Assembly (NCBI GenBank): GCA_947179485.1
Contig: OX359249.1
Location: 38,488,250 to 38,552,249, forward strand
Reading direction: 5' to 3'
Source of the DNA: Allacma fusca
Taxonomy: Eukaryota; Arthropoda; Collembola; Symphypleona; Sminthuridae
Length of the DNA: 64,000 nucleotides
Below are positions 1 through 64,000 of this stretch, piece by piece (position 1 is the stretch's first letter; each line of letters begins with the position of its first letter). Below the pieces are notes generated by a model that worked only from the letters and a program-made list of their open reading frames with translations, was not told where the DNA came from and did no database searches. The translations under genes were made by a program, and so were the position numbers.

Positions 1-84
1 AGTTAATTATTCATTCAGCTTCATCTCCGCTTAAACCTTAAAACAATACTTAAAATAATCTGCAAAAATTATTTTATTTTACAG

Positions 85-719
85 GGTGGGTGTGCATTCT
101 TAGCATTCCAGCGATTCAGACAGGGGTCTGAGTCTGCTTTTGCACCTGCTTACGAGGTTGATTCAGCTGCCATGCCGGGAGCCACAGCGTATTCCTCCTA
201 CCCTGGTGGACCAGATATGGGAACTGGAGGTTACCAAGAGCCTCCATTTAGTCAAAATAAAGGTTAGCTAATTTTCCTTGCATTTTGGGTTTTTTATTCG
301 TTTTGTGAATGTGTTAACTTGAGTAGCTGGTGTCTTGCTTTTAAAGATCTTGTTGAAATCGTGTGTAAGCACACAGATAAAGTTGTATAGTGTACAATTT
401 ATTAATACAATTTGGAAATTCTGCTAAAATATTTTGTGAATAACGAAATATTTTCAATCTTTCTATGCTCAATCTAGCAAACGATGACGAATGTAAGTCA
501 TTTGTTGGGGGTTAATAACCCTTTATAAAATCCAATTTTAAAAACTTCTAAGACTTATTCAGTCGTTCCATATTTGTTAAGTATTTGACAGTAATTATCG
601 GATTTATGTAATTAATTACTTTTGCGTTAATAATCTTAGCAAAAGAATGCTTTATTTCAAATTGTGTCATTTGCATTTTTGCAGGCCCGGGAATGGATTA
701 TTCTGCTCCTACCTATTGA
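85..719 (+). CDS. Syngr: Synaptogyrin, C-terminal two exons (partial, gene starts before the window or further left)
   Basis: Two exons, 85-262 and 685-719, joined in frame: an acceptor TTTTACAG before 85, a donor GTTAGC after 262, an acceptor TTTTTGCAG before 685, and TGA at 717-719. The 70-odd residues begin GGCAFLAFQRFRQGSESAF and end MDYSAPTY. The start is the cytosolic edge of the fourth membrane helix of a synaptogyrin (family pattern: small residues, FLAFxRxRQG), followed by the Tyr/Gly/Pro-rich cytosolic tail typical of this family. Synaptogyrins are four-helix (MARVEL) proteins of synaptic and other small vesicles, with a role in vesicle trafficking and exocytosis. The helices and N-terminus are not in this window. 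The call rests on the short tail motif, so a SCAMP-like vesicle protein is the main alternative. The transcript probably runs on into a long 3' UTR. Confidence 0.75.
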
Positions 720-3700
720 AAGGATCCTGGTAATCTTTTTGATCTAATAATTTGGTCGTTTGTTTGCTTGGAAAACAACGGGTTGTAAATCTGAACTACG
801 GACTGTTTTGCTAAAATACGAAGAAACGGATTGATGCAGCTAAAGAGTTACCGACAACCTGTGGTTTTGAAACTTTTTAGAGTAAGAAATTTTGTTAAAA
901 TCAACTATTTTCATTGCAAATACAATTTCGCCTACTTTATAAGTAATTTTGAAAATCAGCTGTGCACATCGAGTGCGTTTAGTTTTCATTTCGTGTTAAG
1001 TAAATTGTTGTATTTATTTAGTTCTTGAAATCATTGTTTAAAGATTTATTTTCCGTTAAACTCATTCCTGATTGATCTCTTTATATAAATTACATAGAAG
1101 GAAGCAGTCAATAATTTGTCATTGACTGAAATTAACTGTAACCGGGACTTATTAATTGACGCATACATAATAACTAGTCAAGATAAAAATGTCAGATATA
1201 CATGCCTACTCGGTAACGTTACTGTAAAAAACTTGAACACATTTAGTAGATATGATATGAGTGACGAACGTGATTGTTGCAATTATTTTTACAAATCAAT
1301 TCACATTTGAATTGACATATTAAAAAGTCCGTAGTAGTTTTTCACAAACAACTGCCACATTGATCACTAATACGAGTTTCATTTAGCTTTTACATTGTAC
1401 TGCGAATTACAGTGTATTATGATGTAAACTATCTGCAACGTAAATTGCGTATCTAGTTAATCGCAGGAAGCAGTAATCATCCAACCGTCATAGTTAAGAT
1501 TGAGTCCAGCGAATGTCCCACCCTATCAAACATTTATTCCTGAAAACCACTGATACATAATAATACATTTGTGAAAATCTGCGTAAATGTAAAGCCGTGT
1601 GAATCACTGTGCTTGTTACGAAACCTTAAATATGTTTCAGTGGCAGGAATTTACTTAAATATCATGAGGCAATCATTTTAGTATTCAGCCATCTCAGAAG
1701 TTAGGGTAGTTGTAATCTAGTGATTAAAACTGCTTGAAAATATTTTAAACCGTTATTTTACCTGTTAGTGAGTTACTACTTTGATTTGTATTCATGTATC
1801 CACCAGAACTCTATAGTTACCTGACTTATTATTGTGTGTAGTATAATATTTATCTGTTTGATAACTGGTAACTGTAGTATAAAAACTAACAAAGTATCTA
1901 AATATACGAATCAATAATGTAACTGTGAGAAGCTTTTTAAAATGCAGCTGTACAAAAGACTAAGTTGAACCTATTCCCATGAATGCAATAACAATAACCA
2001 CCAATGATCAATTAACTTGAATTTACTGACACCTGTCTTGTAATAATTAATATACAGCTTAAAGGCTAACTTGTGTAAATTAGACCCAGCCTGTAAAGCG
2101 TAATGTAAGTCATACGCGATGGTGATAGTTTGCATTCATAAATTGAATCTCTTTTAACGTTTTAGGGTTAGGGTTGACTGTGACTGATCTTGGTTTACAG
2201 TTTTTAAATGACAGTTTAATTGTAACTAAGCTTTTCGAGGCTTGCTGATTTCTTCAGTTTATGATTCTTCCAGTAATAGTTACTATCACGCTATTGCGGC
2301 GCGTCTCTTGTAAAAGCATACATGAATTGGTAGAACTTATTGTGAAGCAGCAACTTTTAAGTTAAGTTTTCATTACTTGATGACGGACTTTCCAAGATTC
2401 AACTTGAATTAAAAGAGTCTTATATTTATATGACCTAACTCGTGGTAGTGGCATAATATTTTACCGAGAATTTCTAAAGAAATAAATTTTCGTTGCATAT
2501 CAGCTCGAACTCGAAATGATAACAATACTAATAATTACCTGTGTACTTGTAAGGAAGTACAAAATTAAGAAATTCATGAAGGTGGTGAGAGTTACATGTA
2601 ATTCAAATAAAATAAAATACTTAGTTAGCACTAATTGTAATAATTGTAAGTTGAGTAATTTAGTGATTCCAGGCACCTGTGTGAATGTTATACATGCCAA
2701 AAATCGGTATCTTTATAACTTGCGTAATATTTACTGTCATACGAAATTATTCATTTACAGTTCGCAATGTCTGGTAATTTTAGGCTCCTACGAAATATGC
2801 ACTATGAAGGGCATCAGCTCCTCTAAGTAAAGTTTTTAAAATGTGATAATTCTTGTAATTATTGTACTTACAATTAGTAAGGCACTAAACAGTAACAATC
2901 ATTAAGTTGATTCAACACGAATTTCTGTAAATTAAGGGCACGATGACGATGACACAGAATGGATCTCTGTTACGTTAATAAGATTGATGCTGTTTGACTG
3001 CACTTCATGCATTGTTTCAAGTATTTTGTATTATGATACATTTTTGTAGCTCGTGCTCCTATTTTCAAGTTTTACTTGGTTGTAAAGGTATCCAGATCCA
3101 GAAGATACTTATGTGTTGTGTGTTTGTGCAACTAATTTGCACGAGAATATGGCATGTGTGTGTAGCGTCATAATGTGCCGAACTTGTAATTAGTACTAGT
3201 CAAGTTATAGAACTCATGTACTGTGTTTGTGTATTGACATTGTCTTGTTTATTGACTATTATGATACGTGGGTATGTTTGATTTACACAAACGTGTGTTA
3301 AAATTCTTTGTAAAAGAATTTTGATCCGTTTTTCTGTTCATCATTGAGGGAAAATTTTAATCGAGTCTGCCCAAGTTTACTAGGGTGTCGTGGAAATTTC
3401 CAGTTGGGTCGTAATTCATCAAAATGCTTCAGGGAATTACAAATTGCTAAAAGTAATATCCAATGTAGACGTTTGGGTCGATTCACATAGTAGGCCGTGG
3501 TTGTTTGTTGTGCAATACCTACTGTAAGTCTTGGAATCCCCCTCGAGGGGTAAATTATTTTTAATTGTTAGTTTTAAAGTCGCTCTGTACTGGGTAACTC
3601 AAGATTTTTTACAGTAAGTATGAATACAGTTCTTAGTCGTATACTTAGGGTACCATTTGCCGAAAACAAATGGCATTTCGGACAGCGAGTGAGATAAAAA

Positions 3701-6700
3701 TTTTAGTGATTTTCATGTTTATCTGTTAACTCCACAAGCTGTTCTTCAGGTCACCGGTGTCAAACTTTATCTAAGTCCCATTTTATATGTGGCACTTTTT
3801 GACTGGGAACATTATTCTTGTTCGCCGACTTGCGCAGTTTAAGTACGTGACCCTTGTGTCACATTTGATGCAAGTTTATGCAGATGTGAATACCAAAGGA
3901 CAGCAAGAGAGAGACAAATTGAACGTGACTATCCACATTGAACCAATCAGAAAACTATTGTCATAGGCACACAAGCAATTTAAGCGTGGCATATAAGAGA
4001 AGAATAATTATTAGAATATGTACTAAAAAATATTTTAACTCATATTTAACTATTTAATACTGTGTGGTATAGTCAGTATGTTTCACCCACACGTTCTATA
4101 ATAATCATTATAATAGTGATGTATGTAAATTTAGTGAGGATACAATTCGAATGAATTCATCCAGTGACTGTTAAATGTTACACCTTATATGTATATAATT
4201 ATATGTAGATACACAACCACAAGTCATGGCTGTGTTATAGATACATATAATTGTCACGTCCAGGTCGCAGGGCAGCAAACTCTAATGTATTAGTGTACTC
4301 TGCAAAAACACATGTCATGACTGCTGAATAGAAAGTCTGTTTCATTTTTAAGCAAAGTTTGGTCCGACAAACCTGGCACACTTCGGTTTCCCATTGCCTA
4401 AGGTTTCAGAATGTACAGTGGGTATTGATATTGGGCTATAATAAATGTTCGCTAAACTCACGTAAAGAAAACAAAACAAAATTGAAACTATATATGTAGC
4501 ATATACATAAGTAGATGCGCGTACTGGTATAATCAATCCCATTAGACTAATCTAAATCTAAATAGAATATATCGAGTGCATTGAACCATTTTACCTGGTG
4601 TTAATTTCAAGGGATTTTTTTTGGTAGGGAACTGATTAGAAGCAGGGAAATGAAAGTATTATGAAAAAATCCTGCAAGGGGATGTGTTCCGTTATATTAA
4701 AGAAAGTTGTTGTAAATCTGGAGTCGTAGGTTTAAAGTACCGAAATGTACTGGTATTGTTCTTAATCATAATGATTGATGCAGAAAATGTACCACAATTG
4801 ATGGAAATATTTAGTAGACGAAAATAGAGTGCAACAATAATTAAAATAATATTCAAAACAACTAAAAATGAAATTCAGTGTTTAAGTAAGGTGAGTAGTA
4901 TTCAGTGTAGTGTTTTAATAAAGGCTTCGCAGATCAAAATGTGACAAATTTTCATTCTCTATTCGCCTTTAATTTTGAAAAAGTAAAGCAGTATAAGTAT
5001 AGTTAAACGTTAAACCTGTATAAAGCGGGAATGGATGGCACAGATTGGTTTAAGTTTACAACGAAAAAGGAAAAAACAGTATTGTGCTATATGACTTGCG
5101 AGTCCACCCCTTCAATTGGAATTAAAATGTATATATTATTTGATGTTTCCTTCAGTAACATTTGAATCACAGCAATGAAGATAGTATCCGTAATTATTTC
5201 ATTTTTTAAAACGTTTTGGTTTTCCTTATTCAGCTTTCTTCTGGTACTCTCTTACATCATTTACTTATGTCCTGTATTTCAAGGTGTTCCTAGTAATATG
5301 ATTAATTTTTTGTGTGTCAATCGGAACAGGGAAATCGTAACCATATTTTGCGTACGTATCTTGTTGGTAAACAAACCTGTTATGCTTTTTTTTTCATTCC
5401 TTTCTTTTGATACTTTGTTTACTATAATCTGTGCGTGGTGATTTGCTAAGCCTAGAGTACTCACTGCGACGCCTCTATACATACAAGCATGTTCGATTAA
5501 TGTAAATCAAAAGATTATATCTATATTGATTTGAAAATTGTCACTTTTGGATTTCTTTAAAATTAATGGCATCATTGCCAGCTGGGTGTAATAGAAAGCC
5601 TGATAAAAATATTTCGACTTGTAACTTATTACGTGAAATACATGGAGTCAATCAATGTATGTGGCAATAAAAGTTATACGTTCCGTGTAAAAAACATCCA
5701 TCGTCTTTTTTCTCATGACATCATCATTACCATCCCATGTTCCGTTCTCAGTTCTGTATTCTGTACATCATACTCAATATTAAATCTCCATTTCTGTACT
5801 ATTTCTGTCGGCAACATTTCCATGTAATCACGCACAGTGTTCACCAGTCCACGAGACGGACAGCTTACAGATTACAATCATAGACATCATTACTGCAATG
5901 GAATTAGTAGGGACGAGTCGCACCGAAATGAATGAATGTAAAGTATGTGTATCTACGTTTTATTATGTGTATTGAATTCGGTACGGACAGCATGTGCCCA
6001 AGGGAAGGAAAGGGATTACAGTCACCACTGTAATCAACCATCAACCACTAAAAGAGATACCCAGACCCAGCAGACGTAATATGAGGTTTACTCATTTCAA
6101 CCAGAAAGAAATCCTATGTAATCAACTGTTGTATCCATTTAACATGGAAATATAGCCATGACGTGCGAACGCTTTTATTATCTTCACAGGCTACAGAAGC
6201 ATATGCATTAGAATTGCAGAAAAGTAGGTACTGAACCTTGTAACTTACAGACACAGTAGAGGAATGTAAGTTTAATAATAAACTTCGCATTTTAATAGGT
6301 ATGTATACCAACGGTGGTGACAATTACATTAGGTATTAGTAGGATGTTATTGTTATTGGAAAAACTTTGACTATAGGGTGTGACAAGATAAAAAATCTGG
6401 AGAAACAATGGCAGGTATAATTATACCTCAATTGCAGATTCGTCAGCATGAGCAAGCGATAGCGTGATCCGTTTATGTAAAGGCTGGGTCCACTGAGTGA
6501 GCTTGATCATGAAGGATTTTTTTTCCCAGAAGTACTAAAAATATTTTTTTAAATTTTAGCTTCACATGTGTCTTCAATTTCAAGTCAAGAAACGAAACTG
6601 AATCGTCACTTGATGGGAATTGCATGGGAATCTCCCGAGGATTTCTGGCAACAGTTGGAAAATGTTTCTTACAAAATTCAATGCCTTTATGCTTTGTTAG

Positions 6701-8506
6701 TTTTCGCTCTCACTTGTAGTCTGTTCGTTTCACGGCTCTAGTAAAAGGACTTCTTAGAATAGCAAACTTAATAACCGAAGATATTATGTCCTAAAACTTG
6801 TCACTTGAATTCCATGTTCTGTCTGCTGTATGAGACGCCCACGTCCTGAGGAGACCCCTAAACAATACGTCACGGGAAGGCCATGTGTATGTACATCTGT
6901 TTTTTTAACTCATCCTAACGATTTACTTCATGCTTGCTTGAAGGTAAAATATTTGCACACATGATAGAAGACCTGCAAATTAAGCGGACCATGCACTTTT
7001 TATCCAGTCATACTTTTCTAACATAAATTATTGAAGCATGGTCTTCTGGTTATTCATGGTTTATATTTTGGCAAGCACGTTCACATCTCTACTTTTAAGC
7101 ATGCATATTTCCATTTGCTGCTTTTCAAATTGCAGTTCCATGCATACATATACAACAGCACCTTGTCCGTAAAATACTGTAGTTTTTGTCCGTGGACTTC
7201 CACAGGGGTTCTATATCAGTCCTGTCTCATCCTCAACCATAGATTTAAGTCTGATTTCATATTCTAATCATACATACATTCAAGGTGTACTTCAAAGTCA
7301 CGTGGAATTTTCCGTTTTTTATTAGGTAGGCTTTTTTTGCTTTGTAATATTATTATTTCGTGTCCCAATCGTGGTATGAATCCGTTCCGCTTGAAGGAAA
7401 TGATTACCCTTCAGTGTAGTTTATAGCTCATGTTGATCTCCCATGTCTAATGATTATTGGGAATCCAGACTCAATCGTGTTATGGTCCATAACTTTCAGT
7501 TTTCCTTTATACGTACAAATGAATAGCTTGTGAGGGAGTATTTTTTACTAATACCAGCCAATACTCGGCTTTAAAATTGAGTAAATAAATTTCCTGTAGG
7601 CTTCCAAAACGTATGATTTATGAGACTCTCATATAGATTCATGCAGTTGATTCCAAGAGGCCATACCATACTTCCAAAAAACGACTACTCGATTTTCTCG
7701 ATGTGCCCCGTAATAAAAATAAAATATTGGTGACAAGTTACAGTGTGTTTGTGCTAATTGTGAGACTAACGACCGCACACGGTGACAATTGTGACAAGGT
7801 TTCGGTCGTATATCTCTCCTTGATTGAATCCAATTTCCTTCCTAAATAGTTGTTTCTACGTTATGACTGTACCCAACTGGCTACCAGCATGCATTCTCAT
7901 AGGAGCACAGAATCGGATGTGGATTAGTGAGAAAGTATTTGCGTATACAGTTTATGTTATTTTTTCTATTTTCACGCGCACGTTTTCTGTCCGCTGGTAG
8001 GATATTAATGGTGTTTATCCTTTCAAATGGTTTGAAATCACTCTAGCAGTCCGAAGAAGGAAAATGTCACGGGAATGATACTTCAATTTGGATTACTGTA
8101 ATTCTCACAACGCTGATGTTACTGTTTCTGGGAAAGGAAGCGTGCAACATATGAATTTCTGTCATAGTCAACATACTTGTGTGCATTAAAAACATTTTAC
8201 TTGATACTGATACTTGCCAAACAACTGGAGACATTTATTTCCTCGTGTGGGCTTACTACCAGTTCTACTTGACTCACAATTAGAAGTCAGGAATTATGGA
8301 ACGAACCGTCAGTCATCTCTTTGCTGTGCTTTCGGCACGTACTTATACTTTCAGGGTAGTTGGAGCTGGACCCGGACATCATGAGAATCGTATGTCCACC
8401 CGAGACATTTTTGCCAGTTCCAGTTAATTTCAGTGCAGTGGGATAAATTTTACGCATGATATATAATTATTTCATTACTAGGAATCTACCATTTCGCTTT
8501 TGGAAA
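720..8506. other. Long gap: presumed synaptogyrin 3' UTR, then intergenic DNA up to gene A
   Basis: No exon-like frame with splice sites or a recognisable protein is visible on either strand. The small open frames here (at most 104 codons, e.g. 2516-2830) have low-complexity, Ile/Asn/Tyr-rich translations expected of AT-rich noncoding DNA. The first AATAAA signals after the synaptogyrin stop are near 2481 and 2589, so a 3' UTR of about 1.8 kb is possible. Later ones occur near 4917 and 5667. A short imperfect hairpin with AATTATATGTA arms lies at about 4196-4251. Confidence 0.5.
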
Positions 8507-11207
8507 ATGTGGTCCGAGTGTTTAAAAGTACATGTGTGTGTGAAGTTTTTTAAAAGTGGGCGAACACTTTATCTTCCCTTTTTATGTAACATTACAATAA
8601 TACTGTTCGTACTAATTGGGCTTACTACAAGTAATGAGTTGCAGTACTCTGTGGAAAGCAATGTTAATATTTCGACTGAAAAGTTGTTTATGTGCCCGGA
8701 TTATCAGTTAAATAAAAGCGCTGTGGTTCGCATTCCCCCGCTTTGGACCAAGTCTAAGGAGAACCGACTGAATTTTAAGTAGGAAGCTGTACTAATTTGT
8801 TGAATAAATACCTGTCAGAATGTGTTATTAACAAATTATGTTTATCCATATTTATGAGTTGTTAACGTTTACAATTTACAATCAATTGTTTTGCAATAAT
8901 TATTATTGTACAGATTACAGGAAGGATTCCAGGGATGTGGGAACGAGAGTTTTTTAGTTGTGCTAGAAGAGCTTGTAGTTAATGCCAGTGAAGTAGATAA
9001 CGCCAATGTGGAAGGTTACATGGAATTCAATGGGTTTCTAAAGCTTCAGAACGATTTTTACCGCCCCTCAGAATACTGTTTGCAAGAGTAATAAAATCGA
9101 ATTGCCTATTTATTACACTGTAATATTTTGTTGTGACTGTAATAATTTCTTATGATCTATAATAAACACTTTAAACAATCGCTTGTACATAGGCAGAAGA
9201 CCGGGACGGTAAAGTTGAAGGTTTGCAAACCCACATGCTCGGGCATGACACCATGCATTGCAAAATGCTGCAGCTTTGGCAAGGTTTTAGATGGTATGGG
9301 CTGTGTGGAGATTGACGGGGAACAAATGGATTGGAAGCCACCCGTATTTACGGAAAATGGAGTCAGAGACTCGGATCCCGGCTGGCAACCACATATCAGG
9401 TCGAATCAGTTGATATGCAAATATTCGAATGGGACAGTACACAAAATGTACCAGTCTTGGCCTTCTGTTGATTTCACTGACGATGACGGCTACTTAGCTC
9501 ACAAAGAGTCGTATGTTTATATTATTTCCTGATTTCCGTGATGTCGCATGACCACATAACAAGTGCTAATAGTCAAACATAATTTTAATTAAATTTTTAT
9601 AACTAAGAGAAATTATCAACACAATATAGAATAAGGCTACGAAAAGACGGAAATCTATTGTTCTTGGGAAAGAAGCGTGCTTGGGAAGTGATACCACCGT
9701 CAGAATTTTGTATCGACGATTTGGAAACCTACGAAGAACACTCTGAAAGACCATTTATGATTGTACTATGTACAGTGGAGTCCGATATACATGTTAGAAG
9801 ATACATTTCTAGATTGATATGAAACTGATACGCATAGTATCTCCGGCATCTCCCAGTTACTGTAATTACTTAATTTTACAAAATATTTTTTTTTACAGGG
9901 AAGAATCACTTGGTTGTATGTAACGGCTATGTTCACCTCCGCGTTTTTCCTTTTTCTCACCGCTTTGGTCTACGGACTGTTATGGGACAAACATAATGTT
10001 CACGGCTGGACCATATTTGCCTACGTGACATCCATGTTTTTCTTATATGCTCTCCTCGGAGCTTCAAACGTTGTTGGGATGAGGGGAGAAGCTGAGGATT
10101 ACGACCCAATGCAAGATAGACTGATATGCTTTATAATTGGTGAACTTAAATGCACAAATATATATTTTGTAAGATTTCTTGAAATGGCTTTTTTACCTTA
10201 ATCGTTTATTGTTTTTAAAAACATTTAGGAATCTCAGGGCATCTGTTCTTCATATCAACGTTCTGCTGGTTGACTTTGATCAATTTTGACTTGTGGTCCA
10301 CTTTCCGGTACGGGCTTTTCCAAATTTACTGGAAAATATAATTACTTACACTTTTATCTCATTTCAAAATTAAATGATTACTGTTGACCAGAAAAAATAG
10401 TAATCATAGTGCTTTTATTTCAGTTCTAATAAACCGGTTGGAGAACGTTCAAAAGGGCTGAAACGCTTTTTATGCTATAATTTATTTGCTTGGGGAGTAT
10501 CAATAGCTGTCGTAATTGTTGGAGTGGTACTGGAATGGTTGTATCCGTAAGTTTATTTTATGTTCTCCGCAACAGAACTTCTCGTAAATATTTATGAGGA
10601 AAATAAAATTTGGCACGTGATTGAAACATTTAGAGAAACTGAAAGTGAAGTGGTGGTCCCTCTTTATGGTCAAGTAAATTGTTTTATCGCACCCTGGGCT
10701 AAGGGCTACTATGTGTACTCCATCATTGGTCTCCTAATGATCATAAATGCTATCTTTATTGTTCTGACATCCTACACCATTTATCGGTTTAGCGAGACTA
10801 CTCGCATGGTCGCCCACAGTAGATCTGGTGGAGCTCAACAGTCGTAAGAATGTCTTGTTTATTTACATTTCCCATTATTTATCCACTGTGGATTCTGAAG
10901 GATGAATTCTACTTTTTTATTTGTACATAATATATGTGCTCAGGTAGTCTACTAATATGTTTATTTTGATTCCCTCTCCAGCTTCAAGTTATTCTCCAAG
11001 CTATTTGTAATCATGGGGGTTACCTGGACTTTTGATATCATATCTTGGCTCTTTAGTCAAGACACTACAATAATGTACTCGGTATGGATTATTCTTGATC
11101 TACTCAACATATGCCAAGCCATAGCAATCTTTGTGATCTTCATATGCAAACAAAAAACCGTAGAGCAGCTCCGACAAAAGTTCCCTATTTTCAGCCGTAA
11201 GAAATGA
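8507..11207 (+). CDS. Methuselah-like adhesion-type GPCR (gene A), complete, nine exons
   Basis: Exons by phase and splice consensus: 8507-8778, 8914-9087, 9193-9510, 9630-9792, 9899-10139, 10229-10307, 10424-10546, 10634-10843, 10982-11207. This gives about 601 aa. A hydrophobic signal segment lies at about residues 21-40. The start could instead be the in-frame ATG at 8456. The ectodomain (about 45-305) carries the Methuselah signature: an early Cys, YMEFNGFLK, EYCLQ, VCKPTC, PCIAKCC, a second C-terminal half with RLRKDGNLL and FCIDD, and a final Cys in IVLCTV. Seven helices follow (about 313-585), with family motifs KHNVHGWT after TM1, FDLWSTFR after TM3 and MGVTWTFDIISW in TM6, then a short basic tail. 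The fourth exon has no ATG and would be missed by a simple ORF scan. Methuselah receptors are secretin/adhesion-like 7TM proteins at the plasma membrane, linked in Drosophila to stress resistance and lifespan. The ligand here is unknown. A candidate poly(A) signal AATAAA lies at 12167-12172. Confidence 0.9.
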
Positions 11208-14200
11208 ATTACTATTACTGTTTTGTATGTTTGACTAACGACTATCCTTTAAAGAATGTGTGTGCTTAAAAAAAATATGGATTTGCTTAAAAGCGTATAT
11301 ATACAACAAACATGTTTTTTATTCATTGAAAACAGTTTAGCCGATTGTCCTGTCGAAATTATGTGCCTAATGTATTGCGAAGTATTATGTGTGTATGCTT
11401 GCATAATGTGTGATTTTATTTCCTAGTTGCTTACAAATTGCATTTAGGCTACTATTGAAGTTTAATTTACAATAGAATCCCCGGACATCTGTGGGAGAGC
11501 ACACCAAGGGAAATCATCAGCTAACCGTTACCGGTCAACAATTTCATCTTCCAAAGAAACCTCTGCTAGTACTCAGAACACCAGTACCAAGAATTCGTCG
11601 GTGGTTTAAAACCAAAAAGTCAAGCTTATTAGTCACTGTCACAAAGTAGAGTGTACTGCCGAATATGTCACTGTTTACCAAGTTGTTACACATCATAATA
11701 CATGTGGTTTGAGTTTCTATTTGATAATATAACTTAACATGTGCTGTATGCTGAAGTGAGTAATGTAATGCAACTACATATTGCTCATTTGTAACTTGTG
11801 ATGTTTATTTCCAATAGTTAAACCGGTGTAATACTGTCTGCTAACACTAAATGCTCCTTTAGTTCAAAGTTGTTTAATAGCTTCATGTAAATTTTACTGA
11901 TCTATTTAATGCCAGTGTAAGTGTTATATTGTTATTATGTAAACGAATTATTTTTACCTTATATCATCAACGTAAAAAGGGAGTCAGTAGGTGGAGATTG
12001 TTAATGAAAAACGTGATACGTTAAGAAAGTATTTCATTAAATTATTTCAAAGATGTGCCGCACAGAAATATCAAAGTCAATGTCTCCATGTTGGGCTCTT
12101 TGCTTTTATACATTATTATTATACAGTAGCCAAGTATGAAAACAGGTTTGGAGAGGTAGTGCGTGAAATAAATTTCTAGAATTCGTTTGAAATAACGACT
12201 TGCGTGTACGCCATTTAGAAGACTGCGATTGTATGTACTATTCTTAAACTTCTAAAAGTTAGCGCAAATGGACAGACATGAACATCAGGCTGGTAATATA
12301 ATTACTTCATCAGATTTTATGTCAGAACTGATCCGAATCATGAGAACTTATTTTTCTTGTCTCGTCAGATTTCCAGTCCAGAATACTCCTGGTGTCGGAG
12401 TTCGAGCTGTTGTATGTTACGTTTCCCCAAATACTGGCTTCTCTTTTGCAGATAGACTGAATTTTTGATTCTCAAGGCAGTAATATAAATATTACTGTCG
12501 TACCCGCTTCGACAATGGTACCGGAGAATTACAAATCATCGATGGAAAAATGATCTAGATGGATACTCGATTTAAAAATGAACATATTTTAAATCGAAAA
12601 TCCATCTAGATCACTTTACCTCTTCGTCGATGCTATAAAGCATGGCACTGAGCCAAAGTATCGCAAAAGACCATACATGGAAATGATAGATCCTTACAAA
12701 TCATTCCGCAGAATAGTCCCGGCAATTCCCAATGCGTGAATGTCGAATACGCCGTCTCTGTCTTTTCTTTCGTAAGTTACGACATAGCTCACACGTTATT
12801 AAATTCACATATTAGAACCATTGTATGTATATGTAATTAATTACATCATCAGAAAAATGAGAGCCACCACTGACAACTTTTTAAGGCATGCTCGCTAGAA
12901 CTTTCCTAATTTCTCACTGAATACATATGTATGAATGGAGCAGAGTTCATGGTTGGACTGTAGACCTGTAGTCCACGAAAATTCTTACACAGACAATTAC
13001 ATACTTCTCACAAATAACAGATCATTGTGAATACTATTAACTATGGCGACTTTGTAGGTCAACGGAGTCTGCCATTCACGTGGCAATATAGCTACAGTAT
13101 AGGTACAGATAGCATCAAATGTTTCGGTTTCCCCCTAAATTGCAATAATTAGGATTTAACTGGAAACTCCAGTATCCTCTCCAGCACGATAGTCTTTGGG
13201 GACCCTAAATCTTTATCTGAAACGCTAAACAAAATTTCCCTTAATATCCGGCAAGAAGGGAACTCAAAACGCAGCCAACACATCCTGTAAATAAGCAGAA
13301 TCGCCGGAATACACTGTAATCATGCAATGTTTGGAAACACGCGAGCTGCATGGAATAATAAGATAACCACAAAATTAAGAGAGGAAAGAATCAAATGAAA
13401 TGAATGCCAGCCAGTTGCTCTCCATTTCCCAAGAATTACGAAAGAACTTCCGAAGTTATTTCATTTGATGGAAATAAAATTTTTAAAAATTCAAATTAAA
13501 AAAATTAAAAGTTTTTATAGAGTGTGTATGACCCAACAGGTAGAAGAAAGATACTTGTCATTACAGCGAACACAATTTGATGTGCACTTGTGCCGATTGC
13601 TTGGCTCTAACCAAACCAGATGTACACAAATTCAGGACTAAAATAAATTTCGGAAATACCTAAATGAATCCTAAATAAACATTCTTCTTGGCACTCTCCT
13701 TTTCAGCTTATTTTGAATTAATATTATTCCATCTGGAGATGACTGTCTGGAGAAAGTCGTTTTGTAATTTTATTGTTTCCGTATTTGACAAAACCAGAAA
13801 TCATTAAGTTAATTGAATCATTTAATTAACTAGAAAGATCTAGCCTTTCTTGTAGTAAATCATTATTTCATGTTTCACGTTATCAAACTTTACCTTATAT
13901 CTAACTTGGACATCATAGAAAGTAGGCTGGCTCCGCCAATACTTAAGCAATAATCATTCTTGCATGTATGCTCGTACTTAAAACTGCAATTAAAATTAAA
14001 TAGGTGTCTGACCTGCTTGATGTACCGTTGTAACATTTTCTTTAATTTGGTTATTGTTTTTGAGTCCGAGTATCGCAAATGATGCTGAAGGTGATATAAT
14101 TATTATTCATAATTAATAGTGTGGCAGCATGCTCATTATATTATTTGTTTGTATGCTCAATTGTATCTATATATGCACATCTCACGCTTGCTTCTTTCAT

Positions 14201-17200
14201 AATGTGATAACCATGGACACGGAGGTGTATATGGGTTCGCTGTAAGTAACAGAACAGAAAGTGGTTTAGCGTATTAGCATGCACCAGGCAGGCACAACCC
14301 TTCAGCGATGAGTAGCTTGAATGAGTCTGATTTGAATCACAAGTGATTAAACTTGTTATTTGTAATTATCACCTTATGGCAGATGCTAATAATTAATTGC
14401 CATCATTTTTCAATACTTCCAAAACTTATTTATCAAATGAGCAGGGACCTGCTAGCAAATGTAAGGAGGTATTAATTCTGTACACTTCAAATATAGTATC
14501 TACCTACATTCGTTCACCATTCTTCCTATCAGTTAAGACACCGCAGTAACTACTACAATAAGGCCAGAGCTCAACTTATTTTAACAATAATAATTATTAT
14601 TGGTGCCAAAATTCATGCATAGTTATTAGGTAAAATTTTATTGCGTACGCTCGTGAAATGCTTGCTGGAAGCCGAAGGATTTGATTGTAACGATTATCCA
14701 TCTATTAATTGCAGATTTGGAAAACTCGTTGAAAATATTTTTGGAACGTTTATTTGCTACTCGGCTAGAACATCTATAATATTAATATGTACATGAATCC
14801 TGTTTTAAATCTTTGAAATCTTCTTTTGAGATAATAATGAAACGTTATTGAACAGCAATTATACTGTATTGGTCTACTGATATAAACTGTATGTGTATGT
14901 TGACACGAGAAAACGTTTATAACCATTCAGCATGATTCCGAGTAGCAAATACAGGCGCTGCAATTTCTGAAAGTATAAGCCTAGCTTCATCTTCCGTCGT
15001 CCAAACTAATTATACATCAATGACCTTGTGTGTACTGTTGACGGTTTTTTTGACAAGTAAGTACTACCTGGTCCTATTTCCGGACTCCGGTGTTGTAGCT
15101 ACAGTAATTGTGATAAAAGGGGAGTACTCACAATAACAAACTGTAAACATAAACAGGATTATCCTGCAATGTAATTATGAGTTATTTAAGGCCATTACCA
15201 TTACCATTACAAAAAACTTATTTGCAGCTCATTTGTAATATAATCTTATAATCTTTCCCGTTCTGGAAAAAAATGAGCCAATTTCACGTTTTTTTGGCTC
15301 GAACAAGTTCTTGTCAGAATATATTTACAGGCAGCAATCTGGTTGACATCATTATTGCTCAAAGTATTTAATATGCGTATGTGATAGCGCACGTATGTAG
15401 AATCATGAGGGTAATGGTAAAGAATTTAAGCACTCAAATTCTCACAAGCAGTTTTTGTCTTGAGAGACGGTCAGACGTATACTAGTTGCAAATGAATGGA
15501 ATTAAAAAGTGTAGAGAATGGTGCGTAGGTATGTAAATGATAAACGTAAACCTTCAAGGAGGAGAATGTAAGCATTATGATGGAGTAAAATTTTCCTCTT
15601 CAAAAGCAATTCATTGTACATGGTGACTCCAAACCTTTGCCTCCTTCTATCGCAAATATTTTATTGTCCTAGTTTGTGGCTTTTGTTCTAGATTTTCTAC
15701 CATTTATTTCAGTGAACTATGTAAATATTTTGAGTGAGAGGGGTCAAAAACGTGAAGCAAACTCAAATTTTTAGGGATTTCAGTTATTTTATTCCCACTC
15801 AAAATGTTCAAAATCAACTTTGGCACTTATTAGTAGGAAATTTTATGGGATTTCCCAATAACAATTTTATTGTGCTAGCTCTTGCTCTGAAATAGTTAAA
15901 AACTAAATGTAATATATGTATAGTAATACAGTGTAAAAACTGTTTTCAAAATGCCCTTTCACATGTTGGTTCCATCTGAAATTATCAACCCAAGTCAAAA
16001 TGTAATTAAAAATTTGATTTTAAAATTTAAGCTGAAAACAGTTGGTGTCATCTGCAAAAAGAATTCCTTATTATAACTTTGTTCTTGCTTCCCTGTCCCA
16101 ATTTCCTTTTCAGAGTCATGAAATAAAGTATAAACAAATCCCCACTAAATTTCCGACGAGCCCAATATTTTGAAATTTTTTGTCTAACATCCAGAGCAAA
16201 GTTTTTGAGCCACCATGTATTTTAGTAATGTTTCATCTGGTCAACCAGAGTACAAGTGACAAAAAAGGTTGAAAATAAGTTTGTGACATTCAAGTTCAAG
16301 ACAAGCAGTTAATGTAGAGAGTGCCAGAATTATGCACGAGACGAGTCATTACAACGTCGTAAAAACAATGTCATGTTGTGCTCGGAGAAAGAAAAAATCT
16401 TTCTAGTACTAATTCATCTTTAACTTATTCCTTTATGGAAATGTTTATACACACGAAAATGATTTTTTTAACACAATATGGCACATCTCCAACAACTGCA
16501 GTTCGTGTAAGAGCCCTCAAAGTACAAGAGCAGGTGCAGTTGCAATTTACTTATGTGACACAAATGCCGCCAAAATGAGCAAGATTTCTTGGAAAAATTC
16601 ACAAATTCAGTGCTCATCAGCACACTAATTAATTTTCTCTAAATGATTCAAATCTTTAGAACAATTTATTTGGCGTAAAAGCTGCTGATGTAGGTAAAAA
16701 AAATTGAGGAAAAAGTCTAATAAATCTTCGATTCATGCAAGTTACAACTGAAGGGACGTCAGACAATTAATGAAACAATCATAAAAAGAAAGGGTTAAGG
16801 AAGATGCTCGTTCAGAGCACACACAAAAATCATCAAGTTTACGTACCGCAGGGTTCAGTTAACTCAAGTCAGTACTATATGTGCGGCATATTTCATAAGC
16901 TATGAAGAGAATCGTGAGACTCTGTATATGCACTTTAAAAATGAACAAACGTTTTTGAACTCTTGGATAACATTATGCAAACAAGGAATACAAAAAAAAA
17001 CTGGCTTCTAACGTTGTACCTGTCCAAAAGGTGTACGAGAGGATATCAACACATGTTGTAAGAATGTATTAACCGCCCGTAACGGTAACTTTATTAATCG
17101 AAGGGATACGATTTATGTATTTGCTTAACAGCACAACAAAGCAAATTGGAAACGCATATATAATCATAGTTTTTAAATTATGTGCAAACTATGTTGAAAC

Positions 17201-19331
17201 TTCCAAAATATTACTTTTCTGACAAACTCGAGACTTCTTTTGAATTCTTCACACAGCTAGACAAACACTCGTAGGTTCATGAAGAATTTATCCCACAATA
17301 TTCCGATCATGTTTTCATTATTATTATTATATTGCATCTAATAACCGTGCCGCTCTTGCTGACAACAACACTTAACAAGTAGGCGCACTTGTACAAGTCA
17401 TATAAGTTGACATGAGCATACATACACATATAAGTTTTTGCAGCAGGCATAGGAAAAAGTTACTATACTTACAGACATTTAAATGTGCCTGGGTAAAAAG
17501 TGTTACAGACTGCATGGCTGTGCTGAATACTATGTACGTATGTGTATCTGTAGGAATTACTGCTGTGGTTCTGATGTTAATTTTTCCAACGCTTTTCCAT
17601 CCTTTGATTTGAATGTTATTAAAGCAAAACTACACGATTATCCAGAGTCATGCATTTTTTTTCCTTACTAGCATTTTCTTTTATTTTCCTGCACTTTTGT
17701 GCTCACTACCAATGTAACATGACAATTTAATCAAATGTAAGCTTTAGTAGCCACGCTCCACATTACTCAACATTACAATACACACTACCGAGTACATCCT
17801 CTATAATAATAGCTAACGATTTAATCTACGGTTATTGTACCTCAATTTTTTTTTACCATAGAGCTTCCTGTCCCCAAACAAGGAATCCCATCCACTAACA
17901 TACATACAAGGGATATCGTCTATGAAGATTGAAAGGGATTCCATCGTAATTAGCTTGAGTAGATAATAGGGAGCTCCTACCATTTTACCCATTAGAACTC
18001 ATTGGTCCTGATAATTGTTGGTCACGTTCTCAGTACTAATAGTTTAGGGAAACGGACAGAGACACGATGGTAGAAAAATGGGGAAAAGCAGTTGGTTTGA
18101 ATTACCTCCATGAATGCCTGGCATCTGTTCGGCATCTTAGAAATGCCTCACAATACTTGAAGTTGTTTAAAAATAGTACTCATGAGGTTTAGAAAGGTCT
18201 TAGGATTTTCTAGGTATGTGTCCGTGAGGTATTGAACCAATATGCAAATAATTGTTGGTAATTAAATGGGTAACAGTAATAAGGGGTAATATTCCATAAA
18301 CGGAAGAATTCTTTATTTCATAACGGTTACCAAATCCACTCGTCATGTTAGCTCACAATGTTGGACATTGTTCCTCGTCCCATTCCCAAAGGCAGTGGGT
18401 AACGTTCAGTCTTAGGTGGTTGTCAATAAATGAAAGTCATGTGAATTACAGCCATGATTCTATTGTTTTGCCCAACAGCGAATGTGTTCTAAGTTCGAGG
18501 TTTAAAAGAGGAATCATGATGCCATTCAAAGGTTCTTGTGTAGTGATCAATGATAAGGGTACTTGTTAATATTGCTTTGTCAGAATTTTGACATATAACA
18601 AAAAAGGTCGGCTTTGTTAGCACTATCTGTAAAAATCCTGTCGTTTTTCACAGGCATGCAGTTATGCTAACATAGAAAAAAAAACGATTATAAACTTATT
18701 AAGTCATAATGTCAAAAGGGAGAAAAGGCTGAATCTCCCAGACAGTTTATTTCCAACGACCTTTCAACCAACTAGAATTTAATTAATATTGAATGAGACG
18801 GAAGAATTTGATCCGCACCCGTTTTAATTGCAATCCTGAGTTATGTACACGTTGTTAATTTACGGAACTCAAGGTTACGTCGACAGCATGTAAATAATAG
18901 GGTAATCGATAACACGGAAAAAACAATGCTAATAATTACTGGGACCCATGACTTGTTTCGTTTCAAGTGTCGACAAATGTCTTTTAATTGTATCGCTTAA
19001 CCTCTTGCCATCATCTATACTGAACGGTGACTGTCATGTATCCTTGCGATTGATGAAATGATAACATGTCAATAATACAGCCTACACCTTCGTGGAAGAC
19101 AGCTCATATATGAGCTGGGTTTTTTCTATCCTATATGCTGCTGCTACTGGTCTAGACAACAAAAATAAATTATACCATGGCGCTTCCGTCATACGAGGAG
19201 TGCATCCGAGCAATTCCTTTTCAGAACTTTGCCTCTCCTATGGCAAAAATATTTTTTTTTTATATTAGCAATGCAAAGTTGAACTGGTCATGGCCCTGTA
19301 GAAGTTCCTACTATTGATTTTTTTTTTAGAA
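11208..19331. other. Gene-poor stretch: 3' UTR of gene A, then intergenic DNA
   Basis: No supported gene on either strand. The first part up to about 12190 is probably the 3' UTR of gene A (AATAAA at 12167). A long hairpin lies at 12538-12632 (own entry). A short CCATTA repeat is at about 15187-15204. The rest is AT-rich sequence with only short open frames lacking splice context. Confidence 0.5.
12538..12632. repeat. Long imperfect hairpin (26-nt arms, 11-nt loop)
   Basis: The arms at 12551-12576 (TGATCTAGATGGA, TACT, CGATTTAAA) and 12588-12613 (TTTAAATCG, AAAA, TCCATCTAGATCA) are reverse complements except for a small internal loop. After unequal spacers the pairing resumes outside with CATCGA (12538-12543) against TCGATG (12627-12632). 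The size and shape fit either a small foldback/MITE remnant or a small-RNA precursor. Nothing in the sequence decides between them. Confidence 0.7.
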
Positions 19332-19340
19332 AACCAGTTC
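19332..19340 (+). repeat. Left 9-bp target-site duplication (AACCAGTTC)
   Basis: AACCAGTTC directly precedes the terminal GGCTGAG of the inverted-repeat element and recurs exactly after its other end at 20162-20170. A 9-bp duplication is typical of Foldback and Mutator-like (MULE) transposons. Confidence 0.9.
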
Positions 19341-19465
19341 GGCTGAGTTTTACTTTCCCGGCCACAAAACTACCTACCACCAACCTACCACCAACCTACC
19401 ACCAACCTACCACCAACCTACCACCAACCTACCACCAACCTACCACCTCATAAAGAAACACTATA

Positions 19466-19665
19466 NNNNNNNNNNNNNNNNNNNNNNNNNNNNNNNNNNN
19501 NNNNNNNNNNNNNNNNNNNNNNNNNNNNNNNNNNNNNNNNNNNNNNNNNNNNNNNNNNNNNNNNNNNNNNNNNNNNNNNNNNNNNNNNNNNNNNNNNNNN
19601 NNNNNNNNNNNNNNNNNNNNNNNNNNNNNNNNNNNNNNNNNNNNNNNNNNNNNNNNNNNNNNNNN
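19466..19665. other. Assembly gap (200 N) inside the 11-bp repeat array
   Basis: A run of exactly 200 N sits between two identical 11-bp repeat blocks. The round length suggests a placeholder rather than a measured size, so the left arm of the Foldback element is of unknown length. Confidence 0.95.
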
Positions 19666-19976
19666 ACCTACCACCAACCTACCACCAACCTACCACCAAC
19701 CTACCACCAACCTACCACCAAAACCTACCACCTACCACCCTACCATACCAACGTGCCCAACCAACATCCCCTACCAACATAAACTACAAACATACCCTAC
19801 CACCGTACCCTTCCAACATACCCTACCAACATACCCTACCAACGTACCTTACCACCGTACCCTTCCAGCATACCCTATCAACGTTCCCTACCAACTTACC
19901 CTACCAACATACCCTGCCGCCATACTCTGGGTACCAATTCCTTACCCCCATAACCTACCACCAACGGATCTAGGCT

Positions 19977-20130
19977 TGGTGGTAGGTTGGTGGTAGGTTG
20001 GTGGTAGGTTGGTGGTAGGTTGGTGGTAGGTTGGTGGTAGGTTGGTGGTAGGTTGGTGGTAGGTTGGTGGTAGGTTGGTGGTAGGTTGGTGGTAGGTTGG
20101 TGGTAGGTTGGTGGTAGGTTGGTGGTAGGT
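19977..20130. repeat. Tandem 11-bp repeat array, inverted relative to the left arm
   Basis: About 14 nearly identical copies of GGTTGGTGGTA form the right arm of the Foldback element. They read as the reverse complement of the arrays at 19371-19448 and 19666-19722, so the two arms can pair into a long stem. Confidence 0.95.
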
Positions 20131-20161
20131 ATTTTTGTGGCCGGGAAAGTAAAACTCAGCC

Positions 20162-20170
20162 AACCAGTTC
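20162..20170 (+). repeat. Right 9-bp target-site duplication (AACCAGTTC)
   Basis: Exact copy of the 9 bp at 19332-19340, directly after the terminal CTCAGCC of the element. Confidence 0.9.
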
Positions 20171-23100
20171 ACACTCATATCATTGCGTTCTAAATATGGA
20201 ACGAAATCTCTCAAATTATTTTATCCTGAAATGGTTTTTTTAAATCAAATTGTTACTGTTTAATTGACTCCTTTAATTATAGTAATTACTAATTGGTATT
20301 ACTCCAGCCGCAAAAAAAATTGATAACTTTGACAATTATATGGTTCGTACGTTGCAATAGGTCATTTAAACTTGTAAAATAAGGCAAAAAAAGCATGAAT
20401 AATCACTACCTGCCAATCTCAAGCAGTATGTAAATAAATCAATACATGAAGTTATAGCGTCACTGACACAGTATTTATAAGTCTTAATATGGTAGAATTG
20501 AGGTTACAAATATTTATGCCTTCAATGGCAATCCACTTGGCTTTTCATGATAATCGATTCATTCGTAGTTAATTTGTATGAATTACTATGGACTTAAATC
20601 CTTACCTTGTGAAAATGAATGTCCATCATTGTGTAGCAGGACAGCATTCTTGGAAAAATCCTGTTTTCTAAGACAGAGAGTCCGGTCTTTGAAAAAGGAC
20701 AAGCTCACATTTACTCCTTGTTAGTGTCCTATATACATATGTACATACATACATAGGTACATGTCAAATGCACTTGAGTCATCTGACAGGGGTCTCCCAT
20801 TGATAGCCGAAGATAATTCTCCTTCCGGATGAATTACCGGTGTTTCATACCTTGTCCTTTGCTTTTTGTCCAACTGTGCTACTATCTGTCCTTCAGAGTG
20901 GAGGCGTGGTGGTATCATCTCATTCTGTCCGCTTCTACAGCGTCAGTCCTGTGTATAATTACTATATACTTGGTCATCTTAGGCGGAAGAACGACTACGT
21001 GAAAGTGTGATGCGCTCCTACCAACAAGACAACAGTTTTTGTATTCATTCATTTAAGAACTACATATATGTACATAGTACATGAACTAATAGCATTTTAA
21101 GAGAAACCTCAAAGATTCAGAAATGTTTTCTAATATTGAATGGTTGAACTTCGAGCTAAGGCTCTTGATTCAAGAGTACGAAAATCTAAAGAGATTCTTT
21201 TGAGAATGCTATTAGTTCAATCCGATAACTACAGTTGGGCTCCAATGTAGTTACTTGTACCACTGTAAATATGTATGGAATATCAGGCAACTGTCGCTAT
21301 AAAGGAAGGCCATAGTGTTTACATATAGTCCGGACAGATTCGGTTGTCCGTATACATAATGCTAAAAAGAGAGTGCATGTAAAGGATAATTTTTATAGTG
21401 TACAAAAATTGGAAGTTCTGTGAGCATCCGTTATATCGAGAGTTGTCTATATCAGTTGTGTGTGGTGTAAGCTCTTGTGTGCAGAAACTCTGAAACAAGA
21501 GTAGAGGCAGTTGTTGCTTCCGCTTCCACAACTGAAGACAAGGATGGAGATTTAATTGATAGAAAATAGACGTACGGTGTCAGGTATTATTGCAATTGGA
21601 TAAAAGAACGGAAATTTCGTCAGATTAGCCATCGGTAAAAGAAATGTGAACGTATAGGGAAAGGTTGATACAAAATGTATCTGTACCCCGTTGCCTATGT
21701 ATTAGTGACATTGTTATAAAAATTCCATGTAAGGACCAAACGTTATTACACAGTCGTGGAATGTCATTGGGACATGCACATGTCAATCAATTATCGTTTC
21801 TGTGTGGTACACCCTTCAATTCAAAGAAGCGGCTATTGTAACTTAAGCCTCTGTTTGTTGTGTCTTGAGCCTGTATACACATCAATGCATTACACATTGG
21901 TTTGGTACTGTTTTCAACCTAGACATAAAAATGGGATGAGAAAAGTGCACTTTTGTTTAACTGCTAATGAATTTTATTGTCTCATTTAGAAGTTTTGATA
22001 TACTGCTCAGCCGGCAGCGATTGTCAAAGATTGTATCAGAAGTCTTTTAATGTTATCTTATTGTTGTCCCTCTTCATACTTACTGACGTGAGCTTTTCCC
22101 TAATGTAGAGCTTGCACCTAGTATTGTCACCAATAAAGCCAGTATGATTTTACACCTAAACCGATTAAAGCTATAATGTGGCTACAGAAACGCTGAGCTA
22201 AAGCTTTTTACAGAATATACAAGCTTGGTGAAATAAAAAATGAAGCTTATAAGGATTAGTCACTTTCGTTTTGTTAACGACAGAAGCACGTTCAGTGTGC
22301 TCACAGAATAAGATTTCCAACAAGGAAGCTGAATGTGGAATAGTGACATTACTCACATGAAAAGGAAAAAATAGCAGTCAGTGGGAAGTGGGAATAAAAG
22401 AGATTATTTAATCAAATGAATAATCTTTCAAAAATTTTCTCACTATGAGATATTACTGCTCAAGCCTCAACATTCCCGACATTTTTTGCAATTTTGTTCT
22501 ATTTAGTCTCGCAAAAAATCAAATTGGAAGCAGCTGTAGAAACATTTACAATAACTACATTACTACAAATTAATACGCCTAGCCTTGGTCATGGGCATTT
22601 GAATAAGTAATTGGATTCTAGTTTTTGTAAAATAAATTGTATGTTGTGGAGAAAATAAATGTGTAAACATTGCAATAATTTGAAGTCTATTAACTGGTTT
22701 TAATTTAAATAGTCATAATTTTTTGAAAACAAGAAAATAAATGTATAATTAGACAATCTCATGAACTCCTTGTGATCTGTCAGCTTGAGTAAAATTGTAA
22801 AAGTAAAAATCAATAATTGGAAAGTAATTACGGATTTTATTGTACAGATAGATAAAAATTTTATCACAAAATTACCAGTAATTGAATAATTGCCTAGCCT
22901 CATACTCATGAATAGTCAATGAAGAAGAGACCAGATAATAAAAAGTTTATTTTTGATTCAGAATCCGTGGGATAAAAATGCAGACGTTTTCACATCAGTA
23001 CATGTTTTAGTGAGTCACTTTCCGAGTTAGAACCACGTGATCTATTGTAGCATGTATCAACAATACAAAGGAAAATGTAGATAACCTAGTTAAATATTTT

Positions 23101-26100
23101 TGTTGACAATAAATTAACAGCTACAATGCTGGCAAAAAAGTTTTGAAAAAAGAATCTTTTCTCTAACTTAAGGTGATTGCTCCGTGATAAAACAAAGTTA
23201 CTTTCGATTTCCTGGGTGCAAGAAACAAAAAACCTATGCGTTACATATGTGTCATTCGTTCTGAGTTAAAAAAAAACGTGGAGTTGTCAAGTAGCCAACC
23301 TAAGCACACACAAAATGTGTAAATTGGTTGTATGTGTAGGGGTGGTCAAATAAAAAATCCTTTTTATTGAAATATGATGCGATAATTTGTAGCGCAATGA
23401 ATTAATGATGTATGTACGTACATCTACAACTACGGGGCATCCCGAACTCTATGTGTATTATCTAATTTTGCTGTGTTGATAGATAAGGGATACACAGTGA
23501 GGACTAAAAACCAGTTTGGCTTTTGTCTCTGTAGAATCGTTACGGGATTAAATAACAATAAGCATTTGGGGAGCATTTAAGTATAGCATGGCATGACTTG
23601 CTGTCATTTGCAGCAAAGATGGTTGCAGTAATCCATTTCATAATGAATATATAGACCAATTTACTGTACGAATTACACTACAATTTGAATTGTTTTGATG
23701 AAATAATTTTACTGGATGGAGACAATACGGATTCACTTTAGAGTGTTTCATGATGACTTTAATACTCTTAATTGCACCTGATAGACTTGATTTGCTTCTG
23801 TTGTACATAAATAATTATTGTGATACATATGCACCTGAGTCAAAAGAAATGACCTACATTTTTCAATACTGATTCAGAAGGAGTGTTACTGGACGTTACC
23901 TGTACCGTTGGATTGCGCATTACTCGCAGTCATTCTCCTGACAGATTACATTCGTGCCTTTAGATTGACAATTACCTAAACAAGTCTTCTGTACCTCAGA
24001 GGATATATGTTCCTTCTCATACCTGAGGACCTTTTTCGGGCACGCATGTATGTTTGCAAGGGAGATATTATTTAATAGACAGTAAACATTCAATTTCCAT
24101 CAACTACGCCCAGCCGCAGTGTGTTCAACTCACTTAAAGATCCTACAAGAAAAGTTGAAAACTCAATGACTTCAGAGTGACTAAAGAGACTTGGAAACCT
24201 TTCTTATTCAATGTGAAACATCAAACTTGTTTCCCTCAACTTCATCTGCCTTGTGTTGGGCTCCGTTTATGCTACCGTGGTCATTGAATGTGAGTGCATA
24301 TTGACACGTACGTGTAATTATGTATGTACATATGTGCTCTAGTCAGTAGAGATTTGTTACTCCATTCGGTTACCTCACACCACTCGTCTTACTTCATAAA
24401 GTAGGAGTATCAAATCATAACTCATTGGAAAATGGTTTCATTTTCATTTATGATATTCAAATTAATTTGTGCCACATTTTTCCACAAAAATTCAATGCAG
24501 AAGGGCTTAGTTCGCTCAAATCAAATTGGATTACTAGTTGCAACCGACATTAGTTAATAGTCAATTTAGTAATAAGTGTACCTATCAGGTCCGACGGAAG
24601 AGTGGTACTCACAATATTTTGAACGTATCTACGCAGTATGTCATAATGTGAGCCACCGTTCCTCGACATGTGGACATTTCAATAATAGTTGGGTTTTATG
24701 AAAATTAACTCCGTAAATTATGACTTGACAAGCTCGTATATTAATAGCGTGGCTATCACGAAAAATAAATTTTAGAGCGGAGTAAACTCTGACCTGAGCA
24801 GTTTACAAGTCATTTGCAACTGTACAAGAGCATTTACATTTGGTTGGAGAATCAATACAGCAATTGATGGCATGTAAGTATTAAGTGTTTTTTGAGTTTA
24901 GAGCAACCAGTGAATGTTACATATACGATGGGGGTAACTTGCAGGAGGGACTCATTTGTGCATGTTTGATTTTTGATCTTCACAGTAATTTGTCTTTGTC
25001 TCCACATGCGTGAATAATGCTCTCCCTGTAGGTACTTACAATGAGATGGTTGTACTTTACTTGAGGCTTCCCCGGCTGGATACAACACGTTGTGAGGCTT
25101 GATTGTTGTAAGGTCTCCTTTGGCTCGCAGAGGAGCCCTAATATTTAACTCCTCTTCACCACGGCTATAGAGTACCCAACATGTGAAAGTAATTTGAAAT
25201 ACCTTATAGTGAAGTAGGAGATCACTTGGACTTTATCGTGAGTTGACAACCCTAGTTAGTATAGCATTTGATTACTCCGCTGCACACGTTGTCCCAAGAT
25301 AATTTCTCTTCTTAAACGTGGTCACCGTCATTCCGTTTTGTCAGTTTCCATGTGGTCTCCAAGTGCTATCAATATCATAGTGGGATCTTAAAGCTCTGCA
25401 CTGTTCTTCTATCTGTGCTCGTGTTATTTTCCATCAGGTGGATTTCGATTTGAGTAATACCAATTTATCACATTTTTCCCTCACTTTCCATATTGCCAAG
25501 TTTCAGCATTTAAATACTTGACGTACATTTTTAAAAATAATTGGAAGCACAATTTGAGAAGTTTCTCTCTCCGGCATCCCAAACTCAACTGATTGCTTCA
25601 TTCACTCAAGTGATCCTTGGTTGACAAGTCTGCTGATGTTTGTGTTCACCATATTTTGGGCATGAAATAACGTGATTTAGGAGAAATTTTATCAGGGCGC
25701 TATCCCAAGTACCAGATTTTCGTTTGCACAATAAGTAAATACAAGTCCTAAATGCCACAAGTATTACTCATCACTACTCATACATAATCAACATGTGTGT
25801 GAAATATGAAGTTTCATAACGGTTGTAGGGGAGAAATCTTTAACGTGTCAAAAATGTTCATTTGAACATCTGCTAAAAGATTGTATCACGCGAAAACGAT
25901 TTTGCTTCAGTTCTGTAATTTATTATTGCCACTGAGTTGCATACGACAGGACTGCAGGACCGGTGTGAAATGAGCAAGCGTGTGATACAGAAGATAAACA
26001 TACAATGTCCTGACCGGTGCAAATAATTAGTTTTTAAACCAAGGTCGAGTTTTAAGAACGCGTGAAATTTTCAAATCCGCACACAGTTTCCCTTGGGTAA

Positions 26101-27224
26101 CCAGTGCAAGCATTCACAGATTTGACACTACTGAAACAGTCAACCGGTCAATATTAGCCCTTGATTGGAATTTTTCTTCGCTTCCATTGTCTTGGCTTCG
26201 TATTTCACACATCATTAGCGACGTATTTTCATTACATCTGTTTTGGGTGAGACCTATTAATGCGAGAAGATTAGTGCGAATAGTATTTAATTCTTATATA
26301 GATGTAGAAGACTCAGAGGCAAGTATCTGTATGTATCAAGTGGTTGCTCTAAATACACAAGTAATACAAAAAGTTGAAAGGAAATCCTGGATAGAAATTC
26401 GGTAAAAAATAAACCCTCAATTTTTTTGTGGGTGCTGAGGTAGTCAATAGTCAAAACCACAATGATTCGGGTGGAGGCTCCTGTTTAATTGCATGTTAGC
26501 CACACCTGCATAGCCGATAGTCGATCATATATTAGATGAGTTTGTATTTGTCTTGTTTTGGGTCCTTTGTTATTTTGTAGGGCGGTTAAATATAAATAAG
26601 CTTAAAAGCCATCTTCACGGTATCATCATACCGCATTTCATCATAGAGGCGCAGGAAATGATTCCTTGGGGCAAAATGTCTCGAAACTAATGAATCATTG
26701 TTTTTAATATTGATGTCTAGTAGTGCTTGTGTGCACTTAATTCATGTAATTGAGGTTGGATGTAATTGAGAGATAGTGACACTGAGTCCCTTACGATCAC
26801 TCTTTATCGAAAGTTTAGGCATCCCAGGACTCCCGGTGACCTTGCATAGTGTTTTATGTATGCAAACGTTGATTTGAGACTTGAGTTGAAAGGTATATTG
26901 CATTTAATAAGGTGTGCCATATTTCCCAAGACTTTTTTTTTTTTTAGCCAAGCGGCTTTCGTATAATTATCACTTACACTTTTAGGATGATTGATTCGGG
27001 TCTGTTGTTCCCTATTCAACTGTATGCACTAGAATTAATTACTCATCAGGGATGATTATAATTATGAAAGTCAACAAATTGCAAGCATCATCAAGTGTTA
27101 TTCAAGCATCTTATCTTCCAAATTAGTTTTAATTCAAGCTCATTGCAAAATGTTTGATTGTCAAATGGTCTTATCTTTTCAGACCTTGATGACCGTCAAA
27201 CGGACTAAAAGGGCAAGTAAAAGA
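20171..27224. other. Gene-poor stretch between the Foldback element and the secreted-protein gene
   Basis: No supported gene on either strand. It holds one small inverted-repeat element (21082-21219), short ACAT-type simple repeats near 20740-20760 and otherwise featureless AT-rich DNA. The end of the stretch (before 27182) should contain the intron or 5' exon of the following gene: TTATCTTTTCAG ending at 27181 is a good acceptor. Confidence 0.5.
21082..21219. mobile_element. Small inverted-repeat element (MITE-like), 138 bp
   Basis: The perfect 15-bp ends TGAACTAATAGCATT (21082-21096) and AATGCTATTAGTTCA (21205-21219) are inverted. Weaker pairing continues inward through AGATTC/GAATCT-type segments, and there is a short internal stem CTCTTGATTCAAGAG near 21162. 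No clear target-site duplication is visible, so family assignment is open. It could be a MITE or just a stable hairpin. Confidence 0.5.
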
Positions 27225-28265
27225 ATGAAGATTTTCGGCCTTTCCTGTATTTGTTTTTGGGCCCTTCTGTCAAATGCAGTAGTGCATGGGACTTCCACAA
27301 GCCCTGACTTGGCAATAGCTGGAGGCCAACACCAATCTGAGAAGTCAACAGACTTTATGGTAGTCAAGAAGAAGGATGGCTACAAAAAGAAATTCATCAT
27401 CAAAAACAGTGCGGATCAAGTTGAAGAACCGACTCTGGCACTTGAATTAGATGGTATCTTAAATCAAACTCGCATTAACCATGAGCGGCAGAAAAGACAA
27501 TCTGATGCAACAACGGAAGTTGTGGGCTTACGACTCAATCAAGCAGCGATGAATGGCGGAGAGTACAATACGCTGAAAAGAGGAGCTAGATCTGTGAACA
27601 ACCGGGCTAAACGTAGTATTAATTTCTCGTTTTCTAAATTTTTTGACGTCACACCCAAAAATTTTTTCCGAACCCGGAGGCGACTTCAAGTTCCTAAATA
27701 CGGACCTCCCGGCTACACTGCTCCACCCGTTGTTTATTCCTCTGCACCTATCCACACTGCTCCACCTATTGTTTATTCCGCTCAACATGTCCACACTGCT
27801 CCACCTGTTGTTTACACCTCTCCAGCCGTTTGGCTCCTTCGAAATTTTGTGACCATGACCCAACGTTTGTTCAATGCTATTAACTACAACTACGACTTGG
27901 CACGGAGATTCCTTCTCTCCCTCCCTATTCAAAGTAGCAGTATCCTTCCGAGAGTTGTCGTCACCAATCCGCGAGGCGTCACCTGTGCTGATGTGTGCGA
28001 TCCTGAGGGAGGAGTTGGTTATGGAACCATTGGAATTTGTACGGAAAAATTCTGTAAATGCGACTTCAGCACTTGGCAATTCACTCGTTATGACTGTCCC
28101 AGAGACTGTGTATTTGATCCCCTTCGCCTGGTTTGCGACTATCCTCAAAATACCATTTTATGTTCTGATGACGACGACGCCGACGACAATATCGATGATG
28201 ATGGGTTTAATTCTTACAATAACGACTGGCAAGGGCAAGGTGGTTATGGGGGTTACAGCAAGTAA
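27225..28265 (+). CDS. Secreted protein with furin-like sites and a CBM14-like Cys-rich domain
   Basis: The start is taken at the ATG opening MKIFGLSCICFWALLSN, a clear signal peptide. The frame is open from 27150, but a good acceptor (CTTTTCAG, ends 27181) suggests an upstream 5' exon. The product has 346 aa. It contains an N-glycosylation motif NQT (about 80), dibasic sites RQKR (about 88-91) and RAKR (about 127-130), then TRRR (about 150). Three repeats of the type TAPPVVYS follow (about 164-200), as in cuticular or mucin-like proteins. A Cys-rich domain (about 254-313) has spacing C-x13-C-x4-C-x13-C-x12-C-x8-C, and CDYPQNTILC at its end resembles the chitin-binding CBM14/peritrophin pattern, with three extra cysteines. 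The tail is acidic (DDDDADDNIDDD) and then Gly/Tyr-rich. It is probably processed and extracellular, perhaps matrix- or cuticle-associated. Chitin binding is inferred from spacing only. AATAAA lies at 28629-28634. Confidence 0.75.
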   Translation: MKIFGLSCICFWALLSNAVVHGTSTSPDLAIAGGQHQSEKSTDFMVVKKKDGYKKKFIIKNSADQVEEPTLALELDGILNQTRINHERQKRQSDATTEVVGLRLNQAAMNGGEYNTLKRGARSVNNRAKRSINFSFSKFFDVTPKNFFRTRRRLQVPKYGPPGYTAPPVVYSSAPIHTAPPIVYSAQHVHTAPPVVYTSPAVWLLRNFVTMTQRLFNAINYNYDLARRFLLSLPIQSSSILPRVVVTNPRGVTCADVCDPEGGVGYGTIGICTEKFCKCDFSTWQFTRYDCPRDCVFDPLRLVCDYPQNTILCSDDDDADDNIDDDGFNSYNNDWQGQGGYGGYSK

Positions 28266-30590
28266 TTCTGTAATAGGAATGAATCTCAAATCATTTTTGT
28301 TCATGTCTCCTTATATGTTATGTATTGGTTCTTGATTTCCAAAGGTTTTTATTCCATTTTTAGTTCTCCTTTGAGGTAAACAAAAACGTATTCAGAAACA
28401 GACCCTGTTAGTTAACAGTTAGCACAGAAGAGGAATAACGAGATTATAATATTTTAGTAACAACTACATATTACGTAATTGTACAGTAAGTTTTCTACAG
28501 CTACCTGATTTTGATGTCATTGTATTTTTCTTCTTTAACGTGTTTTTTTTGCGGCTGCTTGTAAGTGTATTTGTGTTTGTTTGATTCAGAGCTGGGAAAT
28601 ACCATCGTGTATTATAAAAAGGATAAGTAATAAAATATGTTTGTACAGTATAGAAGTAAAGCCCTCCGTACTGGCACAAGTGTCACATATTCTTGCGCAT
28701 ACATACATTTTGCAATTTGTCGTACGGTAATTCACACCTGCATGGTTCATCATTCATTCCCGAACTTTAGATATGAGCACTTTCGCTACTTGTTTTTCAG
28801 TTGCTGACTCTAAATGGGATAGTAATGAACGTTTTCTGCCGAACATATTCACAAGACATGTTAGTAATTACTCTATGATTAGGATTACAGTCGGTGATTC
28901 GTATCTATATTTGTCCTGTTATGTCATGCACATTAAATATACAATCGAGGGAATACCGTAAGCCTTCCAATAGTAAACGCAGGTAGTTTCTATTATTTTC
29001 TCGGGTGATGAATGTCATTAAAAAACACTACCTTTCGTGCATATACATACTCTGTTTGGATATGCCTAGCATAGAATAGAATGTCCAGGCTTAATATTTC
29101 CAGCTGCGTTTTTTGAAGTAATCCTTTGAGCGCAGCGGAAGTCCTCTGTGGGCTTATTGCTGACGCCCAGATACGTAAAGAAAATACTCGTTTTATTCTA
29201 CGGATGCTAATTTAGGTAATCTCATGGAATGATTTAGTATAGTTAAAATTCAAATTATTTGCTAGCTGGCTGCAAATACCATTTGTTGGAAACTGAAACA
29301 GGGTTACAGGAAATGGGTCACCGATGCTATATATTTTCGAAATATGTATGGGTCTTTGAGGGAACGGAATATGCAAGAGTTACTAATACTAGAGGATTTA
29401 CGGTATATGAATCTTTAGACTCCGCAAGTTACTTGCTTTTACGCTACAAGTAAATGAAATGCTAGCAAGTAATTATATGTATTTATGGTAGTTACTTATT
29501 TACTACTAGATTATACGGTATGTGTACACACAAATGTCTCTAAGCCAGAATAGGAAGTGTAATAATTATTCATATTTGATTGCCTCTACTTTTTCAAATT
29601 TAAAAGGGATTCCCGCAGCTGCTCCAAGATAGGGTATAATATTATTTTATGCAATTTGTTAATATAATCAAGTCATGAATCAGACAGTAGAATTCTGTTT
29701 GACCAGAGCTGGATTAGATAACCACTGCCAACTGTGCAATCAATGTGTGTTGAGTGACTGAAAATTTAAAATACTGTAAGTAGATTCATATGTGACACGT
29801 TCAAATTAATGAATGTTATTGCCAAACATTATTTTGCATTGTAACCCACGAAGGCTATGATTTCAAAATCCCTTTTCAACGCCCCCTCATATCACGCCTT
29901 GGAGTAACATATTCACTGTTTCAGGGCGCAATAAAAATTATTTTACACGATTGCTAATTCCCAACCTCAACCTCCTGTAAGATATAGGATCAGTTTTGAA
30001 AGCAGAAGTAAGAATAGGCAAATAACTCTTTCTTGGAATCGTGGATTTATAATTCTACATAATTACATATTTTATCAAATTATCCAGAATTTCTTGTTTT
30101 GTTCAAAATTTTATTGTTGGTATTTTAATACTCGTATTTTACACCAAGTTTTAAGATTAAGTGTAGTGGCGTTTATATTTGGAAATTAGTATGCGAAGCC
30201 ATGCATTACTGTGGAATCTTTGCCCGGTTTTGTGCCATGGAATTATTTCAATAAACTGACAGACACACAAATATAGTACTGAAAGTAGCTATTAGTACTG
30301 CTTGTTCCTTTAATAACCAAACTTTTTGCAAAAACAAACTGGTAACAAATTAAAGCCCCATGGAATAGAGCGGGATTAGGTTAAACCTGGATTGACCGTT
30401 ACGTTACTAAAATATTTAATATTTTGACTACTAATGATAAAAACAGATTATTTCATAGATTTTTCTACAGTTAAATTGCAAATCTCACTAGAAATGCTTA
30501 ATTTGTATAACAAATGTTTATGGACGGATGATTAATGTTTTCCGCACTCAGTCCTGGTATAATTATTGCTACTGATAATAATTTTCAATA
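28266..30590. other. Intergenic DNA between convergent genes, including both 3' UTRs
   Basis: The left part is the 3' UTR of the secreted-protein gene (AATAAA at 28629-28634). The right part should hold the 3' UTR of gene B, with a minus-strand AATAAA (TTTATT on the plus strand) at 30110-30115. No other gene or repeat is supported. Confidence 0.5.
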
Positions 30591-33500
30591 CTATTTCAAT
30601 GTCAGATCATTATTTGAATTCCCAATGACGGTGTCTTTGGTATCAGTGTAGGCTTCACTGTAAATCTTTTTATCTTTAAGATGTAGTCTTCTCAAGATGG
30701 ACACACGCGGATATCTTTCTCTCAGCTGCTTCAAAGTTTTCTTGCTGCAGACAAAAATCCAAAATATTCCGAGTGCATGGAAGAGTCTGTAGGACTCCAG
30801 GATTGAGAAATATATGGAGAACTGGAGGAGTTGCGCATAGTTGAAAAGGAATTCAAAAATCAGGAAGAATCCCATGAGCATCATAAGCTTCCCAATGAGG
30901 ATAGTTCTGTAATTAATCACATTTCATTTATCTTTATGTAATTACTACAATTAACTCTAGATAGTCGTGTACATGGTTTCTCAACACATTTGCCATCCTT
31001 TGTATCACAAAATGCAGTAACGCCTAAAATATTTGATTACCGTAGTTTCTAGACAATTCTTTTTCAGGTTTTCTAACATATGTTTAATTGACATATGTCA
31101 ATTTTTATGTTCGTAGGAGTCGCAGGAATATCGATTCCTCCGGATTTTTATTACAGCGGTTATTTATACCTACGGCCAATTTTTGGAGAATATACATATA
31201 TGACACATTTTTTTAGGAAATTTTATGAGCTTTCCAGGACGCTAGTTCATCAGTAGGGAGCAAGGTTTGCAGAAAATGGGAACTACAGCGAGAAAGATTT
31301 AAGAAGGAAGAATTTTTTCAAAGCAGAACTGGAAGTTGTAAAATAAATTCAAATCGCTGGCCTCGTAGCAAATGTAAATGGGACTTATACATAGACAGCT
31401 TAATATGAACAGTTGAACAACCCAAAGTTAAAACTTGCAATCGAAGAACATAAAAAATGTGGTGCAAGGATTTAAATTTCTTTTATACGATGAATACCTT
31501 CCAAATATCTAATAACCCTTCATCACCTTCTGGTTCCTGAGGTGCTATTTCTGGACTGTTCGTATCAAACTGTGTATATATTCTCATATAAAGCCATCGG
31601 CTTCGAGAATGGAAAGTACATAATTATATATCACATATATACCTACTAGTTAGCCTAGGTGTTAATTGTTACTCGGAAATCCATAGGAGTGCGTTTAGGA
31701 GAGACAGCGAAGATTTAATTGTCATCATCGTCTTATGGTATAACATGAATCCCAACGAAAATTGCTACAAGTCCTCTTTTGTTTTTTTTACACCGGAAGA
31801 TCTGCTTTACGAAATGGAACGACAAGCAATTCTTCCTTCTTCACGCCTTCCTCTTTTTCCTAAGACCGAATAACTCCTAATCTTGCTTACATTTAACGCT
31901 CGTGTCCACAAATCCCCGTGCAGAGACCTATGAATTAGTGTACTGGAAAGCCAATAAAATTTCCTACAAACAAGCGTCAAAATATGCTCTTTAAATTTGG
32001 TGTGAGCAAAAATTAAAATCAAAATCTGTAAAGAGCCAAATTTTGTTTCACGTTTGCAACCTCAAAATTAAACTACGTCAATGAAACAAATTTTAGATAA
32101 TCTGAAAATGAATTTGCTACAATCTACGCGAATCCAATATTTCACGAGTTACTCCATTACTCCATTATGAGGCAAAGAGAGACAACTGTTTTGCATGCAC
32201 CCTGTGCATTCATAATTCAAACTCTTTTTACTTTTATTTTACGGTATTTGCGAAAGTGACTACTTACTTTTTCTCAAAAGTGCTAGTTTTGGAAGAAGTA
32301 TTTCCCTTCTTTAATACTTCCACACTTTTCTTTGCATCCCAAAGACTTTTGAATGTCAATGATGCAAATCCAAGGTTAAATGCGAACAGTAGGGTATTTG
32401 TCAACCCGATGTACAGTAAAAATGATTTGGGTTTTGTGATAATGCACCGGTCATGGTATCCTGGGACCACCACTCCTTTTCCATCCATTCTGTTAACAAA
32501 ATCATCCAAATTTGTTTAAACCCAAAGCGCATAACCACATAAACAACAAAATCAAAACAAAAGGCTAAAATATTATATCTCACTCAAAAGAAAATTCCAT
32601 GGCACAAGCCACAGCCACGACCAACAAAGGAACTCCAACGGCGATACATGCGTACCAGAGAAAACGTTTCTTCCCTTTTGAACTTCGCGAAGTTGGCGTC
32701 ATCGAACTACAGAGGGAGCATTAAGACAAGTTTCACAACTGAGAATACTTGTACACCTCCCATTAAATCACAGACGAAAGGAAACTTCTTACAATTAAAT
32801 GCAAATTATACTTGACAGCTATTGCATGCAGTTGATTATACCTATCAATTAAACTAACCTGATTTTGGCCCAAACATCAAACGTCATAACTGTAGTCCAC
32901 GAGAATGTACTAATTGAGAAGAAATGATGTAAAACCCCTGAAACCAGAACAGTTACTCACTTATAGTTCCATTACTTGAAAACAGGAAGCAATAAATACC
33001 TTAGTATGTATATTATATACATATATTAATGATGTAATTGATCATAAAAATTATCAGGTATTACCAATAGTAACGCAGAGATTTGTGAGGTCCAGCAGAG
33101 CAACGGCAACGTCTCCGAATACAAAGCTCCCCAGCAAAATACAAAGGAAAACATACAGAAATAGCTGAGAGAATGAAAATGCCATGACAGTCCAGCCATG
33201 AACATTCTGCTTGCTCCATAAAGATATATAAACGAGTATGGTGGCTAGGTGAATTATTGCACATGGCAAAAGTACCACAAAGAATAATATTTGTGTGCGT
33301 AAAATTGTCGCATTAAGTCTTTCCAGATTCGGAGCATTGCTAGTATTACACCGTGTCACAATCACTTGTGCAGTATCAGGATTGTATCTCTTTGACCTTG
33401 ACATGTTCCAGAATCCATCAATGCAGAATTCGACGGGGCCATCCCCTGAAAACATTTCTTCCCACGATACTCGATATTTCTTCCCAGGCTTTCTTGTCAA

Positions 33501-36451
33501 AATTCGACCGTCGGATAAAACACGAAATCTACAGTCAAATAATTATTTTGAATTAAAAATTATACTTACACCAAAACTCTTCTCCCTACAAGCTCAATAT
33601 AAATCTCAAGGAAAAATACATTACTCCGATCTCTGATGCAAGGATTCAATGATAGAATCGTTTCCACAATCCCAAGCCTTGATCTGTCCATCATAGTTCC
33701 AGTGAAATGTAGGCTTCAAGCGGTCCTCACTCTCATCCATTATCTCATTCTCATAAATGTCCGGCATCCAGTCACCATTCAATACAAAATTGCAACCGAT
33801 TTCATCCGGACCAAATTCAGTCATGACAGCTCCTAAGTAGCAGCATTTCGGAATGCAGAGGTTCCTTCCCTTTTCGTTGTCGTCGTGAAAACATTTGGAT
33901 TTGCAGAAGTTGACTGTGAGGGAGTCCTCAGTAATGCTTTTTGAGATTGGTCAAAATTCAATATTTTTACAAGACTTTATTTACAAAACAAATACGCAAT
34001 CACGCAAGCAAGGAGCGATAAATTACATTTTACAAAGTGCAAACAACTCTTTAAACATACCTCGACAGGCAGAAGTTATCTCGGTGAAAATAAATTTCAT
34101 CAGTTAGAGCATCATTGGGATCTTTCACACCTCGTAAATCTTTTACAATGTAAGCAATATAGCCATCTGGTGTAAAATTCAAATGAGTAGTTTGATTTTT
34201 TCCTCCCACAGTCAGACCAGTCACATTCCCCGTACTGACAGTGACAGTAAATATGTCTCCCTCACACTCTGGCTCTCTTTCCTCAAGGGAGAAGTCATAC
34301 AGGGAAGAGTAGTTCATAACTGTGATGAAAGACTCTAGCTTGGCCTTGGAATATTTCAACCGGAGCGAAGGCGGAATAATGATGGAATCTTTTCCTACAT
34401 CTGATGAACATTTGTACAAAATTGTTCGTTTCCCTAATGAAACCGATGTCTGATCCGGTTTCTCATTTGACTGACCACTACAAGACAATGCAATGGTCTC
34501 AAAAGTTCCACCGTCTCTCTGAATGGTATCGATGCAATTTATGTTCCGCTCCGTTGATGGTGTGTTCCCCATCGTCAACTTTTGGCTGAAAGCCATGAAA
34601 CTACAATAATTAAACATGCGCTTTAGGTTTTAGATTCCATAGAAAATGAGGCAGTCGTATCATCACAATAATGATTTATGTTTTTACTTCGCATAAGGAA
34701 GTCACCATATAGAAATGATTTAAAGGTAACATTACATTATATGTATTTAGAACCAATTAAATTTCTTGCGTTGGCTTACTCTTCTCTTTCCTTTAAATGG
34801 TAGATTTTTGAACCTTTTGAGCAAAAATCTTGGGTGAAATTTTGAAAAAGGCTTTCCTGGATTTGAATATCCGGGAAATGGGTGTCCTCATCGCTGTTCA
34901 AGTACTCGGAAGAGATTAAATCTTTGAGAAGGTTGTTAGTGGTGGTGAGGCAACGAAATGCTTTCTTTTGAGGATCCTCTTGGAGGACAGCGGTTTGAGG
35001 GCAGCACTTTGGAGCGCAAATATTACCATTGGGATATTTCTCTGAGGGACAGTGGAACTCACATAAATCCAGAACTACACCGTCGGATGTTGCACTACAA
35101 AGAACATAAATTTATGTGAATCATCCGAACCAATTTCGACAATAACTTCATCAAAGTAGACAATTCGACTAAAAGAAATCTGTATGTACTGGAGTCATGC
35201 AATAAGCTCAATCCGTGGTACATTTAACTTTTTGTCGCGACGGGAGGCCGCAGCGGGTGCAACAGAACAACTAAGAATTTGTGTCTACACATCTTTAAAT
35301 GTCTTTAATCGACATACGGCGATCTCGTCAATTCCTTACTTGTAGTAAGGTGATTCTGGTAAGACTATACGTACTAAAGAAACACGTCAATAAAATATTC
35401 AAATAGACTCCTACAACCTGCCGTTTAAACTGTCTACAGATAGAAATCTCTCCTATAAATAATAACCATTGAAGGAATTACAATACACTTCTACATCATG
35501 TTTCGCAACGTGTAGCAGTCATCATATACGTTGTACATACACAATTCAGTAGAGAATGCATTCAAAAATAAACGTAGTCTATATAGCATTGCATATCTAT
35601 ATAAATTTCACTTTTAATAATGAGGCCCAAATGTAGCAAGTAATCATGGGCTGCAAAAAAAAAGCGGCTACTTTTTTTCTTTTTTGTTACTCATAATAAT
35701 TACATGCATCCGGAATTAACTACTTGGATGACTCATTACATTCCGAAAACTGGATCAATAACAAAAGAGCTTTAATAACTCATAGGCTTCCAAGTTATAC
35801 AAGCTAATCCAGTAACTGCTGATAGAGACTGTCAAACAATGAAGGCTACATGTAATGGAAATGCCAGGGCTTAAACCCCTCTATAATTTAGAAATATCCT
35901 AACAACTGCCTTTAACTCCATTCTCAGATTTAGTTTTTCCACTTTTCCAGCTTGTTGTGTAACCAAATTAATTATATGTAATTATTGTCTTCTCTTTTCA
36001 AGCTCAGAATTCTAGTGTATTCAGAAATAAAAACATATTTTTTTTACTTTGAGACGCAAAAATGACCAGGTCTGATGTAGGTAACTTTTTCCCCGTCCTG
36101 CCTCCGTAAATATCCATCTTGGTTGAGTAGGTACGGTTGAGATGAATTGCTGGACTGAGAAGTGTCACCTTTTTTAGAGTACTCAATCTTCACTGTGACA
36201 CTTTGTCCTTGACATTGAAACTCTTGATTTCTCGGAATTAAAGTATAATTGTACACTCTATCTTCAAGTGTGGCGTTTGTTTTTTTCGACGGTTCTGTAA
36301 AACTGAATGAAGTCAGTTCCAGATTTGCTGAGCATTTGAAAATTGGCTTAGGAGGTTTTTGGCTTACACTTTGTAAATTTTGGCCACTGGTTAATATCAA
36401 CAAGTAATACAGTAAAAACTGAATAAATAGGTAACAATGTCTTGATTCCAT
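30591..36451 (-). CDS. Methuselah-like GPCR with a duplicated ectodomain (gene B), complete, nine exons
   Basis: Minus-strand exons in transcript order: 36451-36048, 35094-34780, 34600-34061, 33936-33625, 33528-33065, 32937-32859, 32706-32584, 32489-32268, 30906-30591. They total 2775 nt, or 924 aa, and all phases agree. A signal peptide occupies about residues 1-23. Module 1 (about 35-285) has QDGYLRR, GHFCVS, CEFHC, ICAPKCC and NCIDT, and ends in IALSC. Module 2 (about 295-580) repeats the order: YKCSS, PDGYIAY, DNFCLS, FCKSKC, LCIPKCC, LSDGRIL, FCIDG, VTRC. Seven helices follow (about 585-850), with KQNVHGWTV after TM1, FDVWAKIR after TM3 and KGKKRFLW before TM4, then a tail of about 55 aa rich in charged residues. 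The known family has one ectodomain module, so this is a tandem duplication within the gene. TM6 reads MGFFLIFEF instead of the usual MGVTWTFEI, which may affect signalling. The exon 4 acceptor (CTCAAAAAG) is the weakest splice site in the model. Confidence 0.88.
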
Positions 36452-39400
36452 TGTGGGAGCTATTCTAATATTCAGACAGCAGCCGTAATGAGGAAAACAA
36501 TGGCTACTGGTACTTGTCAACGTTTTGACCGAAAAAACATGGAACTTTAAATTTTAATTGCTCTTGACTAACTCTGACGACAAAACTGAGGCAAAGATAT
36601 TCAAGTTATTTTCATGATTTCGAATGTCACTTGACTTCCTGCGATCGAAGAAAACATGTTGCGAAAACACTGTCAAAGTTAGAACTACGGTGAAGGAGAT
36701 TTCATCAACTCATATTTATTTCGTGGAGGTAATGATTTTGAGAAGAATCCTCTGCAGAACTCAAAAAAGTTGCACAAAAATGACTTGGTAATTCCTTCCT
36801 TTCTGGATTTTCCCCATAGTGTGTGTTTCTATTGGTAATATTTTTCTATCGAGTTATTCATTGGCATGTTTTATTTTATGCTTCGTTCACGATGAAATGA
36901 CTACTTAATACAAAGAAATTACTCAGTAATTATCACTCCTGCTCTCTAAGTATCTCTCGAAAAATTTCCTCTTTCTTCACTCGTCACGACAAAAAACGTC
37001 AAGTGTTGACTTTAAAAGTTGGAAATAACCAGAGACGACAAAGATATTTCACTTGATTCGCTAACAGCGCGTGTGGGTAAGTAGTTTTAACGTAGGTATC
37101 TTCTGCTTCTTATTTTTTGACGAAGTGAGCAAGGTAATTTTAGGGCAACAAATTACGCAAGTAAGACAAATATAATGTGTGTGGTGTACAAAAATAAAAC
37201 TTGAGAGGAAATAAATGCATGTCCAAGAAACACTACAAGATTACCCCGGAGATAGAGAAAGAAGCGTGAAGAAGGAAACGTGCAAATCACAACAGAGATC
37301 TCTTTACGACTGACAACTGCTGGAAACGTAGGCTTAGTTTCAGTGCAAATAAATACGACATTTTTTCCAGCGTTTTTGCTCTCTAAGCGCACAACTAACG
37401 AGGCGTAAACACTATATTGATGATTTAGGCAAAGCCGGTGTGTATGGACTCCATACACATTCAAAGCCTTCAGTCATGGATGAAAAAAAAGTTACACATA
37501 GACTGCCACTACACGCGTGGAGAACGTATTCTCAGCATCATTATTATTTGTGAGACACAAAGAGGAATCTTGATACACTCTGTTTTTGCTGCCATTTTTT
37601 CATCAGTGCCCAAAGGGAACTTTAAAGCATTATTATGTCCACAGTAACCATAACTATAATACACCATTGAAATCATAAATTCAGTCTTCCTATTACTTAC
37701 TTACATGACCAGAATAATTTGAATCCTCTTGCTTGGACCAAAAAAAACTCTCTACAAGACCCATGAGAAAATGAGAAATATGTTTACCTGTGTATGTATA
37801 CGCACGACGTACCTCATATACCTGGTCCTGACGCACATACCTCCATACCTTTAAAAGGTCACAATGTATCTTCATTTTCGCACTCACGCGATTCAAAAAT
37901 GCAATTTTTTAGCGTACGTTTTTTTTTACTTGAATGTAGGTAGTGATATGACTGTATGGCTGTATTATAATAGTGTTGTTTGTTGCGAGCACAATACAGA
38001 GCAAGCGACCTCAGACAATTGTATTAGCAATTGGCAAGCAAGCATAATGATTAGTTCATTCACGGAGGGAGATGAAGAATTGAACCCAGTAAATTATTAT
38101 AATTTAGAACATCACGAAAAAGATCAAATGTTACTGTTTGAAGCGAAATTTGCATATGGTCTTCTATTATAACTACATCTGTATGTCCGTGTATGTGTGC
38201 CAGGTCTGTGCATTTTCTCTCATGCATAGTCAGTCAAAATATTTGTATGAAACCGTTCGAACGAAGAGAATGGATGAAATGATTACAGTTTAATTTCCAT
38301 ATAGACATAATTTCACATATCGTGCATCTCCTGGGACACAATACCAAGTATTTACTGGACTGATTTGCATTGATTTTGTATCATAATACAAATCATAAGC
38401 ATGTCAAAGTAGGAATAGTAAAGAATATCCTGCAACCATCAAACTAATCCTCCCCATCCATTACTCTTCGTGCGGTGGTGATTAAAAGTTGCTTGACTCT
38501 TAAAGGTTCAAGAAAGGAGACTCAATGGTTTATAGAAACGTTATCATTAGTTCATTAGGTATAAGCAAGTATTTTTTAAGATGCATTCAATCCGACTAGG
38601 CACTTGTGTGTGGTTTCTGTTTCGGCATATTTATTCAAGAGTTACATCCTGGAAGGTTTCTGGTTTCTCTGAAAACATTTTGTTACCCTAAAAACTACAA
38701 GATGTATGTACAGATTTTAGAATCTAGAAAACTATACTTTATTTAAAATTCTTAATCAGGTTACTGTCATGAGGTCGAGAACTATTAAAACTTCCAAGTA
38801 AATGTTCCGGTTTCGCTACTTGAGACTATACTTTACTGTTAAAAAAACACAAAAACTAATTTTTAATGATGAACAATGAATCTTGTAAATTTGGTCATTA
38901 ATAAAAATTAAAGTGCAAGATAATTAGTTGCACCTGCTAATCATTCTCATACTAAATTCCAAATGATAATGTCTTGCATGACAAGTAAATTTGATGTAAA
39001 AACCCCATTGTTTCGTATAACGTCACAAGCCCTGACAAATAGCATGAAATTGCTACTGCTGAAGGAGTTCGCGAATTCTAATTTGTTGGTACAATCATAA
39101 TTACCTGTAATGCAATGGGCTACCCTAAAGTTTTGCACAGCACGTATTATATTGACTCGAAGTAGTGAAAAGTTAACTCAAGAATAAAAAAAAGTTTGCA
39201 AATAAGAAACCAACAGCATTGAATTTTTGCAAGAGCTCAAGCAAGAATTTATTGCAGGACTTCATCTTAGCCTGCCTTAATGGCAGAAAACAAGTGTAGT
39301 ATTCAACAAACAACGTCTTTCATTCTGTCCTACATGATTTGCTGTTTCATTTCTATATTTTACATATCCTACCTACAGCCCTATACATTCAAGTATATCA

Positions 39401-42400
39401 TTATTGAGTCTTGAGTCATGATCTTTCCTTTTGTCTATACTTGAGACAGGCTTGCTTAGCATATATTAGACTTGGCCAATCCCAAGCTCAATGTCATATG
39501 ATACAGTATCAGAGGAAAATCTGCTTAATACAGAAAAAAAGGAATAAAAAGTAGAAATCCCATTATGTAAATGCATTTCTTTTGCAAAGTGCAATGCAGT
39601 ACTCAGGGTCTGTCGATTCTGAGCTTCTCATCCGTAAAATTGTAATTATAATAATATCTGGGTTTAAAACTGCGGAGGGAGAACGAGCGTCATTGATGGC
39701 AAAAGATAACTCAACAAGATGTATTAATCATTGTGTCGGCTAAGCTTGAGTCGAATTAATAAGCGATTACAGCATTTTCCCATTAAAAGTTGTCGGAAGG
39801 AGTTTTCAGGGAAGAATCTTGAAAAGTAGTATAATTTCTTTATGTGTACTTACTAACATTGAAGGCACTGTTTTTCCTGACATGTAATTAATCATTTCAT
39901 CTTTGTGCCTTTATATTTGCGGTGATGGAACAAAAATTATTATTAGTCATTAGGATTTAGAAGGATGTGCTGCGAATGGAACATGATTTTACTAGCTGAG
40001 TGTTTTAGGGATAATACTTTAATATCACCAGCAAAAAAGGAAACGATGGGCGACAAAACAAAAACAAGACATAAGATTTTGTGTACTGTCTGATTCAATG
40101 GTCACGCTGTTACATTGTAAATATGGACGGATACTTACATAAAATAATTCCAGATGTACATACGTTTGTTTTATTATCCTTTCAAACTGGAGCGTGTAAA
40201 AAACCAATCTGTTAGGTACTGACGCCCTTCTTGGTAGCACGTTTTTCATTGCATGTAAGTTATTTCCATGTTTTTGTGACCATCGTTTTCGTGCTTTTAG
40301 TTTTGACAGAAACAGATACCGAAAGGAATAAAAAATGCTTTGGGGCAAAAAAACAAAGACATAAATCCCTTGATTGAAAATTAGAAGTATGAGCTTCTAA
40401 AAAACATACGTATCTTCGTAAAACATAGTTTCTTCAATTTTCACAATAGTACCTTAGAAATCGTCGTAAACGTGAAGTTACAAGGTATAAAATCTTTGAT
40501 TACCATCAAGCAGCTCGGAGGTCGTGTATGGTTCATTTTAAAATTTCAAGTAGGAATAAAGAGTCAAGTAAAACAAAGTATTCTGTGATCAGTTTATCTT
40601 ACTTACATGGTACTGTAATGTAGCCCTTCATTGTATGCAAAAATAGAGGCTATCAATGCAAAGCTGGATGTAAATTTTTTGTCTAGCTTCTGCATCTCAA
40701 AGTGTGGGCAAAATTTTCAAAATTGGAAATTCTGGAGCTGAAATTCGCACTAAATAACCAACCCACATGTTGTCTGTCTGCACATAACGACGTGACGTCA
40801 AAACTGAATAGCTTTAAAAGGTCAAAACTGCATCGTTTCATTGCGTGAGTACGAGCACAAACATGAAATGTATGCGTAGGTATGTAGCCTTCATATTATT
40901 TTTCACTTGTCAAAGTTCAAGGAATTGTTTAAAAAATCACTAAGCAAAATCGCAGTACTCTTCTATTTCATTTTTATTACATGAGCAAGAGAAACTTTAA
41001 GGTTGTTTAAGCACATTTTCACTAGAATGTAGTTCGTGCATTTATTGTTAGGTCGGAAAATTACTACTTTGTCCAGGATCTGACCTTTTAAAGTAATTTT
41101 TTAAGCAAAATATTATTAATTACCAGCACGCAATTCTGAAATGATCATCTAGCAGTTTTTCTCACAACCGGAGGTTAAAAATCAAAAAACTCTGAAAATC
41201 TCACCTTTCAAAATGTAGTATAAATAAGGACCGGTAATACAATCTTTGACAGGTTACCTCATGTGTATTTAAATAATTTTTGGGATGATTTAACGCTTTC
41301 AGAATTAGGATAATAAATCTACTTTGAATTTATTTTAAAATGAGGGTGACACATGGAAAAAAACAAGAAACAATTCATTGAAATGGTACAAAAAAATAAT
41401 TAAGACTGAAGCAGTTCAGTCTAGCTACAAGCTGCAAAAGAAGATATTCAATCACAATAGCCCACTTGGTTCTAATGTGAATATATGTATTTGTCAGACA
41501 ATTAGCAGTGCAACTCAAGGCTCTTTACTACGCTATTTTCAATTACTCAGGCTCATCCTGTGGCGTAGCTATGCGGTGAAACTCAATGAGCCCCACGACT
41601 AAATTACGTCAAAAGTCAGATATTTGTAGCATATGATTTATTTAAAGAAAAAGGCCATTGAAATCAATCAAATCAACCTGCCTCAATTGAAACACAGAAT
41701 TAAAGAAAATTTAGGTGAAAGGCTCAAGAGTTTCCACAAAACAGTTTGTGTATTCGTGGATCATTAAGTTGATAGATCTAATAATTGGTTGCAAGTTCAA
41801 GTCATAAATATGAAATGAATGAGACAAAATCATGTTTGAGGTTGCATTGTGGGTCTTTCGTATACAGTGGACAAGACTAAGCCTCGTAGACAAGTTTTTA
41901 CTGTTATTCTTGCTCCTTCGCAAATGTTTTTCCATACTTACTTAGAAAACCCACTGCACTGAAAGAGTAGGGAAGGGTTGTACAACTCAGGTCCGTTGTT
42001 TCCCATATGTGTGCTAATACCATCCGTAGTGAAGACAAGAACACATCTCTTATATGCATACCTACTTAAACTGCGAGCAGTGATGCAGATAACAGTAGAA
42101 GTAATGAACCAGTCTTTCCAATCAGTTATCAAGTACACTTTCTTGAAATGAATCTCACAGACGTGTTCATCAAGCAAGTGCAACGTTATAGTTTAACAGG
42201 GCACTCTGTGAACAGTGCAAACATTTATGTTCTACACGCTACAAGCATGGATATGATACGAGTTACCCCAAAGTACTAAATAACACTGGCGAATTATGCC
42301 TGTAATACTGTAAGTATAGCTCTGCAGGGGAATTTTTGTAAATTTTTTTTTCTGGGTGATATGTACGTCCGTGTTTGTCGTGAGCATAGCCAGTTTCGTA

Positions 42401-43364
42401 GGAGGTTGAAGGTGAAATGCGTCTAGAGACAAAAGAACAATTGGCTATGTGTTTGCATGCATCTATCCGCCCGTCTTCAAGTAGCAGACTATTTACCGTA
42501 ACAAATAATATGCCATGTCAATAACACCGGATCAAAATAAAGATACATTTTCTCAGACTGTAGAGTGTATAGTCAGTCATAAGTAAGCAACTATTGTAAA
42601 TTCCCATGTAACTTCACATACAGTCCCTTGTAATTTTTGCACCTCCATCATGTCTTGTTTAACTTACGACGAAATAGCTTTTGGGTGTATGGTACGCTAC
42701 GGAGCAAGTTGTGGTATTATGTAACCCTTAATACAATATGGGGGATTAGTGGATTAGACACGAATTGAAGCACTAAACGGGAATCTCAGCACTGTCCTCT
42801 CTGCTCCACGAGCTGGGGCACTGAGTACGGCAGATAATCGACACCTGCTAATGAAAAATTATTCGATAGTGGGACAAGAAGTGCATAGACAACTTAAACC
42901 AAGCTAAATACCCAAGAGTCAGTTTGGTCTGCTTCTGGTCTGACAGTGCCAACAGGCAAGTTGACACCAGGGAACGAAATTTTAACCGCCCACCGATCAG
43001 GCTAATCCTGAATTGACGTTTATTCCGTGGATGAGTTTCTTCAAGACAACTAGGCCAGTTCATTGTACATGATATGATGATAAATCTGAAATTCGACTAG
43101 TTTTCCGTTTTCTGCTTTAGTTGCTCAAAGAACATGGGATCAGGCAGGTGTGAGGAGCTGCAATTGTGATTAAGAGTGCGAAATACCGCTGGGACACTGT
43201 GGACTCTCTGCTTGACCAAGTCTAGGGCGAGTGACAGTGACTTTGTGACACAGTTGGAGTTTTTATTAAATCATTTTCATTACTCCTGAGACTTATTACG
43301 AAAACCATTTGAGGACGACAATTTAAGATTACGCTCAGTAATTAATCAACTTAATTTTGACAAG
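36452..43364. other. Intergenic stretch between divergent genes B and C
   Basis: It should contain the promoters of gene B (minus) and gene C (plus), but no core promoter element can be called with confidence. Open frames such as 37153-37464 (-) and 37864-38172 (+) show no family resemblance and no splice context. No repeat element is evident. Confidence 0.5.
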
Positions 43365-45535
43365 ATGAGTATATTTTATCATGTGGTGGCCACACTCCTA
43401 ATTTTAGCTGAGTACCTTCCCTGGCTAGTACTAACAGCATCAGTAGTCAGCATCAACAAATGCCCTGGAAGTTCTTTGGGAAATAGATTGTACGTCCCAG
43501 CTTCTGCTGTCAACTCGCTGGAGCGCGTTACATTCAGGTAAGCCAAGTAAAAAAACAACTAGCCCCAGTCGTTCCTCCTCCAGCTGGTTAATACCTGACC
43601 CAACATAAGTTGTTTAATGGCAGTACTCATTTTGACATCAACATGCGTTTGACTTTTTATCAACATTTGGGATAATATATTCAAAACACTTCCATGAGGT
43701 CAGCCAGTTTTATGGAAATGTGTACTTATACTTACTTTTGGATACGTCAGAAAGATATTGTTAGGGTGTGCGTTTTATTTACTTTGCAAAGTTCTACATC
43801 CTCGGGTCTAGACATTCCTATCATTAAGTTTATGCACACACTTACATACATACAGAAAGTACTATACAGTAACTACTGATCTTTGGAGTCTTATTATTGT
43901 TAGAACTTGACACGTTCACAGTTGATATGTTTTAGCTTGAGCTCTACCGAACCCCCTTTTTTTATTTACATTACAATGGATACAATGACCAAATAATGAC
44001 TTTACTGCTGTTACTTCTTGGGCACAGAAAAGAATTCGCTCATATGTAGATACACCATAAGATGCTTTCAAATAGCAAACACAAGCACTTTACATTTATT
44101 TTCATACAAGTGGCCGCCCTTGAAAATATTTTCAGTCTATTTTTTTAAACCTATTACTCATGATTTTTTGTTTGCTCAGAGATAAGTAAACATGTTTACT
44201 ATATTAATAGCTGCATATATTTGCAGTTGTGATCAGATCATAAAACATGTGCTTACAAGTGATTTGCAATTTTTTTTTCACGTTGGTGTCGATTTGATGT
44301 CTATTGAAAGACTTCTTTCAAGTAATGAGTTTAGCAAAGGGTGCAGCAATCTACACAGCAATCAATTTTACTACAACTATAGATAGTAGTTAGGAATTGC
44401 TTTGTTGTAATTTGTAATTACACGGTCTCTTACGATAACAATTATCGAATGATAACCTTTCCAATGATGTAGCGACATGTTGGGGAAATCGAATTTCTTT
44501 TTTCTAACAGATCGTAAGGAGATAAAAACTGTGTATGACTCTTCAAAGAAGCAATAGTAATAAAAACAATTGTTCATTTTACAGGTTACGGAATGAGTTT
44601 AAAGCGTGTAAAAATGAATTACACTTTGCTTCAGAACTGCGTGCTGATACTAGTTTAAAATCAAATGACACTATAGGAGAGATTGGACTTAAAACCATTG
44701 ATATGTCATACTTTACAACGGATGGTTTGCTACGCCATGGAAGTGACTATTATTACCCGGAGGAGTATTGTATTAGTTCGTGAGTTATTGATTCATTTTA
44801 TTTTATGACAATGGTTATAGTAATTCCAAATTCCAACTATCCCTTTGTGTGCCGTGACCTGAAAAAAATAATGTTAATGCAATTTCACACCTTCTAGCTT
44901 TTCCGGTGGTAATGTGAAAGCAACAGTTTGTAAGCCTTTGTGCAAACGGAATCGCCCTTGCATTCGGAAGTGTTGTCCAATAGGAGAAGTAATGGACATG
45001 GAGAGTGCGGGTTGCAAGCCCGCTGGAGGAAAGCTATGGTCACCAGTTCTCTACACCAATGAGACACACAACCTCAGTGATGAGGAGAGAGAAAAAATTA
45101 GACCACATTTCATTAATTTACCACCAAGTTGTAAATACTCCAATGGTTCTGCGTCAGAGGAATACTCATCAATTCCTTTGAGACCATTACGAGTGAATGA
45201 GTACCAATTGGAAACAATTCCGTGAGTCTCCTCAGTATTAATTTTTTGTTTTGCTGGAGCATTTATGGTAACTCATTTGCACATGTTTTATTAATGTTTT
45301 GTTAACCATGACATGGAAAAAATGATACTTTTTAAACAGCATGAGGCTGCTCAAGGACGGAAGCCTAATTTATTATGCGATTACGGACAAGTGGGAGACA
45401 ATTCCAAAGGACCTCTTCTGCATTGATGGAATGCAAAACTTTGGTGAAGTCAAATCTTACACAGGATTACCGAGTGACCAGATTGTCTTCTCATGTGTGG
45501 ACTACTACACAGCCAACGTAATACGACAGACTTAA
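43365..45535 (+). CDS. Methuselah-like ectodomain-only protein (gene C), predicted secreted
   Basis: Exons 43365-43537, 44585-44779, 44898-45221, 45340-45535 join in phase to 888 nt (295 aa). Residues 1 to about 28 form a signal peptide (YHVVATLLILAEYLPWLVL). The ectodomain is intact: SINKCPG, a KAC segment, EEYCISS, VCKPLC, PCIRKCC, SCKYSNG, RLLKDGSLIYY, LFCIDG, and a last conserved Cys in VFSCVDYY. Ten residues later the frame ends at TAA (45533-45535). AATAAA follows at 45554-45559, so the mRNA can end here. Introns and phases match gene A exons 1-4, and A and C are the closest pair. No seven-helix exons are visible downstream to 49.6 kb. A donor-like GTAATA sits at 45518, exactly where gene A leaves exon 4, so C probably arose by loss of splicing into the 7TM part. 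It is likely a soluble binder or decoy. Cell-surface attachment by an unseen exon remains possible. Confidence 0.85.
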
Positions 45536-45553
45536 CTCTTTGACATTCAGAGA

Positions 45554-45559
45554 AATAAA
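45554..45559 (+). terminator. Poly(A) signal AATAAA of gene C
   Basis: A canonical AATAAA lies 18 nt after the stop codon of gene C. It supports the end of the transcript at the ectodomain rather than splicing onward. Confidence 0.6.
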
Positions 45560-45846
45560 GGTGCACGGGATATAACAGCATTTAATGATGAATATCGTTT
45601 TTCCAAAAACGCTGGTGTACTTACTAAGTAGCTTGTCATGAGATGCTTGATTGCATGCATGCAAATGTATTCCAGTGTAGTGGGGCAATGTAACCAATTA
45701 GGTAGTTCCTTTTTCAAAGCTACCTTATAGTCATTCGAAATTAAACCAGTAACTAACATTGTGGTAAGCAAGTACATACATACATCAAGATCATTGGAAA
45801 TCGTAGGCTTCATTCAATGCAGTTATACCGGTTTGCATCTACTCAC

Positions 45847-46039
45847 ATGACAAGTTATCGTGCGTCCAAAACAGTTTTTGTTTGTGAAAGCATAAATGTT
45901 TGACTTTGTTGTAGCAACGCAGGTAATTTAACCAACGGTAATGATTTTCCGGGTCTATCACGGTATTGGATTTTCTGCGCTTCCTTTCTTCGGATAATGG
46001 AACGATTCCGTGACTACAGCCTCCTCCTCTTTCAAATCC
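45847..46039 (-). CDS. Possible unidentified internal exon (minus strand)
   Basis: A 193-nt stretch is open between a good acceptor (TTTTTTATTGGTTGTAG, just before 46039) and a strong donor (CAT then GTGAGT, just after 45847). One frame reads a polar, basic peptide containing GGGCSHGIVPLS, RKRRKSN and YRWLNYLRCYNK. I do not recognise it and see no partner exons, so this may be chance. Confidence 0.15.
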
Positions 46040-49000
46040 CTACAACCAATAAAAAAGACATTGTGTGCCAACTAAAGTAGGAATAAACTCATTAAGTTTG
46101 CAAAATACCAATTTGTTATTAGTATTTAATATGTTGAGAAATAGAAATATACATCGCTTTGTTCAATAAGATTTTATTGTGTTAATGTTCACTACATAAA
46201 CTCAAGCGAGGCATTAGTGTTTGCATCTTTAGAACTTTTCGGTGCATTTTGTTGAATATTTGTTTGGTATTATGATTATTTATAAAAGGCAATTATGTTG
46301 CTTACTTGTTGTATTTTTTTTACTGGGAAGGGGCCAAATTTACGGTGCAAGTACACAGTTAATTTGAAAACTAGTGTTAGCCATTTAAGCAAATAAATTC
46401 GTAAATAATATGGTTCGTCTGATTGTGAGAATATTTATTACGAAACTTTCATCATTTGCACCAATAATGAAATTTAACTTCGTACTACACTCGATGTTTT
46501 CTCTGAGAATGCGAGACTAGAAAATTAGTTGAGCAGGAAATCTAATGAAGCGTGATTCCTAGCCGTTTTCAAATATAGAATCCTTAAGAACAATCTGAAA
46601 TTGTTTCAAAAAGGCCAAGGTGTTGGATTTTGGATTTTTACAAGTCTTTTAGGTACATATTTATGTTGATAAAATGAGCGATGAATTATTGCAAACCAAA
46701 GGGAATATTAAAGTTCAATGATGTAAAATTAAGTATTATATACAACATATTATCATTACGTATTTTATAACATGAAATTACACAAATATCTAAATTTGCA
46801 CTGATTTAAGCAAATTAGAGAAACACTAAAGATTTCAAAGATAGTTGATTTTTTTGCCATAAAAATAATGCAATTTCATGTTGACGGCCATTTTTAAGCC
46901 TGAGTGTTACTGAATTAATTCTGAACTAATTTTTACAAGAAAATGAGGTCCATCAAAAAAATCAATACATCGCGAACTCACATATCAAAGCTCAAGTTCA
47001 CGACGCTTATTACAATTTAACTGCTGCCATATTAGGGATACATTCATAATCTATCTGGTAATAATGGTATGTTACACACCTTTGATAAAAGAAAGTTAAA
47101 ATCACAATAAAGACGATTCTAAATATGATCTAAATTGTAATCAAAGTCAGTAAAGCTGTACTCTACCAATCAATTTTCATTTTGTACTCACACTGAATAA
47201 CCAGTAATGCGGAAGCATTTTGTCGCATGCATTTAATTTATTATTTACCACAATGACAGCTAGATTAGCTTGGTAATAATTAAACTAATGTAAAATAATA
47301 TAATAAAATTATTCTTGTTTCACCCAAAGAAATCATTGCTATAAGTAAAGGTGCTGGCCGTTGTACAGAGAAGTGACTACCCCGCTTTCCTCAAATGTTC
47401 GTGTGCTGCCGCAACAAATTAATGATAATAATTATTGTTACCATGTCGGTTCGTTCAATTGTGTTACTGTATCATCAGAATCCGGCATTGTAGAACCGAA
47501 ACTATTTTAATATCCGCGTCCGCCACGAGATATTTTTGCATTACCGAATTTTCAAAATGGATACAAAAGGAAAGCTTATAAGAGTAAAGTCTGAATTTTT
47601 TCCTTGAATACAATTTAGATAAATATTCCAAAACCAGAGCATCATTATTTTATTTCCCACTTTTAAAACCAACGCGTACGCACTGTTGATATCTTTTAAG
47701 ATTGGGTTTCGGTCTTTCGGTATTGTATTTTATATTTTACTAGCACGCAGGCCATCAACCAAGGTAGATGGGAAATCTTGGGTTGCAATGATTTGTAAAT
47801 CACGAAAACATTCGGCACTAAGTCTTAGTTGTTTATTATTGGCTGAAGACATTAATTATTTTCCGATTAAAGTTTAACTTATAAAGTAATTTTCTGCTTT
47901 CATTACATTTGGGTAAAGATTCAGACGGTCTTACATTTCTGTGGTTGTATATTTCATCTAAACTTTCCTGGTCTTCTCTGCTATTAAATAGTGCAGCGTC
48001 ACAGAATTTGTAAATGTACTTGTAGATGTATTTACGGCTTTTAACCCATGCGCATATTTCAACATAGATATGATAAGACAAGGATTAATAAGAGAGATCC
48101 TCGCCTATTATCAAACCGTATCATTTCCCACTTTCTTCCTTGCGAAGAAATGCCTGCCGTTGTTGGGTTGTCGGAATTTCAGTATAATGTCAAAATACAG
48201 AAACATTTGTGTGTAAGTTTGAGAGTAATCCCTGTGTTACTTGGACTTGAGAATGAGACTGATAAAAGTAGAAATTCAGGAAATATGAGAAAATTCTTCC
48301 CCTAAAATTAGCGTCTTTTTCTGGAAATGTGATTGATAGAACCCGAATGGCATGACAAAAACTACCAATCAGGTAAGAGGTCAAAATTAAAGGTTAGGCC
48401 AAAATGGAAATTTGTACATTTTTAAAGAAATAGGTATTAAACGATCCAACTCATTTGCATTCCAATAGGGCTAATATGATAACATTAAACCACAAACTTT
48501 TCTCTTTAGACTGGCCTCAACACTCCTTTGCAAAGAAAACGGACGTATTTCACATCCGCCATTAAGTATCCACAAATGATAGAACATATATGTATATAGT
48601 TTTAGCTTCCAAATGGAGTTGGAATGATTTATAATTTCAGGGCAATAATAATAATAACAATAAGCAGCCGTTTTTTATTTTATCCCAAAACTATTTTAAA
48701 ATACTGTAGTAACTTTGGTTTTGAAAGGCACATCTCGGTCGATATTACCTCAATGAAAAGGTATTTCATTGCTCGACAAGTTTAAGTTATGTCAGCCAAA
48801 ATTTCGAAAACGTAGTCAAATTCTTGGCGGGGTATTCAAACTTGTTTGTTAAACCAAATTGTTATTCCTTTTTTTGTCAAGAAGGAAGCATCTAAAACTT
48901 GGTCCTGCTCCCTAGAACAAATTATCTTTTGATGAAGTTGTTGATTTAAAAAAAATCAAATTCCTGTTTATTGGTGTTCAAAATTTCGAAAAAGCACTTT

Positions 49001-49673
49001 TGTGGCCAATGTGAAATTCGAAAAACTGCAATACATTCAACATTTTGACCTGAATGTCGCATCTCGCCCAATAATACATCATTAAAAAGCTGCAAATCCC
49101 AAAATCGTTTTAGCCCGAATTCGGGAAAGGTATTCAAATTTAACTACATTTTCACCAAAAGTTCGCCATTTTTTGACTCGAAGAAATTCTCTGATACTTG
49201 TGGTTAGTTAGAGAAGAAGAAATTAAATTACAAAACAACAAAAATCGAAAATTTCATATCATAGTTAAATTTTGGCGGAGTATTCAAAAACCAGGGGGTT
49301 TATACTTTTGGTTGGGATTTTTACTTTTGTGGGCATTATAATTTTTTTGGAATATTTATTTCAGTTGGGATTATAATATGTTTGTTACGAGTGGTCTTAT
49401 TTGTATTATATTTGGTATGAGATTTTTATTCAGATCAAAACTTTATTGGGACTATATATTATAAGATTCGATGATGGGTCAGCGTAGCTCAACAGCAATA
49501 GTAATAATGGTAATAAAGATAAGGACTTAATAAGCGTAGATAGGGTAGATCACTTTGTGAAATTCCAAAAGAGTAGGTGTATTTCGTCTAACGTGGTGAA
49601 TGACCAAAACTAGACTGGTTCTTTTTATTTTAAGTTCCCATCCTCCATTCATTTTAGGCAGTATTCCCAACTG
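46040..49673. other. AT-rich intergenic stretch with a degenerate duplication
   Basis: No gene or 7TM exon is visible. At about 48720-49290 similar phrases recur two or three times (CATCTCG followed by an AATACCT/AATACATCA-type segment, then GGTATTCAAA and TTTGTCAAGAAG or TTTTGACTCGAAG), which suggests an old tandem duplication with a unit of roughly 260-300 bp. At about 49285-49440 short T/G-rich phrases (TTGGGATT, TATACTTTTG) repeat loosely. Confidence 0.4.
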
Positions 49674-49830
49674 GGACGTAAAAACAGCATCTGGTTGCTC
49701 GAGTGGTAGCTCCAACTTATAATATCTCTCCTCTGCACTGGAGTGATAAACTTGCTTGCTTGGTAAAGTGCAGAGGAGAGATATTATGTTGGAGCTACCA
49801 CTCGAGCAACCAGATGCTGTTTTTACGTCC
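49674..49830. repeat. Near-perfect inverted duplication, 64-66-nt arms, short spacer
   Basis: The left arm 49674-49739 (GGACGTAAAAACAGCATC ... CTCTGCACT) and right arm 49767-49830 are reverse complements except for a 2-nt indel within the ACTTATAATATC part. They are separated by 27 nt. The near identity means the event is recent. It looks like a template-switch type inverted duplication or the hairpin tip of a mobile element. Confidence 0.9.
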
Positions 49831-50380
49831 TAGTGTATTCTCATTATTATCTAGTAATGAATTCATCTTAAGATTATTGGTAAAATCTAAAATAATAAGA
49901 TATAGAAGTTTTGTTTCCTTTTTTTGGACGGAAGGTTCGGATTCTGTATCTAACGCTACATTTCTCCATCTAAGAGTGGCGACTTGATACTTTACGAGTT
50001 GGGTTAATGTGGATGATAGGCGTTCTGATGGCGATTCTACATGTCCTCCATTGGATAGTCTCAACTTTTGTCGTATTATTTTATCTCGTCGGGCCTTTCC
50101 TCGGTGGTTACGTCTGATTAGTTTTGGTGTAATTATTGAAGTTGTTGGGTGTGGTGGGTTTTTAATGTTGGATTGAGTTGGGGGTTTGATGGTGTTTGTA
50201 GAAAATAATTGTCTTACGACCTTTTGATTGATTGGTTTGGTGTGTTCTTTCCAATATGTATTATAATAAGTTTATTTGCGGGCCCAGTTGTTCGTGTATT
50301 GTTTTTGATTCTGATGAGGTAATGAAAGTAGATGGTTGGTTGTAGATGTAGTTTGTGGGTTTGGTGTTGGCGTAATTGCT
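49795..50380 (-). other. Uncharacterised decayed coding-like stretch, possibly transposon-derived
   Basis: The minus strand has an 89-codon open frame (50064-49795) with phrases RLSNGGHVESPSERL and KYQVATLRWRNVALD. It is preceded by a basic, Pro-rich stretch (RRNHRGKARRDKIIRQK) readable upstream of its first Met. The plus strand here is strikingly G/T-rich (50110-50380). It lies between an inverted duplication and LINE DNA, so a transposon origin is likely, but I do not recognise the family. Confidence 0.25.
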
Positions 50381-50479
50381 TCAAAGGATGTTTGATTTTA
50401 GCGAAATTGGTGATAAATATTCTGTAGTAAGAGCATATTTATACGATTGAACACTACTGGCTGTTGAGAACAACAACAA

Positions 50480-51240
50480 ATCGAATATGACAAAACAATG
50501 GGAGAAACACTTCGAAAACCTGAACCTCAATGTTGAATTCAGCCAAATCAATAAAGAATACCTAGAGAAATCTGCTAGGGAGCTGTACAGAAGAATAGAC
50601 CTAGAGTCCATCAATTCATGTAAGAGACATGCAACTCTTTGCTAGCGAGGACTACAGAATACTAAAGACACATAAAATGAGAGAACCCTTCTACGAAATG
50701 AAACATAGTTGGGCCATGATCAAATTTATACAAAACCTACGACTGAATTTACCCTGAATCAGTGTCAGAAATAGAATATTCAACCTTAAATCCATGTACT
50801 GTAAATGGAAAAGAAATCAGGAGAAACAGGAAATTAGCTGTAAATGCAGAAATGGAGATGAAGACACGTACCACATTATGTTTGAATGCAAAATATATGA
50901 AGACCTCAGAAGTAAATATATACCACAAGAACTCTTAGAACGAGCTACTAAAAAAAGCTTTATAACAGACATATTCCAACGCACGAACCCGGACACAATG
51001 CATTGTCTATACTGGTGCCATGCGCTAGACAGAAGAAGCTAATAAAGCAACACACACTAACAGCGGCCTGTTTCAGGAAATGAGTCCCCCTTTACCTGCA
51101 AAATCACAAGGGCTATACAACCAATAGAATAAATACATGATGGGCAAAGGCCAAACTAGAAAGTAAACTGTAATACTGATACCTAATTAACTAAATGACA
51201 AATGTAATGAAATCTGAACACATACTATTTACAATTTTTA
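50480..51240 (+). mobile_element. LINE (non-LTR retrotransposon) 3' fragment
   Basis: Decayed coding sequence ends in an open frame at 50794-51042 that contains CKCRNGDEDTYHIMFEC. This Cys/His motif of the C-x-C...H-x4-C type is typical of the region after the reverse transcriptase in Jockey/I/R1-type LINEs. Upstream, phrases such as EKHFENLNLNVEFSQINKEY are readable in the plus strand, interrupted by stops and frame changes. The 3' UTR probably runs to about 51180-51240. The 5' part with endonuclease and RT core is missing. Confidence 0.65.
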
Positions 51241-51309
51241 CCTTTATATATTTACACGTTAAACACGATGTCACTATAATTTCAACTTTATATTTTATTT
51301 TTTAGTACC

Positions 51310-52260
51310 ATTACCATTACAACACAAGTAACTGAAGTGGAAATAATGCCAATTTACACAAAATGAAATTATAAACAAATATGACTGTAAGAGCTTCTGC
51401 CATATCGGTCAATAAACCCCTATATATATACGATTGAACGTACTTCTTTAACTCTTCGTGGTATGGGAAAATCTTGAACAACCTAGATCTTTTCGGGGCT
51501 AAGAGAATGCCATTGTTGGAAATAATATGCTCTAGATTTTTTAATCCCTGCATTACGTATTGACATTTGCTTTGTTTTAAAATTTGCTTGTATGAGTTCT
51601 TGTAGGACCAATTCTGAACGTTTATTGTGTTCTTCGAAGGATTTTGCTAAAATCACGAAAATTTCGTCCAGAAAAACTAAGCACATGCTCCATTTGAGGT
51701 TACGAAGTACTCAATCAATGAGGCGTTACCAGGAATAGGCGCTGTCAACTAATCCAACGGTCACAAGGTTTCAAACGTAATTTCCGTCAGGGGTAGTGAA
51801 TGCTGATTTGTGTTTTGTTTTTGGGTCCATTAAGATTTGGTAAAATGGTGTGAAAAGGTCTAGGGTACTACAATATTTGAAGTCATGCAATTTGTCAATG
51901 TGTCATTGATTCTTTGTAGAGGGGAGATGTTTTTCTACGGTTTCTAGTTTAATAGTCTCAAGTCACAACAGAATCTATGTGACGTTTTGGATCCATCCGG
52001 AGATGATGTTTTACAAAGTACAACTGGAGCTGCAATTGGAGAGTCTGTAGGTTTACAAATTTGTGTTTTCAGCATTTCGTCGATTTGTTTGATGATTTCG
52101 TCACGTTCTAATTGGTATACGCGGTAAGGTCTGCAGCGCATGGGGATTTCGTCAGAAGTTTTGATTTTACGGTTAACTAAATTTTTACTGTCAAGTTCTT
52201 CAGTACTAAATATGAATACGATTCTGTATTTTGAAAGGAGTTGGTTTAAGATTGTAGTTT
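51310..52260 (-). mobile_element. Ty3/gypsy-like LTR retroelement fossil, partial pol
   Basis: The minus strand carries two recognisable stretches of reverse transcriptase in the right order. One is the N-terminal part (phrases YRVYQLERDEIIKQIDEML and SPIAAPVVLCK, ending CCDLRLLN) at about 52250-51944. The other is a later part beginning near the catalytic loop (VFLDEIFVI, SFEEHNKR) at about 51690-51320. Both match Ty3/gypsy RT. The copy is broken in several places, lacks gag, integrase and identifiable LTRs, and looks old. Confidence 0.75.
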
Positions 52261-52587
52261 GATCTGTAGTTAGGTATGGTTAAGTTAAGTTAAGGCTGTA
52301 TATACCTGGGTGTATAGGGGTTTTTGTGTGATTTGGTTTAGCTTAGGTGTGATTTATTTATTTCTCAGGATGTATCATCGATGGTTTAGAGGATGTTGTT
52401 AGTAGAGATTTATTGAAGTGTTCCAATGGTTGATTTCGATGGGATAGTAACATCAGAATTTGTAGGGTTAGTGATATAAATGTAGATGTTTTGTTTTTAA
52501 CGTTTACTATGGCTCCCTCTTTAAAAAAAAAGTTCTTAGATTGAAATTGAGAAGATGGTTTAAATACGACAGTTCCGGAACAGATGT

Positions 52588-55235
52588 TGGATGTAATGTA
52601 ATGTAATGACCTTATTGTCGAATCAACGTATTACAGGCACTGATTTCCGGTGACAAACAGTTTATATTTTTTGAGCTAAGATTAATAAACACATAAATAA
52701 TACGTAGAATTTCAACTTATAAATAAAGAATGTATTCATATCATAGTCAGATCTTTGGGCAATTAGCCACTTACTCAATTTGAATTGGTAATCTTTGCTA
52801 TTGCTTTGTGTGTGTAGATCTCTTATTATTCGATTCCATAATTTTGCAGCATGATACTGAATTGAAGTGTGAAAGAATGATGAAATTATTATTATATTAT
52901 TTATTAAAATTTTAAATAAGATATAGTACCTAGTAACTCGCTGGGGATTTGTCTTGATTATTTCAATTAAGCAGTCAAGTTTTCAGGTTGGGATAAAAGG
53001 GTTTTAGTAGTTGATACAGTTGTTGAAAGGTATCTTTCAATAAATGTCAAAAGTCCAAATGCCTCTTATAGATGATTAAGGTCTATAATTTGTTTTGATT
53101 TTTTCATTACTAGTAAATAAGTATTGATGTGGTTTCAGAAAGTTGAAGCTGTAGTCTTTTAGACATTTTAGGAAATGGTCAATAGTTTTTTGGCATTTTT
53201 TCAATGGAATATCAGAAACCCAAAATTAGTAGGGCATAGTCCACGTGAGAGAGACAGAGATTTAAAAACTATTTGCATAAGTTTAGTGTTAATAAACCTC
53301 GTGTACTTGATAAGTGAGGATCATGTACGGGATATAATTTTGTTGCGGAGTCATCAAGAATTCCACAAAGTCATTAAAAATACAACAAATAGAATAGGGA
53401 CTAAACACTACCTCCAGGCACTATCGAAAGTTTTCTTAAGATCAATAAATAGTACAGCTACCATAACGCTATTCTGTAGAGCTTTATAAATACGTTGTGT
53501 CAACTCAATAAAAGCACGAATTATTGATTTTATTATTCTAAATCCATACTGGTTTTTAGACAAGAGTTTACGTCCAGGTTGTCAGTCATTCTATGATTCA
53601 AATAATTTGGAAGTGAGGTGTAAAATGGAAATTGCTCTGTAGGAATACGGAAGGTGGATTTTATTATTACGCTTTAGTAAAGGCGTGATTATAGCAGTTT
53701 CCCATTCCATAGGAAAGTTCCCTGTATAGAGAGCATTATTGAATATTTTGCAAAGAATGTGAGCAAAAATTCCAGGAAAAGCTTTGTACATTTTTGCCAG
53801 ATGAAGACAGTACTAGAATTTCCTTTGGTTCGTTTAATCAGGAGTTCAACCCCATGCGGAGTTACATGTAAGTGGTTGGTATTACAGTTACGTTTCTTGA
53901 GATTATTAGAAATTTGGAGAATATTTGCATCTTCATTATCGTGGGCTAGAGTAAATGCTTTTGATAGTTCATTGGACATAGATTCACTATCAGTGAGAAC
54001 CTTATCATTTATATTAAGTTAAATCATATTCGTACTGCTAAGCTTCAAACCGACAAGATGTTTATAAGTATTCCAGGATTCTTTTGACATGCTTTCTTTA
54101 TTTATCATGAAAATATTTTTGCTTAGCATTACAAGTGTTGTTACTTTGTTCCTACATTTTATAAATTTATAAGTTTCCCACGCTTCAGTAGATATGAGTT
54201 CATGCATCCCTGCTTTTGTAAATGGTTTTTACAATGAATTTGTATTTAGTAGTACAAGTGAGCCTTACAGCAGGCTTGGTTTTTACGTCTAATTATAATA
54301 GCATCTAGCCGATCATTTATGCTAAACAGTATATTTTCAAATACATCAGGTTTGCTCTTGACTGTGGTAAATTCCTAACTATTTGCCATTTTGCATTTCT
54401 GAGTTCATCGCCAGTAACTGAATCCAGTTAATGTCTTTAATTTCGCGTGGTAATAATATTAAGCGCGCAGTTTAGCTTATGCTTTTTACGAATGATAATA
54501 TAATATAATAACCCCAGATGATTTAACGTAATCTATATTATTTGTACACACATCATCAATACTAGTTTTACTAGTTAATGTGGTTCTGGTTGGGAATTTA
54601 ATTAATTGGGTAATGTTTAGCCTGTCAGTACATTGAAAACGGAATTTAGTGCTACTGCATGGTTTTGACATATCTATATTAAACTCACCTATTATAATAA
54701 TATAGTTTGGTTTAGGAATGTAGTTTACTATGTTAGTGTGTTCGACAGAGAAGCTGTCCTCAATACCAGCATGTCCATGTCTATAGGCAGTAACTATTAT
54801 CGAATGGCGTGTTAATTAGTTTGATATTTACTTGAATAATTTCAGCTGATACTATATCGCGTTCTATAGATTCAGTAATTAGTTTATCGTTAATGTGCAT
54901 AAGTAGACCTCTTCTTTGTTTGGATTTTCTATCCTTCATATACAAATAGTAACCAGGGATTGTGAGTTTATTGTCATGGGAATTATTATTAAGCCATGTT
55001 TCTGATAAGCACAATGTCTCGGTATTACTCATTCAGTAATACCGAGAGTTCATCCGTTCTGAGCTTGATGCTACAAACGTTAAGGTGCATAATAACGAGT
55101 CCTTTAGGTATGTTGTGACCAGTGGTAGTGGGCATATCCAAAGCGGAGGAATTATTTGTGTCAAAAAATGTCTCGTTACTATTCCCTATTGCCAAAAATA
55201 TTGAATTTAGAGAATAATTCATGGTTCACTTAGTT
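52588..55235 (-). mobile_element. Nearly full-length, decayed LINE (CR1/Jockey-like)
   Basis: Reading the minus strand from 55235: the start of an AP-endonuclease domain (GLVIMHLNVCSIKLRTDEL; 55222-55025), its middle (CLSETWLNNNS, IPGYYLYMKDR; 55032-54781) and its end (TQLIKFPTRTTLTSKTSIDD; about 54600). Reverse transcriptase follows (FPMEWETAIITPLLKRNNK and YRAISILHLTSKLFES at 53791-53591; VMVAVLFIDL near 53460). The typical C-terminal phrase HAAKLWNRIIRDLH is near 52850, then stops, an AATAAG-type signal and a tail of ATTAC repeats ending near 52588. About 2.65 kb is present, with many stops and frame changes, so it is inactive. The simple-repeat tail marks the true 3' end. Confidence 0.8.
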
Positions 55236-55508
55236 CAATGACTCTCAATCAATTATAATAATAATCTATATTGTTCAATGCATTATAAGTACATTTTGGA
55301 CATTTTCACGATTTGGAGTCGATAAGGGATTTAAATTCTTTACAAATCAACCCCAGCTTTAGCCAGCCCGTGTTGTGGTACAGACTATTACATAGCAAAC
55401 TTCTAATAACTAGTTTTCGCCCGACGACTTTTTTTGCATATTTGGCAGATCTCATCGTCACCAGCTTTATAGTATGCCATTACCTTATATTATTTCACAA
55501 ACAACTGA

Positions 55509-55632
55509 TAATATTATATAATTATTTCAGTTTAATAATAATATTATATAATTATTTCAGTTTAATAATAATATTATATAATTATTTCAGTTTAATAATA
55601 ATATTATACAATTATTTCAGTCTAATAATAAT
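55509..55632. repeat. 30-bp minisatellite, about four copies
   Basis: The unit TTTAATAATAATATTATATA + ATTATTTCAG repeats at 55531, 55561 and 55591, with a partial copy from 55509 and a degenerate continuation to 55632. Because 30 is a multiple of 3 the array stays open (LIIILYNYFS repeated), which makes a false ORF at 55313-55726. Confidence 0.95.
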
Positions 55633-55633
55633 A

Positions 55634-55730
55634 CAGTCAACTAACGGATATTCTGGGGACTGTCAAATTTTGTCCGCTATAAAGATTGTCCCTTATAGGC
55701 TTATAACGGAATTAAATCCACTATAAAGAA
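55634..55730 (+). mobile_element. Pogo/Tigger-like transposon terminus (one end only)
   Basis: TA is followed by CAGTCAACTAACGGATATTC, then TCCGCTATAAAG and GGCTTATAACGG. A TA target followed by CAGT and repeats of a TATAA-type phrase (CTATAAAG, TTATAACGG) resembles the ends of pogo/Tigger elements of the Tc1/mariner superfamily. No matching opposite end or transposase was found in the window. Confidence 0.4.
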
Positions 55731-58020
55731 AGCACACTAACTTATCCAAAAAGTAACTACACATGCTTCTGAAAAATTGAAAAATCACTACAAATACATG
55801 TAGTTGGTAGATTGGTTAATTTTTGGTATGTCACCACTTCAATTCTTGAAATCCAACTCCAAAAATCTTGAAAAAGAGCTTGACAAATTCTTTTTTCAAT
55901 ACACTTTACTCTCCTATTTGTCGGATTGTATTTCAAAAATTATTTAAGGTTTTGCGTTTAGTGCTGCCCATTTTAAAGTCACGTATTCTTTGATTTTAAT
56001 TAGTGGTCAATAAATATTAATTAATTTATACAATATTGTCGGTTATAGTTCACATCCAATCTCCCGAGACATCGTGGTTAAGTGCTAGGAAGAGATTCTA
56101 CGGACTGAAAACAGCTATTTGGCTCAAGACAGATCTACAATCCATTAAAGTCCCACGAAGTTCAGTCACAGCTGGGCATTGTCCCAGCCGTGATTTTATG
56201 ACGTCAGGCACCAGCATATGTGATAGTTAAATTGCAAAGATGGATCAGTGTACAAGGTGCGTTTGTTCAATAGAGTGAAAGTGAATATTGATAATCATTT
56301 GGAGTAATTTGGACGGATATGTGGATGAGGAGGCTTGGCAGTGGGAGAGTCGGTTCGTGGTGACATTCAATATTCGTGTTTCAAGAATTCGAAAAAAATT
56401 ACTTGGGTTTGTTCAGATTTGATCACTTTTTAATAATTTCGAAATGTTTTATGACTATGATTTACAAGAATTTACTACAGCGAATTTCTCAAAATTGACA
56501 CTCCTTCAAAACGATTGGAGTGTTTGACATTTCTGCAAAAATTGGCAGGGGTATCTCTACTTGGGTTTTGTCGTCTTGATTTTGCAATATGGGCATGATG
56601 AGAAAACTGTCTTTACAAGAGTTCGTACATCAAATACTTCTGTCGCACCTCATTCACTACCGATTGCTTACCTGGGCAAAGGAGTCTTTTATGATAATCC
56701 ATCAAACATAAAAGAGTAGGGAGTCAATTGTAATGCTAGTTCCAGATTTAACGAATCTTGCGAACCAAACACTCGTCACTGATGTTAGTAGTTCCAACCG
56801 TGGAACTGAAATAAGTTTCAAGGGCTCATTTTGGTCTTTGATACCACCATCGTTGCCCTCCCAAACTAAATTTCATACGAAAGATACGCCACTGGTTAAG
56901 CTTGCATTCCAAAAGACGTTTAACTGTACAGACTGCGTTTCTCAGATTCACATGATAGTAACTTAGGGTAGAACAAGAAAACCAAGAGGTTCATAGAATG
57001 ACATAATCAATCGAATAACTTCTCGTTTAGTAGGTACCTTTTCACCATCTACAGTCGTGGGGTTTACCCTGAGGACACTCAATTTAAACAAAAATTCATC
57101 GCAGTTTGAATACAGAAAGAATCGTGCATGGTTTCATTGGTCAATTTAACAAATATTAATACAGTATCTTCTCAAAAAATCAATACAAAAGCTTCGTAAG
57201 AAATATTACAATATTGCTCTCAAGCAGTAGTATCTTCCAACTCCGGTGGTATCGTCGTAGAAATCCTGATGTTGAGTTTTATTTAACAGAAATGTTACTT
57301 CTGTGTTAAGTCAAGTTGTAATACTGTTATTAGTGCGGTATGTATAGTAAAAGTCATAGTAATTGTAGTAGTAGCCGCGCCTGTAGTTAATACTACGTAC
57401 AAGATTTAAACATTGTGTATACATGTTTTCACTTTGGGGAAAAATAAAAATAAGGTTAAAATTGAATGCATTAGACCAAGCATCACCTCCAACCCTTATG
57501 CCCCCGAATGCATTGATAGATTTAAGCCTTTATCAATTTATATTACACGTAAATACACCCCACTACAATGTTCTACAAGCCCTGATGACGCCCAAGTAGA
57601 TGACAGGCAGGCTGTAGTAACCGTGAGAATGGCTTTATCCCTTAACGTATGTTTGTATGCGAACAGTAAAAAAGGGAGTTGGAGGGCAACTTGAGAATGC
57701 CAAAAAAATACTTAATTTATTTTAAAATGCAAGTACACAGAATTAGTCAAAGAAAAAGATAGCGGTTGTTCCTTGAGTAGCCGCGAGAAGAGTCATTTTT
57801 TGGTCTTTTTGTATATTTTACACCTTGGTCGTGTCAGAGGACAAGACCTTATCAGGCATTTGCATTCTCTCTAAAAATACACTATTTTACCTGCTGGAAA
57901 CAAGAATAGCTTGAGCGCGATAAATAAGAAAACTCAGGTCGGTACTCTGGGACATTTACATAGATTAAGAAATGGTCATTTAGGCTAACATGTAAGGTTG
58001 ATGTGTTAAGGAGCGTTAAC
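55731..58020. other. Repeat-like DNA without a recognised gene; right part may be a BEL/Pao LTR
   Basis: No host gene is supported. The open frame 57413-57694 (+) has no recognisable family. The part to the left of 58021 may be the downstream LTR of the BEL/Pao-like fossil, read on the minus strand from TGTTAACGCTCC. Its far end cannot be fixed by eye. Confidence 0.3.
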
Positions 58021-58840
58021 ATTTCGCCCACCATTATTTCAGTGAAACATTAAAAAACAAAGGTTACCAAACAATGGCAATGTCATGAAATAAATAAATA
58101 TTATTGTACAATTCTTATACAACTGAAATGGACCGGTTGGCTACAGCAATTCTCACAGCCTTATTTCGTCTTGAGGAAGTACGCTACGTGAGCTAACTGT
58201 AGTTGCCCGTGTCCGTGGGGGAGGGGGGATGTTCGGGTTTTGCTTCGTCTTCCCCCATCGGTAGCAGAATAAGCTTGGCAATGGGACGCCTGTATACCCC
58301 GTCCGAGGTTTTGATGCTGACAGTTGTGACCAACTCCTTGTTGTCGTTCGGATTGAGATGGACCTTGAGGACTCGAGCCATATTCCATCGTTGAGGAGGA
58401 AGATTTTCTTCTTTCACCACTAAGCTTTAAAATAAAGTTCTCAAGGACAGTTGGATAGAATATGACATCTTTAAAGCATATCGAGATCATTTCTGTATTT
58501 CGCTTATGAAGCAGAGTTGCTTCTACCTTGAATGATGTCTTGTTTTGTCCTAAATCTGTCACAACCTCTGAATGTATTAAATAGCTTTTGGAAACGCTCA
58601 TTCAAGTCGCTGCAAGTGACTGCAAAATAATCCTTGTTTTCTGTTGGCACAGTTTCTAAATGTATAAAAACCATGAAAGGTTGAGTTATTTTGAGCATAA
58701 CGCCCATGAATGTGGCTTACACATCCGTCATCTGGCATAATATCCGTGGCTATATTCACAGCCGGAAGTGCTTGCACACCAACATGTGGAGACGGTTGTA
58801 TTTGATTTCTACGATCTTTATAACATCGTTGCACTCATTG
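58021..58840 (-). mobile_element. BEL/Pao-like LTR retroelement fossil, 3' end of pol
   Basis: The minus-strand frame at 58420-58193 contains KEENLPPQRWNMARVLKVH, then VSIKTSDGVYRRPIAKLIL and LPMGED. This is the C-terminal domain (DUF5641 type) that follows integrase in BEL/Pao polyproteins. A purine-rich stretch (GGTGGGCGAA) just before TGTTAACG at about 58021 fits a polypurine tract and LTR start. The upstream part to about 58840 is readable in pieces but not recognised. The copy is partial and broken, with several interruptions. Confidence 0.7.
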
Positions 58841-58995
58841 ACTTTTTAATATACGCGTCATGTCATTAGCCGGTTGCATACCACTTCTGTGGTTTGGAAC
58901 CGCAATTATTACGCAATAAATTGTTCGTCTAACCGCCGCTACAGGCCGCGTCTGGATTTCCATAATACTTGGGGTTTCCATTCTCTGACAAAATA

Positions 58996-59075
58996 CAGTG
59001 CACTCTCTCTATAAGAGCACCCCTAGAAGCACTCTAATAGCGCTCTTATAACGGTATGCTCTTATAAGGAATATG
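58996..59075 (+). mobile_element. Second pogo/Tigger-like terminus (one end only)
   Basis: TA at 58994-58995 is followed by CAGTGCACTCTCTCTATAAG, then AGCGCTCTTATAACGG and GCTCTTATAAGG. The TA-CAGT start and the repeated CTCTTATAA phrase are typical of pogo/Tigger-like ends, but the sequence differs from the terminus at 55634, so it is another family. No partner end or transposase is visible. Confidence 0.4.
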
Positions 59076-59957
59076 TATCTAAATACATTAAAATACTGGC
59101 TATACATTATGAAGAATTGCGCTAACATAATTGCGATAACTAATACGTACGTTTTAAATGAATGCATGTACTGGCCAATAGGTTTACTAGTTTTTTGCGA
59201 ACAATGTGCTAAAAAACCCAAATCCCGATTTGTTAAACCCCACAGCAAAAGATCAATTTTTGTTCTGCTGGTCATATATGGTTATTAATATGAAAATAAA
59301 AACACCCGAAGACAAACCTTGACAAACATATTTGTCATGAGAATAATGTTTGCTGAATAACTGTCTGTACATTTTTTAAATTATTTACTCGAAATATCGA
59401 ATCATATCCTTCCACTAAACACCCAGATGTTTTTGGGTATAAGTTATGAACTCAAAATGTCGAAGAACTATTGACTTCTTGTCTTCCCATTTTTATGTGT
59501 AAACGATTTCAAAAACCTGGAAACATCAATTGCTACTAGCAATCATGCCATCCACGACAGCGGATCGGATGTCTGACAGCAATTTCTTATAAAAATTGTA
59601 AAAATTTGCATGCAATAATAATATTTTACATACAAATACCCTAGAAGTTCTATTTTTGAAGTAATTTATTAAGAATTTGTAGTATTCATTCAGAAAATAA
59701 AGCGCGCGTAAATTTGAACCTCAAATCCGTATTACACCATGACGAAGACGGTCCGCTCTTTCAACTTAGTAGAGAGGACTTAAAAGGAATTAACAATTAG
59801 CAGGGATCGACATACTCAAATGGCAAAATAATTAGCAAAACAAATATAAGGTTGTATGAAGGTAACAATACACAAGTCGAAATATGCTTAAATTCGTTGA
59901 ATCCAATAATAAGGAAATTGTGCGTATTGGGTAAGTCATAACCGTATCGATACGTAC

Positions 59958-60258
59958 TGTAAAGGCTAAATGAATGGCTCGGGAGTAACCTTTACAACGA
60001 ATGGTGCAGAGTAAACAGTTTTTATTATTTTAACAAAATGTATCATTCGGCTGAGCACCCCAGCCGATACTCGTACTCAAGGTCTGAGTTCCTCAAACCG
60101 TTACGCAAGATACACTCTACTTCCGATACGGAATGATTGGACGGGTACTTTTACCAATGACAATAAATATAAAATAATAATATTAATAACAAACAGGAAT
60201 TATTATTTTAGCATTTACAGTAACCACAAGAAATAGATAAAGAAATATTTTTTATACA
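59958..60258 (-). repeat. LTR (left copy)
   Basis: A 301-bp copy bounded TGTAAAGG...TATACA on the plus strand. It matches 61704-62034 with scattered differences. Confidence 0.75.
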
Positions 60259-61703
60259 GCTCCCTGTTAACTGGTGGTTATCCTTTTTGTTCAAACTTGG
60301 GCTTATAGGCAAAGTTCAGAATTCAAATTTTGTCCACCCACGAGATTATCCGATTAGTTAATACCTTCGTACCGCAAGCCCTAGCCAATATCTCTTAATC
60401 TTGACCCTTACAGCATATAGTCAAATGTAACCCTATACACCATTTTTCTTAGGAACTATAACTGGTTCCGAACACCATGAGCTTTCACACCTTTCAATTA
60501 AATCCAAATCTAATAATCCATCAATTGCATTCTGGTATACCCTACGTTTTGCAGGTGCCATTGCTCTTGGTCTTTGCGTTACCTGTATCTACTCGATGCT
60601 TCACTAGATGACATCTACCTGGGTGTTTAGATAACATTTACAAACTTGCTAAACAATTCTGTAAATGTAACCTTATATTCCGAACTCAAGCTGGAATTTT
60701 CATCTATTTTACCATTAATTATACTTATACTGGTATTATTCAAAATACTCTCATTCATAATACTTGAAAATCTATTTCGGAGCTACATTTCAAGATGCAG
60801 TGGAAATGGCACTTGATGAGGGATTGTGGTTGTATGTTATGGTTTATGTGGATGATAATATTTGCTAGAGTAATAACCTTGAGGATCACTTACTGCATCT
60901 TGAATTGATTTTAACAGCTTTTGATAAACATGGTTGTCATATAAATCCAAAGAAAGTTCGAGTAGCTCAAAAGACTAGTGTTTTTCGGCTATCTTTCGTT
61001 GTCATGTCTCATAAACTGATTATTGTCCATAATATTTCGCCGGGTTTCCTGTATAATAAGTCGCTTCTCAATGTTAATCATGCGTTCATCAATTTTAGTC
61101 AAATGTACGGACATTACATCTTTCAACTTCTGCATTAATTTATTACAAAGTGAATTATTATCTGAAACAATTGGTCTCTCAAGTGGTGGAGCTAGTTCCT
61201 CACTCCTGGTATTATTCAACATACTCTCATTCATAGTACTAGAAAATCTATTAGCCACTCTATCATTCCTATTATTCCTTATTATTCCAATTACTCTTCG
61301 GCATCTTATCGGTTATTAATCGACACTCGATTAAAGTTTTTGGATAGGTAATTCTAACAAATTTTAAATCATTTCCCAATAATCATTTAATTTCCCAAAC
61401 AAGTTTAACTGAATAATAATACTCCCCCGAATAATAATCAATTCCGACTCTAAATGTTGATTTAATTTCACATCCAAATTATAACCCCTGGTTTAAACGT
61501 CATCCTGTATGATCAACATTTCATTTAACCAAAATAAAAACCAACATCCCAATTTTTAAAGTCACGCTGTACGTTTTACAACTTCCATCTATTTAAAACG
61601 TGATTTGACAAACAATGACTAAGCACCTTAACGAATAAATTATTCTTTGATCTAAGAACCTCAAATCGTGAATAATTAGGTGAAATAACCCCGGTTGAGC
61701 TTT

Positions 61704-62034
61704 TGTAAAGGCTAAATAAATGGCTCAAGAGTAACCTTTACAATGAATGGTGCAGAGTAAACAGTTTTTATTATATTAACAAATTGTATCATTTGGCTGA
61801 GCACCCCAGCCGATACTGGTACTCAAGGTCTGAGTTCCTCAAACCGTTAAGCAAGATTCACTCTACTTCAAAGGATTCGGCTCTTTTATAGAGTCGCCGA
61901 TACGGAATGATTGGCCGGGTACTTTTACCAATGACAATAAATATAAAATAATAATATTAATTACAAACAGGAATTATTATTTTAGCATTTACAGTAACCA
62001 CAAGAAATAGATAAAGAAATATTCTTTATAGTGC
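61704..62034 (-). repeat. LTR (right copy)
   Basis: The second copy of the LTR. It is slightly longer than the left one because of an extra segment of about 25-30 bp around 61867-61895. It is the upstream LTR if the element is read on the minus strand. Confidence 0.75.
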
Positions 62035-62574
62035 ATAAGTACTCATATAAAATACGTTACAGTTATGGACAAATTCAAACGGAATACGTTCAAGTTGAGT
62101 TCAATCGACAGTTGAAGGTTGACAACTGGTATTACAACTATTGAGGAACTAACAATTGAGCAAAAATCTAAAATAACCGTATTTCTATCGTTTCCGTTTT
62201 TAATAAAACCCATTTATTGTTTGTTTTAGTTTATCGTAAATATTTTCTTTTTTATTTTCGTTTTGGTTTAAAAACCGCTGTTGCCATTTTTAATAATAAC
62301 GTTTTTTCACAACGCTATTCGATTATGTTATCCAAGCCTGGGGGATACACCATTCGAGTTTGGATTGTAGTGACCTTTACGGTATTTAGTTGCTTTTCCA
62401 GTAGAAGCAAATACGCATCTCGGCGAGATGTCATTTGCTGTAGGAAGTTGAGTAATCTCCGCGCTTTGAATACACATTCGTGCCTTTGCGCGCATGCTTC
62501 CTTTAAAATTTACTAGTTGCCAATTATCAACTTCAACTACCAATTTTTTACAACGCAAGCTATTTGAAATTGAA

Positions 62575-62735
62575 ATTGTGAAAGCTCACAATTATTATGC
62601 CTGAATTTATAGTTGATTTGTAATTAAAATTGAAACAATTTTTAATTGAAATTGATTTCAATTTATAATTTGCAGATTACCATCAATTGAAATTGAATTG
62701 AAATTGACAGGTTCAATTACCACTTGAAATTGTCA
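62575..62735. repeat. Degenerate AATTGAAATTG repeat tract
   Basis: About 160 bp is built from variants of AATTGA and AAATTG (e.g. ATTGAAATTGAATTGAAATTG near 62690). It is low-complexity sequence that can pair with itself. Confidence 0.8.
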
Positions 62736-64000
62736 GGAGCCCTAGTTCCTCCGATACCTGCTTATAGCTACTTTGTTCCTTGTTTCTACTCGTTCCTCTA
62801 TTTAGCCTCGCCCACTTTCTCAAGCTAAAGTCTAGCAATTTTCAAAATTTCGTGAAATTTATTCTAAGAAAAGCTAAGCCCCCATTTAACCTTGCACCTA
62901 AATATTTTGGAGGTTATTCTAATAGCTAACGTGCTAGATCCACAAATCAAGGGCAAATAATTTTGCACTAGTTTCGTCGATAAGGTGACATGCATAAATT
63001 TTATAACGCTTAGTCGGTCGGTGGTGGATTTTCTTAACGTTATGCTAACGTTACGCACAGTAGGTGGTACTTTTGTACTCTTTACGTAACGCAATATTTG
63101 ATTAGACCCGATTTTAACGCGTATTCATTCTTGGCATATTTAGTGAAAATATTTGAGATCCAGGTTTACATTTTAAGAATATGTGGGAAGATCAAAGGAC
63201 TGCAATTTTTACAAGACACGAGTAATTTCATCGAATGCTCGAATCGCACTTCATAATTTGGAGCTTGTGACGAAAATGGGAAATATTCCTTTCGATTACT
63301 ATTGTCCACCAATGTATTTCAAGTTACAAGCGCGTACATTTCCTTTGTGCCACAAATACCTTCCTTCTAAGAAAGCAGGGGGTACCCACACTACCCACAA
63401 AAAATCAGTTCACAAGACTTCTGGCGAAGATATCGACTAAACCATTGAATTTGTCTTCCGCGTCTACGCAATTGACGAGGACAGCTCAGACGAAATTGAA
63501 GACATCTCTAATTTAGAGCAATGGTTAATATGCCCTTTCACAGAATGCGATGTAACTATATTGGAATAAAAGTTGGATTAACACAATAAGGTTAATGGGA
63601 CTATTCCGATATAATTTTAGTACTAATTATTTAAGTTATGCATAGATTAGTTATCATTGCGTTATGTATGATAGTGGGGGTAAGATGATAGCGTTACGTA
63701 TGCGCTACTTGGGGTCAGAGGTGGTCAAAAATGTGGCAAATTAGCGTTATATAATTTGTGCATGCCGCCTAACGCAAAAAATATCTGACATGTACAGGTT
63801 ACCGGGTGGGCCGATCAAAAACGATACGCATGATCCACAATAACCAACGTGCCTGCAATATTTGAAGTCATTTCGTCCATAATTGCCGAAGGTATTTCAT
63901 GACCTTCAAATTTTTCCGTTGATGTAACACGTTAGCCTTTATATTTGCGTACCAAACGTTTAGCAAGGAGGTTCTATAAAGGTTTGGCTATTCTTACATC
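62736..64000. other. Right edge: unrecognised, possibly transposon-derived sequence
   Basis: The frame 63183-63440 (+, 85 codons) contains NIPFDYYCPPMYFKL and FPLCHKYLPSKKAGG. After its stop, the same region remains readable with an acidic stretch (EDSSDEIEDISNLEQW, about 63475-63530). I do not recognise a family. It could be the tail of a decayed transposase or an exon of an unknown gene reaching past the window. CGTTA phrases recur around 63000-63120 and 63650-63780. Confidence 0.25.

Follow-up and report, generated by a model that had tools for sequence, protein, structure and literature searches.

A Methuselah-like gene of Allacma fusca without a seven-transmembrane part, predicted to encode a secreted ectodomain

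Methuselah and Methuselah-like receptors are class B GPCRs that carry a cysteine-rich ectodomain (PF06652) and a seven-transmembrane part (7TM; PF00002). Does gene C, a Methuselah-like gene in a stretch of 64,000 nucleotides (the window) of Allacma fusca, encode only the ectodomain of such a receptor, or does its membrane part lie elsewhere? The window was placed on chromosome X1 (C5), at 38488250–38552249, of assembly qeAllFusc8.1 (PMC10427803). Splice enumeration yielded 24 open combinations with GT/AG borders that differ by small shifts. The longest was chosen; it comprises four exons, a coding sequence of 888 nt and 295 amino acids:

43365–43537, + strand: exon 1, with the ATG, the leader and the first Cys (residue 33); from splice enumeration, with the hydrophobic peak at residues 7–25
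44585–44779, + strand: exon 2, ectodomain with Cys 66 and Cys 120 (YYYPEEYC); from splice enumeration and paralogue alignment
44898–45221, + strand: exon 3, the Cys-rich core VCKPLC..PCIRKCC and Cys 201; from tblastn to gene A and a sub-cut-off match to Pfam Methuselah_N
45340–45535, + strand: exon 4, end of the ectodomain (FCIDG..FSC) and the read-through tail VIRQT; from tblastn to gene A
45518–45523, + strand: GTAATA at the phase-0 donor position of the family, seven residues past the last Cys as in gene A; from paralogue comparison
45533–45535, + strand: stop codon TAA
45554–45559, + strand: AATAAA, a possible polyadenylation signal 18 nt past the stop; such a signal also follows 9.2% of background stops

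The predicted protein has a single hydrophobic stretch, which is N-terminal: the best 19-residue Kyte-Doolittle mean is 1.93, at residue 7, and the best value beyond residue 40 is 0.63. Judged by hydropathy only, a leader is therefore present and a membrane anchor absent, and since a second hydrophobic segment is lacking the product may be secreted. It contains twelve cysteines (33, 66, 120, 134, 138, 144, 148, 149, 162, 201, 258 and 283) and four N-x-S/T sites. The signal peptide and the Methuselah cysteine motifs described in the initial annotation were thus recovered as a leader-like N-terminus and a complete family set of cysteines, and the AATAAA lies where it had been placed.

The assignment of gene C to the family was assessed by comparison with two further Methuselah-like genes in the window:

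8459–11207 (outer limits approximate), + strand: gene A, the sister of gene C; a Methuselah-like receptor whose exons encode both the ectodomain and the 7TM part
30591–36451, − strand: gene B, Methuselah-like receptor; its open model of 919 amino acids combines two ectodomain modules with a single 7TM part

In a tblastn search of the window, the ectodomain of gene A matched exon 3 (E 1.6e-13) and exon 4 (E 3.3e-5) of gene C, a similarity far above chance, and a whole-genome search with the ectodomain found, at E < 0.001, gene A together with eight other loci. Pfam Methuselah_N matched the whole gene C protein with 17.6 bits (E 0.0041) and its exon-3 piece with 20.5 bits, both under the cut-off of 21.5; at E up to 10, it recognised 4 of the 18 exon-3 pieces taken from the genome. 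Weak scores are also given for divergent members in the source consulted, namely Mthl15 of the fly and a homologue from Daphnia (E 0.00012), and the same source defines the Methuselah ectodomain by ten cysteines (PMC4768249). In an alignment of eight ectodomains, gene C has a cysteine in all 11 Cys columns of exons 2–4. The joined membrane exons of paralogues gave 7tm_2 (PF00002) matches in three of five sets (40.8, 63.7 and 42.2 bits; cut-off 20.6); the sets of genes A and B had no relevant Pfam match, yet they align to those of the other paralogues.

An NCBIfam search gave no match. Searches of the sequences of solved structures returned no Methuselah structure and one match each, to an unrelated enzyme (E 1.7) and to a designed repeat protein (E 0.022, with no single passing stretch), both taken as chance. 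Modelling exon 3 alone, with three window sequences as input, gave a structure of too low quality for use (pLDDT 43.7). A whole-genome family search with PF06652 gave zero matches, as did its 14 controls, and was set aside as evidence.

Gene A has its end-of-ectodomain donor after 9792 and its TM1 exon from 9899. Gene B, whose model was chosen from six open full models, is a predicted double-ectodomain Methuselah-like receptor: its two ectodomain modules, the first of which lacks the last Cys exon, are joined in phase to a single 7TM part. The second half of the gene alone also gives open models, but their leader is unconvincing by eye. Gene C had been described as adjoining two full receptors; this stands for gene A, while gene B, with its two ectodomain modules and 919 residues, is no plain full receptor.

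The rest of the window contains several unrelated features. An 11-bp minisatellite, ACCTACCACCA, extends over 19372–20130, includes a 200-base N run (19466–19665) and ends in an array of a similar unit in the opposite orientation (19971–20130). At 27039–28265 on the + strand lies a frame open from stop to stop, 408 residues long and with an acidic tail, which shows a weak, sub-cut-off match to chitin-binding CBM_14, obtained with a query whose start was incorrect. Retroelement-like pieces occupy about 53.4–58.4 kb on the − strand, among them a reverse-transcriptase fragment at 53408–53581 (E 6.6e-4, sub-cut-off) and a DUF5641 match within 58193–58426. An Rfam search of the window gave no match.

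A membrane part of gene C was sought at increasing distances. Within the window, no sequence other than genes A and B is matched by their membrane exons at an E of 0.05 or less; in the 90 kb that flank it (30 kb upstream and 60 kb downstream), the strongest membrane-exon match has E 0.068. The 78.5 kb past the gene C donor (18.5 kb within the window and the 60 kb downstream) were also searched with profiles for five membrane exons, in which stops are tolerated by reading them as X; the best match has E 0.17. As a positive control, profiles built without A and B recovered the five membrane exons of A and the five of B at 2.4e-8 to 1e-26. Two whole-genome searches with membrane exons gave 155 matches (listed in part) and 70 matches (all listed); among the matches listed, those on X1 fall in gene A, in gene B or in the loci at 28.96 Mb and 36.22 Mb, and none lies downstream of gene C. 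The seven-transmembrane domain by which a Methuselah-like receptor is recognized was therefore not found for gene C in the window, its flanks or the genome survey, nor by hydropathy. Seven-transmembrane exons before 49 kb, named beforehand as the result that speaks against an ectodomain-only gene, did not turn up in the search for them.

We next asked how often an ectodomain of this family occurs alone in the genome. At least 57 loci with an exon-3-type ectodomain were collected; this is a minimum, since the search leaves all but its top candidates unscored. Of these, 53 have their own TM1 match 328–1025 bp downstream on the same strand, one has another TM match at 1244 bp, and one (L031, C8:31914463) has TM1 and TM5 in the fetched sequence. 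A membrane exon thus lies close downstream of 55 of the 57 loci, within 1.25 kb in 54. The two others are gene C and an ectodomain fragment with an in-frame stop (L030, C1:70993548), for which no significant membrane match was found in the fetched 3 kb, about 2 kb of it downstream. Gene C is consequently the only open ectodomain locus among the 57 collected without a membrane exon; on X1, four TM1 matches pair with the other four of the five ectodomain loci. The description of gene C as ectodomain-only holds: that it has no 7TM exons is now backed by a survey of the whole genome in which controls were included.

Three loci suspected of missing TM exons (C1:31471585, C10:43472808 and C10:5736689) each have TM1, and C10:53652537 (L024), with E 3.4 in the ectodomain search, gave no match in the fetched sequence and was dropped as chance. 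The at least 57 loci represent a large Methuselah-like expansion on C1, X1 (C5), C8, C10 and C12, with clusters at C1:32.27–32.46 Mb and C10:5.63–5.77 Mb, the latter including three loci with identical scores. One locus on C10 (L025, 5731500–5741499), closely related to L026, has an ectodomain and TM1; no later membrane exon was found at E up to 0.01 in the approximately 4.4 kb fetched after it, and it is possibly another shortened family member.

The end of gene C had been put forward as an argument in itself, the reading frame closing shortly after the last conserved Cys with AATAAA nearby. Position 45517/45518 is the phase-0 intron donor position of the family, exactly as in the sister gene A, and the last five residues (VIRQT), which follow it, were therefore probably read from a former intron. 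Of the 20 paralogue loci fetched, 14 were examined for the end of the ectodomain together with gene A, and the end of one locus (L016) was not placeable. The resulting 15 genes (A, C and 13 loci) have a phase-0 GT 2–11 residues past the last ectodomain Cys; these GTs were picked by eye, and a GT somewhere in this range is not rare by chance. It lies at exactly +7, as in gene C, in 5 of 14 paralogues (A, L013, L014, L015 and L023). The acceptor beyond the donor was read by eye in gene A only, and gene B is an exception, its exon continuing from the ectodomain into the membrane part. Reading past the donor meets a stop after 3–39 codons in the 15 genes, after five in gene C. AATAAA follows the read-through stop within 60 nt in 2 of the 15 and follows 9.2% of 379 background stops, so that the AATAAA of gene C can be a chance occurrence. 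Since the end of gene C looks like a former intron read through, the neat ending is a weak argument; both VIRQT and AATAAA are obtainable by reading into an intron, and the evidence for truncation is therefore the missing 7TM exons.

A repeat test of the first 3 kb past the donor gave matches at no fewer than 39 other places in the genome, every one of them to an element near 47.72–47.81 kb. All listed matches hit this one element, and the test thus revealed no widely repeated element immediately after gene C within these 3 kb. The element itself measures about 60–97 bp and recurs in at least 39 other places at 81–90% identity.

Taken together, our results suggest, with moderate confidence, that gene C was once a receptor gene, has lost its 7TM exons and now gives a secreted ectodomain. 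The main alternative is that it is a recently truncated, non-functional relic, in which the 7TM part was deleted too short a time ago for stops or frameshifts to accumulate. The retained donor position and the accidental look of the tail are consistent with such a relic, and truncation occurs in this family here, since the fragment on C1 (L030) is a relic with a stop and L025 has no later TM match in about 4.4 kb. Against it, no disabling change was found across the 888 nt coding sequence and the six splice borders, and all family cysteines are retained.

To judge the age of such a truncation, the divergence of gene C was compared with that of its relatives. In a tree of eight ectodomains (exon 2 missing in one row and cut in another), gene C groups with gene A with a support of 0.912, and A is its nearest relative among the eight compared. 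The branch of gene C has a length of 1.00, versus 1.97 for that of the full-length gene A. In four conserved blocks, C and A differ by a pN of 0.34 and a pS of 1.01 (saturated); because the blocks were chosen for conservation, this only leans towards constraint on amino-acid change during the divergence of the two genes. Since the frame is intact and the branch shorter than that of A, a secreted product is favoured over an old pseudogene. In simulations that assume one indel per ten substitutions and three quarters of indels disabling, a neutral copy remained intact in 55%, 29%, 8.8% and 2.4% of runs at 0.5, 1, 2 and 3% substitution, respectively. A truncation within about 2–3% substitution is compatible with this simulation, and because a neutral copy stays intact in 29% of runs at 1% and in 8.8% at 2%, a recent truncation would look alike. 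Either gene C is still constrained or the loss of its 7TM part is recent. We regard a non-functional relic as unlikely, although it is the strongest of the alternatives.

A second alternative is that the donor at 45517 is still in use and joins exons of another kind, for example for a short tail or an anchor. The shared donor position would fit such a gene as well, and GTAATA is as good a donor as the GTAATG of L026, a paralogue with TM exons. However, no candidate exon was noticed, the membrane search having covered family-like exons, and this structure appears improbable. Finally, it is very improbable that gene C encodes a complete receptor and that its 7TM exons escaped the searches through a long intron, an assembly error or strong divergence: although the whole-genome search scores best candidates and its 155 matches were listed in part, profiles built without A and B still found all ten membrane exons of these genes, no N run lies between 19.7 kb and 124 kb, and 54 of 57 ectodomain loci have their membrane match within 1.25 kb.

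Under the favoured reading of a former receptor gene, gene C would have arisen as a duplicated Methuselah-like receptor gene, sister of gene A, from which a deletion or rearrangement removed all exons beyond the end-of-ectodomain intron. Translation would then continue past the former donor for five codons of the old intron before meeting the stop, and the AATAAA beyond it could serve to end the mRNA. The leader would direct the product into the secretory pathway, where the protein would take on the disulphide-rich fold of a Methuselah ectodomain before its release. It might bind the ligand of its relatives, and compete with membrane receptors such as A for this ligand or carry it to them. From the sequence we infer transcription, use of the 3' end, folding and secretion, and more loosely, by analogy, a function as ligand binder, decoy or carrier. 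We also put forward, tentatively, the possibility that selection maintains gene C as a dedicated source of secreted ectodomain, by which the ligand of the neighbouring X-linked receptors would be buffered or carried.

Gene C shares the leader, the Cys-rich ectodomain and the exon layout with Methuselah-like receptors, but the 7TM part that accompanies 55 of the 57 ectodomain loci of the genome is absent from it. Secreted Frizzled-related proteins are stand-alone genes that hold only the ligand-binding domain of a receptor and whose function has been tested; gene C would likewise hold this domain alone, in a different receptor family. Soluble N-terminal splice variants of the GPCRs CRF2, RXFP1 and mGlu6, which in the source consulted are proposed to mop up ligand, are released ectodomains as predicted for gene C, but they are spliced from full receptor genes, whereas no membrane exons were found for gene C (PMC3477067). 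Among the matches listed from open-licence PMC papers, no published secreted or ectodomain-only Methuselah protein was recognised. A soluble receptor relative is thus a known kind of protein, and a stand-alone gene of this kind in the Methuselah family was not found described in those papers.

To our knowledge, most Methuselah-like receptors have no known ligand, and a natural soluble Methuselah ectodomain, should it prove real, would provide a ligand trap ready for use. Gene C would also show how a new protein end can come from a former intron. If the product is real, the Methuselah family would, like several other receptor families, have given rise to a secreted regulator.
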